From Capnocytophaga sp. oral taxon 338 str. F0234 (GTDB lineage: Bacteria > Bacteroidota > Bacteroidia > Flavobacteriales > Flavobacteriaceae), in contig NZ_GL872413.1 of NCBI RefSeq assembly GCF_000192225.1, positions 2,074,567 to 2,138,566 on the forward strand: a stretch of 64,000 nt of DNA. Direction: 5' to 3'. Under the pieces are notes generated by a model. That model did no database searches. It saw nothing but the letters and a program-made list of their open reading frames with translations, and was not told the origin of the DNA. A program made the translations under genes and the position numbers. Shown in pieces: positions 1-64,000 of this stretch (its first letter is position 1; the number at the start of each line of letters is the position of its first letter).

Positions 1-13
1 TATTTTTTTTTAG

Positions 14-21
14 TAACTTTG
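14..21 (+). promoter_or_regulatory. Bacteroidota -7 box for the nucleotide-sugar dehydrogenase
   Basis: TAACTTTG matches the Bacteroidota -7 consensus TAnnTTTG and ends 28 bases before the ATG at 50. The -33 element would lie outside the window. No Shine-Dalgarno motif is seen before the start, which is normal for this phylum. Confidence 0.6.
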
Positions 22-49
22 CCTTTTTATTCAGTATAAGTAGTTCACA

Positions 50-1336
50 ATGAATGTACCTAAAATAGCTGTTATTGGACTTGGATATGTAGGCTTACCA
101 TTGGCTCGTCTCTTTGCTACACGCTATCCTGTGATAGGATATGATAAAAAGCATTCTCGTATAGAAGCCTTAAGAAAAGGAGAGGACACTACCCTTGAGG
201 TAGATTCTGTTCTTTTACATGAAGTTTTAATAAATAAAAATCCTACTTCTACGGAGGAAAAGGGACTTTTCTGTACATCTGATCCTGATGAATTGGCTTC
301 TTGTAATTATTTTATAGTTACAGTTCCAACTCCTGTGGATATACACCATCGTCCTTTGCTTACCCCCCTATATTCTGCAAGTGAAATAGTAGGAAAATAT
401 CTAAAGAAAGGTGCTATAGTTATCTATGAATCCACTGTTTACCCCGGTTGTACAGAAGAAGAATGTGTTCCCATTCTGGAGAAGGCATCAGGGCTTACTT
501 TTAATAAAGATTTCTTTGTAGGATACTCTCCTGAACGTATTAATCCCGGAGATAAAGTGCATACTGTAGAACATATCCTAAAAATCACTTCTGGATCCAC
601 TATTGAAACAGCTCAAAAGGTGAACGCTCTATATCAATCAATTATAGAAGCAGGCACTCACTTAGCTCCTACGATTAAAGTAGCTGAAGCAGCAAAGGTT
701 ATTGAGAATTCTCAGAGAGATATTAATATAGCCTTTGTAAATGAATTAGCTAAGATATGTAACATCTTAAATATTGACGTAAGAGCTGTTTTGGAAGCAG
801 CAGGTACCAAATGGAATTTTCTCAAATTCTCACCTGGATTGGTGGGTGGTCATTGTACAGGAGTTGATCCTTACTACTTAGCTCAAAAGGCACAAGAGGT
901 TGGTTATCACCCTGAGATTATTTTGGCTGGTCGAAGAATGAATGATTCTATGGGGAAATATGTTGCTGACCAAGTAATTAAACTCATGATAGAGAGAAAT
1001 ATACCTATCAATGGAGCTCATATTTTAGTTTTAGGAATTACTTTTAAAGAAAATTGTCCAGATGTTCGTAATACAAAAGTTACGGATGTAGTTCGCCAGT
1101 TAGAGTCCTTCCATACACAAGTAACTGTGTATGATCCTTGGGCAAGTCCTGAAGATGTATGGGAGGAACATCAAATACATTCTCACCCCTCTCTTCCCAT
1201 AGAAGAATATGATGCCATCGTGCTTGCTGTGGCTCACAGAGAGTTCTTATCTATACCTTGGAAAAAAATAAGAAAGACTCATAGCGTAATTTATGATGTG
1301 AAAGGAATATTGCCTGATGCAGATAAATACTTATAA
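50..1336 (+). CDS. UDP-N-acetylhexosamine 6-dehydrogenase (TviB/WbpO type)
   Basis: This is a cytosolic NAD-dependent nucleotide-sugar dehydrogenase that would oxidise C6 of a UDP-hexosamine to a uronic acid for surface polysaccharide synthesis. The 428-residue protein opens with a Rossmann motif GLGYVGLPLA (residues 10-19). It carries the catalytic cysteine in GGHCTGVDPYYL (Cys269) and a C-terminal UDP-binding domain with ITFKENCPDVRN. Length and motif spacing fit the UDP-GlcNAc/GalNAc 6-dehydrogenase branch better than UDP-glucose dehydrogenase, but substrate cannot be fixed from sequence alone. Its polysaccharide cluster probably lies upstream of the window, since the next gene (cmk) is convergent and unrelated. 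It has its own promoter box at 14-21. Confidence 0.88.
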   Translation: MNVPKIAVIGLGYVGLPLARLFATRYPVIGYDKKHSRIEALRKGEDTTLEVDSVLLHEVLINKNPTSTEEKGLFCTSDPDELASCNYFIVTVPTPVDIHHRPLLTPLYSASEIVGKYLKKGAIVIYESTVYPGCTEEECVPILEKASGLTFNKDFFVGYSPERINPGDKVHTVEHILKITSGSTIETAQKVNALYQSIIEAGTHLAPTIKVAEAAKVIENSQRDINIAFVNELAKICNILNIDVRAVLEAAGTKWNFLKFSPGLVGGHCTGVDPYYLAQKAQEVGYHPEIILAGRRMNDSMGKYVADQVIKLMIERNIPINGAHILVLGITFKENCPDVRNTKVTDVVRQLESFHTQVTVYDPWASPEDVWEEHQIHSHPSLPIEEYDAIVLAVAHREFLSIPWKKIRKTHSVIYDVKGILPDADKYL

Positions 1337-1351
1337 TAAAAAGAGAAATTG

Positions 1352-2053
1352 CTATGCCTCTATCCTAACTTCTGCAAGATGAACTATATGAGTAACCACT
1401 TCTTCAATTGTTGTGTATGAATTATCTATCTCTATTGCATCAATAGCTTTTATTAGAGGGGATTCTGATCTATGGGAATCCTGATAATCTCTCTTCTGGA
1501 TATTTTGTAATACCTCCTCGTAGGTTGTAGATTCTCCTTTTGCTTGAAGTTCAAGAAATCTTCTTTGAGCACGTATCTCTTCAGAGGCAGTCATAAATAT
1601 TTTAAGTTCAGCATGAGGAAAAACCACAGTTCCTATATCACGTCCGTCCATAACAATACCTTTTTCTATTCCCATCTTACGCTGTAAAGCAACTAAATAT
1701 GTACGCACTTCTTGAATTCTTGCTATTTCGCTTACAAAGTTTGCCACTTGTATTCCTCTAATTTCTTTTTCTATATTTTCATCATTAAGATATAATTCTG
1801 ACAATTTCAAAGCAGGATTATAAATAAAATTAAATGTGCTTTGGGATAGTGCTTCTATAAGAGCTTTCTCTTGAATATGAATTACACTATTTATTGTAGT
1901 GATGAAACCTCTTCTAAGAGCTAAAAGAGTAGCTGCTCTATACATTGCCCCTGTATCAATATATATATAGTGTAAAATATTGGCAATACGTTTGGCAATA
2001 GTACTTTTCCCTGTAGAGGAGTATCCGTCAATAGCTATAATTATTTTTTTCAT
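1352..2053 (-). CDS. cmk: Cytidylate kinase
   Basis: This is CMP/dCMP kinase, which uses ATP to make CDP or dCDP in the cytosol for RNA, DNA and lipid precursor supply. The 233-residue protein has a P-loop GYSSTGKST at residues 10-18, the DTGAMYRA nucleotide-binding motif near residue 33, and the family motif DGRDIGTVVFP near residue 136 followed by the LID arginines. Length is normal for the family. The gene is convergent with the dehydrogenase (15-base gap). It lies downstream of the roadblock-like pair on the same strand but is separated from it by a terminator-like hairpin at 2065-2106, so it probably has its own transcript. Confidence 0.95.
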   Translation of the reverse strand: MKKIIIAIDGYSSTGKSTIAKRIANILHYIYIDTGAMYRAATLLALRRGFITTINSVIHIQEKALIEALSQSTFNFIYNPALKLSELYLNDENIEKEIRGIQVANFVSEIARIQEVRTYLVALQRKMGIEKGIVMDGRDIGTVVFPHAELKIFMTASEEIRAQRRFLELQAKGESTTYEEVLQNIQKRDYQDSHRSESPLIKAIDAIEIDNSYTTIEEVVTHIVHLAEVRIEA

Positions 2054-2064
2054 AATAACCTATA

Positions 2065-2106
2065 AAAAATAACTTACCAAAAAACAAGAAATGAATTTTG
2101 GCAAGT
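2065..2106 (-). terminator. Terminator after the roadblock-like pair
   Basis: Read on the minus strand, arms AACTTGCCAAAA and TTTTGGTAAGTT pair with one G-U wobble around a loop of about 12 bases and are followed by ATTTTTTA. It sits between the roadblock-like pair and cmk and would end the upstream unit. Confidence 0.6.
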
Positions 2107-2146
2107 TATAGCAATAAAGTATGATTTTTATCTATTAGTCATTTCA

Positions 2147-2527
2147 TTAGAAGAATTTGCTTTCCGCTTCTGCACGAATTTTTCGGATAAGAAGCTTTGC
2201 TAATCCTATATTAGCCGTATCATCAAGAATAACATGATCTAAAATTTTCTTACTTTGCAAGAGACCTATTAAATGTGTTTGTCCTTCATATACCAAACAT
2301 ACATCATCTACACTCTTATTTGATAATCCCTCTGTATTCTCAAAAGAAAGTATAGCATTTCTAAAAATTTCTACTTGATAAGAACTTGCCAGACGATTAT
2401 CAACCCCCTCACGCGACTTATAAGCTAAAATAGAACCATCAAGAGTGCTTACTAATGATACAGAAATAGTTCCTCCTACATTGGTAAAAAGTTGCTGTGC
2501 ATATTCATCTAAAAATTGTTCTATCAT
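2147..2527 (-). CDS. Small roadblock/longin-like protein, second of a pair
   Basis: This is a 126-residue soluble protein with no signal peptide or membrane segment. I do not recognise a named family. The order of alternating strands and helices (ISVSLVSTLDGSILAYKS, then a long helix, then HLIGLLQSKKILDHVILD, then a final helix) resembles Roadblock/LC7 folds. It lines up along its length with its upstream neighbour at 2533-3003: ISVSLVST against LSVSFIGT, SSYQVEIFRNAI against AKFEAEIAKNAL, and DTANIGLAKLLI against DATKVNYGILSI. The five-base gap between them implies co-transcription and possibly heterodimer formation. Roadblock proteins usually regulate small GTPases or polarity systems, but no GTPase is adjacent. 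The fold assignment is inference. Confidence 0.7.
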   Translation of the reverse strand: MIEQFLDEYAQQLFTNVGGTISVSLVSTLDGSILAYKSREGVDNRLASSYQVEIFRNAILSFENTEGLSNKSVDDVCLVYEGQTHLIGLLQSKKILDHVILDDTANIGLAKLLIRKIRAEAESKFF

Positions 2528-2532
2528 TTCTC

Positions 2533-3003
2533 TTAACTAAAAAATAATTTTCTAAAATGACTTTCTTTTTTAGGTGCTTCTTTAGTTACTTCAGGATAAA
2601 GCTCATTTTGTACCTCATCAAAAGTAACTACCTTAGTCATTGCCTCATAGCACTGCTTATGTATAATACTAAGGATACCATAGTTGACTTTGGTTGCATC
2701 GGTAATAATATGTATCAGGTAATCAAAATCTTTGGATACATATATGACATGTATCTGCTCATTATTTGAGATAGTAATCTCTCGGAGAGAGTCTTCATGG
2801 ATATTATCAATATATCTAATTTCTTGAAGTGCATTCTTAGCAATTTCAGCCTCAAACTTTGCTGTGGCAGAATAATCTAATCCACTAAATGATTGATTAT
2901 AAAGTATCTCTCCGTGTTCTGTTCCTATAAAACTAACAGAAAGTATTCCAGAGAGTTGAGCTCCTATTTGCTCTGTATATCTTTTAAATTCATCTAAAAT
3001 CAT
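2533..3003 (-). CDS. Small roadblock/longin-like protein, first of a pair
   Basis: This 156-residue soluble protein is paralogous to the next gene at 2147-2527 and is translated just upstream of it. Residues 1-120 form the shared domain (ILSVSFIGTEHGEILYNQS, a central helix AKFEAEIAKNAL, then DYLIHIITDATKVNYGIL). The roughly 35 C-terminal residues are an extra charged tail ending KKESHFRKLFFS that the partner lacks and that could form a docking peptide. A minus-strand -7 box TAGTTTTG lies 34 bases upstream. Function is unknown; a scaffold or regulatory role by analogy with roadblock dimers is inference only. Confidence 0.7.
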   Translation of the reverse strand: MILDEFKRYTEQIGAQLSGILSVSFIGTEHGEILYNQSFSGLDYSATAKFEAEIAKNALQEIRYIDNIHEDSLREITISNNEQIHVIYVSKDFDYLIHIITDATKVNYGILSIIHKQCYEAMTKVVTFDEVQNELYPEVTKEAPKKESHFRKLFFS

Positions 3004-3036
3004 ACTTCTTAATTTTAATTAGGTTATAACTCTTCG

Positions 3037-3044
3037 CAAAACTA
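3037..3044 (-). promoter_or_regulatory. -7 box for the roadblock-like pair
   Basis: On the minus strand TAGTTTTG matches TAnnTTTG and lies 34 bases before the ATG of the first roadblock-like gene. Confidence 0.5.
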
Positions 3045-3182
3045 CGATGTTTTTCTCTAAAATACAACTTTTAACTATAATTTTTTCATCAACAAAATAA
3101 ATATCTTTGTTAATACCATATTTAATTAATTGATAATAAATAAAGTATATTTCTCATCAAAACATTTTTTGTTAATAAATAA

Positions 3183-4112
3183 TTAGAATCCAAAGATTCT
3201 AGCATCTTCTTTATTTTGTTTGTCCCTTGCCTTCTTCTTCTCAATGTACTCAATATCCTTATATCGGTCATAGAAACGATAGGATATGCCTATTCCTCCC
3301 AGATATCGAGTAGGAGTTGTTTTCCAGCTTGCTCCTACAGAAGCATTTATTTGAAATCTTTCATCAATAAGATAGGTAGCCCCCATTCTTATTAAAGAAT
3401 CCTTGTAATAATCACTAGTAATTCCTTCATTCTCCAAAAATATACTCCATCTATCATCATACAGATTATGAGTAAGTGTAAAAATATAACTATATTGGGC
3501 ATGTATTGATGCCATATTATTTCCTACTAAGTTCAATACCAAAGCTACTTCCTGTAAGGGGTGACTCTGTAAAGCTATAATTGCTTTAGGAGTAAAAGCC
3601 GCATAGCTATCATTCATCAACTCATATAAATAACGATTTTTTTCTAATACATTTATACCAAAATAAAGAGATATTGCAGGAATTAACTTTTTCCAGCGAA
3701 ATTCCGCATTTGCCTTCCAACTGTATATATTTTTATTACTAAGAAATAGAGGGTCATAGAAAAGATATTTCACTCCAATGGTATTCCGTTGGAACCCCAA
3801 TCTGCTTTCAGAAATTCCTTCTGTTGAACGATTGCTATAGAGGAATGTACCATCTCCAACTATCTCAAATTGATCACGCCATACTCCATAGCGTACCATA
3901 TAATTAAGCCCTATGTTGTCCTGAGAAATATCAAGTAACTCATGCTTATTCGTTTCATAAAAAATATCTGTCTCCATTTGAGCCACTTTTCTTCCTACAG
4001 CATAAGCTCCCATAGAACGACCTGGTTTATTGGAGTTAATAATATCTGTATACTGAGCACTCGCTACATTTGTTAACATCAGTAGGAAGAAAAAAAACAA
4101 TATCTTTCTCAT
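3183..4112 (-). CDS. Predicted outer-membrane barrel protein (transporter-like)
   Basis: This exported protein of about 309 residues probably forms a beta-barrel. I place the start at the internal ATG giving MRKILFFFFLLML, since this yields a clean signal peptide ending near ASAQ; a start 14 codons earlier at 4154 would put a charged stretch before it. The mature part is a run of amphipathic strands with aromatic girdles (NTIGVKYLFYDPLF, SIFLENEGITSDYY) and ends in a lysine-rich tail. The overall pattern resembles flavobacterial proteins annotated as putative transporters of the MetA-pathway type, but no substrate is suggested. It has its own -7 box at 4169-4176 and is separated from porE by a terminator. 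Confidence 0.7.
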   Translation of the reverse strand: MRKILFFFFLLMLTNVASAQYTDIINSNKPGRSMGAYAVGRKVAQMETDIFYETNKHELLDISQDNIGLNYMVRYGVWRDQFEIVGDGTFLYSNRSTEGISESRLGFQRNTIGVKYLFYDPLFLSNKNIYSWKANAEFRWKKLIPAISLYFGINVLEKNRYLYELMNDSYAAFTPKAIIALQSHPLQEVALVLNLVGNNMASIHAQYSYIFTLTHNLYDDRWSIFLENEGITSDYYKDSLIRMGATYLIDERFQINASVGASWKTTPTRYLGGIGISYRFYDRYKDIEYIEKKKARDKQNKEDARIFGF

Positions 4113-4168
4113 AAATCTTCTCTTTAAAAAATATCTTAGAATTAGTTCTTTCACTTTATATCAAGGCA

Positions 4169-4176
4169 CAAAATTA
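4169..4176 (-). promoter_or_regulatory. -7 box for the barrel protein
   Basis: On the minus strand TAATTTTG fits TAnnTTTG and lies about 57 bases before the chosen ATG at 4112. It lies only 15 bases before the longer alternative start at 4154, so it does not decide between the two starts. Confidence 0.45.
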
Positions 4177-4237
4177 AAAAAAATATCCTAAAAATCAAGT
4201 CTTTTATTATTTTAATTTTACCATAAGTTAAAATCAT

Positions 4238-4276
4238 TAAAAAACGGTAGCAAGTTACCTTAACTACCGTAAAAAA
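4238..4276 (-). terminator. Terminator after the porE-like gene
   Basis: On the minus strand ACGGTAG and CTACCGT form a perfect 7-bp stem (4270-4264 and 4250-4244) followed by TTTTTT. It lies directly after the porE-like stop codon. Confidence 0.7.
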
Positions 4277-4295
4277 TATAAACTATGAAAAAATT

Positions 4296-6296
4296 TTACA
4301 TTTCAGTGATAATAAATTCACTTCTTCTATTTTTCTGATGTTCCTCTTCAGTACATGGAACATCATTAGAACAACCATTTACCAGTTGTGTTTCTCCATA
4401 TCCTTTAGCAGTGAGCCTACTACGAGTAATTCCTTGTTTTACAATCCATTCCAAAGTGGACTTTGCGCGTCTGTCAGAAAGAGCTAAATTATATTGGTCA
4501 GAACCACGACTATCAGTATGTGATTTGATAGCAATCTTAATATTAGGATGCTCTTTCATCACCTCTACAATCTTAGCTAAATCCACTTCAGCATCAGAAC
4601 GTATATTAGATTTATCAAAATCAAAATAAATAATCTCTATACCAAAGAATTTTGCTAAATCATCTCCCACTGTAACATTTTTCTTAATACTTTTCAAAAA
4701 GATTTCTTTATGAATTTCTCCTTTTTCTCGAATATTAATTTGTTCTTCAACCACTGCATAATTTTCCTTCTGAGCACGAACAAAAACAAAAGTATCATCA
4801 CAATTCACTTGACTTTTTCCAAAGTCAAAATTACCATTTGTATCATTGGTTTTATGTATAATTTCTTTTTGCTCACTATCTGAGAGAGTAAGTAATACCC
4901 CTGAAAGCACCTCCTTAGTATCAATATCTTTTACAACCCCTTTTACAGTTTTATAACAATCAAACTCCAAAGGTCTTTTCTGTGTGAAGAAATAAATATC
5001 ATCTTTACCTTTTCCTCCAGGACGATTAGAGGAAAGGAATCCCATGCCCTTTTGTTCATCAAGAACAAAGGCAAAATCATCATCTGGAGTATTACCAGGA
5101 CGTCCTATATTCTGTAATCCTCTTAAGGAGCCATCTTTTTCTATTTTTATCGCAAAGATATCTAACCCTCCTAATCCAGGTAGTCCATCTGAAGCAAAGA
5201 AAAGCACATTATTATTGGAAATAAAAGGGAATGTCTCCCTGCCTTCAGTATTGATAATTTCCCCTAAATTCTCTGGTTTGCCATAAGTTCCCTTTTGGTG
5301 GTTTATTTTTACCCTAAAAATATCAGATTTTCCATGAGTTCCTGCTATATCAGCTGCAAAATAAAGATATTTTCCATCAGGAGTAAGCGCTGGATGGGCT
5401 ACACTATATCCAACTACATTAAAAGGCAAGCGAATGGGATTTGACCATGTGTCGCCATTTTTCACAGAACGATACAATTCCAGAAGTAATTTTTCATCTA
5501 CTTTTTTTCTTTTCTCCTCTTTGCTTTGAGGCACCTGATAATTACGAGTAAAATAAATAGTATCCAAACTCTTAGTGAAAACAGCACTGGACTCGTTTAG
5601 AGGAGTATTAAGTACAGAAGAAAAGCGTTCTTCTCCTTGTAGATTGCTATCTTTTAGAGTAGCTTTGAAAAGATCATAATACCCTTCTCCAGTCCATTTA
5701 GAAGCCTCCCTAAATAAAGACGGTTTCCTACTAGCCGTAAATACAACTGCATCGGTTCCATAGAAAGCCGTTCCATATTCAGAATATTCAGTATTAATAT
5801 CTACAGGTTTTATAGTAAGACGACCTGAATTATCTTTGATAACTTGCAAATAATCGGTATGTTCTTCCAATTTACGTGCACGTAAGTCATCTCTTCCAGT
5901 AAGCTTTAGAAACTGTTTTAGGATATTACTAGCCTCCTCATAACGTTCTGCTGATTTTAAAGTCTGAGCATAACGATAATAATATTCAGCAGTAAGATTA
6001 TAATTATCCTTTTGAGCATTTTTAAAGAGTTGGTCATACCATTTCAATGCATTTGTATAATCTGCATTAAAGTAATAAGAGTTTCCCAAATTTTCAAGGA
6101 TTGTTTGATCTATATATCCCTGCTCGGCTATACGTTCATATATCTTAATCGCATCTACATAAGCGTATTTACTATAAAGTTCATTCGCTTTCTTAGCCTT
6201 CTTCTCATTCTCCTCCTTTTGTTTATTATCTACTTGTGCAAAAATAGAGGAAAAAGAAAGAAAGAGGAGAGAAAATATTGTTATCTTTTTTATCAT
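4296..6296 (-). CDS. PorE-like TPR / PD40 / OmpA-C periplasmic protein
   Basis: This is a 666-residue envelope protein with the same domain order as the type IX secretion component PorE. It has a signal peptide (residues 1-21, ending IFAQ), TPR-like helices (about 30-140), WD40-like beta-propeller repeats (about 170-440, with repeats such as PALTPDGKYLYFAAD), a carboxypeptidase-regulatory-like domain (about 445-540) and a C-terminal OmpA peptidoglycan-binding domain (about 553-666, with YFDFDKSNIR and KSHTDSRGSDQYN). It probably anchors its partner barrel to peptidoglycan. The porP/sprF-like gene is immediately upstream (26-base gap) and the two are likely co-transcribed. In flavobacteria such pairs often follow large adhesin genes; none is here. 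Assignment to PorE rather than a paralogue is inference. Confidence 0.88.
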   Translation of the reverse strand: MIKKITIFSLLFLSFSSIFAQVDNKQKEENEKKAKKANELYSKYAYVDAIKIYERIAEQGYIDQTILENLGNSYYFNADYTNALKWYDQLFKNAQKDNYNLTAEYYYRYAQTLKSAERYEEASNILKQFLKLTGRDDLRARKLEEHTDYLQVIKDNSGRLTIKPVDINTEYSEYGTAFYGTDAVVFTASRKPSLFREASKWTGEGYYDLFKATLKDSNLQGEERFSSVLNTPLNESSAVFTKSLDTIYFTRNYQVPQSKEEKRKKVDEKLLLELYRSVKNGDTWSNPIRLPFNVVGYSVAHPALTPDGKYLYFAADIAGTHGKSDIFRVKINHQKGTYGKPENLGEIINTEGRETFPFISNNNVLFFASDGLPGLGGLDIFAIKIEKDGSLRGLQNIGRPGNTPDDDFAFVLDEQKGMGFLSSNRPGGKGKDDIYFFTQKRPLEFDCYKTVKGVVKDIDTKEVLSGVLLTLSDSEQKEIIHKTNDTNGNFDFGKSQVNCDDTFVFVRAQKENYAVVEEQINIREKGEIHKEIFLKSIKKNVTVGDDLAKFFGIEIIYFDFDKSNIRSDAEVDLAKIVEVMKEHPNIKIAIKSHTDSRGSDQYNLALSDRRAKSTLEWIVKQGITRSRLTAKGYGETQLVNGCSNDVPCTEEEHQKNRRSEFIITEM

Positions 6297-6322
6297 TTTT
6301 TCGTTTTTTATAATCTATTAAA

Positions 6323-7252
6323 TCAAAAGAAACGTGGGGAAATAATCCTCTTAGTTTCTCTAAAGAATTCATATCTTAAGAAGATCTCATGGGAACCTGA
6401 ATTATATTTTCTCAAATCAGTAGTATCCCAATCATAAGCATAACCAATAAACCAATTTTTATCTATCTGAAAACCTGCCATTGCACTTACAGCGGCACTC
6501 CAACGCCAAGCAGCTCCTAAAGTGAAGCGTTCATTGAATAGAAAATTAGCCGAGAGGTCAAACTGTAAAGGGCTACCCTGCACCATTTTCATCAAAGCTG
6601 CAGGTTTGAATTTAGTATTTTCAGAAAGATCAAATACATATCCTCCCATAAGATTATAGTGTTGCTTTTCATTAACATCAGAAATTTTCCTATCATCTGT
6701 TTTGGAAAAAGTCTTTGTATCCAACAGATAAGGGATAGAAAATCCTATATAATATTTTTCTCCGTAATAATATACTCCAGCTCCTATATTAGGCAGAAAA
6801 GTACTCGGCTTACCATCGAAAGCATAATCATTGGCATCTATCAAGTGTAGCTTATTTCTATCAAAATTATACCAAGCCGCTGCTGCCTTCAATCCAAAAG
6901 CCAATTTAGATTCTTCGAATTCAATAGTATAAGAGAAATCTACATCAATAACATTAGTTTGTTGAGGTCCTATGCTTTCATGGTAAATAGCAGCTCCTAA
7001 TCCTATATGCTTGGATTCAATAGGAGTATGGAAACTTAAGGTCGCCGTTTTAGGGGCTCCATCCAAACCAACCCATTGATTACGATATAATCCAAAAATA
7101 CTAGTTCCTCCGCGAGAACCTGTATAGGCGGGATTAATCATCATTGTATTGTACATGTACTGTGTATATTGAGAGTCCTGTTGTGCATGTATCTGATCTG
7201 TCAGTATAATCAGCATTAGTAATACTGTAAATCGTATTCCTCTTTTTAACAT
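6323..7252 (-). CDS. PorP/SprF family outer-membrane protein
   Basis: This is a type IX secretion/gliding-associated outer-membrane barrel of 309 residues. A signal peptide (about 1-24, ending IHAQ) is followed by the family hallmark QYTQYMYNTMMINPAYTGSRG-type opening (residues 29-48), then FGLYRNQWVGLDGAP and GLGAAIYHESIGPQ, and a terminal strand IFLRYEFFRETKRIISPRFF. PorP/SprF proteins bind PorE or help present adhesins and secreted cargo at the surface. It precedes the porE-like gene by 26 bases, matching the known physical partnership. A strong minus-strand -7 box lies 22 bases upstream of the ATG. Confidence 0.92.
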   Translation of the reverse strand: MLKRGIRFTVLLMLIILTDQIHAQQDSQYTQYMYNTMMINPAYTGSRGGTSIFGLYRNQWVGLDGAPKTATLSFHTPIESKHIGLGAAIYHESIGPQQTNVIDVDFSYTIEFEESKLAFGLKAAAAWYNFDRNKLHLIDANDYAFDGKPSTFLPNIGAGVYYYGEKYYIGFSIPYLLDTKTFSKTDDRKISDVNEKQHYNLMGGYVFDLSENTKFKPAALMKMVQGSPLQFDLSANFLFNERFTLGAAWRWSAAVSAMAGFQIDKNWFIGYAYDWDTTDLRKYNSGSHEIFLRYEFFRETKRIISPRFF

Positions 7253-7273
7253 ATCTTTTTATTTATGACCGCG

Positions 7274-7281
7274 CAAAGTTA
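7274..7281 (-). promoter_or_regulatory. -7 box for the porP-porE pair
   Basis: On the minus strand TAACTTTG matches the consensus, 21 bases before the porP-like ATG. A TTTG about 21 bases further upstream could serve as the -33 element. Confidence 0.6.
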
Positions 7282-7497
7282 CAATAAAAACAAATGATTA
7301 TACAAATATTTTATTTCCTTAGAAATTAAAATTCAATTAGAAAATTATTAATAATCTAAAAAACAGCATCTTACATGTTTAAAAGTTATTAACAATTATA
7401 ATATTTTTTTATTAAATAGTAATAAAATCATATTTTCAAGATTATTCATTCGTATCAAATTATATAGATAGACGCTCAAAACAAATATTTAGAAAAA
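7282..7497. other. AT-rich intergenic region upstream of porP
   Basis: Very AT-rich DNA between the porP promoter and the peptide transporter terminator. I see no reading frame, tRNA-like fold or clear repeat. Confidence 0.5.
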
Positions 7498-7530
7498 AAA
7501 TAGATCATCCTAAGAAAGAATGATCTATTT
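7498..7530 (-). terminator. Terminator after the peptide transporter
   Basis: On the minus strand AAATAGATCAT and ATGATCTATTT form a perfect 11-bp stem with an 11-base loop and run into a T-tract. It follows the POT transporter stop codon. Confidence 0.75.
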
Positions 7531-7554
7531 ATAAAAAATAAATTATGAAAACCT

Positions 7555-9021
7555 TTATCTTATTCCATGCATCATGCGCTCTATCACTCTATTGAGAGAG
7601 ACCATGACGATACCCAATATGAGCACAAAGGCTGAAATAGTGGCAAATACAGTACTTGCCCCTAACTCTACTACATAGGAAGAGATAAGTCCTGCAAGCA
7701 TATTGGCAAAAGCAGTAGACATAATCCACACTCCCATAAATAAGGAAGCAAAACGTGCTGGGGAGAGTTTGGTTACAATAGAAAGTCCTACTGGTGAGAG
7801 GGAAAGCTCCCCTATGGTGTGTAGCAAATAAGTGAGAATCATCCAAATCATACTGGCTTTAACCATACCATCAGGATTATCTATGATATTAAAGCCACCA
7901 TGCCATTCGGCACCTCTTTGGAAACCAGCAATAAGCATAAACCAGAATCCAATTCCCAATACAATTAGTCCAAATCCCATCTTCAAAGGAGTGTTGAGTG
8001 CTTGTCCCAAGCGGGTATTCCAAAAATAAGCAAATACTGGTGCTAATACTATCACAAAGAAAGGATTAACCATCTGCAACCAAGCAGTAGGTATCTCAAA
8101 TCCAAATACATTTCTATCTATATATTTATTGGCATACAGATTAAAAGAAGCACCTGCCTGTTCCATCCCTGCGAAGAAGAATACAGCAAAGAAAAAGAAA
8201 ATAAATATTACAGCAATTCTTTCCTTTTCTATACGTGTAAGAGGCGCCTTTTCTTCTTTTTCTTCACCTTTGTCTAAAACTTTAACATTTGCATTTTTAG
8301 GTTTTATTCCTATATCTCCTAAATATTTCTTACTCAAGAACACAAATAGAAGTTGTCCTAAAAGAGCACCTATAGAAGCGGCTAAGAATCCATAACGATA
8401 ACCATGAGAAATCTGAAGAACACCATTTGCATCAGTATAAGTAGTTGCAAATATATTGTCAGCAAGTAATCCTACAATCAATGGAGCAGTTACAGAACCT
8501 AAGTTAATTCCCATGTAGAAAATAGAGAAAGCTGAATCCAAACGTTTATCCCCTGGTTCATATAAATCCCCAACAATAGAAGAAATATTAGGTTTGAAGA
8601 AACCATTACCAATAACCAATAAGAGTAAGCCCACATACAAGCCTATACGACCTATTAATTGATTGGACTGAATATCTTCTGCGGACAAATTAGATGCTGT
8701 AGAGGTAAATAGCTCAGGGGCAAAGAGGACAAATAGTGCTAATACTATGATAAATCCTCCAATAAGAATAGATTTACGCTGTCCCAAATATCTGTCAGAA
8801 AGCCATCCTCCGAAAAGAGGAGTGAAATAACAAAGTCCTGTTGCTATACCATAAAGAGTGGTACTAAACTTTTCATCATACCCAAGTCCTCCATTAAGCC
8901 ATGTTGCTGTTAGGTAAAGCACCAAAATACCACGCATTGCATAGTAGCTGAAGCGCTCCCACATCCCTGTAAAAAACACAAGATAGAGCCCCGCTGGGTG
9001 TCCTTTTTTTTCTGTATTCAT
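7555..9021 (-). CDS. POT-family proton-coupled peptide transporter
   Basis: This inner-membrane symporter of the PTR2/POT (MFS) family, 488 residues with 12-14 predicted membrane helices, would import di- and tripeptides with protons. Family signatures are visible: the helix-1 motif WERFSYYAMRG (about residues 16-26), then the PTR2 signature FSIFYMGINLGSVTAP (about 165-180), and a late conserved segment GELSLSPVGLS. It lies 32 bases downstream of the DPP IV-like peptidase on the same strand, so the pair is probably one operon: extracytoplasmic release of dipeptides followed by uptake. Length is normal for bacterial POTs. Confidence 0.93.
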   Translation of the reverse strand: MNTEKKGHPAGLYLVFFTGMWERFSYYAMRGILVLYLTATWLNGGLGYDEKFSTTLYGIATGLCYFTPLFGGWLSDRYLGQRKSILIGGFIIVLALFVLFAPELFTSTASNLSAEDIQSNQLIGRIGLYVGLLLLVIGNGFFKPNISSIVGDLYEPGDKRLDSAFSIFYMGINLGSVTAPLIVGLLADNIFATTYTDANGVLQISHGYRYGFLAASIGALLGQLLFVFLSKKYLGDIGIKPKNANVKVLDKGEEKEEKAPLTRIEKERIAVIFIFFFFAVFFFAGMEQAGASFNLYANKYIDRNVFGFEIPTAWLQMVNPFFVIVLAPVFAYFWNTRLGQALNTPLKMGFGLIVLGIGFWFMLIAGFQRGAEWHGGFNIIDNPDGMVKASMIWMILTYLLHTIGELSLSPVGLSIVTKLSPARFASLFMGVWIMSTAFANMLAGLISSYVVELGASTVFATISAFVLILGIVMVSLNRVIERMMHGIR

Positions 9022-9053
9022 TATCTTATCTAATTTAAATTATGCTATTATAT

Positions 9054-11222
9054 TTACAAATTATTTAAAACGAAATTGGTAAGTTTTTCATACAAATGGC
9101 GACGTGTATTTCCTCCATAAATACCATGATTTCTATCAGGATAAATAGCCCAATCAAAGCTCTTATTATATTGTACGAATGATTCTATTAATCTCATAGA
9201 GTTTTGTACATGTACATTATCATCAGCAGTACCATGTACTAAGAGGAATTTTTTATTCAAATTCTTAGCATAAGTAAGTGGAGAATTATTATCATATCCT
9301 TCTGGGTTCTCTTGAGGTGTTTGCATATATCGTTCTGTGTACACAGTGTCATAGAAGCGCCAATTAGTTACAGGAGCCACTGCTATGGACATTTTAAATA
9401 CCTCACCTCTCAGAATACAGTTAGAAGCCATAAAACCACCAAAACTCCAACCCCAGATTCCTATACGACTCTTATCAATATACTTGTAATTACCTACAAT
9501 CTTAGCAGCTTCTATTTGGTCTTCTAATTCATATTTACCTAACTGTTTATAAGTACATTTTTTGAAAGCCGCTCCTTTGTATCCTGTACCACGTCCATCT
9601 ACACAAAGTACAATATATCCTTTTTGAGCAAGCATGTGATACCAGTAATCATTAGAATTATACCAAGAGTTATATACTTGTTGAGAACCAGGACCTGAAT
9701 ATTGAAACATAAATAATGGGTACTTCTTATTTTCATTAAAGTTAGCAGGCTTAATCATCCAAGCATTAAGCTTATCTCCATTTTTAGTAGTAATTTCAAA
9801 AAATTCCTTTTTACTCAAATCATATTGGGCTACCTTCTTTTCTAAATCATTATTATTAAGAATTTCTTTGATTATTTTACCTGTTTTACTATTATTCAAT
9901 GTATAGATAGGTGGTTTGGCAACACTAGAATATTGATTGATAAACAATGAAAAATCAGGACTAAAAGTTGCATTATTAGTTCCTTTCTCAATAGCTAAGG
10001 CTTTCTTATCTTTACCTGAAAGAGCAATACTATAAATACCACGATTGATAGATCCCGGTTCAGTGGATTGGTAATAAATTTGTTTAGCTTTAGAATTATA
10101 TCCATAATACTCAGTTACCTCCCATTTTCCTTGAGTAATTTGCTTAATTAATTTCCCATTTTTATCATAATGATAAAGATGATTATTTCCATCTTTTTCA
10201 GAAGAAATAATAAAGCTATTATCATCCAAGAAAGTAAGATCATCGGTGATACTTACATAAGCCTTATCTACTTCATGATATACAGATTTATATTTTTTAG
10301 TAGAAGCATCTACAAAGATGATGTTAAAATCATTCTGATGCCTATTTAGAGTTTGTACACTAAGAATATTTGCTTCTTTTGTCCATTGCAATCGTGGAAT
10401 ATAGTAAGCATCCAAAGGAATTCGTGTAGCCTTTCCTCCCTTTACATCATACAAATGAAGACTTACTACAGAATTTTTTTCACCTGCCTTTGGATATTTG
10501 AAAGTGTCCTCAGTAGGGTATAAGGTTGTTCCATAGATGTCCATAGAGAACTCTGGCACTTCATGTTCATCAAAACGAATATAAGCTAATTGTGTTCCAT
10601 CAGCATTCCAATCAAAAGTTCTTACAATAGCAAATTCTTCTTCATATACCCAGTCGCTGGTACCATTAATAATTTTGTTCTTCTCTCCATCAAAAGTTAC
10701 TTGTTGTTCTCTTTTAGATTGAGTATCATATATATAGATGTTATTCTTAAATACATAGGCTATTTTATCACCTTTAGGGGAGAAAAGAGGTTCTTGTATT
10801 TTTTTATCTGTTAGCTTAGTAAGTTCTTGTTTTTTAAGGTCAAAGATATAAAAATCAGCAAAAAAAGAACGTCTAAAAATTGGTTCACTATTGGTTGCTA
10901 TAAGAAGCTTATCTTCTTGTTTGTTGAAAGTATAACTATCCACCCGCTTAATTTCTGAAAAATTCTTAGTATCAAAAAGCGTTTTTTCTTTTTCCAAAGT
11001 AGAAAAGTTATACAAATCAATGGTATAATTTGAGTTACTACGATCATAATTCAGCACTGTATACTGGTTGGTATTCTTCAATGCTGATAAATTAGACATT
11101 CTCTTGGAAGAAAAAGTATAATTTGTCCAAATGTCTTCCAGAGTGATCATTTTCTTTTGAGCACTCACATTCAATGAAATAGCCATTAAAAACAGCCATA
11201 AATAACAGATTTTAGTTCTCAT
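9054..11222 (-). CDS. Dipeptidyl peptidase IV-like serine peptidase (S9B)
   Basis: This exported S9-family peptidase would release N-terminal dipeptides, typically X-Pro or X-Ala, outside the inner membrane. I choose the start MRTKICYLWLFLMAISLNVSAQ because it gives a proper signal peptide; the longer frame adds nine residues. The roughly 720-residue protein has an N-terminal eight-blade propeller with the substrate-binding pair in DWVYEEEFA, then an alpha/beta hydrolase domain with nucleophile GWSFGG, acid TADDNVH and histidine DRNHGIYGG, all intact. The DWVYEEE motif is the DPP IV Glu-Glu pair, which favours S9B over other S9 enzymes. The downstream gene encodes a peptide importer, consistent with peptide nutrition. 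Confidence 0.93.
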   Translation of the reverse strand: MRTKICYLWLFLMAISLNVSAQKKMITLEDIWTNYTFSSKRMSNLSALKNTNQYTVLNYDRSNSNYTIDLYNFSTLEKEKTLFDTKNFSEIKRVDSYTFNKQEDKLLIATNSEPIFRRSFFADFYIFDLKKQELTKLTDKKIQEPLFSPKGDKIAYVFKNNIYIYDTQSKREQQVTFDGEKNKIINGTSDWVYEEEFAIVRTFDWNADGTQLAYIRFDEHEVPEFSMDIYGTTLYPTEDTFKYPKAGEKNSVVSLHLYDVKGGKATRIPLDAYYIPRLQWTKEANILSVQTLNRHQNDFNIIFVDASTKKYKSVYHEVDKAYVSITDDLTFLDDNSFIISSEKDGNNHLYHYDKNGKLIKQITQGKWEVTEYYGYNSKAKQIYYQSTEPGSINRGIYSIALSGKDKKALAIEKGTNNATFSPDFSLFINQYSSVAKPPIYTLNNSKTGKIIKEILNNNDLEKKVAQYDLSKKEFFEITTKNGDKLNAWMIKPANFNENKKYPLFMFQYSGPGSQQVYNSWYNSNDYWYHMLAQKGYIVLCVDGRGTGYKGAAFKKCTYKQLGKYELEDQIEAAKIVGNYKYIDKSRIGIWGWSFGGFMASNCILRGEVFKMSIAVAPVTNWRFYDTVYTERYMQTPQENPEGYDNNSPLTYAKNLNKKFLLVHGTADDNVHVQNSMRLIESFVQYNKSFDWAIYPDRNHGIYGGNTRRHLYEKLTNFVLNNL

Positions 11223-11379
11223 TTTTAGAATATTTTTTGTAGAATACAATTTTACGTTTTTTTTTAATATAACAGTATTTTTTATGCTTTTTTTAATATT
11301 ATTAAGTAAAAACCTTGTTTAAAATAATACAATTATCTAATTATCAGATACATATAATAAAACGAACAATTTTTTAGTA

Positions 11380-11412
11380 AAAAGGCGACTTGGTGAAAGC
11401 AAGTCGCCTTTT
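11380..11412 (-). terminator. Strong bidirectional-looking hairpin
   Basis: AAAAGGCGACTT and AAGTCGCCTTTT form a perfect 12-bp stem with a 9-base loop and flanking T-tracts on both strands. It follows the DUF6341 gene on the minus strand and insulates it from the DPP IV gene. Confidence 0.8.
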
Positions 11413-11436
11413 AATATTCTTCTCTTTTTTTATTTG

Positions 11437-11667
11437 TTATTTAAAGAATGAATGTGCCGTAATATCTACTCTTTCTGTACCTTCTTTGGAGAACTTAACC
11501 AATTGCTTCACCCAATAGAAGAAAAATCCCAATAGTACTACTAACATAATCCATGTAATGATATTAGCCCACCACCAAGAAGAGAGTTCTAAGTGTCTTA
11601 AATAATCATAAGGAGCAAAGGCTATTTCCTCAAAGAAATATTTAATTTCTCTAAAAAATGTTGTCAT
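11437..11667 (-). CDS. Small DUF6341-family membrane protein
   Basis: A 76-residue protein with one clear membrane segment (about residues 33-53, WWANIITWIMLVVLLGFFFYW) preceded by an amphipathic helix and followed by a short charged tail. It matches what I remember of the flavobacterial DUF6341 family. Its biochemical role is not known. It forms its own unit, with a consensus -7 box 24 bases upstream and a strong hairpin terminator downstream. Confidence 0.75.
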   Translation of the reverse strand: MTTFFREIKYFFEEIAFAPYDYLRHLELSSWWWANIITWIMLVVLLGFFFYWVKQLVKFSKEGTERVDITAHSFFK

Positions 11668-11690
11668 AATGTTGTTGTTTTTAACTGGTG

Positions 11691-11698
11691 CAAATATA
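11691..11698 (-). promoter_or_regulatory. -7 box for the DUF6341 gene
   Basis: On the minus strand TATATTTG fits TAnnTTTG, 24 bases before the ATG. No convincing TTG -33 element is visible at the expected distance. Confidence 0.5.
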
Positions 11699-11708
11699 CA
11701 ATTTTTTT

Positions 11709-12632
11709 CTATTTTTTTACTTCTAAAAAAACTTTTTTTCCTTTTTCTATTTTTTCCGTATGTCTTACATATATCAGTTCTCCTTTATCCTCCTTACAAA
11801 CTATTAAATAATGACTTCCTTGAAAAAAGCAATTTTGTATAATAACTTTCCAATTGGACTGAGGCACAATAGTGATTTGATGAGGATATAAAAGAAGTTT
11901 TTTTTCTCCTTTATTCACCTTATTTACAAGATCAAAGAGAGAAGCTATATATTCATTTTGTGTATGATACACCCTATCAGGCGTATCTATAAGAAGCTGC
12001 CTTCCTTCCTGAAGTATCATAATTTTATCCGAGAAACCTAAGGCTTCATTACTTTCATGAGTAGCTATAATACAAGTAATCCTATTTTCTTTAAGAAAAG
12101 TAAAGAGATTTTGTCGTATTTTATTCTTCAAAAAGCTATCTGTCTGGCTAAAGGGTTCATCTAAGAGAAGCACTTCAGGAGCTTGAGCCAATACCTGTGC
12201 CAATCCTATACGCTGTTGCTGTCCACCACTGAGAAAAATTGGTTTCACCTTGGCATAGTCCTGCATCAGGGTCATCTCCAGCAGCTCTTGCACACGAGCA
12301 CGCTTTTTACGCAAGTCAAGGTTAGAGAGGTACTTCCCTACATTTTCCTCCACTGTCATATAAGGCATCAGGCCGAAATCCTGCGCTAAGTACTTCATCT
12401 TAGCAAAACCAGGCACCAGATTGTGCGAAGGGCCTAAGACTGCTGTCCCTCTCCAAGAAATCTTACCTTGCTCAAGGTCAAATAAGCCATAGATAGCCTT
12501 GAGCAAGGTCGACTTGCCCGAACCACTTGCGCCCACTATGGAGAGTACCTCCCCTGGGGCAAGGGAGAAGTGAATACTGTCAAGTACCTTAGTATCGGTA
12601 TAAGTATAAGATAGATTTTCAACGATAAGCAT
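11709..12632 (-). CDS. ABC transporter ATP-binding protein
   Basis: A cytosolic ABC ATPase of about 307 residues. I take the start at MLIVENLSYTYTDTKVLD, the usual beginning of such proteins; a longer frame adds 17 hydrophobic residues and overlaps the divergent gene's promoter region. Walker A is GASGSGKST, the signature LSGGQQQRIGLAQ, and Walker B VLLLDEPFSQTD, followed by the H-loop ATHES. The C-terminal 80 residues resemble the small regulatory (TOBE-like) domain of importers for ions, sugars or iron. No permease or binding protein is adjacent, so the substrate is unknown. Confidence 0.85.
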   Translation of the reverse strand: MLIVENLSYTYTDTKVLDSIHFSLAPGEVLSIVGASGSGKSTLLKAIYGLFDLEQGKISWRGTAVLGPSHNLVPGFAKMKYLAQDFGLMPYMTVEENVGKYLSNLDLRKKRARVQELLEMTLMQDYAKVKPIFLSGGQQQRIGLAQVLAQAPEVLLLDEPFSQTDSFLKNKIRQNLFTFLKENRITCIIATHESNEALGFSDKIMILQEGRQLLIDTPDRVYHTQNEYIASLFDLVNKVNKGEKKLLLYPHQITIVPQSNWKVIIQNCFFQGSHYLIVCKEDKGELIYVRHTEKIEKGKKVFLEVKK

Positions 12633-12701
12633 CTGCAGACTATTTGGTGGGGCAAAAATAAGAATTATTTTCAAGATAGCCACTTATTCATTTGTTTGTT
12701 G

Positions 12702-12709
12702 TATCTTTG
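12702..12709 (+). promoter_or_regulatory. -7 box that decides the sulfatase-like gene start
   Basis: TATCTTTG matches the -7 consensus and ends 16 bases before the ATG at 12726. It lies inside the longer upstream frame starting at 12696, which argues that translation begins at 12726. Confidence 0.6.
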
Positions 12710-12725
12710 CCAAAAATTTTTCTTT

Positions 12726-14876
12726 ATGAAAGCATGGCTCAGTAGGCTCAAACCATTCTTGTATGTAGGTGGTTTGTATATAGTTATCTCTTTTATCCTT
12801 AGAATTATCTTTATGGGGCACCCCATTACCAGCACCTCCTTTTCGTGGGGTCAGGTCTTGGGAATGCTTCTTGTGGGCACCCTGAACGATGTGTTTATCA
12901 TCATCTTGGCCAGTAGTATATTAGTGCTCTACTTCCTTTTTATTGCCAATGTGAAGTACCAAAAGCCCTATGGCTATATTATCCTTGGGGCAATGCTCTT
13001 GCTCTTGGGCTATATAGCGTTTGTCCCCAACAATATTTTCTACCAATATGGAGGCTCAGTTGAGGAAATCGCCTTGTACTTCTTTGGGGCAAAGACTCTT
13101 TGCTTTGCAGCGATGCTCTTTGCGGGTAAGTGGCGCAAGCAAGTGCGTAATGTACTCTATTTCATTACCTTATTTATCTATACCTTTGCTATAGTGATGA
13201 ATGCTGTTAGCGAATATTTCTTTTGGAATGAGTTCGGGATACGGTACAACTTTATCGCGGTGGATTACCTCATCTACACCACAGAGGTTATCGGAAATAT
13301 TATGGAGAGCTACCCTGTAGTACCGCTCTTCTCAGGAGTATTTGTCGTGGTACTTGCTCTGACTATTTTCCTCTATAAGAAAACAAAATCTACCCTTGAG
13401 ACTATCCCTAGCCTTAAAGAAAAAGGCTTGTTCTTGGGGGGCTATGTGGCATTGTTCCTCTTGAGCTTGTGGGCTACCCCTAAGTTTGACGATATCAAGT
13501 CCAACAACGTATTTGTTCAGGAGATACGCGCCAACGGGGTCTATAAGTTCTATTATGCTTTCACCCATAGCGAGCTGGATTTCTTCCAGTTCTACCCTAC
13601 CCTACCCGAAGAGGAAGCAAGAACCACCTTTTTCAAGCATTTTAAGACACAGCTGGTAGAGACCCCTATACCAAGCTGTGAGACACGATACTATAATTCT
13701 GTTAAGCAGCTACCATATTCTGTAGTAGGATATTCTGTAAAAGGAAATATTGACGAACAGCATAAAAATGTGGTGCTTATCTCAGTAGAGAGTCTCTCTG
13801 CGGAGTTTATGGCTGCTTATGGCAATACAGAGGGCATTACTTCCTTCCTCGATAGCTTAGCGCAAAAGAGTATTTTCCTGACCAACTTATACGCTACGGG
13901 CAACCGCACAGTGCGAGGTTTGGAGGCTTTGACCCTTTGTGTACCTCCTACCCCTGGTGAGAGTATCGTTAAGCGCAAGGATAACAAGGACAAATTCACC
14001 ACGGGGAGTGTCTTCAAGTCCAAAGGGTATAGTGTCAAATACCTCTATGGGGGGTATAGCTATTTTGACAATATGAAAGACTTCTTCGCTGGTAACGGCT
14101 ACGATATCATAGATAGAGACAACTTTACTCCAGAGGAGATTACCTTTGCCAACATCTGGGGGGTCAGTGATGAAGATATGGCTCGCAAAGCCATTAAGGA
14201 GATGAACGCCCAAGCAAAAACAGGCAAACCGTTCTTTAACCACTGGATGACCGTGAGCAATCACCGTCCTTTTACCTATCCAGAAGGTCGCATTGATATC
14301 CCTGGTACGGCTAAGTCGCGCCAAGGTGGGGTAAAATATACTGACTATGCACTCAAGCTGTTCTTTGAGTTGGCTAAAAAAGAATCGTGGTTTAAGGATA
14401 CGGTATTTGTGATTGTTGCCGACCACTGCGCTTCGAGTGCTGGGCGTACCGAATTGCCTTTGGATAGATACCGTATTCCCTGCCTTATCTATGCTGACTT
14501 CTTAGAAGCCGAACAGATAGATAAGCTCGCTTCTCAAATAGACGTGATGCCTACCGTAATGGGACTCTTAAACTTTTCTTATGAGAGCAAGTTCTTAGGT
14601 CAGAATATTCGCACATGGTATTACCAACCGCGTGCCTATATAGCTACCTACCGAGAGCTGGGATACCTTACCCCTGACACTCTTTCCATTATCAAGCCTT
14701 TGCGTGAGCAGATACAATATAAAATTGTTCCAGAGGCAGAACAACCTAAGGCGGAGCTTCCTATTTTTTACCAACAGCTCAAAGTAGCTCAACCTGATGA
14801 AAAGCTGATGAAAGAATGTATTTCCGCTTACGAGACTACCTATTTCTTGCTAAAGAAAGGGGAACTGAATAAGTAG
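12726..14876 (+). CDS. LTA synthase-like phosphotransferase (sulfatase superfamily)
   Basis: This is an inner-membrane enzyme of the alkaline phosphatase/sulfatase superfamily, related to LtaS and phosphoglycerol transferases. About five N-terminal membrane helices (roughly residues 1-240) precede a periplasmic catalytic domain (about 330-660). It has the metal-binding start VVLISVESLS, the putative nucleophile threonine in TGNRTVRGLEAL, and the metal-site DHCASSAGR. About 716 residues is normal for this group. Gram-negatives lack lipoteichoic acid, so the product is more likely a phosphoglycerol- or phosphoethanolamine-type modification of a glycan or lipid; that is inference. The GC content is visibly higher than in the flanking unknown genes. 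It is divergent from the ABC ATPase. Confidence 0.85.
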   Translation: MKAWLSRLKPFLYVGGLYIVISFILRIIFMGHPITSTSFSWGQVLGMLLVGTLNDVFIIILASSILVLYFLFIANVKYQKPYGYIILGAMLLLLGYIAFVPNNIFYQYGGSVEEIALYFFGAKTLCFAAMLFAGKWRKQVRNVLYFITLFIYTFAIVMNAVSEYFFWNEFGIRYNFIAVDYLIYTTEVIGNIMESYPVVPLFSGVFVVVLALTIFLYKKTKSTLETIPSLKEKGLFLGGYVALFLLSLWATPKFDDIKSNNVFVQEIRANGVYKFYYAFTHSELDFFQFYPTLPEEEARTTFFKHFKTQLVETPIPSCETRYYNSVKQLPYSVVGYSVKGNIDEQHKNVVLISVESLSAEFMAAYGNTEGITSFLDSLAQKSIFLTNLYATGNRTVRGLEALTLCVPPTPGESIVKRKDNKDKFTTGSVFKSKGYSVKYLYGGYSYFDNMKDFFAGNGYDIIDRDNFTPEEITFANIWGVSDEDMARKAIKEMNAQAKTGKPFFNHWMTVSNHRPFTYPEGRIDIPGTAKSRQGGVKYTDYALKLFFELAKKESWFKDTVFVIVADHCASSAGRTELPLDRYRIPCLIYADFLEAEQIDKLASQIDVMPTVMGLLNFSYESKFLGQNIRTWYYQPRAYIATYRELGYLTPDTLSIIKPLREQIQYKIVPEAEQPKAELPIFYQQLKVAQPDEKLMKECISAYETTYFLLKKGELNK

Positions 14877-14883
14877 GTGATGT

Positions 14884-14940
14884 AGTAATGAGTCAATGAG
14901 TCAATGAGTCGATTTGGCGATGAGGCGATGAATTGAGATA
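14884..14940 (+). repeat. Short tandem AATGAGTC repeat
   Basis: Three near-tandem copies of an 8-base unit AATGAGTC, then decayed variants (GCGATGAG, GCGATGAA), fill the space between the sulfatase-like gene and the next unknown gene. It looks like slippage-type repeat DNA. No function is evident. Confidence 0.6.
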
Positions 14941-14969
14941 TAATTTATTACCAATTGAACAATGTGTCA

Positions 14970-15311
14970 ATGGATTTAGAACTGAGTACTTTTATCCCTA
15001 TCATCAAGGAGATGGTATACCATATCTCTATTGATGATTATGCTTCCATAGAGCGCAAGGGTCAAAATGGAGATATCCTTGTAGAGGATTTGGCTTATGT
15101 AATTCATTTGTATCCTTATACGATAATTCCTTTGCCTGATGAAGCCTTTGACCTAGCGGAAAGTTATTTTATTGAGGAGAAAAAGAGCCTTGATGTATAT
15201 ATTCCCTTCTGGACAAAAGAAGAAGGCAGAAGCGACCTGATGCTTGCACTTTCCTGCTATATAAATGATGGGGCTGAGGAAGTCATTATCTATGATGTAT
15301 ATATACCTTAA
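14970..15311 (+). CDS. Unrecognised small acidic protein
   Basis: A 113-residue soluble acidic protein starting at ATG (MDLELSTFIPIIKEMV); a TTG five codons earlier is possible. No signal peptide or membrane segment. The tail LDVYIPFWTKEEGRSDLMLALSCYINDG reads like small proteins of the DUF7668/immunity type, which I recall only weakly. It is AT-richer than the enzyme genes on either side, as is the next unknown gene. Function unknown. Confidence 0.6.
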   Translation: MDLELSTFIPIIKEMVYHISIDDYASIERKGQNGDILVEDLAYVIHLYPYTIIPLPDEAFDLAESYFIEEKKSLDVYIPFWTKEEGRSDLMLALSCYINDGAEEVIIYDVYIP

Positions 15312-15395
15312 GAAAGTCTTTGTATAACCATGTTACGAGTACTATGAGAAGGTAATATCGTTTTACATTTTCGGATAACTCTAATTATAAAATAT

Positions 15396-16064
15396 ATGAG
15401 GTTCTTTAGTTGTGTTGCACAAGTATATGCTTATAAAAAATATGAGGTTTTCTACGAAAGTATCCACTACATAAGGGATTATTTAGAGGGAGACTGGCAA
15501 GATGCTATAGGAGGTATCCTTATAAAAGAATGGAAAGATAAGGATAAGATACTCAGACCTGCTGAAGAATATCCTGATGAAATCTTTGTACAATATCCTG
15601 ATAAGGTATATGATATAATGAAATTTAATTACTTTAAGAAGGTAAGCCTAGCTATAAGGGTATTCCCTAGAGTTACCCAATGTAAGACTTATGCCCGTTA
15701 TTACAAAAAGGAAGAAGTCATTAGGGAATATACCATAAAAAAAGAATACCTCCATATAGACCCTGTATTTATAGCTGAGGACTATGAGGAACTGAGCAAT
15801 GAGGAAATACACAAGAAATTCTGTGATGATCTTTACGACCTCTTAGAGTACTATCTACTAAAGTATAAGAAACGTTTTACAGATTTTAATGCAGAAGCAT
15901 TTCTCCCTTTTCTTAAGGAGAGACTTCTTTCTATCAAGGAACGTAAATTTCCTACTTGGGAAGAAGAAAAAGCCCTTAGAGCACAGCAACCCAAAGTAGA
16001 AGTAATCCCTGACAAAGGAAATATTTTCGAGAACAAAAAGAAAAAGAAGACCTCAAAACCTTAA
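15396..16064 (+). CDS. Unrecognised basic-tailed soluble protein
   Basis: A 222-residue protein without signal peptide or membrane segment, rich in Tyr, Lys and Glu, with a strongly basic C-terminus ending NKKKKKTSKP. The central part (about residues 50-175) looks mostly helical. I recognise no family motif. It follows the other unknown gene on the same strand after 84 bases, and both are AT-rich islands between GC-richer housekeeping genes. Such gene pairs are often laterally acquired, for example immunity genes; that is speculation. Confidence 0.6.
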   Translation: MRFFSCVAQVYAYKKYEVFYESIHYIRDYLEGDWQDAIGGILIKEWKDKDKILRPAEEYPDEIFVQYPDKVYDIMKFNYFKKVSLAIRVFPRVTQCKTYARYYKKEEVIREYTIKKEYLHIDPVFIAEDYEELSNEEIHKKFCDDLYDLLEYYLLKYKKRFTDFNAEAFLPFLKERLLSIKERKFPTWEEEKALRAQQPKVEVIPDKGNIFENKKKKKTSKP

Positions 16065-16180
16065 TACTTTTGAAGTTATAAAGCCATTTTATGCCTACTA
16101 CCACTATGACAAAGGTAGCTTCTACTAATAACTCTGATATACTCAGGCCTATCGGGTTAAATACTCTAAATAAATTATCG

Positions 16181-16188
16181 TATCTTTG
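16181..16188 (+). promoter_or_regulatory. -7 box for the gamma carbonic anhydrase gene
   Basis: TATCTTTG fits TAnnTTTG. It lies 68 bases before the preferred ATG at 16257, implying a leader of about 60 bases. Confidence 0.5.
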
Positions 16189-16256
16189 CCCAATAGATGT
16201 ATCCCAAAAGAACTATCACTTAATGATTGATTTTGAACCCTTTACAAAACTATTTT

Positions 16257-16781
16257 ATGTCTATCATCAGAGAACTCAGGGGGAAAGCTCCCATTATAGG
16301 AAAGAACGTATTTATAGCCGAGACAGCCGTCCTTATCGGTGAGGTTACCCTCGGAGAGGATTGTAGTGTATGGTACAATGCCGTCCTTAGGGGCGATGTG
16401 AATGCTATTGTTATCGGTAACAAAGTGAATATACAGGACAATGTCATGGTACACTGTACCTATCAGAAAACCTCTACCACTATCGGCAACAATGTCTCCA
16501 TAGGGCACAATGCCATCATACATGGCTGTACCCTCAGGGACAATGTACTTATTGGTATGGGGGCGATTGTCTTGGACGGCTGTGTAGTGGAGAGCAACTC
16601 CATCGTGGCAGCAGGAGCGGTCGTTACCAAAGGCACCCATATAGGTTCGGGTGAGGTATGGGCAGGTATCCCCGCTAAGAAGATTAAGAACATATCCCCT
16701 GAACTTACCGAAGGAGAAATAAACCGTATCGCCAATGCTTATGTGAAGTATGCACAGTGGTACCAAGAAAGTGAAGAGTGA
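16257..16781 (+). CDS. Gamma carbonic anhydrase-like hexapeptide-repeat protein
   Basis: A trimeric left-handed beta-helix protein of the gamma carbonic anhydrase family (YrdA/PaaY type), 174 residues from [17 protein letters not shown]. Hexapeptide repeats run through most of the chain. The three zinc-ligand histidines appear to be present in VHCTYQ and [10 protein letters not shown]. It may hydrate CO2 or act as a metal-dependent hydrolase or scaffold; many members have no measured activity. Starting ten codons earlier is possible but adds a non-conserved stretch. It is followed by uvrA after 33 bases of repetitive A/G-rich sequence. Confidence 0.9.
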
Positions 16782-16814
16782 AGAGTGAAAAATGAATAGT
16801 GAAAAGTAAAAAAA
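16774..16814 (+). repeat. GTGAAGA/GTGAAAA-type intergenic repeat
   Basis: Several imperfect copies of a GTGAAAA-like heptamer run from the end of the carbonic anhydrase gene to the uvrA start codon. A related stretch follows ruvB at 23707-23738, including the shared string AGTGAAAAGTAAAAAAA. This suggests a dispersed intergenic element. Because it ends at the uvrA ATG it also forms the A-rich translation start region. Confidence 0.6.
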
Positions 16815-19562
16815 ATGAAAGAAGAACAAATCCTTATCAAAGGAGCTAAATTACATAATCTTAAAAATATCAGTGTAGCTATTCCCAAGGGGAAATTAGT
16901 GGTGGTAACGGGGCTTTCAGGCTCTGGAAAATCTACATTGGCCTTCGATACCCTCTATGCGGAGGGACAACGCCGCTATGTGGAAAGCCTAAGTTCCTAT
17001 GCCCGCCAGTTCTTGGGTAGGCTGGACAAGCCTAAGGTGGATTTCATTGAGAACATCTCCCCTGCTATTGCTATTGAACAGAAAGTCAATACCAGCAATC
17101 CTCGCTCCACTGTGGGTACCTCCACTGAAGTGTATGACTACCTAAAGCTACTCTTTGCACGAGTGGGACATACCTTTTCCCCTATATCGGGTAGAGAGGT
17201 TAAGAAAGATACCGTCTCCGATGTGGTGGATTTTATACTTTCTTTTCCCGATGAGCACAAGCTATTGCTCCTCTCCCCTATTACCCTTAGTGCTGGGCGT
17301 ACCTACGAGCAAACCCTTCGCCTATTAGAAGAGCAGGGATATGCCCGTATTAAGTACCAAGGGGAAGTCGTACGCCTTAGTGATTTGGATTTCAAGAAGG
17401 TCAAAAGCGACTTTCAATTAGTCATAGAGCGTATTGTAGTAGATCATGAAGAAGAAACAGCTCAGCGCTTAGCCGACTCGGTAGGGACAGCTTTTTTTGA
17501 GGGAAAAGGAATCTGTAGCGTGGAGGACTTAACCACTGGTAAGGAACATCACTTTTCCAACCAGTTTGAAGCCGATGGAATTACCTTTTTGGAACCCAAT
17601 GTACAACTCTTTAGCTTTAACAACCCTTATGGGGCTTGTCCTGTGTGTGAGGGTTATGGCGACACTATAGGTTTAGACGAGACGCTCATTGTCCCCAATA
17701 CCTCCCTTTCGGTGTATGACAATGCGATTTACCCTTGGCGTGGGGAAACCATGTCGTGGTTCAAAGACCAGTTGGTCAATAATGCCTATAAGTTTGATTT
17801 TCCTATTCATCGTCCTTGGTATGAGTTGACTGAGGCAGAAAAACAACTTGTATGGGACGGTAATGAGTATTTTACAGGGCTCACCGCCTTCTTCAAGGAA
17901 TTGGAGGAAAAGAACTATAAGATACAGAATAGGGTGATGCTTGCCCGCTACCGTGGTAAGACTACCTGCTATGCCTGTGGAGGCAAGCGACTCCGCCCCG
18001 AAGCCAATTATGTGCATATAGGAGGCAAGTCTATTTCGGACTTGGTTTCTATGCCGATCTCCGACTTGATAGTTTTCTTTGACAATCTCACCCTCAGCCC
18101 CTACGAACAGAAGGTTTCCGAACGCCTCTTAAGGGAGATACACAATCGCCTACACTACCTCTTGGATGTGGGGCTGGGTTACTTAACCCTCAACCGCAAA
18201 TCCAACAGCCTGTCAGGGGGAGAGAGCCAGCGCATTAACTTGGCCACCTCCTTGGGTAGCAGCTTGGTTGGTTCTATGTACATCTTGGACGAACCCAGTA
18301 TTGGGCTACACCCCAAGGACACCGAGCGCCTTATTCATGTGCTCAAATCTCTTAGAGATTTGGGCAATACCGTTATCGTCGTGGAACACGATGAAGATAT
18401 TATGAAAGCTGCCGACTATATCATAGATATAGGTCCTGAAGCGGGAACCCTTGGTGGTGAGGTGGTCGCTACTGGTACCTATAAGGAAATCCTCCAAGCA
18501 CCAACCCTTACTGGGGAGTACCTCAGCGGTAGGCGCACTATAGAAATGCCTAAGAAAGCACGTACCTCCAAGCACTTTATCGAAATCAAAGGCGCCCGTG
18601 CCAATAACCTAAAGAATATAGATGTTACCTTCCCCTTGGATATGCTCACCGTAGTAACCGGTGTATCTGGTAGCGGGAAGAGTACCTTAGTGAAGCATAT
18701 CCTCTACCCTGCCCTTTTGCGCAAGCTCGACCAACCTACGGACAAGATAGGCGAGTACAGCAGTATGGACGGAAAGTTCTCCCATATCAAGTGGGTTGAG
18801 TTTGTCGACCAAAACCCCATAGGAAAGTCTACTCGCTCCAATCCTGTAACTTATATCAAGGCTTACGATGATATTCGTCAGCTCTTTGCCTCCCAAAAGC
18901 TCGCCAAGATGCGGGGCTATACTGCCAAACACTTCTCTTTCAATACTGAAGGAGGTCGTTGTGAGACCTGTAAGGGTGAAGGAGAGGTTACCATAGAGAT
19001 GCAATTCATGGCTGATGTACACCTAACTTGCGAGGCCTGCGATGGCAAGCGCTTTAAGCCTGAGATTCTGGAGGTTACCTTCCAAGGGAAAAACATATAC
19101 GACCTCTTGGAAACCACCATTGACGATGCCATAGCCTTCTTTACTCAGCACAAGCAGGAGAAAATCGCCCAAAAGCTACTTCCCTTGCAGGAAGTAGGCT
19201 TAGGCTACGTAACCTTAGGTCAGCCCTCCTCTACCCTTTCGGGGGGGGAAGCCCAGCGTATCAAGTTGGCTTCCTTCTTAGTGAAATCCTATCAGGAGAC
19301 CCCTACCCTATTCATCTTTGACGAACCTACCACAGGGCTTCACTTCCACGATATAGGCAAACTGCTACGCTCCTTCAATGCTTTGATTGAGCGCGGACAT
19401 TCCATCATCGTCATTGAACACAATGTAGAGGTCATTCGCCGAGCTGACTATATCATAGACTTAGGTCCAGAAGGAGGAGCCTTAGGAGGCAACCTTGTCG
19501 CGGCAGGTACCCCAGAGGAGATTAAAAAGAATAAAAACAGCTATACAGGACAATATCTATGA
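16815..19562 (+). CDS. uvrA: Excinuclease ABC subunit A
   Basis: This is the damage-recognition ATPase of nucleotide excision repair, 915 residues. Both ABC modules are intact: Walker [10 protein letters not shown] (33-41) and GVSGSGKST (616-624), with signatures [11 protein letters not shown] and [11 protein letters not shown]. The UvrB-binding/signature region is present. The zinc modules CYACGGKRL and CETCKGEGE...CEACDGKRF are complete. However, the module just before [17 protein letters not shown], which in E. coli has an upstream CPxCGYS pair, shows FEADGITF instead, so one Cys pair is missing. I suspect this is common in the lineage. The gene overlaps the next one by four bases (ATGA). 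Confidence 0.96.
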
Positions 19563-20122
19563 ATAAGCAAGCCCTCCGAACCCTCTATAAGCAAAAGCGG
19601 GCAGCCATTACCCCAACGCAGCAAGCCCTACTAAGCCAGCAGATAGCTCTGCAAACGCTACAGCTTCCCATTTGGGATAAGCAGGTTTTCCACTGCTTTC
19701 TTTCTATCCTCTCCTTTGGCGAGGTAGATACCAGCTACCTTATCCGCCTTATCTTGGAGCGAGGCAAGCAATTGGTCGTCTCCCGTACCGTTATGGAGAC
19801 CGTACGTATGGAGCACTTCCTTTATGACCCTTCCCTAATACAAACCAACAACAAATGGCATATCCCTGAACCACAAGGGGGCACCCTTGTGAAAAGTGAA
19901 GAGATCGAAGTGGTCTTTATTCCCCTCTTAGCCTATGATATCAAGGGCAACCGTGTAGGCTATGGCAAGGGTTTTTATGACCATTTTTTAGCCGAATGCC
20001 TGACAACTACCCTCAAAGTGGGGCTTTCCTTCTTCCTGCCTGAAACCGCTATAGAGGGTATCAGGAAAGAAGATATTCCTTTAGACTACGTACTAACTCC
20101 TGAGAGAGTTTTTAAGTTTTGA
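19559..20122 (+). CDS. 5-formyltetrahydrofolate cyclo-ligase
   Basis: This enzyme (MTHFS, YgfA type) uses ATP to convert 5-formyl-THF to 5,10-methenyl-THF in cytosolic one-carbon metabolism. The 187-residue protein has the N-terminal basic helix [17 protein letters not shown] and the C-terminal signature GNRVGYGKGFYDHFL, which carries the nucleotide- and folate-binding residues. The start overlaps the uvrA stop as ATGA, implying translational coupling although the two functions are unrelated. Confidence 0.93.
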   Translation: MNKQALRTLYKQKRAAITPTQQALLSQQIALQTLQLPIWDKQVFHCFLSILSFGEVDTSYLIRLILERGKQLVVSRTVMETVRMEHFLYDPSLIQTNNKWHIPEPQGGTLVKSEEIEVVFIPLLAYDIKGNRVGYGKGFYDHFLAECLTTTLKVGLSFFLPETAIEGIRKEDIPLDYVLTPERVFKF

Positions 20123-20353
20123 GGTAGAAATTATAGAGGTAAAAGTAACAATATGGTAATCTTCTAGTATATAGAAAATTGTATAAATCAAATCAACCAT
20201 CATGAAACAATGGAAATTAAAGAGTTATTCTCTATCAGTACAAAGGAGAAATTATCTGATAAGATATTACAAGTGATAATCTTTTGTTAAAGTATCACTA
20301 GAGATAAAAAAATGTACTACTTTTACGGCTGTTAATCATAAATATATACAAAT
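20123..20353. other. Intergenic region with a possible gene remnant
   Basis: This gap contains a 26-codon open frame at 20210-20290 beginning MEIKELFSISTKEKLSDKIL. It looks like the start of a normal soluble protein but stops at once. It may be the decayed 5' end of a lost gene or chance. A weak promoter-like TACTTTTA lies near 20315, upstream of the DUF2853 gene. Confidence 0.3.
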
Positions 20354-20701
20354 ATGAGTACACAAGCTGAATTAATTGAGCTTTACACTGCTGACTTAAA
20401 AGAAAAATGTGGTGTAGCAGAACCTGATATGGAACTACTAACAAAAGTAACTAAGGGATTAGGTCCTTCTATTTACAATAATGATGCTTCCAAAGTTTCA
20501 GGCTCTGACCAAGGAGAATTGGACTTGGTAAAGAACAATTTCCTAATCAAAAAGTTAGGATTAAAAGACAGTCCTGAACTGGATACCGCCATTAATAGTG
20601 TACTAGAAAAATACGGTAAGTCCAACAAGAACAAGTATCGTGCAGTAGTTTATTACTTATTGACCAAACATTTCAAGAAAGAAAGTGTATACAATAAATA
20701 A
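20354..20701 (+). CDS. DUF2853-family protein
   Basis: A 115-residue soluble protein of the DUF2853 family, whose members are small helical proteins of unknown function. Visible features are the opening ELIELYTADLKEKCG, the central NNDASKVSGSDQGELDLVKNNFL and the basic tail YLLTKHFKKESVYNK. It stands alone: an intergenic region precedes it and a hairpin terminator follows 21 bases after the stop. Confidence 0.85.
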   Translation: MSTQAELIELYTADLKEKCGVAEPDMELLTKVTKGLGPSIYNNDASKVSGSDQGELDLVKNNFLIKKLGLKDSPELDTAINSVLEKYGKSNKNKYRAVVYYLLTKHFKKESVYNK

Positions 20702-20722
20702 TGCACTACAACAAACTTTCAG

Positions 20723-20752
20723 AGGCTGCCATTATGTGAGGTAGCCTTTTTT
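20723..20752 (+). terminator. Terminator after the DUF2853 gene
   Basis: AGGCTGCC and GGTAGCCT pair with one wobble around a 9-base loop and are followed by TTTTTT. The stem resembles the terminator at 59216-59248. Confidence 0.8.
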
Positions 20753-20767
20753 CATTAAATATAAAAA

Positions 20768-21913
20768 ATGAAGAAAAAAATAGCCCTATATCTGTTCATT
20801 GTCTTTGCAGTAGCCTGCGAGCACAATCAAAAAGAAAATACATCTCAAAGACAAGAATCAAAAAGTGTGTATATCAAAAAATACACCTATCCTGAACTCT
20901 CAGAGAAAGCTGCAGAGAATATTCGTGATTGGTATGAATTGAAAACCATTTACCAAATTCTGTTGAGCATTTCTCCTGAACGTCAAGCAGTCTCTATATT
21001 ACAAAATATTAATCCTGATTCCCTCTATGTATATAAAAGGCTCTACCCTAACACCAGGGAGAATATACAGATTAACGGAAGCATACAACAGGATTGGCGT
21101 GCATCAGAGAGCCCTTCTGATACTATTTATAAGTTTGTCAAGCGCAAAGCTGATGAAAATGCTTCTTTTGCTTGGCAAGAAATGTTGCTCAAAGATATTC
21201 CTTATACTTTTTCTATACGGGTTACCCCTTCCTCTGGTATCAAGACAATAAAAATGGAAATCATTCGCCAGAAAGACAAGAAAGCTATTCGAGAGCAGTT
21301 CCTCCATTTGGATAGTCTTTCTCTCAATACATTAGAGCCTTACACCAAACTTACATCTCTTGCTGAAGGTTGGCTTAAAGTGGATATGCAAGTAGAAACT
21401 CCTTTGTATGGAGAATATACTTTTACTATTATATATGACGAAAAAGAAGTAGCTGAGGACTACATTTCTTTTTACCGAACAGAGCTTCTTTTGCCTGAAA
21501 AATACCAAGAAGAAATAGAAAAATCAGCTGAAAAACTCTTAAGTAAAGAGAAAAACATCAAAAGTTCCTATAACAGTATCTATTTTTGGCTTTTTCAGTT
21601 AGAAGATGAAATCCGACAGCTATGGGCGAAAGGAAATTTTCCTGAAAAACTTAATCGTGATGAGATAAAATCCCGTCTCAAACTCTTTGAAACTTATGTA
21701 AGAAGCCTCTCAAGTGAAGTAAAGGAAAATCCTAACCTAAACAAGGAAGAAGTACAACAAGGAATCTTAAACATTCGTAATGCATTTTCTTCGGTAATTC
21801 GTTATATCAATTTTCTTAATGAAGAGAGTCTTGATGATAAGCTTGGAACACTCCTAAACAGTAGTGATACCCTCACTATCAATCCTCACAAAACACCTCC
21901 TTCGAAAGAATGA
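20768..21913 (+). CDS. Unrecognised lipoprotein
   Basis: An exported protein of 381 residues with a lipoprotein signal (MKKKIALYLFIVFAVACEH, lipid-bearing Cys17). The mature part has a helical beginning, a central beta-rich domain (about residues 90-235, with YTFSIRVTPSSGIKTIKMEI) and a charged helical, coiled-coil-prone end (about 240-345). I recognise no family. Its stop overlaps the recO start (ATGA), so it is co-translated with recO despite a different compartment. Probably a lineage-specific envelope protein. Confidence 0.75.
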   Translation: MKKKIALYLFIVFAVACEHNQKENTSQRQESKSVYIKKYTYPELSEKAAENIRDWYELKTIYQILLSISPERQAVSILQNINPDSLYVYKRLYPNTRENIQINGSIQQDWRASESPSDTIYKFVKRKADENASFAWQEMLLKDIPYTFSIRVTPSSGIKTIKMEIIRQKDKKAIREQFLHLDSLSLNTLEPYTKLTSLAEGWLKVDMQVETPLYGEYTFTIIYDEKEVAEDYISFYRTELLLPEKYQEEIEKSAEKLLSKEKNIKSSYNSIYFWLFQLEDEIRQLWAKGNFPEKLNRDEIKSRLKLFETYVRSLSSEVKENPNLNKEEVQQGILNIRNAFSSVIRYINFLNEESLDDKLGTLLNSSDTLTINPHKTPPSKE

Positions 21914-22620
21914 TACATACCAAAGCCATTGTCCTCTCTCATTTAAAGTTCCAGGAGACCAGCCTTATTGTACGCTGTTATACACTGGAAGGAGTACGCT
22001 CATACCTACTCAAGGGAGTATTAGTACCTAAAAAAAAAGCTATTACCCCTGCATATTTTGAGCCTCTAAGCCAGTTGGAACTTATCACTACAGAGCGTAA
22101 TGATGGGACTTTAGAATATATCAAGGAAGTAAAGATAAACTATCCTTATAAGAAGCTACATCAGAGTGTCATACGCAGCTCTGTACTATTCTTTTTAGCA
22201 GAAATAGGGAGCAGTGTACTGAAGGAAGAACATCCCAACCTCCCTCTTTTTTCCTTCTGGGAAGAAAGTTTACAGTGGTATGATCAAGCTGAAAGTTTTA
22301 CCAATTTTCATCTAAAATTTCTTGTAGACCTCACTCTTTACTTAGGAGTATTACCCAATACTTCTGCTATGGAATTGCCTTATTTTGACCTGGAAGCAGG
22401 GGTATTTGTTTCTGTGCACAATGGGCATTTTCTTATGAATGAGAAGGAAAGCCTCCTCTTAAAATTCTTCCTCACCCACTCCATGGAGGAGATTAGCCAA
22501 CTGAAAATGAGCCGAGAGGAGCGTAATGACCTCTTAGAACAACTGCTGAACTACTATCGCTGGCACCTACCCGCCTTTAAGATTCCCCACTCATGGGAAG
22601 TCCTTAAAAGCGTGCTATAG
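21910..22620 (+). CDS. recO: DNA repair protein RecO
   Basis: RecO anneals complementary DNA and loads RecA with RecR in the RecFOR recombinational repair pathway. The 236-residue protein starts with the family OB-fold (TKAIVLSHLKFQETSLIVRCYT, YLLKGVLVPKK) followed by the helical domain. I do not see a CxxC zinc motif in the C-terminal part, so it appears to be a zinc-less RecO. The start overlaps the upstream lipoprotein stop as ATGA. The next gene is ruvB, with its own promoter. Confidence 0.9.
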   Translation: MIHTKAIVLSHLKFQETSLIVRCYTLEGVRSYLLKGVLVPKKKAITPAYFEPLSQLELITTERNDGTLEYIKEVKINYPYKKLHQSVIRSSVLFFLAEIGSSVLKEEHPNLPLFSFWEESLQWYDQAESFTNFHLKFLVDLTLYLGVLPNTSAMELPYFDLEAGVFVSVHNGHFLMNEKESLLLKFFLTHSMEEISQLKMSREERNDLLEQLLNYYRWHLPAFKIPHSWEVLKSVL

Positions 22621-22622
22621 AC

Positions 22623-22653
22623 TTGCTTTCTAAGGAAATTTATTGTACTTTTG
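22623..22653 (+). promoter_or_regulatory. Full Bacteroidota promoter for ruvB
   Basis: TTG (22623-22625), 20 bases, then TACTTTTG (22646-22653) match the phylum's -33/-7 pattern. The ruvB ATG is 30 bases downstream of the -7 box. Confidence 0.75.
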
Positions 22654-22682
22654 TGGCGTGGTTAATTTGACCCAATGATTCT

Positions 22683-23708
22683 ATGAACGCAAACCTGAAT
22701 CCTGAGAAAAATAACCTTTCTCCTCAAGAGTTGGATATAGAGCGTGCACTACGTCCACTTTCCTTTAACGACTTTACGGGGCAGGAAGCTATTTTGGAAA
22801 ATCTTAAAATATTCGTCAAGGCGGCGAATCTTCGTGGAGAAGCTCTTGACCATACTCTTTTTCATGGACCTCCTGGACTGGGGAAGACTACCCTTGCCAA
22901 CATTTTAGCCAATGAACTGGGAGTAGGCATCAAAATTACCTCAGGCCCTGTCTTAGACAAACCTGGTGACTTAGCAGGGCTTCTAACCAACTTAGAGCCG
23001 CGTGATGTACTTTTTATTGACGAGATTCACCGCCTTAGCCCCATCGTAGAGGAATACCTCTATTCGGCTATGGAGGATTATAAGATAGACATCATGATAG
23101 AGTCCGGCCCCAATGCCCGTACCGTACAGATTAACCTCAATCCTTTTACTCTCATTGGCGCCACTACCCGTTCGGGTTTGCTTACCGCTCCTATGCGTGC
23201 ACGTTTTGGCATTCAGAGCAGATTACAATACTACACTACCGAACTCTTGGCTGATATTATCCAACGTAGTGCTCACATCCTTGGTGTACCTATCTCTATG
23301 GAGGCTGCTATAGAACTGGCGGGACGTAGTCGAGGTACTCCACGTATCGCCAATGCACTGCTAAGGCGTGTACGTGACTTTGCCCAGATCAAGGGTAATG
23401 GCAAGATAGATATAGAAATTACTCGCTTTGCGCTGAAAGCCCTCAATGTAGATGCCCATGGTTTAGACGAGATGGACAACAAGATCCTCCTTACTATCAT
23501 TGACAAGTTCAAAGGCGGTCCTGTGGGAATCACCACCCTTGCCACTGCTGTTTCTGAGAATGCCGAAACCCTTGAAGAAGTCTATGAACCTTTTTTGATC
23601 CAACAAGGGTTTATCATCCGCACCCCTCGCGGACGTGAGGTTACCGACCTTGCTTATAAGCACTTAGGAAAAGTACGCTTCCATGATGGGCAACCGACAT
23701 TGTTTTAA
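22683..23708 (+). CDS. ruvB: Holliday junction helicase RuvB
   Basis: This is the hexameric AAA+ motor that drives branch migration with RuvA at Holliday junctions. The 341-residue protein has Walker [10 protein letters not shown], Walker [11 protein letters not shown], the sensor segment [10 protein letters not shown], arginine-finger region APMRARFGI and the C-terminal winged helix ending [15 protein letters not shown]. Length is normal. It is followed by a repeat and the fragment of an unrelated ATPase gene. Confidence 0.97.
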
Positions 23709-23738
23709 GTGAATAATGAAAAGTGAAAAGTAAAAAAA
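23707..23738 (+). repeat. GTGAAAA-type repeat after ruvB
   Basis: A stretch with AATAATGAAAAGTGAAAAGT followed by an A-run, similar to the repeat before uvrA at 16774-16814. It borders the ATPase fragment. Sequence on its far side (about 23905-23932, ATTCATCATTGTTCATTAAT) looks like a degenerate inverted relative. Confidence 0.5.
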
Positions 23739-23739
23739 T

Positions 23740-23877
23740 ATGCAATCCAATATAAAAGTAGTTACTGAGAATTTCCGCACCATTGGTCATGCTGCTATTC
23801 AAATTAGCGGGATCACAGTGGTTGCAGGGGAAAATAGCTCGGGGAAAAGTACTTTTAGAAAAGGATATTTACCATAA
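23740..23877 (+). pseudogene. N-terminal remnant of an AAA/SMC-like ATPase
   Basis: A 45-codon frame encodes a typical ATPase start: a beta-strand region (TENFRTIGHAAIQISGITVV) leading to an intact Walker A loop GENSSGKST, then it runs straight into FRKGYLP and a stop. Real members (AAA_15/AAA_23-type, OLD- or RecF-like) continue for hundreds of residues, so this is a truncated 5' remnant. It lies between ruvB and lysS, flanked by A/G-rich repeats. The missing remainder is not in the window. Whether the short peptide is made is unknown. Confidence 0.75.
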
Positions 23878-23938
23878 TAAGAATACTATTAATAAATAAT
23901 AAATACTCATTCATCATTGTTCATTAATCATTATTTTG

Positions 23939-23946
23939 TACTTTTG
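23939..23946 (+). promoter_or_regulatory. -7 box for lysS
   Basis: TACTTTTG matches the consensus and ends 19 bases before the ATG at 23966. It overlaps the TTG that would start a ten-residue longer frame, supporting the ATG. Confidence 0.6.
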
Positions 23947-23965
23947 CCCTCATAAATTTAATAAA

Positions 23966-25648
23966 ATGACCGAACAAGAAATTATCCGTCGAGAGAAGCT
24001 CACCAAGCTCAGAGAATTAGGCATCAATCCCTATCCTGCGGAGTTATTCCCTGTGGACTTCCTCGCTAAAGACATAGAAACACAATATCAGGAAGGAAAA
24101 GAAGTTACCGTCGCCGGTCGTATTATGTCCTTTCGTATACAAGGAAAGGCATCTTTTGCTACTTTACAAGATAGTTCTGGACGCGTACAGCTCTATTTCA
24201 AACGGGACGAATTATGTCCAGGAGAAGACAAAACTCTTTACAACGAGGTGTTCAAAAAGCTTCTCGACTTAGGCGATTTTATCGGAGTGAAAGGTACCCT
24301 CTTTACCACTCAAATGGGGGAAAAATCCATAGACGTAAAGCATTTCAAGGTATTATGCAAAACTTTACGTCCCCTACCGCTCCCCAAAGTAGATGCCCAA
24401 GGAAAGGTACACGATGAGTTCAATGATGTAGAACAACGTTACCGTATGCGCTACGTGGATTTGGTCGTGAATCCACAGGTAAAAGAGGTGTTCCTCAAGC
24501 GTAACCGCCTATTCAATGCGATGCGTGAGTATTTCAACAATCATGGGTATATAGAAGTAGAAACCCCTATCCTTCAGGCGATTCCTGGGGGCGCTTCCGC
24601 TCGTCCATTTATTACTCATCACAACGCTTTGGATATTCCGCTCTATATGCGTATTGCCAACGAACTCTACCTTAAGCGCCTAATTGTAGGCGGTTTTGAT
24701 GGGGTATATGAGTTTGCCAAAAACTTCCGCAACGAGGGAATGGACAGAACCCACAATCCTGAATTTACAGGAATGGAAATATATGTGGCTTACAAGGACT
24801 ACAACTGGATGATGGAATTCACCGAAAACCTCTTGGAGTACTGTGCTAAGGCGGTGAATGGCACTACCAAAGCAACCTTTGGCAAGCACGAAGTGGATTT
24901 CAAAGCACCTTATCCGCGTGTTACGATGACCGAAGCCATCAAACGCTTTACAGGCTTTGACATTACAGGAAAGAGCGAAAACGAACTTAGAGCCTTTGCC
25001 CAATCCATTGGTATAGAAGTAGATGACACCATGGGCAAGGGTAAGCTCATTGATGAGATATTCGGAGAAAAGTGCGAAGGCAACTTTATCCAGCCTACTT
25101 TTATCACCGACTACCCTAAAGAGATGTCGCCACTTACCAAGGAACACCGCAACGACAAGAACCTTACTGAACGCTTTGAACTGATGGTATGTGGTAAGGA
25201 AATCGCCAATGCCTATTCCGAGCTAAACGACCCTATCGATCAGCGCGAACGCTTTGAAGCACAAATGATACTCTCCGAACGTGGTGATGACGAAGCAATG
25301 TTCATAGACCAAGACTTCCTCCGCGCCTTAGAGTATGGTATGCCGCCTACTTCTGGATTGGGTATCGGTATGGATAGGCTTATTATGTTTCTAACCAACA
25401 ATGAGACTATACAAGAAGTACTTTTCTTCCCACAAATGCGCCCCGAACGCAAGGAAGTAGAACTCTCCGATGATGAAAAACAGATCTTCGAAATCCTTAA
25501 AAAGGAAGGAAAATCTCTCTTGGAGAATCTGAAAACTCAAACGGGTTTTTCTAATAAAAAATGGGATAAGGCAATCAAAGGACTTACTGCTAAGAAAGTA
25601 GCAGCTGTCAGCAAAGAAGATGATATCCTCTGGGTTACACCGCTCTAA
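23966..25648 (+). CDS. lysS: Lysyl-tRNA synthetase (class II)
   Basis: Charges tRNA-Lys in the cytosol. The 560-residue protein from MTEQEIIRREKLTKL has the N-terminal OB-fold anticodon domain (VAGRIMSFRIQGKASFATLQD) and class II motif 2 (FRNEGMDRTHNPEFTGME). Motif 3 is GLGIGMDRLIMFLTN. After the usual end (FFPQMRPE) there is an extra domain of about 65 residues (ELSDDEKQIFEILKKEG to the end) resembling a winged helix. I believe this extension is typical of Bacteroidota LysS. No fused editing domain is present. Confidence 0.97.
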   Translation: MTEQEIIRREKLTKLRELGINPYPAELFPVDFLAKDIETQYQEGKEVTVAGRIMSFRIQGKASFATLQDSSGRVQLYFKRDELCPGEDKTLYNEVFKKLLDLGDFIGVKGTLFTTQMGEKSIDVKHFKVLCKTLRPLPLPKVDAQGKVHDEFNDVEQRYRMRYVDLVVNPQVKEVFLKRNRLFNAMREYFNNHGYIEVETPILQAIPGGASARPFITHHNALDIPLYMRIANELYLKRLIVGGFDGVYEFAKNFRNEGMDRTHNPEFTGMEIYVAYKDYNWMMEFTENLLEYCAKAVNGTTKATFGKHEVDFKAPYPRVTMTEAIKRFTGFDITGKSENELRAFAQSIGIEVDDTMGKGKLIDEIFGEKCEGNFIQPTFITDYPKEMSPLTKEHRNDKNLTERFELMVCGKEIANAYSELNDPIDQRERFEAQMILSERGDDEAMFIDQDFLRALEYGMPPTSGLGIGMDRLIMFLTNNETIQEVLFFPQMRPERKEVELSDDEKQIFEILKKEGKSLLENLKTQTGFSNKKWDKAIKGLTAKKVAAVSKEDDILWVTPL

Positions 25649-25781
25649 GAGAAAAACGAAAAATGGATAGTAAAATGACAACTAAGTTCACTCTTTTTGA
25701 TTCATTTTTCAGAGAGCCCCACTACCCTTAAATTGGGCATTATAAACCTTCGATAACAATACAAATTTTTTAACACATAAC

Positions 25782-25810
25782 AAAGCTCCAAGTTTTAAGT
25801 TTGGGGCTTT
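25782..25810 (+). terminator. Hairpin after lysS
   Basis: AAAGCTCCAA and TTTGGGGCTTT pair (one wobble) around a short loop. It lies 134 bases after lysS in the otherwise featureless 25649-25925 gap, and the following T content is weak. Confidence 0.55.
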
Positions 25811-25925
25811 ATATATTACAATAGTTGTAAATTAGCCATCATACATTTATATTCCAAATAATAAAGATATAATGACCAGGAATAAGATTACTCTTAGAAA
25901 AATAAATTTTTAACAATACCATGTA

Positions 25926-25956
25926 TTGCATAATACTCTATTTTGTTATACTTTTG
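25926..25956 (+). promoter_or_regulatory. Full promoter for the TonB receptor
   Basis: TTG (25926-25928), 20 bases, TACTTTTG (25949-25956), then 44 bases to the ATG at 26001. Spacing matches the Bacteroidota -33/-7 consensus. Confidence 0.75.
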
Positions 25957-26000
25957 TGATAAAGAATTAACAACCATCTTCATTAACCAAAAATATAAAG

Positions 26001-28322
26001 ATGAAAAATATTATCCTATCACTACTCTTAATCATTAGTGCCACCACTGCTGCACAGACTACTTTTAGAGGCACATTGGTCAACCCCGATCAGAAGCCCA
26101 TCAGTGATGCGAATATTATTCTGATGTCGCTCCCTGATTCTACCTTAGTAAAGGGAGCTATCAGCAATAAATATGGTTTTTTTGAACTACCCAATCCCGC
26201 TAACAGCAAAAAGGTGCTTATTAAAATCACACATTTGGAATATCAAGGGGAAGTATTTCCTCCTACAAGTAGTAATTTGGGTACAATTGTTCTAATTCCT
26301 ACTTCTAATGAATTAGATGCTGTGGTTGTTACTGCCCGCCGCCGTCCTATTTTGGAACAGAAAGGCACTCGCATTAGTACCAATGTAGCACAATCTACCT
26401 TGCAAAAATTGCCCACTACCGATATGCTATTGAACTTTCTACCTGGGGTTAGTACTTCCTATACAGGCGGTGGTTTCGAAGTTTTTGGCAAGGGGAATCC
26501 CATCTTCTATATTAATAATCGCAGGGTGCGTAACCTTGATGAAGTGTATCAGCTATCTCCAAAAGATATTGAGAGTATAGAGATGGAAACCCAACCAGGT
26601 GCCGCTTTCGATAATACAGTAGGCGCTGTTATCTACATCATACTCAAAAAGAAACCAGGAGATGGACTTAGTGGGGCAGTTGAAAACACCTTCTATTTCT
26701 TCAAAAAAGGCATAATGGATGAAACTTGGCTAAGCCTCAACTATCGTAAAGGGAAAACCGACTGGTTTACAAGCATAAGTAATGATAATCATTTTAACCA
26801 AGAAGACTATAATGTAGCTCAGGATTTGCAAGTATTTACCAAAAATAACCAGTGGCGAGTACTCAATGATGAAACCCATCAAAATCAGAACAAAAACATT
26901 AAAACAAAGATAGGATTTGCACACGAATTCTCTGAAGAACACTCTCTGGGTATGAGCATAAGAGGGAGTATTATACCTTTCATCGGACATAACTTTAGCA
27001 CTCAAGAAACGACCACTTATAAGGACCAATTGCTTACTGCTCGGGGGCGCAACGAGTATGACCAATTTGAGCAAGACAAAAAACTCAGTGTCAATGCCTA
27101 TTACGAAGGCAAACTCACTGATGTGCTAAAAATGCAAACTGATGTGGATTATATCGGTCTGCGTTCTGATAATACTTCAGACATTGTTGAGCACAACCTC
27201 CTTAATACAACCTCTCGCAACGTACACACGCATTCCGATGTGATTTCCGATTGGTGGGGACTCAAGACCACCTTCTTTCAACAGTTAGGCAAAGGGACTC
27301 TTGGTTATGGTGTTGAGGTAAGTAACCTACACCGCACTGAGAATTACCAAGACAATGTATTTTCTGCTTTCAATATTAAAAATAACGAAACTCGTTCGGA
27401 TGCTTTTCTTAGCTTTTCCTATCCTATCAAAAAGGTAAATCTAAAACTTGGCACACGCTATGAGTATGCTGATTTTGATTATTATGAAAACGAGCAGAAA
27501 AGTGAAGCGAAAAGTAAGACCTATCGAGATTGGTTGCCTAATGTATCGGTGGCTTTCCCTTGGGAGAAAACTCAAATAACTTTCAGCTATGCTCGCAAGA
27601 TTAAGCGCCCTGCCTTCCATGAACTCAGTGACTACAATAGCTATGTTTCTTCTTTCCTGTACAATCGCGGAAACCCTTATATTACACCTCAACTCACTGA
27701 TGAGTGGAACACTCTGGCCACCTATGGACCTATATCAGCTTCCGTTACTTATTCCCATATTCACAAGGGAATTTATGCCGATTACCAACTCTCTTCTATC
27801 AACTCCGATGCAGTAGAAAAAATCCTTCGTAATTATGACGATTTTAGCCTACTGAAATGTGCACTTAATGCTCAAAAACAAATAGGAAAGTGGATGCCTA
27901 AACTTACCCTTACCTATGAAAAGCCTTTTGCTGATAAGGTGTTTTACAAAAGTGAAGGACTTTTTTCAGTAGAATGGATGAACCAAATCACCCCTTCAGA
28001 AAATTGGCTTTTTTTAGTTATGCTTCTCTATAAGAGCAAAGGTTCTATGCAAGAAGCCTACATATACAAGCCTGGAAGTGGTGTATTTGTAGGAGTAGCA
28101 CGTGCATTCTTCCACCAATCACTTTCTGTATATGCTGTAGCCTCCGACTTTTATAATGGGCTGAACCGACATGCCCGTATACAAAACTCATACATCAGTA
28201 ACAGTACCGCCTATAGCTACAGTAATTTTAGTTTCAAGATAGGGATAAGCTATAACTTCAACACTACCCAAAGCAAATACAAAGGAAAAGAAACGAGTGA
28301 GGAGGAAAACAACCGAATGTAA
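26001..28322 (+). CDS. TonB-dependent receptor-like outer-membrane protein
   Basis: A 773-residue outer-membrane protein. It has a signal peptide (1-18, ending TAAQ), a carboxypeptidase-regulatory-like domain (about 20-105, GTLVNPDQKPISDANIILM), a plug-like region (about 115-210, QKLPTTDMLLNFLPGVS) and a large barrel. The order fits the family with an OMP beta-barrel 2 domain rather than classical siderophore receptors. Substrate is unknown, and no SusD-like or other lipoprotein partner follows; the next gene is convergent and one base away. It has its own consensus promoter. Confidence 0.88.
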   Translation: MKNIILSLLLIISATTAAQTTFRGTLVNPDQKPISDANIILMSLPDSTLVKGAISNKYGFFELPNPANSKKVLIKITHLEYQGEVFPPTSSNLGTIVLIPTSNELDAVVVTARRRPILEQKGTRISTNVAQSTLQKLPTTDMLLNFLPGVSTSYTGGGFEVFGKGNPIFYINNRRVRNLDEVYQLSPKDIESIEMETQPGAAFDNTVGAVIYIILKKKPGDGLSGAVENTFYFFKKGIMDETWLSLNYRKGKTDWFTSISNDNHFNQEDYNVAQDLQVFTKNNQWRVLNDETHQNQNKNIKTKIGFAHEFSEEHSLGMSIRGSIIPFIGHNFSTQETTTYKDQLLTARGRNEYDQFEQDKKLSVNAYYEGKLTDVLKMQTDVDYIGLRSDNTSDIVEHNLLNTTSRNVHTHSDVISDWWGLKTTFFQQLGKGTLGYGVEVSNLHRTENYQDNVFSAFNIKNNETRSDAFLSFSYPIKKVNLKLGTRYEYADFDYYENEQKSEAKSKTYRDWLPNVSVAFPWEKTQITFSYARKIKRPAFHELSDYNSYVSSFLYNRGNPYITPQLTDEWNTLATYGPISASVTYSHIHKGIYADYQLSSINSDAVEKILRNYDDFSLLKCALNAQKQIGKWMPKLTLTYEKPFADKVFYKSEGLFSVEWMNQITPSENWLFLVMLLYKSKGSMQEAYIYKPGSGVFVGVARAFFHQSLSVYAVASDFYNGLNRHARIQNSYISNSTAYSYSNFSFKIGISYNFNTTQSKYKGKETSEEENNRM

Positions 28323-28323
28323 T

Positions 28324-29121
28324 TTAAGAAAAACTAATCTCCACTACAAACCCCTCGTGTCCGCGTACATTAAATACTGTATTATCCTCAAAGAGGAGGT
28401 ATTGCCCTTTGATTCCTATAAGTTTTCCCTGATATTGTAGGGTCTTGGGCATTGTAAGGCTGGTTACTTTGGTAGGATACCTAAGGACTGGATAGGTAAT
28501 ATCATATACAGGTATTCCTTCACTGAAATAGGGAAGTACCTCCTGAGGTAAGAAAGACTTGAGTCCTTGCTTCACTGAGGGTAAGTCTACCCTCTGAAGT
28601 TGGTTGGTAAGCATCTTACGCCAATTGGTCTTATCGGAGATATGCGCCTTGAGGGCGACCTCCCCTATCCCTGCTAAGTAGCGGTTGGGTACCTCCAATA
28701 TAATAAGTGCTTGGTGCGCTCCCTGATCAATCCATCGGGTAGGCATTTGTGTTTTTCGGGTAACGCCTACTTTTACCTCGCTGGAATTGGCTAAATAAAG
28801 TAGGTGCGGTTGTAGTTGTATCTGCTGTTCATAAGCCAAATCCCTATCCTCTATACCCAGATGAGCCTTGCTTAGCTCTGGGCGGATGATCCATTCCCCT
28901 ACCTCAGGAGCTTCAAAGAAACACTTCTTACAGAGTCCCTGCCTATAGATCTCTTTGTGTTGCCCACAATGCAAGCACTGGTAACCCACAAAGCACAAGG
29001 AGATTCGTTGCCCCAATAAGGTGTTCATTGGGAACTCTCCCTGTTCCAAGGGAAGGTAATACTGTACAGGGGCTTGTGCCTCAGTTCGCATTTTTCTTAA
29101 AACCGTTTGGTAGGTTTTCAT
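28324..29121 (-). CDS. DUF2797 zinc-ribbon protein
   Basis: A 265-residue soluble protein matching the DUF2797 family. Near the N-terminus it has a four-cysteine ribbon CLHCGQHKEIYRQGLCKKC (two CxxC pairs), then a conserved region with GVTRKTQMPTRWIDQGA, and a C-terminal beta-domain. Function is unknown; the ribbon suggests nucleic-acid or protein binding. I start at MKTYQTVLRKMRTEAQ; a longer frame adds 13 residues. It is divergent from the GH3 gene, and the GH3 promoter overlaps its start. Confidence 0.85.
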   Translation of the reverse strand: MKTYQTVLRKMRTEAQAPVQYYLPLEQGEFPMNTLLGQRISLCFVGYQCLHCGQHKEIYRQGLCKKCFFEAPEVGEWIIRPELSKAHLGIEDRDLAYEQQIQLQPHLLYLANSSEVKVGVTRKTQMPTRWIDQGAHQALIILEVPNRYLAGIGEVALKAHISDKTNWRKMLTNQLQRVDLPSVKQGLKSFLPQEVLPYFSEGIPVYDITYPVLRYPTKVTSLTMPKTLQYQGKLIGIKGQYLLFEDNTVFNVRGHEGFVVEISFS

Positions 29122-29137
29122 ATTTTTTGTACTTTTA
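29106..29137 (+). promoter_or_regulatory. Probable promoter for the GH3 gene
   Basis: TTTG (29106-29109), 20 bases, TACTTTTA (29130-29137) resembles the -33/-7 pattern except for the last base. It would give a leader of about 60 bases and overlaps the divergent DUF2797 start codon. Confidence 0.5.
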
Positions 29138-29206
29138 CGTCCTGTTTTTATCAAAGACAAAAATAATAAAAATAAATCAACTTCATATACCTTTTTAAAG
29201 AAAAAT

Positions 29207-30733
29207 ATGGCTTTAACGATTATTCATTCCATAGCTTCTTGGTTTTTACGCAAGCGTATAGACCAAATAGAAGAATTTATCAAACACCCTCACGAAGTAC
29301 AGGAGAATGTCTGTGCCAAGCTCTTAGAAGCGGCACAAGCCACCGAAATGGGCAAGAAATACGACTTTATTTCCATTCGAAACTATGAGGATTTTGCCTC
29401 CCGTATCCCTATCACTATCTATGAAGACATAGAACCCATGATAGAGCGTGCCCGCCGTGGGGAGCAGAACCTTTTCTGGTGTACCCCTATCAAATGGTTC
29501 GCCAAGAGCAGTGGTACGACCAATGCCAAAAGCAAGTTTATCCCCGTAAGCGAGGAAGCCCTCCAAAATTGCCACTACAAGGCAGGTAAGGATATGCTCT
29601 GTTTGTACCTGAACAATAATCCCGACTCCAACCTCTTTACAGGAAAGAGCCTACGCCTTGGGGGCAGTAAGGAGTTATACGAGGAAAATGGGACTATCTT
29701 TGGCGACTTATCAGCCATACTTATAGACAACCTCCCTTTCTGGGCGGAATTCAGCTGTACCCCCTCCACTAAAGTGTCCCTAATGAGCGAGTGGGAAGCC
29801 AAGATGAAGGCTATCATTGCCGAATCCTCACGGGAGAATGTAACCAGCTTGGTAGGCGTCCCCTCATGGATGATGGTACTCCTAAGACAAGCTCTTGCTT
29901 ATACAGGTAAGGAAAACATATTGGAGATATGGAAAAACTTAGAGGTATATTTCCATGGCGGGGTGAGTTTTGTCCCTTACCGAGAGCAATATAAGCAACT
30001 TATTCCCTCCGATAGTTTCCGCTATTATGAGACCTACAACGCCTCCGAGGGCTTTTTTGCCATACAGGATAGAAACAACAGCGACGAAATGCTACTGATG
30101 CTGGACTATGGTATATTCTATGAGTTTATCCCTATGGACAGCTTTGGCACCCCTGCCCAGAAGGCCATTCCACTATGGGAAGTAGAGGTTGGTAAGAACT
30201 ACGCCATGGTGATTACTACCAATGCAGGGCTTTGGCGTTATCAGATAGGCGATACAGTACGCTTTACCTCCACCTCGCCCTATCGTATCAAGATCACAGG
30301 ACGCACCAAGCACCATATCAACGTATTTGGGGAAGAGCTTATCATAGAGAACACCGAGGAAGCGCTTAAGAGAGCCTGTCATAAGCACCATTGTAGCGTG
30401 ATAGAATACACCGTGGCACCTATTTTCATGCAGGGCAACAAGAGCGGTGGGCACGAGTGGATCATTGAGTTCGAAACCGCCCCTGAGGATATAGAAGCCT
30501 TCACCCGTACCTTGGACACTGAACTAAAAGCACTTAACTCCGATTACGAGGCCAAGCGCTATAACGATATGACCCTTGCTATGCCCAAGATACACATTGC
30601 CCGAAAGAACCTCTTCCACGACTGGCTTAAGGAAAACGGCAAGTTAGGAGGTCAACATAAGATTCCGCGCCTTTCTAACACTCGTGATTACTTTGAGGCA
30701 ATCTGGAAGCTAAAGGATAATAATGCCAATTAA
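29207..30733 (+). CDS. GH3-family acyl-amido synthetase
   Basis: A 508-residue cytosolic protein of the GH3 superfamily (adenylate-forming enzymes that in plants conjugate acyl acids to amino acids). Motifs include WFAKSSGTTNAKSKFIPVS (P-loop-like ATP motif), ETYNASEGFFAIQD, MVITTNAGLWRYQIGDTVRF and ITGRTKHHINVFGEEL. All family landmarks are intact, so it is probably active, but bacterial GH3 substrates are essentially unknown. GC content is higher than in the accessory patch that follows. It stands alone on its strand. Confidence 0.92.
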   Translation: MALTIIHSIASWFLRKRIDQIEEFIKHPHEVQENVCAKLLEAAQATEMGKKYDFISIRNYEDFASRIPITIYEDIEPMIERARRGEQNLFWCTPIKWFAKSSGTTNAKSKFIPVSEEALQNCHYKAGKDMLCLYLNNNPDSNLFTGKSLRLGGSKELYEENGTIFGDLSAILIDNLPFWAEFSCTPSTKVSLMSEWEAKMKAIIAESSRENVTSLVGVPSWMMVLLRQALAYTGKENILEIWKNLEVYFHGGVSFVPYREQYKQLIPSDSFRYYETYNASEGFFAIQDRNNSDEMLLMLDYGIFYEFIPMDSFGTPAQKAIPLWEVEVGKNYAMVITTNAGLWRYQIGDTVRFTSTSPYRIKITGRTKHHINVFGEELIIENTEEALKRACHKHHCSVIEYTVAPIFMQGNKSGGHEWIIEFETAPEDIEAFTRTLDTELKALNSDYEAKRYNDMTLAMPKIHIARKNLFHDWLKENGKLGGQHKIPRLSNTRDYFEAIWKLKDNNAN

Positions 30734-30785
30734 TAGTAGAAAATGATTGTATAGTCTAATTCGTTAAGACGCAATAAAAATTGAT

Positions 30786-31274
30786 ATGAAGAAAAATATC
30801 ATCAAAATACTAATTACATTAGTATTGTTGCTCTTTATTGTATTTGATATTATGTATCTTATAGGGTGTTATGTATCCCTAAAATTCCAAATAGAAGACA
30901 ATGTTAGCTCCACAATCATAGATGTAATATATAATTTTGTTGATAAAGTTGCCTTTTTTTCCATAATCAATGCTTTAATCATCTCTTTATTGGGGGAATA
31001 TATTCTTTTCAGAAACAAGAGAAATATAATTGAAGAAAAAAAGAAGTCTATCCCTATTTTTGTTTGTATATACACTATCCTGCAATTATCTGTTATATTT
31101 TATAGCTACTATGGATTAAAATCCAATAGCCAACAAGATATGATAGGAACCAATGTTATGGAAAGTATAAACGATATGACCATAGGACTTTTTACATCTC
31201 TCTTTTTTAGCTTGGTTATATGCTGTTTGATGCTTCTATTTATCCATAAAAGGCCTATAACTAATGATAAATAA
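30786..31274 (+). CDS. Unrecognised four-helix membrane protein
   Basis: A 162-residue integral membrane protein with four predicted helices (about residues 7-29, 55-76, 89-108 and 132-153) and a short positively charged loop after the second. No family recognised. It is much richer in A and T than the GH3 gene before it. It overlaps the start of the next, broken membrane gene by 11 bases, so the two were probably translated together. Confidence 0.65.
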   Translation: MKKNIIKILITLVLLLFIVFDIMYLIGCYVSLKFQIEDNVSSTIIDVIYNFVDKVAFFSIINALIISLLGEYILFRNKRNIIEEKKKSIPIFVCIYTILQLSVIFYSYYGLKSNSQQDMIGTNVMESINDMTIGLFTSLFFSLVICCLMLLFIHKRPITNDK

Positions 31275-31575
31275 TTCCATAAAAGTTTTAGGGAAATATA
31301 ATATTTCAATAGCCATTGTGCTTTTTGGAGTCTATCTTATGGCAGTTTGAGGGCTTTTAAGGTATGATAATAGCAAGTTTGCCTATCCTATTCAAATTAT
31401 ATTGCCTATTACTGTCTTACAATTACTCATAAGTATCGTTTTTTGTATATTATTTTGGAGAAAACAACCCAAAATGCGTAGCTTATGGCTCATTATGTTA
31501 ATAGGGTTGCTGTTATTCTTAGAATTGCTTTGTATTCCACTAATAGCTATATATGGAATGGCACAAGGAAATTAA
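31264..31575 (+). pseudogene. Membrane protein gene with an internal TGA
   Basis: An ATG inside the end of the previous gene opens a frame that reads hydrophobic sequence on both sides of one in-frame TGA (31348-31350, codon 29). Downstream the frame continues for 74 more codons with two or three membrane helices (QIILPITVLQLLISIVFCIL, LLLFLELLCIPLIAIYG) to a TAA at 31573. The continuous hydrophobic pattern implies the TGA is recent, perhaps from TGG. It looks like a paralogue or partner of the preceding membrane gene. Confidence 0.75.
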
Positions 31576-31621
31576 GATTTTACTTCTGTACAAATTAAAA
31601 TAGATTAAAAAATAAAAATTT

Positions 31622-31875
31622 ATGAATAAAGATTTAGAAAAAATATAAATCCAAGAGTTTTTTGGGATTGTTCTTTTGAAGATTTAGATTTAGAGAAAGA
31701 TAAAATCTTTATCATCGGTAGAATTATGATGAGAGGAACAGATAGGGAAATCCATTTTATAGAAGATAACTTTTCTTTGAAAGAGATAAAAGACGCTGTG
31801 GAAAAATCTACTGAAACTGATGATATATGTATAAATTATTACCAAAAATTATACAACTATGGAAATAGAAGATAA
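31622..31875 (+). pseudogene. DUF6922-like antitoxin, frameshifted
   Basis: The ATG at 31622 reads MNKDLEKI and stops at 31646. Shifting by one base after the A-run at 31638-31643 gives INPRVFWDCSFEDLDLEKDK and continues to 31875. That is the NPRLFW-type start of small proteins (DUF6922-like) that accompany AbiEii toxins in Bacteroidota. Adding one A restores a single frame of about 84 residues. No alternative start exists in the downstream frame before the NPR motif. It overlaps the toxin gene start by 17 bases, as expected for a toxin-antitoxin operon. Confidence 0.75.
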
Positions 31876-32530
31876 TAAAGCTGTAGGAAAATCTCAAATA
31901 GAGTTACTCAATAAATTAATGTCATTAGAGTACCTTTCCTAATATTGTTTAGTCGGAGGAACTAATCTAGCTCTAAGGTATGGACACAGAATATCAATAG
32001 ACTTAGATATATTTAGACATAATCCTTCTGCTAATATAGAAGAAAATATGATGATCTCAAATATGATTAAAAAGGTTTTCCCTACTGCTGAGATTATCAG
32101 TATTAATAAAATAGGTATTTTCCTGTACATAGGTGAGATAAAAGTCGATATCATTGAATATCCTTTTCCTTTTTTCGAGGTAGAAACAATAAAGGGGATT
32201 CGCTTAGCCTCAAAATCTGATATCAGTACTATGAAAATTAGTGCCATAACCAACAGAGGTTCTCGTAAAGATTTTTATGATTTACATGAATTATTAAAAG
32301 AATTTACCTTAAAAGAGATCATTGATGACTATCAAAGAAAATATAATATTGATAATTTGGAAATGGCAAAAAGGTCTCTAATATATTTTGAGGATGCAAA
32401 TAATGAAAAAGAAAGAAATAATAAAGTTATTAGCCTTATAAATGAAAGTTGGGAAAACATAAAAGATGATATAGAGAGAAAATACAACGAATTATTTCAA
32501 ATCTCTCATAAAAACAGACAAAAGAAATAA
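31859..32530 (+). pseudogene. AbiEii/AbiGii-type nucleotidyltransferase toxin, interrupted
   Basis: The ATG at 31859 opens a frame with an in-frame TAA at 31940-31942 (codon 28). Without that stop it encodes about 223 residues of the AbiEii nucleotidyltransferase toxin family: CLVGGTNLALRYGHRISIDLDIF (GGT and DxD active-site motifs) and RGSRKDFYDLHELL further on. A shorter frame from ATG 32048 remains open but lacks the GGT/DxD motifs and would be inactive. AbiE-type toxins inactivate tRNA or growth targets when phage infects. Both halves of this pair are broken. Confidence 0.8.
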
Positions 32531-32625
32531 TTTTTTGGAAATATTCTATTGTATTTGGTACGTAGTATATAGCCCATCTTACTGAAACAAGTAAAAAACT
32601 CTTTGCAAAGCTCAAAGAAATATTT

Positions 32626-32633
32626 TATCTTTG
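32626..32633 (+). promoter_or_regulatory. -7 box for the DyP peroxidase gene
   Basis: TATCTTTG fits the consensus and lies 75 bases before the DyP ATG. A perfect 10-bp palindrome CTTTGCAAAG sits just upstream at 32601-32610. Confidence 0.5.
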
Positions 32634-32708
32634 CCTCTAAAGAAAACAAGCAGAAATAGATAATGTAACTTCCTGTTATTTCGTCTATTCCTTAAAAAAG
32701 AAAATTGT

Positions 32709-33622
32709 ATGAAAAAATATCAAAACGTAACAGACTTACCCAATAACAACACAGTGTTTTTGGTATGGGTATTTAAAAAGAATTTGGACAAAGCACAACT
32801 TTCTGTTACTTTTGCAAAAGCATGTAGTTTGGTAGGAAATCTCAACCACTCAGCTGCAGACCGATTCCCCGAAGCCCGTGCGAGTGTAACTATAGGTATC
32901 AGCCATAGCGGATGGCTTACCTTGGGGTTACCTAAACCTCTACCTAAAGAACTTAAAGATTTTCAGCCTATCAAAGGTAGCAAACACACGGCTGTGGCTA
33001 CCGAAGGTGATCTACATTTTCATATTCGCGCACACAACCCCAGCTTGGCTTATGATATGGCAACGACTATCAGCGATGTGATGCAGCCTGTAGCTGATCG
33101 TATAGTCAATGTACAAGGATTTAGGTATTGGGACGGACGTGCTATCATCGGTTTTGTAGATGGAACTGAAAATCCTCAAGGACAAGAACGAGAACAGTTT
33201 GCCGTAGTAGGTAATGAAGATCCCCTTTATCAAGGGGGAAGTTATCTATTTGTACAAAAATACGTACATGATATGAATGCTTGGCGTGCCCTTCCTGTTA
33301 GCGAACAGGAAAAAGTAATAGGACGCTAGAGATGGACGATGATACCAAGCCTTCCAATGCCCATTCTGCCCTTGCCAATGTGGGAGACGACCTAAAAGTA
33401 GTCAGAGACAATATGCCTTTCCATGACCCTGCGAGCCACCAGATGGGTACTTACTTTATTTGCTATGCGAACACCTTCAGTACTGTAGAGAAGATGCTTA
33501 CCAATATGTTCGTAGGCAATCCTATAGGTAATTATGATCGCTTGTTGGATTTCAGTACTGCCCAAACAGGTACCCTCTTCTTTGTCCCTTCATTAGATAT
33601 GTTGGACGACTTTGCTGGCTAA
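32709..33622 (+). pseudogene. DyP-type heme peroxidase, frameshifted
   Basis: Two adjoining frames together make one dye-decolorising peroxidase. The first (32709-33329) carries the GxxDG motif in GFVDGTENPQG (residues 148-158, catalytic Asp151) and ends EKVIGR before a TAG. The second (from 33332, MDDDTKPSNAHSALANVG) lies in another frame and carries the presumed heme-ligand histidine in AHSAL. Between CGC (33324-33326) and ATG (33332) are five bases where six would keep one frame, so a single base is missing. The lesion separates the distal Asp from the proximal His, so neither half should be active. A sequencing error is the main alternative. Confidence 0.85.
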
Positions 33623-33661
33623 TCATAGAAAAATATCAGAACCACACCAAACACATTGCAC

Positions 33662-34939
33662 ATGAACTATTATAACATCAAACATAAGGACGAAATCGTC
33701 TCCTTCAAGGAAGCTACCCTAAGGGGATTGGGAAAGGACAAAGGTCTTTTTGTTCCCGAACATATCCCTACCTTACCTGCGGCTTTTTTTGAGGAAATTA
33801 CTCAGAAAAGTAACATAGAAATCGCTACAGAGGCACTTTACCCCTATGTCAATGACAGTTTCTCTAAGGAAGAGCTCCAAAAGGTTTTGGAAGAAGTCTT
33901 TGTCTTTGATACGCCTGTAAAGGAACTCTTAAGTAATACCTCTGTATTGGAACTATTCCATGGGCCTACGATGGCCTTCAAGGATGTAGGAGCTCGCTTT
34001 ATGGCACGTTGCTTAGGCAAGTTCTCCGATAAGGATAATCCGACTACGGTAGTGGTGGCTACCTCTGGTGATACGGGGAGTGCTGTAGCCAATGGCTTTT
34101 ACAAAGTGGAGGGAGTAAGAGTAGTCATTCTCTTCCCTAAAGGAAAAGTAAGCCCTTTCCAAGAATACCAAATGACCTCCTTAGGCGCCAATATCCAAGC
34201 GGTAGAGGTAGAGGGTACCTTTGATGACTGCCAAGCCCTTGTCAAGCAAGCCCTTTCGGATGCTTCCCTCAAGGCAGAACGCGTGCTAAGCAGTGCCAAC
34301 TCTATCAATATAGCCCGCTTTCTCCCCCAGATGCTTTACTACTTCTTTGCCTATAAGCAGGTGAAAAACCTCTTAGGAGGTAAGGATTGGGTAGTGGCCG
34401 TCCCCAGTGGGAACTTTGGCAACCTAACCGCTGGCCTATATGCTCACGCTATGGGACTTCCTATAAGTAAGTTTGTAGCAGCCAACAATGCCAATGATAC
34501 TTTTTACCTCTATCTACAATCAGGGAATTATCATGCAAAACCATCAGTAGCCACTCTTTCCAATGCTATGGATGTAGGAGATCCTAGTAATTTTGTACGT
34601 ATTCAGGAACTCTTCCATAATAATCTGGATGCTATTCGCAAAATGATTATAGGGGAAACTATCTCCGATAAAGAAACCCTGAATGAGATAGCCTATATTC
34701 ATAATACCATAGGATACATACTTGACCCTCATTCTGCTGTGGGACACTTGGCTCTGCAAAAAGTATTACTTCCCTCACAATATGGAACGGTACTAAGTAC
34801 TGCTAGCCCGAAGAAGTTTAATGAGGTAATCAGACAAGTAATTCCTTCCTTTCCTACTCCAAAGGTGGATTTAAGTTCTTGTCATAAGAAGTGCATTGCT
34901 AATTCATACGAAGCTTATAAGGAAATACTTCTCAACTAA
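33662..34939 (+). CDS. thrC: Threonine synthase
   Basis: A PLP enzyme that converts O-phosphohomoserine to threonine. The 425-residue protein from MNYYNIKHKDEIVSF has the N-terminal RGLGKDKGLFVPEHIP motif. The PLP lysine is in FHGPTMAFKDVGARFM, and the phosphate-binding region is ATSGDTGSAVANGF. A TTG two codons earlier is possible but less likely. Other threonine-pathway genes (thrA, thrB) are not next to it, and no promoter box is obvious between it and the broken DyP gene. It is convergent with comF. Confidence 0.95.
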   Translation: MNYYNIKHKDEIVSFKEATLRGLGKDKGLFVPEHIPTLPAAFFEEITQKSNIEIATEALYPYVNDSFSKEELQKVLEEVFVFDTPVKELLSNTSVLELFHGPTMAFKDVGARFMARCLGKFSDKDNPTTVVVATSGDTGSAVANGFYKVEGVRVVILFPKGKVSPFQEYQMTSLGANIQAVEVEGTFDDCQALVKQALSDASLKAERVLSSANSINIARFLPQMLYYFFAYKQVKNLLGGKDWVVAVPSGNFGNLTAGLYAHAMGLPISKFVAANNANDTFYLYLQSGNYHAKPSVATLSNAMDVGDPSNFVRIQELFHNNLDAIRKMIIGETISDKETLNEIAYIHNTIGYILDPHSAVGHLALQKVLLPSQYGTVLSTASPKKFNEVIRQVIPSFPTPKVDLSSCHKKCIANSYEAYKEILLN

Positions 34940-34950
34940 GTAAGCCATAG

Positions 34951-35649
34951 TTATTCATTATTACTATATGCCATACAGGCAAAGCTAACTGTGGCTTCTG
35001 CTTTTTCTATTAATAAGGAAGCACAACGAGCGAGTGTTGCTCCTGTGGTGATAATATCATCCACCATAAGAATATGCTTTCCTTTAATTGCTGATGAATT
35101 CACAAGGACAAATTCCTCAGAGGTTCCTTTCTGTCGTTCCAACCAATGTTTCTTAGCTTGTGCCGAATTATAGGTTTGTTTAAGTAATATTTTCTCTGAA
35201 TAAGGTACTTGAAGTGCTTGAGCAATTGTCTTACCAAAAAGAGTTACTTGATTGTAACCTCTTTTCCTCTGTTTTTTAGGATGTAAAGGAACAGGTATAA
35301 CCATCTCTACCCCTTGAAAATAACCAGAAGTGGCAAGTTGATAGGCATACCATTCTCCCAGCCATTTCCCGATATTCTCTTTTCCTTGATATTTCAAGGC
35401 ATGTATGAGCCGCTGAGTGATACTTCCTTTCTCATAATAGAGTAAGGCAGCTGCTTTATTTACAGGAATTCTACCCCAGAATTTCTCTTTCATAGGATTA
35501 TCTTCCTGTGTATGAAAGAGCGTTTCCCTTAATTCATGCCTACAAGTAGAACAGAGAAAATCCTCCTGACTACCCATAATTTGAGAACATCCTAAGCAAT
35601 ATTTAGGGAATAATATTGACAAAATATCTTTATAGATAGAAAAGTTCAT
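34951..35649 (-). CDS. comF: ComF-family phosphoribosyltransferase-like protein
   Basis: A cytosolic ComF-family protein of about 232 residues. It has a zinc finger with CLGCSQIMGSQEDFLCSTC (two CxxC pairs) at the N-terminus and a phosphoribosyltransferase fold with the PRPP motif ILMVDDIITTGATL near residue 200. In competent bacteria ComF helps natural DNA uptake; its activity is not known. I use the start MNFSIYKDILS. A frame nine codons longer would begin inside the hairpin terminator at 35673-35697 and is unlikely. Confidence 0.88.
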   Translation of the reverse strand: MNFSIYKDILSILFPKYCLGCSQIMGSQEDFLCSTCRHELRETLFHTQEDNPMKEKFWGRIPVNKAAALLYYEKGSITQRLIHALKYQGKENIGKWLGEWYAYQLATSGYFQGVEMVIPVPLHPKKQRKRGYNQVTLFGKTIAQALQVPYSEKILLKQTYNSAQAKKHWLERQKGTSEEFVLVNSSAIKGKHILMVDDIITTGATLARCASLLIEKAEATVSFACMAYSNNE

Positions 35650-35672
35650 TGTACAATAATAATATAAAAAAA

Positions 35673-35697
35673 CCATCTTTCTTTAAGGGAAAGATGG
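35673..35697 (-). terminator. Terminator of the rpsF-rpsR-rplI operon
   Basis: On the minus strand CCATCTTTC and GAAAGATGG form a perfect 9-bp stem (extendable) followed by TTTTTTT. It follows rplI and precedes the comF start. Confidence 0.85.
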
Positions 35698-35720
35698 CTA
35701 TTTAAAATCTATGAATAAAT

Positions 35721-36173
35721 CTATTTAGTTTCAGCGACTACCTCAAAAGGGAGCGCAACGATTACCTCTCTGTGTAAGCGTATAGAGGCTTCATATTTAC
35801 CTGTTTGTTTGATATTGCCTCCTGCTATATAGATATATTTTTTATCTACTTGGTGACCTGCCTTAAGCAATTCTTGAGCAATATCATCATGATTTACTGA
35901 ACCAAATAACTTATTTCCAGCACCTGCTTTAGCAAATATTTTAACTTCCAATTGTTGGATAGCTTTAGCAAGTTCCTTAGCATCTTCAATAATTTTCTTT
36001 TCCTTAAAGGCTCTTTGCTTTAGGTTCTCTGCCAATACTTTTTTAGCAGCGGGAGTCGCTAGAATAGCAAATCCTTGTGGAATAAGATAATTGCGCCCAT
36101 ATCCGTTCTTTACGGTCACTATATCGTCCTTAAAACCTAAGTTAGGGACATCATTTTTAAGTATAATTTCCAT
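35721..36173 (-). CDS. rplI: 50S ribosomal protein L9
   Basis: Ribosomal large-subunit protein bL9, 150 residues. The N-terminal domain shows IILKNDVPNLGFKDDIVTVKNGYGRNYLIPQGFA, joined by a long helix to a C-terminal domain. It is the last gene of the usual rpsF-rpsR-rplI operon, 17 bases after rpsR, and is followed by a strong terminator. Confidence 0.98.
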   Translation of the reverse strand: MEIILKNDVPNLGFKDDIVTVKNGYGRNYLIPQGFAILATPAAKKVLAENLKQRAFKEKKIIEDAKELAKAIQQLEVKIFAKAGAGNKLFGSVNHDDIAQELLKAGHQVDKKYIYIAGGNIKQTGKYEASIRLHREVIVALPFEVVAETK

Positions 36174-36190
36174 TGATTCCTTTCGTTTAA

Positions 36191-36484
36191 TTATTTTAAT
36201 AAATCAGCTACATAAGGCAGTAGTGCTAAGTGACGAGCTCTCTTAACAGCTACTGCTATCTTTCGTTGAAATTTCAACGAAGTACCTGTAATACGGCGAG
36301 GTAATAACTTTCCTTGCTCATTAATGAATTTCAATAAGAAATCAGGGTCTTTATAATCAATATATTTGATACCTAATTTTTTGAAACGGCAATATTTTTT
36401 GTTCTTATTGGTATCTATATTCAGTGGAGTAAGATATCTGATATCTCCTTCTTTTTTTCCTTTTGCTTGTTGTTCGATAGACAT
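36191..36484 (-). CDS. rpsR: 30S ribosomal protein S18
   Basis: Ribosomal protein bS18, 97 residues. The core ([49 protein letters not shown]) is intact. The N-terminus carries a roughly 20-residue basic extension ([18 protein letters not shown]). It binds S6 on the small-subunit platform. The stop of rpsF lies two bases before its start, so translation is coupled. Confidence 0.98.
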
Positions 36485-36486
36485 TT

Positions 36487-36828
36487 TTAGGCTTTTTTAC
36501 TGTTTAACTTTGCTCTTCTTTTTTCAGCCCAAGCGACGGCATCTTTGTCGAGCTTTACGGTAAGATAGCGCATTACACGCTCATCTCTTCTGAATTCTAC
36601 TTCAAAACTCTCAATAATATCTCCAGGAGCTTTGAATTCAAACAAGTGATAAAATCCACTTTTTTTGTTTTGAATGGAGTAGGCTAATTTCTTTAAACCC
36701 CAATCTTCTTTTGCTACCATTTCAGCTCCCTTTGAGGTTAAGAAATTTTCAAATTTCTCAACTGCTTCCTTTATCTGTGCTTCAGATAAAACGGGATTCA
36801 AAATGAAAACAGTTTCGTAATGATTCAT
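36487..36828 (-). CDS. rpsF: 30S ribosomal protein S6
   Basis: Ribosomal protein bS6, 113 residues from [16 protein letters not shown]. It has the ferredoxin-like fold and the [23 protein letters not shown] motif. The longer nine-residue start would lie between the promoter and this ATG and is less conserved. The promoter -7 box is inside a perfect palindrome at 36849-36881, leaving a leader of only about 20 bases, so the S6:S18-binding leader structure known from some bacteria seems absent. Confidence 0.97.
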
Positions 36829-36848
36829 AAAACTTTTATTTAAATTGA

Positions 36849-36881
36849 GGTGCAAAGGTAAAACATTTTTACCTTTGCACC
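36849..36881. promoter_or_regulatory. 33-bp perfect palindrome holding the rpsF -7 box
   Basis: GGTGCAAAGGTAAAA (36849-36863) and its exact complement TTTTACCTTTGCACC (36867-36881) flank CAT. Each arm contains TACCTTTG, a consensus -7 box: one points toward rpsF (minus strand, 25 bases before the ATG), the other away from it. It may be an operator, a hairpin at the transcript start, or symmetrical promoters. Confidence 0.8.
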
Positions 36882-36933
36882 AAATAATATTTACTATTTT
36901 TTATATCAGGTTTTTTTCTACCTCAAATACCTT

Positions 36934-38178
36934 TTATTGCTTTGGACTATTACCATTTTCTGTATTTGTAGTATTTTCTGTTTGATTTGTTTCTGTAGGT
37001 TGCTCTGAATTAGCAGGAATAATGAGATCCTTTTTCTTTACCTTCAGTTTACCTCTGGATTCTTTCTGGAGTTTCTCAAGAGTTTGGCTAATAAGTTCTT
37101 TGGTTACAAAATCTATTTCCTTAGCTCCATAAGCGCGCTGTAGTGCACGAAAAGCCTTTTGGGGTTCTTGTACACGGAGGTAATAATCTCCTTCTAAATA
37201 ATCAGGCAAAGCGGTATCCTTATAATAAGGCTTGATATACTTGGACAATATTGGTAATGATTCAAAATCCGCATTCTTAAGAATTGCTGCATAAATTGCC
37301 TTTACATCTCCTAAAAGAGGAAACTTATCTATACCATACAAATCCTTAATAGTCTTATACTTATCTTGCAAATATTGAGTGGTATTACTTTGTACTTTCA
37401 CAACCTTTTCTGCATATTCTTTCATGGTAATAGGTCGGTAGTGTTCAAAGAAAAGATTAAGTGCCTCAGGAATTCCTGAGGCTGCTACAGCACTAGGAGA
37501 AACTTTTGGAAAATCCTCAGAGAAATAGAAACTATGTGTAAGCTCCTTAGTACGCATCAGTTTGTCCAGATCTACTATTTTCTTAACTTTCGCTTTATCA
37601 TCATTCTGTGTCCAAGCCAAATAGTAGAATATAGGTATTTTAAAAGAATCCAACTGATTAGGTAATGGTTCTATTATTTTTTCCATCAAATTAGGATTCA
37701 GTGATATATAAGCATTAAATAGAGAATTCTCTTTTAGTAAATAATAATTAAGGAAGTTTCCTGCTTCACCATCCCCTAAAATTCCCTTAAAAGTATTTAC
37801 AGAATACTTACTTTGTACTCTTGGAATAACCACCTGTCCTACAAATTCAAAGAAATTAGCTGTGTCATTAAATGGTACTCCTGCCTCTTCTGGAATAGTA
37901 ACATCATCTTCAGTATTATAGATTCCTACTATAATACAGGGGGGGACTTCTCCTGTATGGGAAAAATAGCGCATACTGCTGACCGTTGGCTCCAAAAGCC
38001 GATCCGCATTAAGTACTACAAAAAGAGGGTACTGTTCTTTCTTATCATAACCTTCTGGAAGTACTACAGTAACCTTTCGTGTTCCATCTAATGATTTTGA
38101 ACTTAAATTCTCTGAGGTGATTTGCGCCTGTACACTTGAGGCAAAAATGCCTAAAAGAAATAGAATAAACTTCTTCAT
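36934..38178 (-). CDS. Esterase-like alpha/beta-hydrolase protein lacking the catalytic triad
   Basis: An exported 414-residue protein (signal peptide from MKKFILFLLGIFASSVQAQ) with the fold of the putative-esterase (Fes/EstD-like) family. Where the family has GxSxGG at the nucleophile elbow, this protein reads LGDGEAGNF, without serine. The usual C-terminal His-x-Ser segment reads KVSPSAVAASG, without histidine. It should therefore be non-hydrolytic, perhaps a binding protein. A helical, TPR-like region and a Glu/Thr/Asn-rich tail follow. The stop of folA is at 38180, so it is co-transcribed with folA. Confidence 0.85.
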   Translation of the reverse strand: MKKFILFLLGIFASSVQAQITSENLSSKSLDGTRKVTVVLPEGYDKKEQYPLFVVLNADRLLEPTVSSMRYFSHTGEVPPCIIVGIYNTEDDVTIPEEAGVPFNDTANFFEFVGQVVIPRVQSKYSVNTFKGILGDGEAGNFLNYYLLKENSLFNAYISLNPNLMEKIIEPLPNQLDSFKIPIFYYLAWTQNDDKAKVKKIVDLDKLMRTKELTHSFYFSEDFPKVSPSAVAASGIPEALNLFFEHYRPITMKEYAEKVVKVQSNTTQYLQDKYKTIKDLYGIDKFPLLGDVKAIYAAILKNADFESLPILSKYIKPYYKDTALPDYLEGDYYLRVQEPQKAFRALQRAYGAKEIDFVTKELISQTLEKLQKESRGKLKVKKKDLIIPANSEQPTETNQTENTTNTENGNSPKQ

Positions 38179-38179
38179 C

Positions 38180-38674
38180 TTACAATTGTTTATGAATATA
38201 TGTTTCAAAATAAAAGTCATAAAGATGTCTCTCATCCTTGGAATGGAAAACTTGCTTTACGAGTTCCCATTGAGAGGTATCTATCTGTGGGAAAAAAACA
38301 TCTGCTTGCAAGTGTGCCTGCACACGTGTAAGCTCCAATGTTGTTGCCAGGGAGATTGTCTGTCTATAAATTTCTCCTCCTCCTATAACAAAGGGGGTAT
38401 TATCTCTTTCATAAGCTTGAAGGATAGCCTCTTCCACAGAGGAGACTATCACACAATGTTCTCTTGGAAGGAGTTCTTCCTTAGATACAATAATATGAGT
38501 GCGATTAGGAAGCATTCTGGGCAAGGACTCCCAGGTCCTTCTTCCCATAATTACACAATGTCCCATCGTCAATTGTTTAAAATGCAGAAAATCATCAGGA
38601 AGATGCCACAGTAGTTGATTATCCTTCCCAATTCCATTTTCCAAATCCAATGCTGCAATAAGTGTTAAAGACAT
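38180..38674 (-). CDS. folA: Dihydrofolate reductase
   Basis: NADPH-dependent reduction of dihydrofolate to tetrahydrofolate, 164 residues. Motifs are LIAALDLENGIGKDNQLLWHLPDDFLHFK with the active-site acid (Asp at LPDD) and VIMGRRTWESLP, and a later GGGEIYRQ. Length is typical. It has its own -7 box 20 bases upstream and is followed without a gap by the esterase-like gene. Confidence 0.97.
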   Translation of the reverse strand: MSLTLIAALDLENGIGKDNQLLWHLPDDFLHFKQLTMGHCVIMGRRTWESLPRMLPNRTHIIVSKEELLPREHCVIVSSVEEAILQAYERDNTPFVIGGGEIYRQTISLATTLELTRVQAHLQADVFFPQIDTSQWELVKQVFHSKDERHLYDFYFETYIHKQL

Positions 38675-38694
38675 TATCCCTATTTTAAACGAGG

Positions 38695-38702
38695 CAAAAG
38701 TA
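38695..38702 (-). promoter_or_regulatory. -7 box for folA
   Basis: On the minus strand TACTTTTG fits the consensus and lies 20 bases before the folA ATG. Confidence 0.6.
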
Positions 38703-38829
38703 CAATTATTTATTTATTTTTAACGGTTTAAAATGTTAAATTTTATTCATCTAACAGACTTTAAAAAATTTCATTATTCTCCCGATATCAAGGAATTCTT
38801 TCTTCCTTAAAAATATTTTCACAAAGTTA

Positions 38830-38860
38830 TTGTAAATATCATTTTCCTTTTATAATTTTG
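38830..38860 (+). promoter_or_regulatory. Promoter of the putative metal-uptake locus
   Basis: TTG (38830-38832), 20 bases, TAATTTTG (38853-38860), then the ATG at 38870 only nine bases on. No obvious Fur or Zur box is recognised, but the flank is AT-rich and could hide one. Confidence 0.6.
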
Positions 38861-38869
38861 TGCTCTCAA

Positions 38870-39226
38870 ATGAAGAGGAAAAAGTTACATATTCACTTTT
38901 CTACTTTTGTATTGCTTTTATGCATCTTGAAAGTAGCATTCCCTGTGGGTGAGTTCTTCCATAATCACCACTCAGATAGTGAGCTATGTACCCATCTTCA
39001 TGGGAAAAAGTGTAACCACAATATGCATTTTTCTGCTGTAGAAAAACATCATGATTGTATACTCTTCCAGTTACACCAATCCTTTGTACTCCCTCTTTTC
39101 GTATATCATCTGCTTTCTACAAATGATATAGTCGCCTTTTTTTTTAACGAGAAAAGTACAGAACTTCCCTCCATGGAGACCTTCTCAAGAGGTCCTCCGC
39201 CATTATTTTCTTTATTCTTTGTTTAA
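38870..39226 (+). CDS. Histidine-rich small membrane-anchored protein
   Basis: A 118-residue protein with an N-terminal hydrophobic helix (about 10-28) that is either a signal or an anchor. A short His/Cys cluster follows: FFHNHHSDSELCTHLHGKKC then NHNMHF and EKHHDC (about 29-64), giving about a dozen histidines and three cysteines within some 40 residues. The remainder is hydrophobic. Such composition indicates transition-metal binding outside the inner membrane (Zn or Cu, inference). It heads the block containing a ZnuD-like receptor. Starting at the TTG four codons earlier would overlap the -7 box. Confidence 0.75.
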   Translation: MKRKKLHIHFSTFVLLLCILKVAFPVGEFFHNHHSDSELCTHLHGKKCNHNMHFSAVEKHHDCILFQLHQSFVLPLFVYHLLSTNDIVAFFFNEKSTELPSMETFSRGPPPLFSLFFV

Positions 39227-39347
39227 AATATTTTCAGACAAATAGTTAGTTCTATTTGTGTAGAAAAGTATATGTGTGCCTATACTATATTTAGACATTT
39301 ATTCCAAAATTATTAATCATATCCGTCGTTTATTACAAGCATATACT

Positions 39348-41654
39348 ATGCGAAAGATTTTATGTCTTTTCCTTTTTGTAAGCGTTTTTTCCTTATATGG
39401 ACAAGAAACACTAAATCTAAAAATAGAAGACAACCAAAAACAACCCTTACCAAGTGCTGTTGTGCACTTTATTGGGAAGCATTTTGTGAGTGATGCTAAG
39501 GGGCAAGTAAGTATTCCTAAGCTCTCCAAGGGAAAGTTTCCTATCAAGGTAAGCTATTTAGGATTTTTAGATTATGAAGCCTTCATTACCATTCCTGCCT
39601 CAAATCCTTATATAATTACTATGCAGGAAGAAGTGAATCAACTCTCAGGTACGACTCTTGTGGGAAGAGTTACTCAACCGGTGAAAGTTGTAACTGATAT
39701 TGACAAGTCTCAGCTTCAGCAGAAATCCGGGGAAGAACTTGCTAAAGTGCTTACCTCTGTTGCAGGAATTTCCATGATACAGACAGGAGCTACTATTGCC
39801 AAACCTGTCATTCATGGTTTGCATAGCAATCGTATTCTTATCCTTAATAATGAAGTACGTCAAGAAGGGCAACAGTGGGGCGCAGACCATGCTCCTGAAA
39901 TAGACCCCTCTGTAGCGGACAAGATTACGGTTGTAAAAGGAGCTGACGCTGTACGTTATGGTTCAGATGCTCTAGGAGGTGTAATCATTATCGCTCCTAA
40001 CAAACTTCCTTATGGTGATGGCTTACATGGAGAACTCTCTCCCTCTTTTGCCTCCAACGGGCGAAAGTTAGCGACTACACTAAAGGTAGAAAGTTCCGTG
40101 CCTAAGCTCCACCACTGGGCATGGCGTATACAGGGAACTCTCAAACGCTCTGGCGATATCCATACAGCCGATTATGTAGTGAACAATACTGCAGCCCGTG
40201 AAGCCGATTTCTCAGTAGCAACAGGAATACAGAAAGAGAAAGGATCTGCAGAACTTTTCTATAGTAGGTATGAAAATGAAAGTGGCGTGTTCTATGGTTC
40301 TCATATAGGAAACTTAGATGATTTATTAGCTCGTTTTGAACTTGGTCGCCCTTTGACCACTTATCCTTTTTCCTATAGTATAGAAGCCCCTAAACAAAAG
40401 GTAATACATCATCTCCTTAAGACTAAAGCATTCTATTTTCCTTCTTTCGGAGGAAAACTAACTGTACAATATGCCTTCCAAAAGGACATCCGTCAGGAGT
40501 TCAGTGTACGCAGGTTGAACAGAACCCGTATTCCTGCCTTAAATATGAAACTCACCAGCCACTTAATGGAGGCTTTCTGGGAGAGTATAGATAATCCTCG
40601 CTGGAAAACTATGGCAGGAGGTAGTTTCTCTCATCAAGACAACTATAACCAGCCAGGTACAGGAGTAGTTCCTGTAATTCCCAATTTTGCTTCTATTGGC
40701 TATGGATTTTTCGCTATTGAGAAGTATCATTCAGGAAAATGGAATGCGGAGGCAGGACTTCGGTATGATTACAAATACCTTAATGCCGATGGCTATGATA
40801 TGTTCTCACAACATTACGGAGGAGAACATAATTTCCATAACATCACCTACTCCTTAGGGGGTGCATGGGAGGCAAACCCACACTTATCACTGAGTAGTGA
40901 TATAGGCGTAGCTTGGCGAGCTCCTCAGGTGAATGAACTCTACAGTAGTGGTTTGCACCACGGAGCAGGTACTTATGATTTAGGAGATGCTTCACTAAAC
41001 CCTGAGACAGGAGTCAAATGGATTACTTCTCTTAAGTATAATAACCAAGAGAAGGGAAGATTTCTAAACTTGGATATATATGCTCAGGTGATTAAGGGTT
41101 ACATCTATGATTATCCTACGGGAGAAACACGTACCTTATTCTCTGGAGTATATCCCATCTTCCAATATACCCAAGCCGATGCTTTTTTCCGTGGAACTGA
41201 CCTAGAGGCTTCCCTAAGGTTAGCCCAATGGGGAGCTTGCTCCAATGGCTTGTCATACAGATTAAATGGATCAGTAGTTTTTGCTAATGAATTCAAGACA
41301 AAGCGATATTTCCCTTTCATTCCAGCACCTAAATTCTCCCAATACTTGGAGTGGAAGAATGCTCCTAAAGGACTTTTCCAGAGTCTTGAAGCAAGTATAG
41401 GACATACCTTTGTGGCTAAGCAAACACGCTTTGAACCTTCACAAGAACTGGTACCTACTACCCCTGATGCTTATCACTTATTTGAGGCTTCTGTAGGAGG
41501 TACTATTACTGTAGGAGAGCGACAAACCCTTTCGGTAAGGCTTTCCGCAGAGAACCTACTTAACCAACTTTACAAAGAGTATACCAATCGTTTCCGCTAT
41601 TACGCGCATGACTTAGGTAGAAATATACACCTACGGTTAAGTTATAATTTTTAA
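39348..41654 (+). CDS. TonB-dependent receptor, ZnuD-like metal receptor
   Basis: A 768-residue outer-membrane receptor from MRKILCLFLFVSVFSLYGQ. It has a signal peptide, a carboxypeptidase-regulatory-like domain (about 20-95), a plug (about 110-215) with KPVIHGLHSNRILILNNEV and WGADHAPEIDPSVADKITVVKG, and a 22-strand-type barrel ending in the canonical aromatic strand NIHLRLSYNF. The DHAPEIDP segment and the preceding His-containing motif resemble ZnuD-type zinc (or related metal) receptors. Loops contain further histidines (SGLHHGAG, GGEHNFHNIT). With the His-rich protein before it and two lipoproteins after it, metal uptake is the best reading. Confidence 0.88.
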   Translation: MRKILCLFLFVSVFSLYGQETLNLKIEDNQKQPLPSAVVHFIGKHFVSDAKGQVSIPKLSKGKFPIKVSYLGFLDYEAFITIPASNPYIITMQEEVNQLSGTTLVGRVTQPVKVVTDIDKSQLQQKSGEELAKVLTSVAGISMIQTGATIAKPVIHGLHSNRILILNNEVRQEGQQWGADHAPEIDPSVADKITVVKGADAVRYGSDALGGVIIIAPNKLPYGDGLHGELSPSFASNGRKLATTLKVESSVPKLHHWAWRIQGTLKRSGDIHTADYVVNNTAAREADFSVATGIQKEKGSAELFYSRYENESGVFYGSHIGNLDDLLARFELGRPLTTYPFSYSIEAPKQKVIHHLLKTKAFYFPSFGGKLTVQYAFQKDIRQEFSVRRLNRTRIPALNMKLTSHLMEAFWESIDNPRWKTMAGGSFSHQDNYNQPGTGVVPVIPNFASIGYGFFAIEKYHSGKWNAEAGLRYDYKYLNADGYDMFSQHYGGEHNFHNITYSLGGAWEANPHLSLSSDIGVAWRAPQVNELYSSGLHHGAGTYDLGDASLNPETGVKWITSLKYNNQEKGRFLNLDIYAQVIKGYIYDYPTGETRTLFSGVYPIFQYTQADAFFRGTDLEASLRLAQWGACSNGLSYRLNGSVVFANEFKTKRYFPFIPAPKFSQYLEWKNAPKGLFQSLEASIGHTFVAKQTRFEPSQELVPTTPDAYHLFEASVGGTITVGERQTLSVRLSAENLLNQLYKEYTNRFRYYAHDLGRNIHLRLSYNF

Positions 41655-41686
41655 AATCAATGCAAATATTAATTTTTTTTTCAAAT

Positions 41687-42415
41687 ATGAAAATCATATC
41701 TAATTTTTTAAAAACAACCTTACTTTTAGCCTCCATAGGACTTTTTTTGGTAAGTTGTAGCAAACCTTCTTCCTCCACAGATGAAACCAAGGATAGAGGT
41801 CACGAAATGCCTGATAAAGTGGTATTTATTGTTACCAATATGGCTACAAAAGAACAGCAAAAACGGGAAGCAAACAAATCTCCCAAAGGAATACAATATG
41901 ATATCTCCGACCCCATTGTCTGGAAATCAGGACAGGATTATCTATTTGAAATCATTTATTATAACAATGGTAGGCGATTGAATGGAGAATTCGTAACTGA
42001 GAAAATGGCTCCTATTCATCAGCATTTTTTTGAACTCTACCAAGGAGAATATCCTAAAAATACAGAAGGAAGAGAAAAAATGGTCTCCACTATGAATAGT
42101 TTAGTAAGCTATAAATATCAAGATACAAACCCTGAAAATGCTTACCTGGGAAACGAAGGAGTAAGCTTACTTAAACGCACTTGGGATAAAAAGAATCCTC
42201 AAGAGAATGATCCTATAGGATTGAAGGGCATTTTCACTATAAATCAAAATCCTACTGAAGGTGATTTTAGGCTACGTATCAAGCTGGCTCACTTTTTAGT
42301 AGCCAACAAGTTAGAACCAAGTACGGGAAAAATACGTCCTTACAATGTGATGATATATTCCAATGCTTTTGTTTTGGATTCCAATATGGAACTTTTAATC
42401 AAACTTATAAAATAA
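41687..42415 (+). CDS. Lipoprotein A of the metal-uptake locus
   Basis: A roughly 242-residue lipoprotein (MKIISNFLKTTLLLASIGLFLVSCSK, lipobox LVSC). I choose this start over one nine codons earlier because of the signal peptide. The mature domain includes APIHQHFFELYQG, SYKYQDTNPENAYL and DPIGLKGIFTINQNPTEGDFRLRI. It aligns with the next lipoprotein (APNHYQFFF, SYKYRDTEPEELYI, EHIGLKGFFDV), so the two are tandem paralogues. The AP-x-H-x-x-FF histidine motif could bind metal. It starts 32 bases after the receptor stop, so it is co-transcribed and probably surface- or periplasm-exposed next to it. Family not recognised by name. Confidence 0.8.
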   Translation: MKIISNFLKTTLLLASIGLFLVSCSKPSSSTDETKDRGHEMPDKVVFIVTNMATKEQQKREANKSPKGIQYDISDPIVWKSGQDYLFEIIYYNNGRRLNGEFVTEKMAPIHQHFFELYQGEYPKNTEGREKMVSTMNSLVSYKYQDTNPENAYLGNEGVSLLKRTWDKKNPQENDPIGLKGIFTINQNPTEGDFRLRIKLAHFLVANKLEPSTGKIRPYNVMIYSNAFVLDSNMELLIKLIK

Positions 42416-42442
42416 TTTATTTGTCATTTAAATATTTATAAC

Positions 42443-43342
42443 ATGAAAAGAATTATCAATCTTTTAAAAATTAGTTTATTACTACTTATAGGAATTGCTG
42501 TTTCTTCTTGTAGCAAAGATAATAACAAAGAAGTACCCAATCCTAATCCCAATCCTACTCCTACTCCTACTCCTAAGACTATTGAATGGAGTAAGTTAGA
42601 GGTACGCTTCTCACAGGGACATTCACACGGTTATTTCCATGGAGACCCTGATTATCCTGTAAAACATCTCAAAAGAGTACAACGTTTTTATTTTGAGAAT
42701 AAAGATGGAAAAATAACTCCCTCCTCTGATAATCCCACTGCTATCCGCTGGATGGGAAGTGATGTGCCTGGACAATCTTTGTCTCTATCAGGCGTAGAAT
42801 TCATTTTCTATGACAAAGATGGTAAACGAGTGAATAGCCAACTCTCCACTGGAGATGCACCTAATCATTATCAGTTTTTCTTTATTGCAGAGAATTTTGT
42901 AGGTGTGGCAGGAAATACTAATATTCCCTCTCAAAAGGAGGCTTTCTCCTATAAATATAGGGATACAGAGCCCGAGGAACTCTATATTCGAGGAGGAAAG
43001 CATGATAAGGATCCCAATGCCAAAAAAGGAGTTTTGAGAAAAGAACACATAGGTCTTAAAGGATTCTTTGATGTAAGAAAATCATACATTAATTTTGATA
43101 TGAGAATTGTTTTAGGATATTTTAATACTAAGCCTAATCATTTGCCTTATGATACACTTCCTAAGGATAAAGTATTTGAACTTACTATTCCTATACACAT
43201 CTACACCGATCGATTAGCAGAAAATAAAATAGTGGAGGATGCTCTAAGAGAATACAAAGTACCTAAAGAAGAAATAGAAAAAGACCTAAATGACATTCTA
43301 AGTTCTAGTCTTGATGCAGAAAGTAGCAGTATCTTTCTATAA
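42443..43342 (+). CDS. Lipoprotein B of the metal-uptake locus
   Basis: A 299-residue lipoprotein (MKRIINLLKISLLLLIGIAVSSCSK). After the lipid cysteine there is a Pro/Asn/Thr linker (PNPNPNPTPTPTPK, about 32-45). A His-rich start of the mature domain (FSQGHSHGYFHGDPDYPVKH) follows. The domain shared with lipoprotein A comes next (APNHYQFFF, SYKYRDTEPEELYI, EHIGLKGFFDV), then an Asp/Glu-rich tail. The added HSHGYFHG cluster suggests stronger metal binding than A. It is the last gene of the block and is followed by a strong terminator. Confidence 0.8.
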   Translation: MKRIINLLKISLLLLIGIAVSSCSKDNNKEVPNPNPNPTPTPTPKTIEWSKLEVRFSQGHSHGYFHGDPDYPVKHLKRVQRFYFENKDGKITPSSDNPTAIRWMGSDVPGQSLSLSGVEFIFYDKDGKRVNSQLSTGDAPNHYQFFFIAENFVGVAGNTNIPSQKEAFSYKYRDTEPEELYIRGGKHDKDPNAKKGVLRKEHIGLKGFFDVRKSYINFDMRIVLGYFNTKPNHLPYDTLPKDKVFELTIPIHIYTDRLAENKIVEDALREYKVPKEEIEKDLNDILSSSLDAESSSIFL

Positions 43343-43368
43343 AGAGACCTAATAATTAATATTATCTA

Positions 43369-43403
43369 AAGAGGGAATGAAAAATAAATTTATTCCCTCT
43401 TTA
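43369..43403 (+). terminator. Terminator of the metal-uptake locus
   Basis: AAAGAGGGAAT and ATTCCCTCTTT form a perfect 11-bp stem with a 13-base loop, followed by T-rich DNA. It closes the block before rmlA. Confidence 0.8.
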
Positions 43404-43475
43404 TTATTTCTAAAAATTCTTTAATTTTATTACTAAAAAAAACATAAAATCATATAGTGATTCATTTTTTTATTT

Positions 43476-43483
43476 TACTTTTG
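43476..43483 (+). promoter_or_regulatory. -7 box for the rmlACDB operon
   Basis: TACTTTTG matches the consensus and ends 13 bases before the rmlA ATG at 43497. Confidence 0.6.
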
Positions 43484-43496
43484 CGAAAAAATTACT

Positions 43497-44369
43497 ATGA
43501 AAGGGATTATTCTAGCGGGTGGTTCAGGAACAAGGCTTTATCCTATTACTAAAGGAGTCTCTAAGCAATTACTTCCTATTTATGATAAACCAATGATTTA
43601 CTATCCGTTATCGGTACTCATGCTTTCCGGTATTCGGGATATTCTCATTATCACTACACCAGAGGATGCCTCTGCCTTTCACCGCCTACTGGGGAATGGG
43701 AGTCAATTCGGAATCCATCTTTCGTATGCTGTACAGCCTTCTCCCGATGGCTTAGCACAAGCCTTTATTATCGGAGAGGAATTTATCAAAGAGGACGATG
43801 TGTGTCTTATCTTAGGTGATAACATCTTCTATGGGCAACATTTCTCCCAGATGCTCTCCCATGCGGTAGCCAATGTTGAGCAGGAGCAAAAAGCTACAGT
43901 TTTCGGCTATTATGTAAAAGACCCAGAGCGCTATGGAGTAGCTGAGTTTGATACAGGAGGAAATGTCCTTTCTATAGAGGAAAAACCTAAGCATCCTAAA
44001 TCCAATTATGCTATAGTCGGTTTATATTTTTACCCAAATAAGGTTATTGAAATTGCCAAAAGTATAAAACCTTCAGCGCGAGGCGAACTGGAGATTACTT
44101 CAGTGAATCAAGAATTTCTACAAGCAAAAGAACTTAAGGTACAACTTTTAGGACGTGGTTTTGCTTGGTTAGATACAGGGACTCATGAGTCCCTAACCGA
44201 AGCTACCAACTTCGTAGAGACTTTAGAAAAACGGCAAGGACTGAAAATATCCTGTTTGGAGGAAATTGCCTATCATCGCGGTTGGATAAGCAAAGAGAAA
44301 GTCCAAGAAATAGGTAAAGAACTTTCTAAAAATGGATATGGACAATATCTTTTGGACTTAATACAATAA
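43497..44369 (+). CDS. rmlA: Glucose-1-phosphate thymidylyltransferase
   Basis: First enzyme of dTDP-L-rhamnose synthesis: joins glucose-1-phosphate and dTTP to give dTDP-glucose. The 290-residue cytosolic protein has the nucleotidyltransferase signature [20 protein letters not shown] and metal site ILGDNIFYG. Further features are [15 protein letters not shown] and [13 protein letters not shown]. It opens a compact four-gene operon, rmlA-rmlC-rmlD-rmlB, with gaps of 9-12 bases. Confidence 0.97.
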
Positions 44370-44379
44370 ATCTATTAAC

Positions 44380-44946
44380 ATGAATGTAATAAAAACAGCT
44401 ATAGAAGGAGTTGTAATTATAGAACCCAAAGTATTCCCTGATGAAAGAGGCTACTTCTTTGAATCTTTTTCTCAAAAGAAGTTTGTAGAGAATATCTGTA
44501 ATACTACTTTTGTACAAGATAATGAATCCAAATCCTCCTATGGAGTGCTAAGAGGGTTACATTTTCAAAGAGCCCCTTATACTCAGTCCAAATTAGTCCG
44601 TGTTGTACAAGGTGTTGTATGGGATATAGCTGTGGATATTCGTAAAGGTTCCCCTACCTTTGGTAAATATATAGGTGTGGAGCTTACCGAGGAAAACAAG
44701 CGTCAGCTTTTCATTCCACGAGGTTTTGCACATGGTTTTGTAGTACTAAGCCCTGAGGCTATATTCCAGTACAAATGTGATGCTTTCTATGCTCCTACTC
44801 ACGAGGGAGGAGTTTTATGGAATGATCCTGAAATAGGTATAGATTGGAGAATTCCTCCTCAGGACATTATTCTTTCCCAAAAAGATGAACATAACCCCCT
44901 TTTACATGAGGTCTGGGAATTTGATTATAAAGAGAAATTATATTAA
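44380..44946 (+). CDS. rmlC: dTDP-4-dehydrorhamnose 3,5-epimerase
   Basis: Epimerises the dTDP-4-keto-6-deoxyglucose intermediate at C3 and C5. The 188-residue cupin has VFPDERGYFFESFSQKKF, the catalytic His in LRGLHFQRAP and PRGFAHGFVVLSPEA. Length and motifs are standard. Second gene of the operon. Confidence 0.97.
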   Translation: MNVIKTAIEGVVIIEPKVFPDERGYFFESFSQKKFVENICNTTFVQDNESKSSYGVLRGLHFQRAPYTQSKLVRVVQGVVWDIAVDIRKGSPTFGKYIGVELTEENKRQLFIPRGFAHGFVVLSPEAIFQYKCDAFYAPTHEGGVLWNDPEIGIDWRIPPQDIILSQKDEHNPLLHEVWEFDYKEKLY

Positions 44947-44958
44947 AACATAAATTAT

Positions 44959-45822
44959 ATGAAAAATATACTCATTACAGGTGCCAGCGGACAACTCGCT
45001 ATGGAAATCAAACAAGAATTAAATAACTCTGTTTCTAATAATTACATTTTTACAACTAAAAATGAATTAGATGTAACAGATGCTGATAAGGTAAATTCTT
45101 TCTTTAAGAAAAATGCTGTAGAACTGGTTATCAATTGTGCTGCTTATACAAATGTAAATGGTTCTGAGATAGATAAGGAAACCGCAAACTTAGTCAATCA
45201 CTTAGCGGTAAAGAATATTGCTAATGCTTGTACTGAACAAGGAAGTGCCTGTATTCATCTCTCTACCGATTATGTATTTGCAGGAGAGAAGAATACTCCT
45301 TATGCAGAAACTGATGCTACTTCTCCCTTAGGGGCTTATGGACAAACAAAACTATTAGGAGAGAGTGCCTTACAACATTCAGATGTTGATTTTCTCATTC
45401 TAAGAACTTCTTGGTTATATTCTGCCTTTGGAAATAATTTTGTAAAGAATATCCTACGTATCAGTAAAGAGCGTAAGGAAATTAAAGTTGTATTTGACCA
45501 AGTAAGTACACCTACCTATGCTAAGGATTTAGCACGATTTATTATTTTTGTTATTGAAAACAAGCTCTATCGCGGTAGACAAGATGTATACCACTTCTCC
45601 AACGAAGGAGTATGCTCTTGGTATGATTTTGCTGTAGAAATCCTCAAACTTGCTGGCAGTGATTGTAAAGTAATTCCTTGTAGGACAGAGGACTTCCCTA
45701 CTCCTGCAGCACGTCCTGCTTACTCAGTATTGGATAAGGCAAAAGTAAAAACAGATTTTAGCTTCCCCATCCCTTACTGGAGAGATTCTTTGGTATCCCT
45801 AATGACCAATTATAAACTTTAG
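44959..45822 (+). CDS. rmlD: dTDP-4-dehydrorhamnose reductase
   Basis: NAD(P)H-dependent last step of dTDP-L-rhamnose synthesis. The 287-residue SDR protein has the Rossmann motif GASGQLAME, the STDYVFAG segment and the catalytic YGQTKLLGE (YxxxK). Third gene of the operon. Confidence 0.96.
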   Translation: MKNILITGASGQLAMEIKQELNNSVSNNYIFTTKNELDVTDADKVNSFFKKNAVELVINCAAYTNVNGSEIDKETANLVNHLAVKNIANACTEQGSACIHLSTDYVFAGEKNTPYAETDATSPLGAYGQTKLLGESALQHSDVDFLILRTSWLYSAFGNNFVKNILRISKERKEIKVVFDQVSTPTYAKDLARFIIFVIENKLYRGRQDVYHFSNEGVCSWYDFAVEILKLAGSDCKVIPCRTEDFPTPAARPAYSVLDKAKVKTDFSFPIPYWRDSLVSLMTNYKL

Positions 45823-45831
45823 CCCTTATAG

Positions 45832-46854
45832 ATGAAAAATATTTTAATTACAGGAGGAGCTGGCTTCATTGGAGCCAACTTCGTCGTGTACTTTGCCAAA
45901 AAATATCCCAACTATCATTTGGTAAACTTAGATAAACTCACTTATGCAGGGGATTTAGGCAATCTTACTGAAGTAGAAAAAGCTCCCAATTATACTTTTG
46001 TACAAGGTGATATCTGTAATAGGAAACTTATTGAAGATCTCTTTGAGAAATATCATTTTCAAGGAGTGATTCATTTTGCTGCTGAATCCCATGTAGATAA
46101 CTCTATTGTTAATCCTGATACCTTCATCACCACCAATATACACGGTACTTTTACCCTCTTAGATGTAGCTCGCCACCACTGGATGGAGGCGCCTTTTGTA
46201 GTCAAAGAAGGCTACAAAGAAGCGCGTTTTCACCATATTTCCACGGATGAAGTATATGGTTCCTTAGGAGAAACTGGCTTATTCACCGAGGCTACTGCGT
46301 ATGCTCCTAATTCTCCTTATAGTGCTTCCAAAGCCTCTTCTGATATGATTGTGCGGGCTTACTTTCATACCTATGGATTGAATGTAACTACTTCCAATTG
46401 TTCTAATAATTATGGACCAAAACAACATAAAGAAAAACTGATTCCTACTATTATACGAAAGGCATTACAAGGAGAAACCATTCCTATTTATGGAGATGGA
46501 AAGAATATAAGGGATTGGTTATATGTTCTTGATCATTGTACAGGAATTGACTTGGTATTCCATAAGGGGAAAGCAGGAGAAACTTATAACATAGGAGGAC
46601 GCAACGAGCGTAATAACCTCTTTATCGCAGGATACATCTGTGAGTTGTTAGACCAAAAGCGCCCACTTCCCAAAGGAAAATCCCACAAAGAACTCATCAC
46701 TTTCGTACAAGATCGTGCCGGACATGACCGCAGATATGCCATTGATGCTACTAAAATAGAAAACCAGTTAGGTTGGCATGCACAAGAGAACTTCGAGACG
46801 GGAATTGTGAAAACTATTGATTGGTATCTCACTTATTTTAAAGATTTGTTGTAG
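45832..46854 (+). CDS. rmlB: dTDP-glucose 4,6-dehydratase
   Basis: Converts dTDP-glucose to the 4-keto-6-deoxy sugar. The 340-residue extended SDR has GGAGFIGANFV, HFAAESHVDNSI, the STDEVYGSLGE catalytic segment and YSASKASSDM (YxxxK). Although chemically the second step, it is encoded last. The dTDP-rhamnose product feeds surface polysaccharide, possibly together with the dehydrogenase at the start of the window. Confidence 0.97.
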   Translation: MKNILITGGAGFIGANFVVYFAKKYPNYHLVNLDKLTYAGDLGNLTEVEKAPNYTFVQGDICNRKLIEDLFEKYHFQGVIHFAAESHVDNSIVNPDTFITTNIHGTFTLLDVARHHWMEAPFVVKEGYKEARFHHISTDEVYGSLGETGLFTEATAYAPNSPYSASKASSDMIVRAYFHTYGLNVTTSNCSNNYGPKQHKEKLIPTIIRKALQGETIPIYGDGKNIRDWLYVLDHCTGIDLVFHKGKAGETYNIGGRNERNNLFIAGYICELLDQKRPLPKGKSHKELITFVQDRAGHDRRYAIDATKIENQLGWHAQENFETGIVKTIDWYLTYFKDLL

Positions 46855-46872
46855 CATTCGGCACATCATCCA

Positions 46873-47742
46873 ATGAAAGATATAGTAAAAGGGTACTTAT
46901 GTGCCTTTATTTCGGCATTTACCTACGGACTGATTCCCCTTTTTATGATTCCCATCAAGAAAGCGGAGACATTCTCGGTAGATGCTACTCTTTTTTATCG
47001 CTTTCTTATTGCCAGTGGCTCTATCCTCATCTTCCTTTTCTACCAAAAGGAAAGACTTCGTATTAGCTTTCGAGAAATGGGTATTATGACTCTTTTGGGC
47101 TTGTTCTACGCACTTTCTGCAGAATTTCTATTTTTGGCGTATGACTACCTTAGCCCAGGAATTGCCTCCACCATTTTCTTTAGTTATCCGATTATCGTCG
47201 CTTTAATATTGGTACTCTTTTATAAGGAGAAAATCACCTTACCGACAGTGCTTTCCTTGCTCTTGGTAGTGGCAGGAGTAGGGATGCTGAGCATCAAGAA
47301 GGGAGCTGCCTTTAACTATGTAGGGCTTGCCATCTCTCTATTAGGGGCATTGGTTTATGCTCTCTATATACTAATTATCAACAAGGTACGTATAGAAGCC
47401 TCAGGGGTAAAGGTTTCTTTTTATTCTATGTTTTTTTCCTCTATTTACTTCTTGGTCAAGGCTATAATATTTAGAGAAAATATCACCATTTCCTCCTTAT
47501 CTTTGGTGGGTAACCTTACTTTGTTTGCTCTTATCACCACCTCCCTTTCCTTAGTCGCCTTAGTGTATGCGGTACGCTATATAGGTTCTACCCCTACAGC
47601 AATTATGGGGGCTTTTGAGCCTATCGTAGCGGTGCTTATCAGTGTGGGACTTTTCGGAGAAGCCCTCACTTCCTCCCTTATCATAGGCGGTATGGTCATC
47701 ATCGCTGGGGTATTGATAGATATAATCTTCAATAAACACTAA
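46873..47742 (+). CDS. EamA-family drug/metabolite transporter
   Basis: Inner-membrane DMT-superfamily exporter of 289 residues with ten predicted helices in two EamA halves (about 1-135 and 145-289). Typical pieces are FISAFTYGLIPLFMIPI and the second-half GSTPTAIMGAFEPIVAVLISV. Substrate unknown. It lies 18 bases after rmlB on the same strand and may be read through from that operon, but there is no clear functional link. Confidence 0.88.
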   Translation: MKDIVKGYLCAFISAFTYGLIPLFMIPIKKAETFSVDATLFYRFLIASGSILIFLFYQKERLRISFREMGIMTLLGLFYALSAEFLFLAYDYLSPGIASTIFFSYPIIVALILVLFYKEKITLPTVLSLLLVVAGVGMLSIKKGAAFNYVGLAISLLGALVYALYILIINKVRIEASGVKVSFYSMFFSSIYFLVKAIIFRENITISSLSLVGNLTLFALITTSLSLVALVYAVRYIGSTPTAIMGAFEPIVAVLISVGLFGEALTSSLIIGGMVIIAGVLIDIIFNKH

Positions 47743-47809
47743 ATAAACTCTTTTAGCAAAGGGGGTAGCAACTAATAAGGGTAACACTTCTTAGATAATT
47801 CCTGAGTAT

Positions 47810-48415
47810 CTAAGTTTTTTGTTCTAATGCATGAATTGTATTTAAGTAATCTTCTATAGAATAATCGCTTAATTCACCTGTATTTATATGATTTTTTAAT
47901 ATAATTACTATCTTTTCAGCCACTTGAAAAGGAATTATTCCTTTAGCAGAAAGCATCTTCTTCACTTCTGTATGGAAATTTACTATTGATTTCTTTTTAG
48001 GGCTTATATTAGGTATTGAAATCAAATAGTCCCACCTTTCCTCCCAAGAGGTATATTGTGGAAATGAGGAGATATTTAAGGACACATAGTAATTCACCTT
48101 TTTGTGAGTGGTAGCTTCCTTAAAGAAATCAAAAACCTTATCCGTAGGATATAGCTTATATCGTCCAACCATATTCCCTATACTTGATATAATATTAATT
48201 AACATGTGCGTATTGGCTGGGAATATTTTCCCTATGGTGATTAAGTGTTCTGCCAAAAGAGAGTCTGTTAGCATAGGAATATAGGATATAGAAAACTCCT
48301 TTCTTGGGAATTTTTCAAATTCTGATACTATTTTCTCTAAATTCTCCTCATTATATGATTTCCAAAGATATAATTTATCCTTTAAGTCTTCTAATGTTTT
48401 AATTTTTTGTTGCAT
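47810..48415 (-). CDS. Unrecognised helical protein
   Basis: A 201-residue soluble protein predicted mostly helical, opening with QQKIKTLEDLKDKLYLWKSYN, without signal peptide or membrane segment. No motif recognised. It is AT-rich compared with the nnr gene beyond it. A strong hairpin (48496-48530) separates it from nnr, so it has its own transcript. Confidence 0.6.
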   Translation of the reverse strand: MQQKIKTLEDLKDKLYLWKSYNEENLEKIVSEFEKFPRKEFSISYIPMLTDSLLAEHLITIGKIFPANTHMLINIISSIGNMVGRYKLYPTDKVFDFFKEATTHKKVNYYVSLNISSFPQYTSWEERWDYLISIPNISPKKKSIVNFHTEVKKMLSAKGIIPFQVAEKIVIILKNHINTGELSDYSIEDYLNTIHALEQKT

Positions 48416-48495
48416 GGGAGTTATTTTTAGTAATTGATGCAGTCATTCACTAAATAATCGTCAAATTCACTTATATTTCTGTGTGTTTAAAAGAT

Positions 48496-48530
48496 TAACG
48501 CCGATAATCATTCCTTAATTATCGGCGTTA
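48496..48530 (-). terminator. Terminator after nnr
   Basis: TAACGCCGATAAT and ATTATCGGCGTTA form a perfect 13-bp stem with a 9-base loop. On the minus strand it follows nnr; the following T content is modest. Confidence 0.75.
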
Positions 48531-48551
48531 TAGATTACTTGACATTCATCC

Positions 48552-50120
48552 TTAACTAAGGAAGTCAATGATATCACTGGCTATCATAATATTCTTTTTG
48601 GTACTCCTTACATAGGTATCGGCGGCTTTTCCGTGGATATATACTCCTACAATAGCAGCATTGAGTGGGGTATAGCCTTGCGATAAGAGCCCCGTAAGGA
48701 CTCCTGTAAGGACATCGCCACTACCTGCGGTCGCAAGGGCAGGGTTCCCTGTGGAGTTCACCCAGAAATGATCACCATCGGTAATCATGGTGAAAGCCCC
48801 CTTGAGTACTAAAATAACTTTGTGCTTCTTGGCAAACTGTTTGGCTTTTTCTTGTCGGTCAAGGTCATCAGACCACTTACCAATGAGGCGTTCAAGCTCC
48901 TTAGGGTGTGGAGTGAGGATAGCGTTCTTAGGAAGAATTCGCTGGAGGTCTTCGCTGGAGGCGACAAGGTTCAGTGCATCGGCATCAATGACAAAAGGGA
49001 TATTAGGGAAAGTCCTAAGTAAGGCAGCCAGAGTGCCCTGTGCATAGGCAGAGGTACCCATGCCTACTCCTATACCTATCGCACTGGGAGAAAAAGGAAT
49101 ATCGGTGGGAGCGAGTTCCTCCTCTTGGGAGGAGGTCAGTACCATAGCCTCTGGAAGGGCGGTTTGTGCTATTTGATAACCACACTTAGGCAGCAGAAGG
49201 GTAAGCAGACCCGCACCACTGCGCAGGGTCGCCTTTCCACTCAAGATAGGAGCTCCTATCTTTCCATAACTACCTCCTACCAAAAGAGCATGCCCATAAG
49301 TGCTTTTATTAGTAAAACGATGGCGCGTACGAAGTAATCGTTTTATTTCCCGTTCTGTAGTATAGTCATATTCAGTAGTTACTTCCTTGAGATAGTCATA
49401 GGACAAAGGCAACGGAAGTATTTCCCAATAAGGAATATAACGTCCTGTCTGTGGGAGAAGGAAAGGTAATTTAGGGGCAAAGAAAGTAAGTACTACATGA
49501 GGGGTTACAAAGATATCTTTCTCTTGCTTATCTTCTCCAAAATAAAGCCCTGAAGGGGTATCAATACTGATAATAAGTCCCTTCTGTCGGTTAATCTCTT
49601 CAAATACACGCTGAACCCAAGGAGATACGCGGCGAGAGAGACCTATCCCAAAAATAGCATCAATAGTAATAGGTTGAGTAGCATTATACTTATTAGCGAT
49701 AAAGTCCTCAAAGCCTTTAGCCGGCTTTCCCTTAAGGGTTTGGAAAGGTTTCTCATTGGCTTGTAAGAAGTCCTCTGAGGTTTCAGGCTGAGCTATTGTA
49801 GTAATCTCTACTTCATGGAACTCCTTGAGTAGGTTTAAGTTCTTGGTAAAGTCCTCTGAATGAAGTTCGCTAAAGGGGACAATCGTTACTTTAACTTTCT
49901 TTCCAGCTTGAAAGAGCATTCTTGCCAAAGCAAGTCCATCTCCTCCATTATTACCAACACCTGCATAGATATGGTAAGGATTATCTCCTGGTAGGTTTTT
50001 CTTAATCCAAGCTAAAATAGTGGAAGAAGCCTTCTCCATTTGATCCCAAGAGGTAATTTGTTGTTCTTGAATGGTTTGCTGATCTGCAGCTAACATTTGC
50101 TCATTAGTAAGTATTTTCAT
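48552..50120 (-). CDS. nnr: Bifunctional NAD(P)H-hydrate epimerase / dehydratase
   Basis: Repairs hydrated NADH and NADPH. The 522-residue cytosolic protein has an N-terminal YjeF_N epimerase domain (about 1-220, with GVGNNGGDGLALARML and the IDAIFGIGLSR segment). The C-terminal dehydratase domain (about 230-522) has GHALLVGGSYGKIGAPILSG, VIDADALNLVA, TPHPKELERL and the nucleotide motif GSGDVLTG. The fusion is normal for the family. Its upstream neighbour at 50152-50505 ends 31 bases before it and is probably in the same operon. Confidence 0.95.
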   Translation of the reverse strand: MKILTNEQMLAADQQTIQEQQITSWDQMEKASSTILAWIKKNLPGDNPYHIYAGVGNNGGDGLALARMLFQAGKKVKVTIVPFSELHSEDFTKNLNLLKEFHEVEITTIAQPETSEDFLQANEKPFQTLKGKPAKGFEDFIANKYNATQPITIDAIFGIGLSRRVSPWVQRVFEEINRQKGLIISIDTPSGLYFGEDKQEKDIFVTPHVVLTFFAPKLPFLLPQTGRYIPYWEILPLPLSYDYLKEVTTEYDYTTEREIKRLLRTRHRFTNKSTYGHALLVGGSYGKIGAPILSGKATLRSGAGLLTLLLPKCGYQIAQTALPEAMVLTSSQEEELAPTDIPFSPSAIGIGVGMGTSAYAQGTLAALLRTFPNIPFVIDADALNLVASSEDLQRILPKNAILTPHPKELERLIGKWSDDLDRQEKAKQFAKKHKVILVLKGAFTMITDGDHFWVNSTGNPALATAGSGDVLTGVLTGLLSQGYTPLNAAIVGVYIHGKAADTYVRSTKKNIMIASDIIDFLS

Positions 50121-50151
50121 AAGTGCACTATTAAATGAATTATATGATTGA

Positions 50152-50505
50152 TTATAAATAGTCTATATGCTTAAAATAAGTAAGAATAGCCTCCTTCAAA
50201 AGGATATTTTGTTCTTTTTGAGGTAAGCAGAGATGATCTTTTATTCTTCTGTAAAAGGGCCATCCGTCCTTATCTTTGTATTCAAAAAAATAATATCCAT
50301 AAGGGGCTAATACGCAGCAAGTAGCAATGTGTATTAGGTTAATTTTCTCTTCTTTGGAGAAAGTCTGATGATATTTTCCGAGCTCCTGAATTCCTATCAA
50401 ATAGAGTACTTTATCTATATCCATTTGCTTAGGCAAAGAGAAGTCCTTAATAAGTTTCTGTAAGAGAATTTCCCATTGTTCATTGAGTGTTTTTTCTGTT
50501 GTCAC
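50152..50505 (-). CDS. Conserved unknown protein upstream of nnr
   Basis: A 117-residue soluble protein with the memorable segment HIATCCVLAPYGYYFFEYKDKDGWP. I recall similar Bacteroidota proteins of unknown function, but no domain name. The Cys-Cys and aromatic-rich core suggests a compact folded domain. It has a -7 box 28 bases upstream and reads into nnr. Confidence 0.7.
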   Translation of the reverse strand: MTTEKTLNEQWEILLQKLIKDFSLPKQMDIDKVLYLIGIQELGKYHQTFSKEEKINLIHIATCCVLAPYGYYFFEYKDKDGWPFYRRIKDHLCLPQKEQNILLKEAILTYFKHIDYL

Positions 50506-50533
50506 GTATTACATATCTTATGCTAAGGGAGAG

Positions 50534-50541
50534 CAAATATA
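50534..50541 (-). promoter_or_regulatory. -7 box for the unknown gene and nnr
   Basis: On the minus strand TATATTTG fits the consensus, 28 bases before the ATG at 50505. Confidence 0.5.
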
Positions 50542-50646
50542 CTAATTTTTATGCATATTACAAGATATGAACAAACTTTTTTATTTTGTTAAAAACTTTA
50601 CAATACTGAATAACAATATTTTAGGTTGTTATCTATCCTGTAAATG

Positions 50647-50676
50647 TTGTTTGTTTATTCTTTTTTTTTAACTTTG
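50647..50676 (+). promoter_or_regulatory. Full promoter for the TlpA-like gene
   Basis: TTG (50647-50649), 19 bases, TAACTTTG (50669-50676), then 27 bases to the ATG at 50704. Matches the Bacteroidota -33/-7 consensus. Confidence 0.75.
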
Positions 50677-50703
50677 TGATTCAATTCAGAAATAAGGAAT
50701 AAA

Positions 50704-52074
50704 ATGAAAAGAATTTTTATTACAAGTATAGCTGCCATTAGCTTGTTATCTGCTTGTAGAGATAAGGCAACGAAAAAAGATATAGATTATGCCGTTATCT
50801 CTGGTAAGGTATTCTCCCCAGAAGAAAATCAAAAGTTACTCTTATTACAAAATGATGAGGTAGTAAGGGAAATTCCTGTATCAGCAGATGGAACCTTCCG
50901 AGATACCATCAAGGACTTAGGAGAGAATCCTTTCTACTATTTGCATGAAAATCCCGCTGTTCAGACACCTATTTATTTAAATAAAGGGGTTAATCTTGAT
51001 ATTACACTTAATGAAGATCTTAGCAAGACACAAGTATCCGGAGAAGAAGCTAAAAAGACACAATTCTTGATAGAAAAAAATGCTTTCGTTTTTGATAAAA
51101 TCAATGGCGCTGACTCCAACCTATTTGGACAAAAACCTCAGGAGTTCAAAGAAAATATAAAGTCTCTTCTTAATGAACTCAATGAAAAGTTAAAACCTTA
51201 TAATTTCAATGAAGAATTTGTAAAGAACCAAGAAAAATGGTCTAAATATAAATTCATAGAATATCTAATTGTATATCCTACTTATTATAGCTATTTTTCT
51301 GGAAGGGAAGCTATACTCCCAGATGGTTTCTTTGCAGAGAAGGAAAGTATCAATTTTGATGATGCACAAGAGTATGACCTAGTAGATTCCTACAGAGACT
51401 TAGTACGTAGTGAATACTTTAATCTCTTAAGTAATCCTAATGACCCTAAACAGGTAGAAAACTTTATAAACACTATAAATAGTTTAAAATCTGCTAATAT
51501 TCGTGCTGATTTGGCAAAGGGAGTTCTACCTCTTATCACGCCTGGGAATGCTCAGAACAAACTAATCTTTGACTTCATCAACAAAAATGCAACTAATGAA
51601 AAAACTAAAGACGAAGCTAAGAAAGCTTATGATATTGCCACTAAGTTAGTTGCAGGGAATCCTTCTCCTAAGTTCACCAACTATGAAAACTTCAATGGGG
51701 GAACTTCTTCCTTAGATGATTTCAAGGGGAAAGTAGTATACATAGATGTTTGGGCTACTTGGTGCAAACCTTGTATTGGGGAGATTCCTGCTCTTAAGGC
51801 TTTAGAGGCTAAATTCCATGGTAAAAATATAGAGTTCGTAAGTATCTCTATTGATGAGAACAAAGAAGCGTGGAAAAAAATGGTTACTGAAAAACAATTA
51901 AAAGGAGTGCAACTCATTGCAGACAAAGCTCTTGAATCCGAGTTCATACAAGAATATAATATCCTTCAGTTCCCTACCTTTATCATTATTAACAAAGATG
52001 GAAAAATTGTAAGCGCCAATGCAGAGAGACCTTCAAGTCCAACTATTGAAGCTACTTTAAAAGGACTCCTATAA
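50704..52074 (+). CDS. TlpA-like thiol-disulfide lipoprotein
   Basis: A 456-residue lipoprotein (MKRIFITSIAAISLLSACR, lipobox LLSAC). The N-terminal DUF4369-like beta-domain (about 28-120) is followed by a helical middle. The C-terminal thioredoxin-fold domain (about 315-456) carries active site WATWCKPC near residues 350-357 and the cis-proline region LQFPTFIII. It probably reduces or isomerises disulfides of envelope proteins or cytochromes. It has its own promoter and a terminator shared with the convergent mre genes. Confidence 0.9.
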   Translation: MKRIFITSIAAISLLSACRDKATKKDIDYAVISGKVFSPEENQKLLLLQNDEVVREIPVSADGTFRDTIKDLGENPFYYLHENPAVQTPIYLNKGVNLDITLNEDLSKTQVSGEEAKKTQFLIEKNAFVFDKINGADSNLFGQKPQEFKENIKSLLNELNEKLKPYNFNEEFVKNQEKWSKYKFIEYLIVYPTYYSYFSGREAILPDGFFAEKESINFDDAQEYDLVDSYRDLVRSEYFNLLSNPNDPKQVENFINTINSLKSANIRADLAKGVLPLITPGNAQNKLIFDFINKNATNEKTKDEAKKAYDIATKLVAGNPSPKFTNYENFNGGTSSLDDFKGKVVYIDVWATWCKPCIGEIPALKALEAKFHGKNIEFVSISIDENKEAWKKMVTEKQLKGVQLIADKALESEFIQEYNILQFPTFIIINKDGKIVSANAERPSSPTIEATLKGLL

Positions 52075-52094
52075 CCCTGAATAGGATGAAAACA

Positions 52095-52127
52095 AAAAAT
52101 AAGGCTTGTATAAAGCCTTATTTTTTT
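52095..52127. terminator. Bidirectional terminator between the TlpA-like gene and mreD
   Basis: AAAAATAAGGCTT and AAGCCTTATTTTT form a perfect 13-bp stem with a 5-base loop, with T-tracts on both strands. It would end both convergent units; the 3' side touches the mreD stop codon. Confidence 0.85.
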
Positions 52128-52644
52128 ATCTATAAGATTCCTCTTTCCGCTTAGGATTTCCTATTATTTGTTCTACAAGTAAGCATACAACTCCTGAAAA
52201 AAGTACATTTATCAAAGTTTTATGAAGAGAAAATAACCATAATTGCCATTGAAATGTTTCCAAAATGGAAAAAATAAGATGAAAAATAAGAACAAAAGAA
52301 AAGATATAAAGGATTCGTAAGGTAAGACTTACTTGTCGCAGATTAATAAACTGTTCATCAAAAGTTTGTCCAAAAAAAAGACGTACTAATATAGGTCTTA
52401 AGAATACCACACACAAGGTAGCACAGGTATATACCCCTCCTGTATGGGAAAGAATATCAATAATAAGCCCTGCTAACACAGCCAAAATAAGCAGAGGTGT
52501 TTTATTTTCAAAAAAAGGAAAGGTCATAAAGAAAAGTAAATACAAGGCTGGATTCACATACCCAAATAAGTTTATATTACTGAGAATAATCCCCTGTAGA
52601 AGTACCCATCCTAATAGCTGAAAAATATAGATTAGATTATTCAT
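52126..52644 (-). CDS. mreD: Rod shape-determining protein MreD
   Basis: Inner-membrane component of the MreBCD elongasome, 172 residues with five or so membrane helices. The sequence is poorly conserved, as is usual for MreD. Its start overlaps the end of mreC by eight bases, and it follows mreB and mreC on the same strand. Downstream mrdA and rodA, often next to mreD in Bacteroidota, are not here. Confidence 0.88.
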   Translation of the reverse strand: MNNLIYIFQLLGWVLLQGIILSNINLFGYVNPALYLLFFMTFPFFENKTPLLILAVLAGLIIDILSHTGGVYTCATLCVVFLRPILVRLFFGQTFDEQFINLRQVSLTLRILYIFSFVLIFHLIFSILETFQWQLWLFSLHKTLINVLFSGVVCLLVEQIIGNPKRKEESYR

Positions 52645-53479
52645 TCTGAGTTTGTTGTATTTCTTCTTCTAATTCTTTTATCTGCTCTTGTTCCCTATTC
52701 TTAATAACATATACATGCTGTAATTGCCTCATATTTGAGAACAGTATTACATTAGAAAGCAAAGAGTTATCCCTTGTATTGGCATTGACATCTTTAACCT
52801 TTCCTATAGGAATTCCTTTTGGGAAGATATTAGAATGCCCTGCAGTTACAATAGTATCTCCTACTGAGATAGTAGCTAAACTTGGGATATCCGAGAGTTG
52901 CACTACTGTAGGGTCCTTGCCGTCCCACGAAAGAGTACCATAATAACCAGATTTCAGATGGGTTGCACTAATCTTAGATAAAGAATTCAATACAGATTGT
53001 ACTGAAGAAAAATTTCTTGAAGTCTTATCAATAATTCCTACAATACCTTGTGGAGAAACCACCCCCATATCCTCACGTATACTATCCTTCTCTCCTTTAT
53101 TAATAATCAGGTAATTCTTTGCCAAATGGTAACTATTCTTAATTACCTCAGCACGGAAAACAGAATAAGTATTTGGAGAGAATAACAAAATAGGTTTTTG
53201 TGATAATTCCTCTAAACGTTCTGCTTTTATTTTAAGTAATTCTTCCTGTAGCCTTCTATTTTCTTGTGAAAGGGATTCATTTTGTTGCTTTAAGTAGAAA
53301 TACTTTTCAATGCCATTTTGAATAAGAAAAATATTCCCTGTTACACCATTTGCGATATACAGAAATTTAGATTTTTGAAATGAATTTGCATCAATCACAA
53401 GCGCAAAGGAAAGTAAGAAGAGTACTAAAAAAACTAAAAAATCCTTCTGTCGTTTAAAAAATAATAAGATAAGGCGCAT
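52637..53479 (-). CDS. mreC: Rod shape-determining protein MreC
   Basis: Bitopic periplasmic scaffold of the elongasome, 280 residues. It has an N-terminal membrane helix (about 12-32), a coiled coil (about 58-95, QNESLSQENRRLQEELLKIKAE), then the beta-barrel domains with GEKDSIREDMGVVSPQGIVGII and SGYYGTLSWDGKDP. The start is immediately adjacent to the mreB stop. Confidence 0.95.
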   Translation of the reverse strand: MRLILLFFKRQKDFLVFLVLFLLSFALVIDANSFQKSKFLYIANGVTGNIFLIQNGIEKYFYLKQQNESLSQENRRLQEELLKIKAERLEELSQKPILLFSPNTYSVFRAEVIKNSYHLAKNYLIINKGEKDSIREDMGVVSPQGIVGIIDKTSRNFSSVQSVLNSLSKISATHLKSGYYGTLSWDGKDPTVVQLSDIPSLATISVGDTIVTAGHSNIFPKGIPIGKVKDVNANTRDNSLLSNVILFSNMRQLQHVYVIKNREQEQIKELEEEIQQTQNE

Positions 53480-54508
53480 CTACTTCATCAAGATAGTTTT
53501 AAATTTTTGAATATTCTTCAAGGTAATTCCTGTTCCTCTCACCACAGCACGAAGAGGGTCTTCAGCTACATATACAGGTAAGTCTGTACGCATGGATATA
53601 CGTTTGTCCAAGCCACGGAGCATGGAGCCTCCTCCTGCCATATAGATTCCTGTATTATAAATATCTGCTGCTAACTCTGGAGGTGTTTGGGAAAGTGTCT
53701 CCATAATAGCATCTTCTATGCGAAGGATGGATTTGTCTAAGGCTTTAGCTACCTCCCGATGGGATATTTCCACTTGTTTTGGTTTTCCGGTAAGGAGGTC
53801 TCTTCCTTGTACAGGCATAGGATCAGGTGGAGAGTCAATTTCCTCAATGGCGGCACCTGTATTAATTTTTATATTTTCGGCTGTAGTTTCTCCTATATAG
53901 AGGTTATGGCGTGTACGCATGTAATAGATGATATCATTGGTAAAGACATCACCCGCTATTTTTACAGATTTATCACAAACAATCCCTCCTAAGGCTATGA
54001 CTGCTATCTCTGCAGTTCCTCCTCCTATATCAATAATCATATTCCCTTTCGGTTGCATAATATCCAACCCTATTCCTATGGCAGCTGCCATAGGTTCATA
54101 AATAAGAAATATTTCTTTACCATTAACCCTTTCACAGGACTCTCTTACCGCTCTCATCTCCACCTCAGTAATTCCGGAAGGGATACACACTACTATTTTA
54201 AGGGAGGGAGAGAAGAATCTCCTTTTCAACGGGGGGATACTCCTTATAAAGGCATTTATCATTTGTTCGGAAGCATCAAAGTCAGCAATTACTCCATCCT
54301 TAAGTGGGCGAACGGTTTTGATACGCTCATAAGTTTTCCCTTGCATTAGCTGTGCTTCTCTTCCTACTGCAATGATTTTATTAGAGCTCAAGTCACGAGC
54401 CACTATAGAGGGACTATCCACTACAACCTTATCTTTATGAATAATAAGTGTATTGGCAGTTCCTAAGTCAATCGCTATTTCTTCTGTTAAGAAATCAAAA
54501 AGTCCCAT
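53480..54508 (-). CDS. mreB: Rod shape-determining actin-like protein MreB
   Basis: Membrane-bound bacterial actin that guides lateral wall synthesis, 342 residues. Features are the N-terminal IAIDLGTANTLIIHKDKVVVDSPS phosphate loop and MIDIGGGTAEIAVIALGG. The late segment is GIYMAGGGSMLRGLDKRI. It heads the mreB-mreC-mreD operon. A -7 box (TATCTTTG) lies about 90 bases upstream on the minus strand. Confidence 0.97.
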   Translation of the reverse strand: MGLFDFLTEEIAIDLGTANTLIIHKDKVVVDSPSIVARDLSSNKIIAVGREAQLMQGKTYERIKTVRPLKDGVIADFDASEQMINAFIRSIPPLKRRFFSPSLKIVVCIPSGITEVEMRAVRESCERVNGKEIFLIYEPMAAAIGIGLDIMQPKGNMIIDIGGGTAEIAVIALGGIVCDKSVKIAGDVFTNDIIYYMRTRHNLYIGETTAENIKINTGAAIEEIDSPPDPMPVQGRDLLTGKPKQVEISHREVAKALDKSILRIEDAIMETLSQTPPELAADIYNTGIYMAGGGSMLRGLDKRISMRTDLPVYVAEDPLRAVVRGTGITLKNIQKFKTILMK

Positions 54509-54599
54509 TATATTCCTTTATTTTTATATTAAAATATCTTTTTAATTAAGAAAAATATAAGTGTTTTTTAAATGTAATCAAAAACTACTTTTTAGCCGT

Positions 54600-54607
54600 C
54601 AAAGATA
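54600..54607 (-). promoter_or_regulatory. -7 box for mreBCD
   Basis: On the minus strand TATCTTTG fits the consensus, 91 bases before the mreB ATG, implying a leader of roughly 85 bases. Confidence 0.5.
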
Positions 54608-54699
54608 ACAAAAAATCTTCAAAGAAAAAACATTAAGCAGAATGTTTTTTATTATTTTTGTCAACTTTACTACAAATAATTAGTTCACAATGTTTTAAA

Positions 54700-54985
54700 A
54701 AATAAAACCATTCTGTTTTAGAATGGTTTTACCTACTAAGAAACATAAAAGATTTATTGAATATTAATAACTTTCATTTTAAAAAATATGATTATTATAC
54801 GGGTAGCTCACAGAAAAATATATACTTATTCTAAAGAACTCATAATTCCTCTTCTTTATATTTTCCAAAAGGCTAACGAACATGAATTTATTCTTTCATC
54901 TCATAATAATTCTATTCCTCTACGCTCAAAAAGGCCAGGAAAAACTCTTTTTACAGATCAATTCATTTAAAACATTGCAAAGTTA
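54700..54985 (-). ncRNA. Candidate small minus-strand transcript of about 270 bases
   Basis: A minus-strand -7 box TAACTTTG (54978-54985) is followed some 240 bases later by a strong terminator (54703-54731). No convincing gene lies between; the longest minus frame is about 33 codons, starting MFVSLLENIKKRNY. This promoter-terminator pair with no coding content suggests a small RNA. I could not assign a family or build a convincing fold. A plus-strand frame at 54788-54970 also crosses it but has no promoter. Confidence 0.4.
54703..54731 (-). terminator. Terminator in the mreB-rng gap
   Basis: TAAAACCATTCT and AGAATGGTTTTA form a perfect 12-bp stem with a 5-base loop, followed on the minus strand by ATTTTTT. 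No annotated gene ends here, which suggests an unannotated transcript. Confidence 0.75.
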
Positions 54986-55282
54986 TAAAAAATCAATAAA
55001 CACCTATAATTTTTAAAACATATTTAACTTTATACATAAATTTTTAATATTTAAACAACAATATTATGATTATATAAATTTATTTACAAAATTACATATA
55101 TTATACTCAAATACAGTCTCATAAAATGCAAAATATGAACTTATAATACATTTTTTAATCTTTTATTGAATAAAATATTATTATTTGTATATTACAATAA
55201 AGATAGCTTTAAAAATAATCGATGCTACAACAAATATCACATTAAAGACATTATTATCCTTTATAAGAAAGAAGGAAGAGAA
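54986..55282. other. Very AT-rich gap between the small transcript and rng
   Basis: About 300 bases of extremely AT-rich DNA. I see no reading frame, tRNA-like fold or repeated unit. It would fit a promoter, protein-binding or spacer region. Confidence 0.5.
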
Positions 55283-55304
55283 AAGCTACTCAAAAGAGTA
55301 GCTT
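55283..55304 (-). terminator. Terminator after rng
   Basis: AAGCTACTC and GAGTAGCTT form a perfect 9-bp stem with a 4-base loop just after the rng stop on the minus strand, followed by TTTTC. Confidence 0.75.
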
Positions 55305-55319
55305 CTTAAATATTTTAAA

Positions 55320-56861
55320 CTACAGAGGAGTTCCCTCCTTTGTTTTGAAACGATATTCAAGATACGAATATGCATCTCTGGGTAGGATACGTATCCATCT
55401 TTGATATTTCAAAAACCACTTAAAACGTATAGAGAAAATACCTTTTGTTAGGTAAGCCGCTATAAATGGATGTATATTTAAAGTAATTCTTCCGTTGTAG
55501 TTGCTTTGATAAATAATTTCTTCAAGTGTAGTAGTAATCTGTTCTATAAGAACTATAGGAGCATCTACTTCTCCTAATTTACTAGGGTTTTCTTCTTTGG
55601 TTTTGATGTTGATTTCAGGACGTACACGCTGGCGTGTAATTTGTATAAGTCCAAACTTACTTGGAGGTAATATTTTATGTTTTGCGCGGTCATCTTTCAT
55701 TTCTTCTCTGAGTGCATCAAAGAGTTTTTGTCGGTTCTCTCCATTACTCATATCTATGAAATCCACTACAATAATGCCTCCCATATCTCTTAATCGTAAC
55801 TGTCGGGCAATTTCAGTTGCTGCTATCAGGTTCACTTCAAAAGCAGTAGTTTCTTGATTTTCTGCCTTATTAGAATGATTTCCACTATTAACGTCTATTA
55901 CATGTAGGGCTTCGGTATGCTCTATCACCAAATAAGCACCTTTAGTCATAGAAACCGTACGTCCTAATCCTGTTTTTATCTGCCTTTCTATATGAAATTT
56001 CTCAAAAATAGGCACTGAGGACTTATATAGTTTAACAATATTCACCTGCTCAGGAGCAATTTCTTGTAGATAATCTCGTATTTGATTATAAAGGGCTTCA
56101 TTATCCACATGGATTCCCGTGAAAGAGCTATCAAACATATCCCTAAGAAGGGCACCTGTTCTATTCATTTCACTAAGTATCTTGGAGGGAAAAGTCCCCT
56201 GAGATATTTTCTTACACATCTGTACCCATCTTTGGAAGGAATTTTGCAAATCTCTATCCAAATCAGCTACTTTTTTATCCTGAGCGACTGTACGAATAAT
56301 CACTCCAAACCCCTTAGGCTTGATACTTTGGACAATTCTTCGTAATCGTTCTTTTTCAGTTTTATTTTCTATTTTTTGAGAGATAGATATTCTTTCTGAA
56401 AAAGGCACCAATACTAAATACCGTCCAGCAATAGAAAGCTCTGAACTTATTCGCGGCCCTTTGGTGGAGATAGGTTCCTTCACTATCTGCACCAATATAG
56501 GCTGTCCTGCTTTAAGCACATCACTTATAGCTCCATTCTTATTAATATCTGGTTCTTGCTTAAAGTCCTTCAGAGAGTAATCCTTAAGCTTACCTGAGGA
56601 AACCTCCTTAATAAACTTCAACAAGGAAGCCAGTTGAGGGCCTAAGTCATGATAGTGCAGAAAAGCATCCTTTTCATAACCTACATTCACAAAGGCAGCA
56701 TTCAGTCCCTGAATAGGTTTATGAATTTTAGCAAGCATGATATCTCCTACGGCAATTCCCGAGGAATCCTCTTCCTTATGGAGTTCTATTAGGCGACCAT
56801 TCTTGAGTAAGGCAAAATCAACATCAGAAGCCCCAGAACGTATAATTAATTCTTTGGTCAT
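55320..56861 (-). CDS. rng: RNase E/G family endoribonuclease
   Basis: Endoribonuclease acting in rRNA processing and mRNA decay, 513 residues. An S1-type RNA-binding domain (about 36-100, GLNAAFVNVGYEKDAFLHYHD) is followed by the 5'-sensor/RNase-H-like region. The DNase I-like catalytic core carries the metal-binding aspartates in VIDVNSGNHSNK and GIIVVDFIDMSNG. Where E. coli RNase E has the CPxC zinc link after RQRxSP, this protein reads RQRVRPEINIKTKEENPS without cysteines. It is the last gene of a unit led by HU and a tiny basic protein. Confidence 0.93.
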   Translation of the reverse strand: MTKELIIRSGASDVDFALLKNGRLIELHKEEDSSGIAVGDIMLAKIHKPIQGLNAAFVNVGYEKDAFLHYHDLGPQLASLLKFIKEVSSGKLKDYSLKDFKQEPDINKNGAISDVLKAGQPILVQIVKEPISTKGPRISSELSIAGRYLVLVPFSERISISQKIENKTEKERLRRIVQSIKPKGFGVIIRTVAQDKKVADLDRDLQNSFQRWVQMCKKISQGTFPSKILSEMNRTGALLRDMFDSSFTGIHVDNEALYNQIRDYLQEIAPEQVNIVKLYKSSVPIFEKFHIERQIKTGLGRTVSMTKGAYLVIEHTEALHVIDVNSGNHSNKAENQETTAFEVNLIAATEIARQLRLRDMGGIIVVDFIDMSNGENRQKLFDALREEMKDDRAKHKILPPSKFGLIQITRQRVRPEINIKTKEENPSKLGEVDAPIVLIEQITTTLEEIIYQSNYNGRITLNIHPFIAAYLTKGIFSIRFKWFLKYQRWIRILPRDAYSYLEYRFKTKEGTPL

Positions 56862-56947
56862 TCTGTTATGATTTTAATATATTATATTTCAGTAAGATAT
56901 AAAATACCTTTTTTTAACAAACAAAACGAGAAAAAGTAGTTATATAA

Positions 56948-57040
56948 CTACTTTTTCTTTTTGTGTCGGTTAGCTCTTGCTCTTTTTTTGCGTTTATGTG
57001 TAGCCACTTTATGTCTTTTTCTTTTCTTTCCGCTTGGCAT
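56948..57040 (-). CDS. 30-residue strongly basic protein
   Basis: A very short gene encoding MPSGKKRKRHKVATHKRKKR followed by ARANRHKKKK and a TAG. About two thirds of the residues are Lys, Arg or His. I recall very similar proteins at this position in other Bacteroidota, between HU and RNase E/G, so I regard it as real. Its composition fits an RNA- or ribosome-binding role. It might correspond to a small Bacteroidota-specific ribosomal protein, which I cannot confirm. It lies 37 bases after the HU stop. Confidence 0.8.
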   Translation of the reverse strand: MPSGKKRKRHKVATHKRKKRARANRHKKKK

Positions 57041-57077
57041 TTTCGTTTGAAATTTAAAAAATTAATACTCCGTTATT

Positions 57078-57395
57078 TTATTTCTTTTTAGCTGTTTTAG
57101 CTTTAGCTTTTACTTTCACCTTTGTTTTTACGGCTTGCACAAATACTTTTGCTGGCTTGAATGCAGGAATATTATGTGCAGGAATGGTGATAGTAGTATT
57201 TTTAGAGATGTTTCTTCCTGTTTTTTCTGCTCGTGCTTTAACAATAAAACTTCCGAAACCTCTCAAATACACATTGTCTCCTTTTTCCAAAGAAGCTTTT
57301 ATTTCCTCCATAAAGTGCTCTACAGTGTTTTGCACTTCTGTTTTCTCAATCCCTAACTTTTCAGAGATTTTTGCTACAATTTCTGCTTTTGTCAT
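57078..57395 (-). CDS. HU-family DNA-binding protein
   Basis: Nucleoid-associated histone-like protein, 105 residues. The core (MTKAEIVAKISEKLGIEKTE, RGFGSFIVKARAEKTGRNIS and the arm ending IPAFKPAKVF) is standard. A Lys/Ala/Val-rich tail (KTKVKVKAKAKTAKKK) extends it by about 15 residues beyond typical HU of about 90. The tail may strengthen DNA binding. It has a full promoter and a leader of about 120 bases, and probably starts the HU / 30-residue protein / rng transcript. Confidence 0.95.
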   Translation of the reverse strand: MTKAEIVAKISEKLGIEKTEVQNTVEHFMEEIKASLEKGDNVYLRGFGSFIVKARAEKTGRNISKNTTITIPAHNIPAFKPAKVFVQAVKTKVKVKAKAKTAKKK

Positions 57396-57524
57396 ATTTT
57401 TTCTATTTTAAAGACAAGTTATTTCAATTAGTTCATTTTCACTTTTTTACAGAGATCTTTTTCTTATTTTTACCCTTAAAAAACAATTATTTTTTACCTC
57501 TGTTTCCCAATCGTTTTGAGAGTG

Positions 57525-57554
57525 CAAATATACGAATAAATTACAAACCAACAA
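57525..57554 (-). promoter_or_regulatory. Full promoter for the HU operon
   Basis: On the minus strand TTG (57554-57552), 19 bases, TATATTTG (57532-57525) match the Bacteroidota -33/-7 consensus. The start codon is about 120 bases downstream, leaving a long AT-rich leader. Confidence 0.8.
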
Positions 57555-57599
57555 GTTAATAGAAAAAATTTTTTATCTATTTTTCCTTTTCTTATAATA

Positions 57600-57935
57600 A
57601 GGTAATAAATACAGCAAATACGGCTTAATACTGGATTTTTCTAGGGGAAGAAAGAGCTTTTTGCTCCTTGATTTCTCTTAAGAGAAACTTGAATTTCTGG
57701 ACTATAGTATTAAAAGTTTCTTTCAAAAAATTTTATTTTCAATATTAGTTCCTAACTATACTATTTGGAAAAGCATCCTCTTCCATTATTAATAAACCGT
57801 TAAATATATCAAAAATCATCTGTTTGTTTTTTATATTAATCGTCTAATAACAAATAACTTACACACCTTAGCGACTATGAAACATTGCTATAGAGTGTTA
57901 AATATCACTAAAAAATAGATTAATAATAGAAAAAA
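57600..57935. other. Intergenic region with small palindromes
   Basis: This gap holds a perfect 16-bp palindrome TTTCTCTTAAGAGAAA (57672-57687) and a short GAGC/GCTC hairpin just before it. The minus strand of about 57600-57710 can be read as short hydrophilic peptide pieces broken by stops. It may be a degenerate mobile-element or gene remnant; I cannot identify one. Confidence 0.35.
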
Positions 57936-57939
57936 CTAA

Positions 57940-57947
57940 TAATTTTG
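57940..57947 (+). promoter_or_regulatory. -7 box for the lipocalin-like gene
   Basis: TAATTTTG fits the consensus and ends 29 bases before the ATG at 57977. Confidence 0.55.
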
Positions 57948-57976
57948 CGCCCAAAACATATAATAATTTAGGACGA

Positions 57977-58471
57977 ATGAAAAAAATTTTATTCTTATTC
58001 ATGATCAGTGTAGTAGCTATTTCTTGTAAAACACAAGGGACTATAGCTAAGAGTACACAGGGTACCCGTCAAGCTAACAAAGTAATCAAAGGAGAATGGA
58101 CACTTTCCTCTATTACCTATAATGAAAAAGGAAAATATGATATTACCCTGCTAAATGATACATCTAAAGAATGTTTTGAGGGTAGCTATTGGAAATTTGT
58201 TCCTAACAACTATCGTGGTATCTATGCTATCAATAAGGCAGGATGTGCAGGAGGAGATCGTCATTTTATCTTTACTGTACAAGAGATGGATAAAACTACC
58301 GGTTATTATGACTTTCTGTTAAAGCCTACCAATGAAAAGTATCAGTCCGAGACCAATGCAGGAGTACGTCTTCACTTAGCATATCTCTCTGAAAATGAAA
58401 TGCGCTGGGAACAAACTGTCCGTGTGGATGGAAAGCCCTTTGTAATCACTATGAATTTCTCAAAAAATTAA
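57977..58471 (+). CDS. Lipocalin-like lipoprotein
   Basis: A 164-residue lipoprotein (MKKILFLFMISVVAISCKT, Cys17). The mature part (VIKGEWTLSSITYNEKGKYDI, a central FEGSYWKFVPN, and a terminal strand FVITMNFSKN) resembles lipocalin-like small beta-barrels of Bacteroidota. It lies 10 bases before the OmpA lipoprotein and is co-transcribed with it. Ligand unknown. Confidence 0.85.
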   Translation: MKKILFLFMISVVAISCKTQGTIAKSTQGTRQANKVIKGEWTLSSITYNEKGKYDITLLNDTSKECFEGSYWKFVPNNYRGIYAINKAGCAGGDRHFIFTVQEMDKTTGYYDFLLKPTNEKYQSETNAGVRLHLAYLSENEMRWEQTVRVDGKPFVITMNFSKN

Positions 58472-58481
58472 ATAATTAATT

Positions 58482-59177
58482 ATGACAAAAGTATTTAGAA
58501 ACATAACTTTATTTTTGGTAACGGCTTCTCTGCTTGCCGGTTGTGAAGCCTATAATAACTCAAACAAAACCCAACGTGGAGCCGTAGTAGGAGCTGCCAG
58601 TGGAGCTATCCTTGGAGCTATCCTTGGAAATAATGTAGGTAGCGGAGGCAATAGCGAACTCGGTGCTGTTATTGGTACCGCTGTAGGAGGTGCTGCAGGA
58701 GCTATTATTGGCAACCAAATGGACAGACAAGCTAAAAAAATTGAGGAAGAAATTCCAGGTGCGGAAGTAAAGCGAGTAGATGACGGTATTGTAGTTACTT
58801 TTGATGAAAAAAGTGGAGTTACTTTTGAATTCAACAAAGCCACTCTTACCTCTGAAGCACAAACCATCCTTAACAAAATGGTAAGTGTTCTTAAAGAATA
58901 TCCTGATACCAATGTAATTGTAGCAGGGCATACCGACAGTACAGGGAAAGCTGCTTATAACATGACTCTTTCTGAGAAACGAGCCAAAGCAGTAACCAAT
59001 TTCTTCACTACCAATGGACTCAATGCCTCTCGCTTCACTACCAAATGGTTCGGAGCTACCCAGCCCGCTTATGATAACAGTACAGCAGAAGGCCGTGCTA
59101 AGAACAGACGTGTGAATGTTGTTATTGTTCCTAATGAAAAAATGAAAGAACAAGCAAAACAACAAGCAGAAAAATAA
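58482..59177 (+). CDS. OmpA-family lipoprotein with glycine-zipper segment
   Basis: A 231-residue outer-membrane lipoprotein (MTKVFRNITLFLVTASLLAGCEA, Cys21). After the lipid site is a glycine-zipper segment (about 30-85: RGAVVGAASGAILGAILGNN and AVIGTAVGGAAGAIIG). The C-terminal OmpA-like peptidoglycan-binding domain (about 100-225) has VAGHTDSTGKAAYNMTLSEKRA. This YiaD-type architecture tethers the outer membrane to the wall. Followed by a terminator. Confidence 0.93.
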   Translation: MTKVFRNITLFLVTASLLAGCEAYNNSNKTQRGAVVGAASGAILGAILGNNVGSGGNSELGAVIGTAVGGAAGAIIGNQMDRQAKKIEEEIPGAEVKRVDDGIVVTFDEKSGVTFEFNKATLTSEAQTILNKMVSVLKEYPDTNVIVAGHTDSTGKAAYNMTLSEKRAKAVTNFFTTNGLNASRFTTKWFGATQPAYDNSTAEGRAKNRRVNVVIVPNEKMKEQAKQQAEK

Positions 59178-59215
59178 ATTTTCATAGTTATTATTGTTTT
59201 AGTTATTCTATTGTA

Positions 59216-59248
59216 AGAGGCTGTCCGAAAAGGGTAGCCTCTTTTTTT
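59216..59248 (+). terminator. Terminator after the OmpA lipoprotein
   Basis: AGAGGCTGTCC and GGGTAGCCTCT pair completely if two wobbles are allowed around a GAAAA loop, followed by TTTTTTT. Confidence 0.85.
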
Positions 59249-59283
59249 ATGGATAAATGTTTACTATTAATCATTTTTATTCG

Positions 59284-59291
59284 TATATTTG
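59284..59291 (+). promoter_or_regulatory. -7 box for purC-purD
   Basis: TATATTTG fits the consensus and ends 17 bases before the purC ATG at 59309. Confidence 0.6.
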
Positions 59292-59308
59292 CCAAAAAAT
59301 AGAACTCT

Positions 59309-60262
59309 ATGAATAGTATTATCTCCACTGATTTTTCTTTCAAAAATCAAAAAACTGTCTACAAAGGGAAAGTACGCGATGTATATACCATAGGAGACGA
59401 TCTTTTGGTAATGGTAGCCACTGATAGGCTTTCCGCTTTTGATGTCATTCTCCCCAAAGGGATTCCTTACAAAGGACAAATCCTCAACCAGATAGCCAGC
59501 GAATGCATGGAACAGACCAAGTATATTGTCCCCAATTGGCTTTTGGCAACTCCGGATCCCAATGTATCGGTAGGAATGCTATGTACTCCCTTCAAAGTAG
59601 AAATGGTTATCCGTGGTTATCTGGCGGGGCATGCCGCCCGGGAATATAAAGCAGGAAAGCGCACCCTCTGTGGAGTTGTACTTCCCGAAGGTCTACAGGA
59701 AAATGCACCCCTCCCCTCTCCTATCATCACCCCTTCCACTAAGGCAGACAATGGCTTACATGATGAGGATATTTCCCGAGAGGAAATCTTAAAAAAAGGG
59801 ATTATTACCGCTGATGATTATGCCATCATAGAGCAATATACCCATGCACTCTTTAAGCGTGGTAGTGAATTGGCAAAAGAAAAAGGACTTATTTTAGTAG
59901 ATACCAAATATGAATTTGGAAAGACAAAAAATGGCACCATTGTCCTTATAGATGAAGTCCATACTCCGGATTCCTCTCGCTATTTCTATGTAGAGGGATA
60001 TGGAGAGCGTCTCAAGAAAGGGGAACCTCAAAAACAGCTCTCCAAAGAATTCGTACGCCAATGGCTCATTGAAAATGGTTTTCAGGGCAAAGCAGGAGAA
60101 AAGATTCCCGAAATGACCCATGCCCATATCGCTGCTATTTCCGAGCGATATATAGAACTCTATGAACATCTGCTGGGAAAAAAGTTTATTAAAGCCGATA
60201 CTCATAATATTAAAGAGCGTATCTATACCAATGTAAGTGAATACTTACATAGCTTGCTATAA
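59309..60262 (+). CDS. purC: SAICAR synthase
   Basis: Phosphoribosylaminoimidazole-succinocarboxamide synthase of de novo purine synthesis, 317 residues. Motifs are [28 protein letters not shown] (ATP-binding start), [21 protein letters not shown] and [28 protein letters not shown]. The length is that of the longer, eukaryote-like PurC branch. It precedes purD by 29 bases, so the two form a small purine operon. Confidence 0.96.
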
Positions 60263-60291
60263 CCCCACTTTATTCTTAATTTTTCAATCAA

Positions 60292-61563
60292 ATGAATATA
60301 CTCTTATTAGGTTCAGGGGGCAGAGAACATGCTTTTGCCAAACAACTTTCCAAAAGTCCCCTATGTGAGCATCTTTATATTGCGCCAGGAAATGCTGGTA
60401 CTGCTTTAGAAGGAGAGAATGTAGCCATAGGAGCTACTGATTTTTCTCAGATAAAGCGCTTTTGCTTAGAAAAAAATATTGAAATGGTCGTAGTAGGACC
60501 GGAGGAGCCTCTGGTTAAGGGAATTTTTGATTTCTTTCTTGAAGAACCCGAACTTACCCATATAGCCGTTATAGGTCCTTCACAGAGGGGAGCTACCTTA
60601 GAAGGTAGCAAAGAGTTCGCTAAGGAGTTCATGCAGCGTCATTATATCCCTACTGCTCGCTATGCGAGTTTTACTAAAGAGACTCTTAATGAAGGATTGC
60701 ATTTCTTGGAGGGTATGCAAGCTCCCTATGTACTAAAAGCTGATGGACTTGCTGCAGGAAAGGGCGTGGTTATCTTAGAGGATTTACAAGAAGCTCAAGC
60801 AGAACTCAAGAAGATGCTTTTAGAGGAAAAATTTGGCAGTGCCAGCCAAAAGGTAGTCATTGAGGAATTCCTCAAAGGAATAGAGCTTAGTTGCTTTGTC
60901 CTTACCGATGGAAATACCTATCAAATTCTTCCTACGGCTAAGGATTATAAGCGTATAGGAGAAGGAGATACTGGACTTAATACAGGGGGCATGGGAGCTG
61001 TCTCTCCAGTACCTTTTGCAGATGCTACCTTCATGCAAAAAATAGAGGAACGCATCATAAAGCCTACCATTGAAGGACTTAAGAAAGAGCAAATTACTTA
61101 TCATGGTTTTATATTCATTGGGCTTATCAAAGTGAAGGAAGACCCTTATGTAATTGAATACAACGTACGTATGGGCGACCCTGAAACTGAAGTAGTACTT
61201 CCTCGCATACAAACAGACCTTGTAGCCCTCTTGGAAGCTACCGCTAAGGGTGAATTAAGTAAAATAGAGCTCTCTATAGACTCCAAAAGTGCTACTACCG
61301 TGGTGGTGGTTTCTGGCGGATATCCAGAGGATTATCAGAAAGGAAAAGTTATCTCAGGACTTAATAGTGAATCCGAGAGCATTATATTCCATGCAGGTAC
61401 TATCCAAAAAGGAGGAAACATACTCTCTGCGGGTGGACGTGTGTTGGCTGTTACCTCCTTAGATCATAATTTTAAGGATGCTCTAAAAAAATCATATAGT
61501 CAAATTAAAAATATATATTTTGAAAATATGTACTACCGGAAAGATATCGGATCAGACTTATAA
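60292..61563 (+). CDS. purD: Phosphoribosylamine-glycine ligase
   Basis: GAR synthetase of purine synthesis, 423 residues with an ATP-grasp domain. Motifs are LLLGSGGREHAFAKQL (N-terminal), VLKADGLAAGKGVVIL (ATP binding), LNTGGMGAVSPVP and EYNVRMGDPETEVVLPRI. Second gene of the purC-purD pair and followed by a terminator. Confidence 0.97.
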   Translation: MNILLLGSGGREHAFAKQLSKSPLCEHLYIAPGNAGTALEGENVAIGATDFSQIKRFCLEKNIEMVVVGPEEPLVKGIFDFFLEEPELTHIAVIGPSQRGATLEGSKEFAKEFMQRHYIPTARYASFTKETLNEGLHFLEGMQAPYVLKADGLAAGKGVVILEDLQEAQAELKKMLLEEKFGSASQKVVIEEFLKGIELSCFVLTDGNTYQILPTAKDYKRIGEGDTGLNTGGMGAVSPVPFADATFMQKIEERIIKPTIEGLKKEQITYHGFIFIGLIKVKEDPYVIEYNVRMGDPETEVVLPRIQTDLVALLEATAKGELSKIELSIDSKSATTVVVVSGGYPEDYQKGKVISGLNSESESIIFHAGTIQKGGNILSAGGRVLAVTSLDHNFKDALKKSYSQIKNIYFENMYYRKDIGSDL

Positions 61564-61589
61564 TTTTCCCTCAAAATTTAATATTTTTT

Positions 61590-61634
61590 AATGTAGAAAT
61601 GTACATATTAAGAACGTTTCTACATTATTTTTTG
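61590..61634 (+). terminator. Terminator after purD
   Basis: AATGTAGAAATGT and ACGTTTCTACATT pair with one wobble around an 11-base loop and are followed by ATTTTTTG. It lies 27 bases after the purD stop. Confidence 0.75.
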
Positions 61635-61743
61635 TCTCGAAATTTACTCATTAAGCAAATAATATACATAATTATAAATAAATCAACTACTTATACAAAA
61701 TAAAATAATTGTATTTTTGTTTTCGTATATAAAAAATATTTTT

Positions 61744-61751
61744 TAGTTTTG
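61744..61751 (+). promoter_or_regulatory. -7 box for the terminal TonB receptor
   Basis: TAGTTTTG fits the consensus and ends 43 bases before the ATG at 61795. Confidence 0.5.
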
Positions 61752-61794
61752 CCTAAAATTTAATTACTGTATTATATATAATAAAATTTCAAGT

Positions 61795-64000
61795 ATGAAA
61801 ACTATTATTCGTTGTATGATGTTTTTCTTTATTCCTTTATTTTCTGTAGCACAACAGGTTACTTTCAAAGGAAAAATTACGGCTGAGGGGAAGCCTGTTT
61901 TTGGAGCAGATGTTATTCTGCGTAAAGGAAATGAGGTAAAAGGTACTAGTAGCAAAGCCACTGGGGAATATTCCATAAAAGTTACTTCTGGAGAATATAA
62001 CCTGAGCGTTTCTTCCGTAGGGTTTAAAACTATTAACCAGAAAATATCTCTTACTGAAGGAGAGACTATCACTCAGAATTTTGTCTTGCAAAAGGACTTG
62101 TTAGAGATAGATCAAGTGGTTGTTACTGCCACCCGTAATATTATCCCTCAATATAAATCTCCAGTGGTGGTTAGTAAAGTTACAGGGCATATATTTGAAA
62201 CTACTCAATCACTAAGTCTTGCTGAAGGTCTTAACTTCACTCCTGGCCTGCGTACTGAAACCAATTGTCAGAACTGCGGCTTTAACCAATTACGTATTAA
62301 TGGATTAGAAGGTTCATATTCTCAGATATTAGTAAACGGTCGTCCTGTATTTTCTTCATTGGCAGGGGTTTATGGTTTAGAGATGATTCCTGCCAATATG
62401 ATTGACCGTGTAGAGGTTGTCAGGGGAGCTGGATCCGTTCTCTATGGGGGAAATGCTATAGGCGGTACTGTAAATATCCTTACCAAGGATCCTACTCGCA
62501 ATACTTTTTCTGTAGGCAATAGTCTCTCTCTGCTTAAGGACGGTACTCCTGACAATACTCTCTTTGCCAATGCATCGGTAGTCTCTGATGATTTTGACAA
62601 GGGACTCACTCTCTTTGCCTACCAACGTAACCGTAAGCCTTACGATGCCAATGATGATAGTTATTCGGAAATTACCAAGCTACATAACACTACTTTCGGA
62701 GCAGATGCCTTTTGGAATCCTGCAGAGAATAGTAAAATAAAACTCAACTTAAACAGTATCAATGAATTTCGTCGTGGAGGAAACAAATTTGACTTACTTC
62801 CTCATGAATCCGATATTACAGAGCAGTTACGTCATCGCATTGTAGCAGGAGATCTCTCCCTTGAACGATTTTCTGAAGATCTTGCTCACAAATTCTCCCT
62901 ATACACTTCTGCCCAATATACCGATAGAGATGGATATTACGGAGGTGGCTTAGGTTATGCAGTTAATAGCAAAGAAGACTTTGATGCCCTCGGCGAAGAG
63001 GACAAAAAAGAGTACTTCAAGGCATTAGCGAAGTACGGACATACTACAGAATTAGTAGGTGTAGGTGGTGCACAATATGCTTATACCATCACTCCTGAAC
63101 TGAACCTTTCTTTAGGAAGTGAGTACAAGTATGACAAGGTAAATGATAACTATGTAGGACAAAATCGCTCCGTAGACCAAACCGTACGTACCTACGGCAA
63201 CTACCTACAAGTGGAATGGAATCCTGTAAAAAAGCTAACCTTACTTGGGGGTAGCCGTTATGATTATGTAGATATCAAGGGTAGCTACCGCTTTGGTGGT
63301 GTAGATAAGGATTCCAACAAACAGATATCCAAATTTGTTCCTCGCCTTACTGCCATGTATGACCTTAGTGAAACTCTCAAACTACGAGGTTCCTTTGCGC
63401 AAGGTTACCGAGCTCCTCAAGCTTTTGACGAGGACTTACATACGGAGGTATTGGATGGAGATCCTATCTTTGTGGAATTAGACAAAGACCTCACCAGTGA
63501 AACCTCCAATAGCTATACTGCCTCTCTGAATTATACTAAAAGAGAAGGGAACACCCAAGCAAACCTTATCTTAGAGGGATTCTATACACGTATTAATAAC
63601 CGCTTTATCAACCAAGATCTCACCGATATAGGCAATATCAAACATAAGCTAAAAACCAATGCTACAGATTACCTCAATATCATGGGAATGAATGTAGAGG
63701 CGAATTTTTCCTTCGGAACAAAATGGGTATGGCAAACAGGGCTTACTTACCAGCAATCTCGCTTCTCAGAGGAGCAAACCATTTGGGAAAATGAGGATAC
63801 CGCTGCGCCCAAGAAGGTTACTTCTGACCGTGTGATGCGCTCTCCTGACCTATATGGCTACACTACCCTATCCTATAACCCTATTGCTCCACTTAAGCTC
63901 AGCTATAATGGCGTATTCACAGGACAAATGTATGTTCCTCATGTAATTGATGCTGAATCAGGAGAACAAATCATAGTAAAGTCACCTAATTTTTACGAGC
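61795..64000 (+). CDS. TonB-dependent receptor, cut by the window end
   Basis: The first 735 codons of a TonB-dependent outer-membrane receptor. It starts MKTIIRCMMFFFIPLFSVAQ (signal peptide), followed by a carboxypeptidase-regulatory-like domain (about 22-105). A plug comes next with the distinctive RTETNCQNCGFNQLRINGLEG (about 155-175) and VVRGAGSVLYGGNAIGGTVNIL, then barrel strands. The NCxNCGF motif marks a common Bacteroidota receptor subgroup, often linked to iron, heme or cobalamin uptake. The substrate cannot be told, and the C-terminus and any partner genes lie outside the window. Confidence 0.92.
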   Translation, partial: MKTIIRCMMFFFIPLFSVAQQVTFKGKITAEGKPVFGADVILRKGNEVKGTSSKATGEYSIKVTSGEYNLSVSSVGFKTINQKISLTEGETITQNFVLQKDLLEIDQVVVTATRNIIPQYKSPVVVSKVTGHIFETTQSLSLAEGLNFTPGLRTETNCQNCGFNQLRINGLEGSYSQILVNGRPVFSSLAGVYGLEMIPANMIDRVEVVRGAGSVLYGGNAIGGTVNILTKDPTRNTFSVGNSLSLLKDGTPDNTLFANASVVSDDFDKGLTLFAYQRNRKPYDANDDSYSEITKLHNTTFGADAFWNPAENSKIKLNLNSINEFRRGGNKFDLLPHESDITEQLRHRIVAGDLSLERFSEDLAHKFSLYTSAQYTDRDGYYGGGLGYAVNSKEDFDALGEEDKKEYFKALAKYGHTTELVGVGGAQYAYTITPELNLSLGSEYKYDKVNDNYVGQNRSVDQTVRTYGNYLQVEWNPVKKLTLLGGSRYDYVDIKGSYRFGGVDKDSNKQISKFVPRLTAMYDLSETLKLRGSFAQGYRAPQAFDEDLHTEVLDGDPIFVELDKDLTSETSNSYTASLNYTKREGNTQANLILEGFYTRINNRFINQDLTDIGNIKHKLKTNATDYLNIMGMNVEANFSFGTKWVWQTGLTYQQSRFSEEQTIWENEDTAAPKKVTSDRVMRSPDLYGYTTLSYNPIAPLKLSYNGVFTGQMYVPHVIDAESGEQIIVKSPNFYE

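Follow-up and report, generated by a model that had tools for sequence, protein, structure and literature searches.

SusCD is a pair of a TonB receptor and a surface lipoprotein in Bacteroidota. ZnuD, a TonB-dependent receptor of Neisseria (PDB 4rdr), is reported to bind zinc through the ligands D99, H100, E340 and H499 (PMC4557270). In Bordetella pertussis, the first gene of a receptor operon encodes CruR, a peptide predicted to be poorly structured, in which RAPP lies 45 residues from a CXXC motif and for which a response to copper was shown (PMC9426467). Both RAPP and RGPP are described as supporting arrest in several contexts, and TonB-related upstream ORFs (uORFs) with these motifs have been found across Gram-negatives; averaged over ten major bacterial groups, no tetrapeptide is rarer than RGPP (PMC12992588). 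In the available part of one Riemerella study, TonB receptors appear as no more than candidate zinc importers (PMC11960050). Our literature searches found no paper naming DUF4625, none joining ZnuD, Bacteroidetes, lipoprotein and zinc and, judged mostly by title, no title on a receptor-lipoprotein module like the one described here.

Organization and conservation of the locus

We analysed a window, that is, the whole stretch of 64,000 nucleotides from Capnocytophaga sp. oral taxon 338 str. F0234. ORF analysis identified four genes in the same direction, encoding a small His/Cys-rich ORF, a ZnuD-like TonB-dependent receptor and two paralogous lipoproteins (Table 1). A sequence-only reading of this locus had listed one promoter, four genes and a terminator, as well as a His/Cys cluster and the motifs DHAPEIDP and HSHGYFHG; all were found again in the DNA and in the predicted proteins. 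No Rfam match was detected within positions 36000-46500.

Table 1. Positions of the features of the locus within the window.
Feature	Position	Strand	Evidence or remarks
Bacteroidota-type promoter	38830..38860	+	TTG 38830-38832 (inferred -33), TAATTTTG 38853-38860 (-7)
Small ORF rich in His and Cys (118 aa), putative uORF for a metal-sensing arrest peptide	38870..39226	+	20-copy alignment A1; motif and spacing; low-confidence fold
His/Cys cluster, residues 31-63, proposed nascent-chain metal sensor	38960..39058	+	Invariant columns of A1
RGPP codons (residues 107-110), proposed arrest site	39188..39199	+	R[G/A]PP in 20/20 copies, codons varying
8-bp RNA hairpin in the gap 3' of the small ORF	39238..39259	+	RNA folding, weak evidence
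ZnuD-like TonB-dependent receptor, 768 aa	39348..41654	+	Pfam, NCBIfam, PDB
D180-H181 of the plug, aligned with ZnuD zinc ligands D99-H100	39885..39890	+	Receptor-ZnuD alignment; PMC4557270
H537-H538	40956..40961	+	Aligned counterparts: ZnuD zinc ligand H499 (for H537) and HasR chain residue 603 (for H538)
Lipoprotein A (LPA), 242 aa	41687..42415	+	GHxHG motif absent, HQHFF kept
Lipoprotein B (LPB), 299 aa	42443..43342	+	GHSHGYFHG motif; predicted beta-sandwich and two C-terminal helices
Intrinsic terminator	43367..43403	+	15-pair stem

The receptor and a related lipoprotein are present in 20/20 Capnocytophaga genomes and are adjacent in every one, and the genes flanking the unit vary between species; the linkage is thus beyond chance. 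The small ORF adjoins the receptor throughout the Capnocytophaga genomes compared, and a lipoprotein gene lies 3' of the receptor in 9/9 loci outside the genus. Small ORF, receptor and lipoprotein gene therefore form a conserved unit. The earlier interpretation holds for this self-contained unit and its conserved linkage, for the likeness of the receptor to ZnuD and for the lipoproteins that travel with it, and is not supported for the small protein as a metal chaperone. The host genome encodes two ZIP-family genes, which are candidates for the inner-membrane step; no match to ZnuA was detected in it.

The TonB-dependent receptor

The plug and beta-barrel of the receptor match PF07715 and PF00593 above the Pfam cut-offs, and an N-terminal carboxypeptidase-regulatory-like domain falls just under its cut-off. 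Among solved structures, ZnuD gives the closest sequence match with both protein and profile queries. Three of the four ZnuD zinc ligands are aligned in the receptor (D180, H181 and H537); the E340 region lies beyond the alignment, also when this was narrowed to 16 of the 25 receptors. H181 and H538 are conserved in 25/25 receptors and D180 in 22/25 (counted by eye). We consider it likely that the receptor imports a metal. Because three zinc ligands are aligned, zinc is our best guess for that metal, held with moderate confidence.

Alternatively, the receptor may take up haem or other chelated iron, with the lipoproteins acting as haem- or haemoprotein-binding (haemophore-like) partners. The haem-receptor model is the top-scoring one in NCBIfam (122.6 bits, against 91.5 for ZnuD model NF038289, whose cut-off is 950; both scores are far below the cut-offs), the loop residue H538 matches a HasR histidine in the alignment, a His is also present in the plug and the lipoproteins are His-rich. 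We nevertheless consider haem unlikely, given the match to ZnuD and the Cys/His metal-ion ligands of the small ORF. In addition, haem receptors carry an NPNL box, in place of which this receptor has ELYxxGxHx(8)G[ND]xxLxxE, in common with ZnuD.

The small His/Cys-rich ORF

The small ORF starts at the ATG at 38870, as the alternative TTG at 38858 falls within the promoter. The cluster residues H31, H33, C40, C48, H50, H53 and C63 are invariant in A1. The module might instead serve copper, as CruR-CrtA does in Bordetella: a metal-sensing uORF of the same design answers copper (PMC9426467), and CxxC occurs at about the same spacing in 12 of 20 further copies. This also appears doubtful, because 19/20 A1 copies, that of the window included, lack CXXC at the CruR-like place (L089 has it), the only two Cys of the receptor are both poorly conserved, and Cu-related R[A/G]PP uORFs are reported missing from Bacteroidota in the available part of PMC12992588. 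An apicomplexan microprotein match of the small ORF in Pfam (18.4 of 27 bits) was taken as chance.

The C-terminal R[G/A]PP is preserved despite codon variation, with 43 residues between the aligned conserved Cys and the Arg in 17/20 copies and 44 in 3/20. From C63 to the C-terminus it is the most conserved stretch, and F72, R107, P109 and P110 are the sole invariant residues. The window and 28 loci together hold 403 ORFs (129,155 aa), in which R[G/A]PP is found 24 times, each time in a small ORF of this type; the remaining 379 ORFs have none, against 0.93 expected by composition. A Cys lies 40-52 residues from the motif in 19/20 further small ORFs (range searched, 38-52). At the wider receptor loci, an R/H-x-PP ORF was found within 1.5 kb at only 14 of 29, with none seen at L125 and L130. 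The predicted structure of the small ORF is an N-terminal helix and otherwise largely unstructured (pLDDT 57), a low value that may partly reflect the shallow alignment (20 sequences).

The R[G/A]PP ending, its fixed distance from the Cys, the helix at the N-terminus and the low-confidence fold prediction favour a metal-sensing uORF that acts by translation arrest, and we regard this role as likely. The alternative proposed in the sequence-only reading, an exported chaperone or buffer working as a protein in which R[G/A]PP would be incidental or structural, has in its favour the His/Cys-rich sequence, the N-terminal helix and the invariable place next to the receptor in Capnocytophaga, and is improbable given the conservation of a motif that bacterial proteomes avoid, the near-constant spacing and the largely unstructured prediction, all of which fit a CruR-like uORF better.

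Promoter and intergenic region

The two promoter elements are those that we take to be -33 and -7. TAnnTTTG ends 8-13 nt before the ATG in 9 of the 12 ATG-starting copies, window included (expected, 0.05 per 60 nt), which implies that transcription begins very close to the start codon of the small ORF. A general sigma-70 scan gave no excess of promoter-like sites (31 vs 34.2 in shuffles). Zur or Fur boxes had also been considered upstream of the unit; inspection by eye of the upstream regions of 29 loci revealed no shared one, nor any common palindrome within the genus. A scan of 28 wider loci with two Fur queries detected a Fur-family neighbour only at L112 and L113; this protein scores below the NCBIfam cut-offs.

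RNA folding of the gap 3' of the small ORF gave a mean z of -1.79 over 22 gaps vs -1.31 over 60 control stretches (one-sided p 0.011), a set in which L112 and L113 are nearly identical and from which four gaps of <50 nt were left out. The first 70 nt of the window gap have a z of -2.42 and its 150-nt stretch -0.81. RNA structure in the gap is therefore suggestive only, and the hairpin is a possible part of attenuation, on weak evidence.

The lipoproteins

LPA and LPB share 35% identity over 124 residues (E 2.8e-8) and are thus paralogous, as proposed. A further in-frame ATG precedes LPA at 41660, and the LPA query began at 41690, one codon after 41687. The sequence-only reading could not name the family, and in the profile search neither lipoprotein reached any Pfam or NCBIfam cut-off; no PDB relative was found for them, and the LPB model gave no match at E <= 0.001 in a PDB fold search, only weak immunoglobulin-like ones. 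By profile, both resemble a short lipoprotein that is encoded 3' of the receptor at 24 of the 29 phylum loci with the best scores. LPA- and LPB-type proteins are fused in one genome, and DUF4625 is fused to an LPB-type protein in another (L099). This fusion is the only one of the 32 A2 lipoprotein members to match PF15418.

Compared with the surface-export signal of Capnocytophaga lipoproteins (LES, C-x-K-(D/E)2), 46 of 47 cassette lipoproteins have K at +3, 43 also an acid at +4 and 14 the full signal; it is incomplete in both window lipoproteins (K-D-N in LPB, K-P-S in LPA). Of the short lipoproteins, 9/25 show weak similarity to the Mfa1 fimbria model of NCBIfam (best E 8.3e-6), which could point to another role. 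On balance, the lipoproteins are probably direct partners of the receptor.

Proposed mechanism

We propose that the four genes work as a single operon for metal import, a type of operon found across Bacteroidota. When the metal is scarce, the ribosome would stall at RGPP and the downstream genes would be expressed. At the stall, the His/Cys cluster is expected to have just emerged from the exit tunnel, and metal could bind it on the nascent chain and release the stall; expression would then drop, as with copper and CruR in Bordetella pertussis. The receptor would import the metal ion, best guessed to be zinc, and LPA and LPB may be outer-membrane, possibly surface-exposed beta-sandwich proteins that hold the metal or hand it to the receptor. 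Taken together, it appears reasonably likely that the module imports zinc, or with less certainty copper or haem, that a nascent peptide controls it and that the beta-sandwich lipoproteins are partners of its receptor. Far more speculatively, and in our judgement rather unlikely in its entirety, this might be a phylum-wide module of Bacteroidota in which the nascent peptide senses zinc, RGPP arrest controls the zinc receptor together with a new family of lid-like lipoproteins at the surface, which capture zinc and may take it from host proteins that withhold it, a His-for-Cys swap changed the metal from copper, and the system replaces a dedicated Zur in the genus. If our proposal is true, metal control through arrest peptides, shown for copper in Bordetella, also operates with a different metal in a different phylum, and a testable function can be assigned to a lipoprotein family that has no name.

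Comparison with known systems

As in SusCD, the receptor is encoded with a lipoprotein partner. Such partners also include the surface B12 lipoproteins (PMC6143338); in contrast to these pairs, the window lipoproteins have no Pfam or NCBIfam assignment and the proposed ligand is a metal ion. DUF4625 (PF15418) lipoproteins follow the same receptor in relatives (for example L087, L090 and L104), whereas neither window lipoprotein matches this Pfam family. The window receptor resembles ZnuD in being TonB-dependent and in the plug D-H and one loop His that align with zinc ligands, and differs in its extra N-terminal domain, its score under the NCBIfam cut-off and its lipoprotein genes, no such partner being described for ZnuD in the available part of PMC4557270.

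Like the CruR (DUF2946)-BfrG/CrtA operon, the locus is headed by a small exported ORF with metal ligands that precedes a TonB-dependent receptor (PMC9426467, PMC12914433), and its C-terminal R[A/G]PP lies at a similar distance from the metal motif (about 45 residues in CruR, 43-44 in 20/20 copies here). The window ORF, however, has a His/Cys cluster instead of the CXXC with which CruR senses copper (C63, no C66), and Pfam gave no match to DUF2946 (PF11162) at E <= 1 for the window copy, the one A1 row searched. In place of the protein of the CruR operon for which four TM segments are predicted, lipoproteins follow the receptor here, and this receptor is ZnuD-like. Arrest, shown for CruR, is proposed for the window ORF. 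Systems of this kind are already known, and the locus adds new variants to them, namely its putative His-rich sensor and its lipoproteins.

Conservation and start of the unit

The four genes, named motifs and terminator described by the sequence-only reading are all present in the window; the four-gene unit is confirmed, and its interpretation as a whole is partly supported. We sampled 20 Capnocytophaga genomes, including that of the window (2.5 Mb), and found the receptor with at least one related lipoprotein in 20/20; one of them, G164, carries the receptor twice. When 20 loci from the 19 other genomes were mapped, the small ORF came first, then the receptor and then one to several lipoproteins, and the flanking regions differed. 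Lipoprotein A (LPA) was found in 2/149 family genomes, both within the genus. Across the phylum, the lipoprotein profile matches 2/395 genomes at E ≤ 1e-5 and the receptor profile 135/395 at E ≤ 1e-80.

The phylum profile search, together with a scan based on two short peptide patterns (14 of whose 22 loci are Capnocytophaga), yielded nine loci outside the genus, in Oceanihabitans, Winogradskyella, Myroides, Riemerella columbina, Cloacibacterium, Bergeyella cardium, Hoylesella oralis, Porphyromonas pasteri and one further genome. A homologous receptor is followed by a lipoprotein on the same strand in all nine, directly in eight and with one 109-aa gene between in Myroides. In 7/9 loci the receptor is preceded by a small ORF with an R-x-PP ending, which in Hoylesella reads HSPP; none was seen in the Bergeyella or Porphyromonas loci. 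The Oceanihabitans and Winogradskyella modules, which include a divergent Fur-family gene and the palindrome TCGCGATAATTTATTGCGA in a gap, have identical coordinates and nearly the same proteins before their flanks diverge, and so look like a recent horizontal transfer.

The ATG at 38870 is likely the first start of the small ORF; the upstream TTG falls inside the -7 element TAATTTTG. As this element ends 8-13 nt ahead of the ATG in 9/12 ATG-starting copies, transcription probably starts nearly at the start codon itself. In another branch of the genus, eight copies may start at a TTG 54-75 nt further upstream, in which case their ATG-based rows are too short. LPA starts at 41687, and its queries and alignment rows begin one codon downstream.

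Features of the window and of related loci
Feature	Locus	Position	Strand
LPB C-terminal ending, aromatic residue and Met/Leu (C-termini of alignment A6)	window	43334-43339	
Natural fusion of LPA and LPB types, one 495-aa protein	L101	4979-6466	minus
Natural fusion of DUF4625 and LPB, one 408-aa protein	L099	9400-10626	minus
Three LPA/LPB-type lipoproteins in tandem behind receptor, Porphyromonas pasteri	L130	3723-7050	
Module, Oceanihabitans	L112	105-6876	
Module, Winogradskyella	L113	105-6876	
Second small ORF, ending RAPP, with CxxC, directly ahead of His-type small ORF	L089	10915-11274	minus
Second related receptor nearby with own small ORF ending RAPP, Riemerella columbina	L115	9923-12766	
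Tandem repeats	L099	11500-11856 and 14288-14489	
Tandem repeats	L104	7858-8065	

The receptor and its metal

Pfam delimits clear plug and barrel domains in the receptor. Its best solved-structure match, by single-sequence and profile queries alike, is the Neisseria zinc receptor ZnuD, in agreement with the ZnuD-like receptor first proposed. The zinc ligands of ZnuD are reported as D99, H100, E340 and H499 (PMC4557270; chain and paper numbering are offset by 14). D99 and H100 align with D180 (22/25 receptors) and H181 (25/25), and H499 with H537 (21/25). However, E340 falls outside the alignment, the adjoining H538 (25/25) aligns with chain residue 603 of the haem receptor HasR, and the NCBIfam haem model outscores the ZnuD model, both far under cut-off. 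On this balance zinc is the likely substrate, though not established. The window's genome contains two ZIP-family genes and one Fur-family gene; no ZnuA match was found in it.

The lipoproteins

Neither LPA nor LPB reaches a Pfam or NCBIfam cut-off, which fits the earlier failure to name their family. Among 32 aligned lipoproteins (A2), no Pfam family matches more than two members, and only DUF4625, in the L099 fusion, matches strongly; among 37 (A6), no NCBIfam family matches more than three (best E 0.0015). A PDB sequence search gave at best E 0.034. Invariant features of A2 include R129, N131, QxFF, YxDTxPE (first Y invariant or nearly so) and GLKGxF. LPB was modelled with good confidence (pLDDT 86.8, pTM 0.79) as strands with two C-terminal helices, which we read as a beta-sandwich; the model matched no PDB fold at E ≤ 0.001. 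By eye, LPB-type proteins end in an aromatic residue and Met or Leu in 22/28 A6 rows, distant genera included.

We surveyed receptor-adjacent genes in the 29 best phylum-search loci, out of 135 genomes with a match. The next gene encodes a short lipoprotein in 24 and an LPA/LPB-type lipoprotein in L132; L158 has such a lipoprotein as an ORF without clear start, and none was seen in L137, L144 and L149. Searched with the LPA/LPB-type model, 14/28 of these next genes match at E ≤ 0.01, most of them weakly. The short lipoproteins of the 24 loci, with L106 added (A8), share no common Pfam match, and 9/25 weakly match the NCBIfam Mfa1 fimbria model (best E 8.3e-6). When A6 and A8 were compared as profiles, with the signal peptides kept in, they matched across 185 columns (probability 99, E 6e-18). 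In our reading, the genus lipoproteins are elaborated versions of a receptor-linked family that spans the phylum.

The reported Capnocytophaga surface-export signal is C-x-K-(D/E)2, K-D alone being insufficient in the test protein (PMC5080379). The full signal is present in 14/47 lipoproteins of these loci; most have part of it, and neither LPA nor LPB has it in full. Surface exposure is therefore likely for some, and possible for LPA and LPB.

The small ORF as a putative arrest sensor

In Bordetella pertussis, the upstream ORF (uORF) CruR carries an RAPP motif at which the ribosome stays arrested until a CXXC 45 residues away senses copper; CruR thereby controls a TonB receptor (PMC9426467). 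RAPP and RGPP reportedly support arrest in several contexts, RGPP most stably; proteomes avoid both, and in Gram-negatives both are found close to the C-terminal end of small exported proteins that precede TonB receptors (PMC12992588).

All 20 aligned genus copies of the small ORF (19 genomes and a second G164 copy) have RGPP or RAPP, in differing codons, followed by 1-13 residues. R107, P109 and P110 are invariant, as are H31, H33, C40, C48, H50, H53 and C63. The Arg is separated from the aligned Cys by 43 residues in 17/20 copies and by 44 in 3/20; in L089 and L090, where a later Cys is present, the count to the aligned one was made by hand. Counting ATG-started ORFs of 60 aa or more, with overlapping ones thinned, the window and 28 loci provide 403, in which R[G/A]PP occurs 24 times: in these 20 copies, the second tandem small ORF of L089, two Riemerella ORFs and one Cloacibacterium ORF. 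Its absence from the remaining 379 says little alone, as composition predicts only 0.93, but the confinement of all 24 matches to small receptor-linked ORFs says much. Among the 29 best phylum-search loci, 14 have an R/H-x-PP ORF at most 1.5 kb upstream of the receptor, against 3/233 reverse-strand control ORFs of 60-219 aa.

In L105, the other copy from G164, the ending is RSPP and a CxxC is present. L105 and 19 ORFs from outside the genus make up a further set of 20, of which 19 have a Cys 40-52 residues ahead of the motif, 12 of them as CxxC; the His-rich form without CxxC thus looks like a genus variant. For L089 we propose two tandem arrest uORFs before one receptor. Stems occur in the gap behind the small ORF in several species, with weak statistics. 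In two species, gaps before or behind the receptor hold tandem arrays whose periods are 21, 42, 63 and 84 bp, and a 21-bp unit with CATCCCT..AGGGAAA is common to both.

The small His-rich protein had been taken for a metal chaperone or a lid-like partner of the receptor; its CruR-like placement, R[G/A]PP and spacing argue that it is probably the operon's sensor and not a metal carrier, the most valuable revision of the earlier interpretation. We infer that the uORF may take the place of a Zur. Unlike CruR, the window's small ORF has no CXXC and no DUF2946 match in Pfam. It is like CruR in placement, motif and spacing, in having an N-terminal helix and in being predicted to fold poorly (pLDDT 57, with 20 sequences as input), and by this analogy we would say that it works like CruR, rather than that it is a DUF2946 protein.
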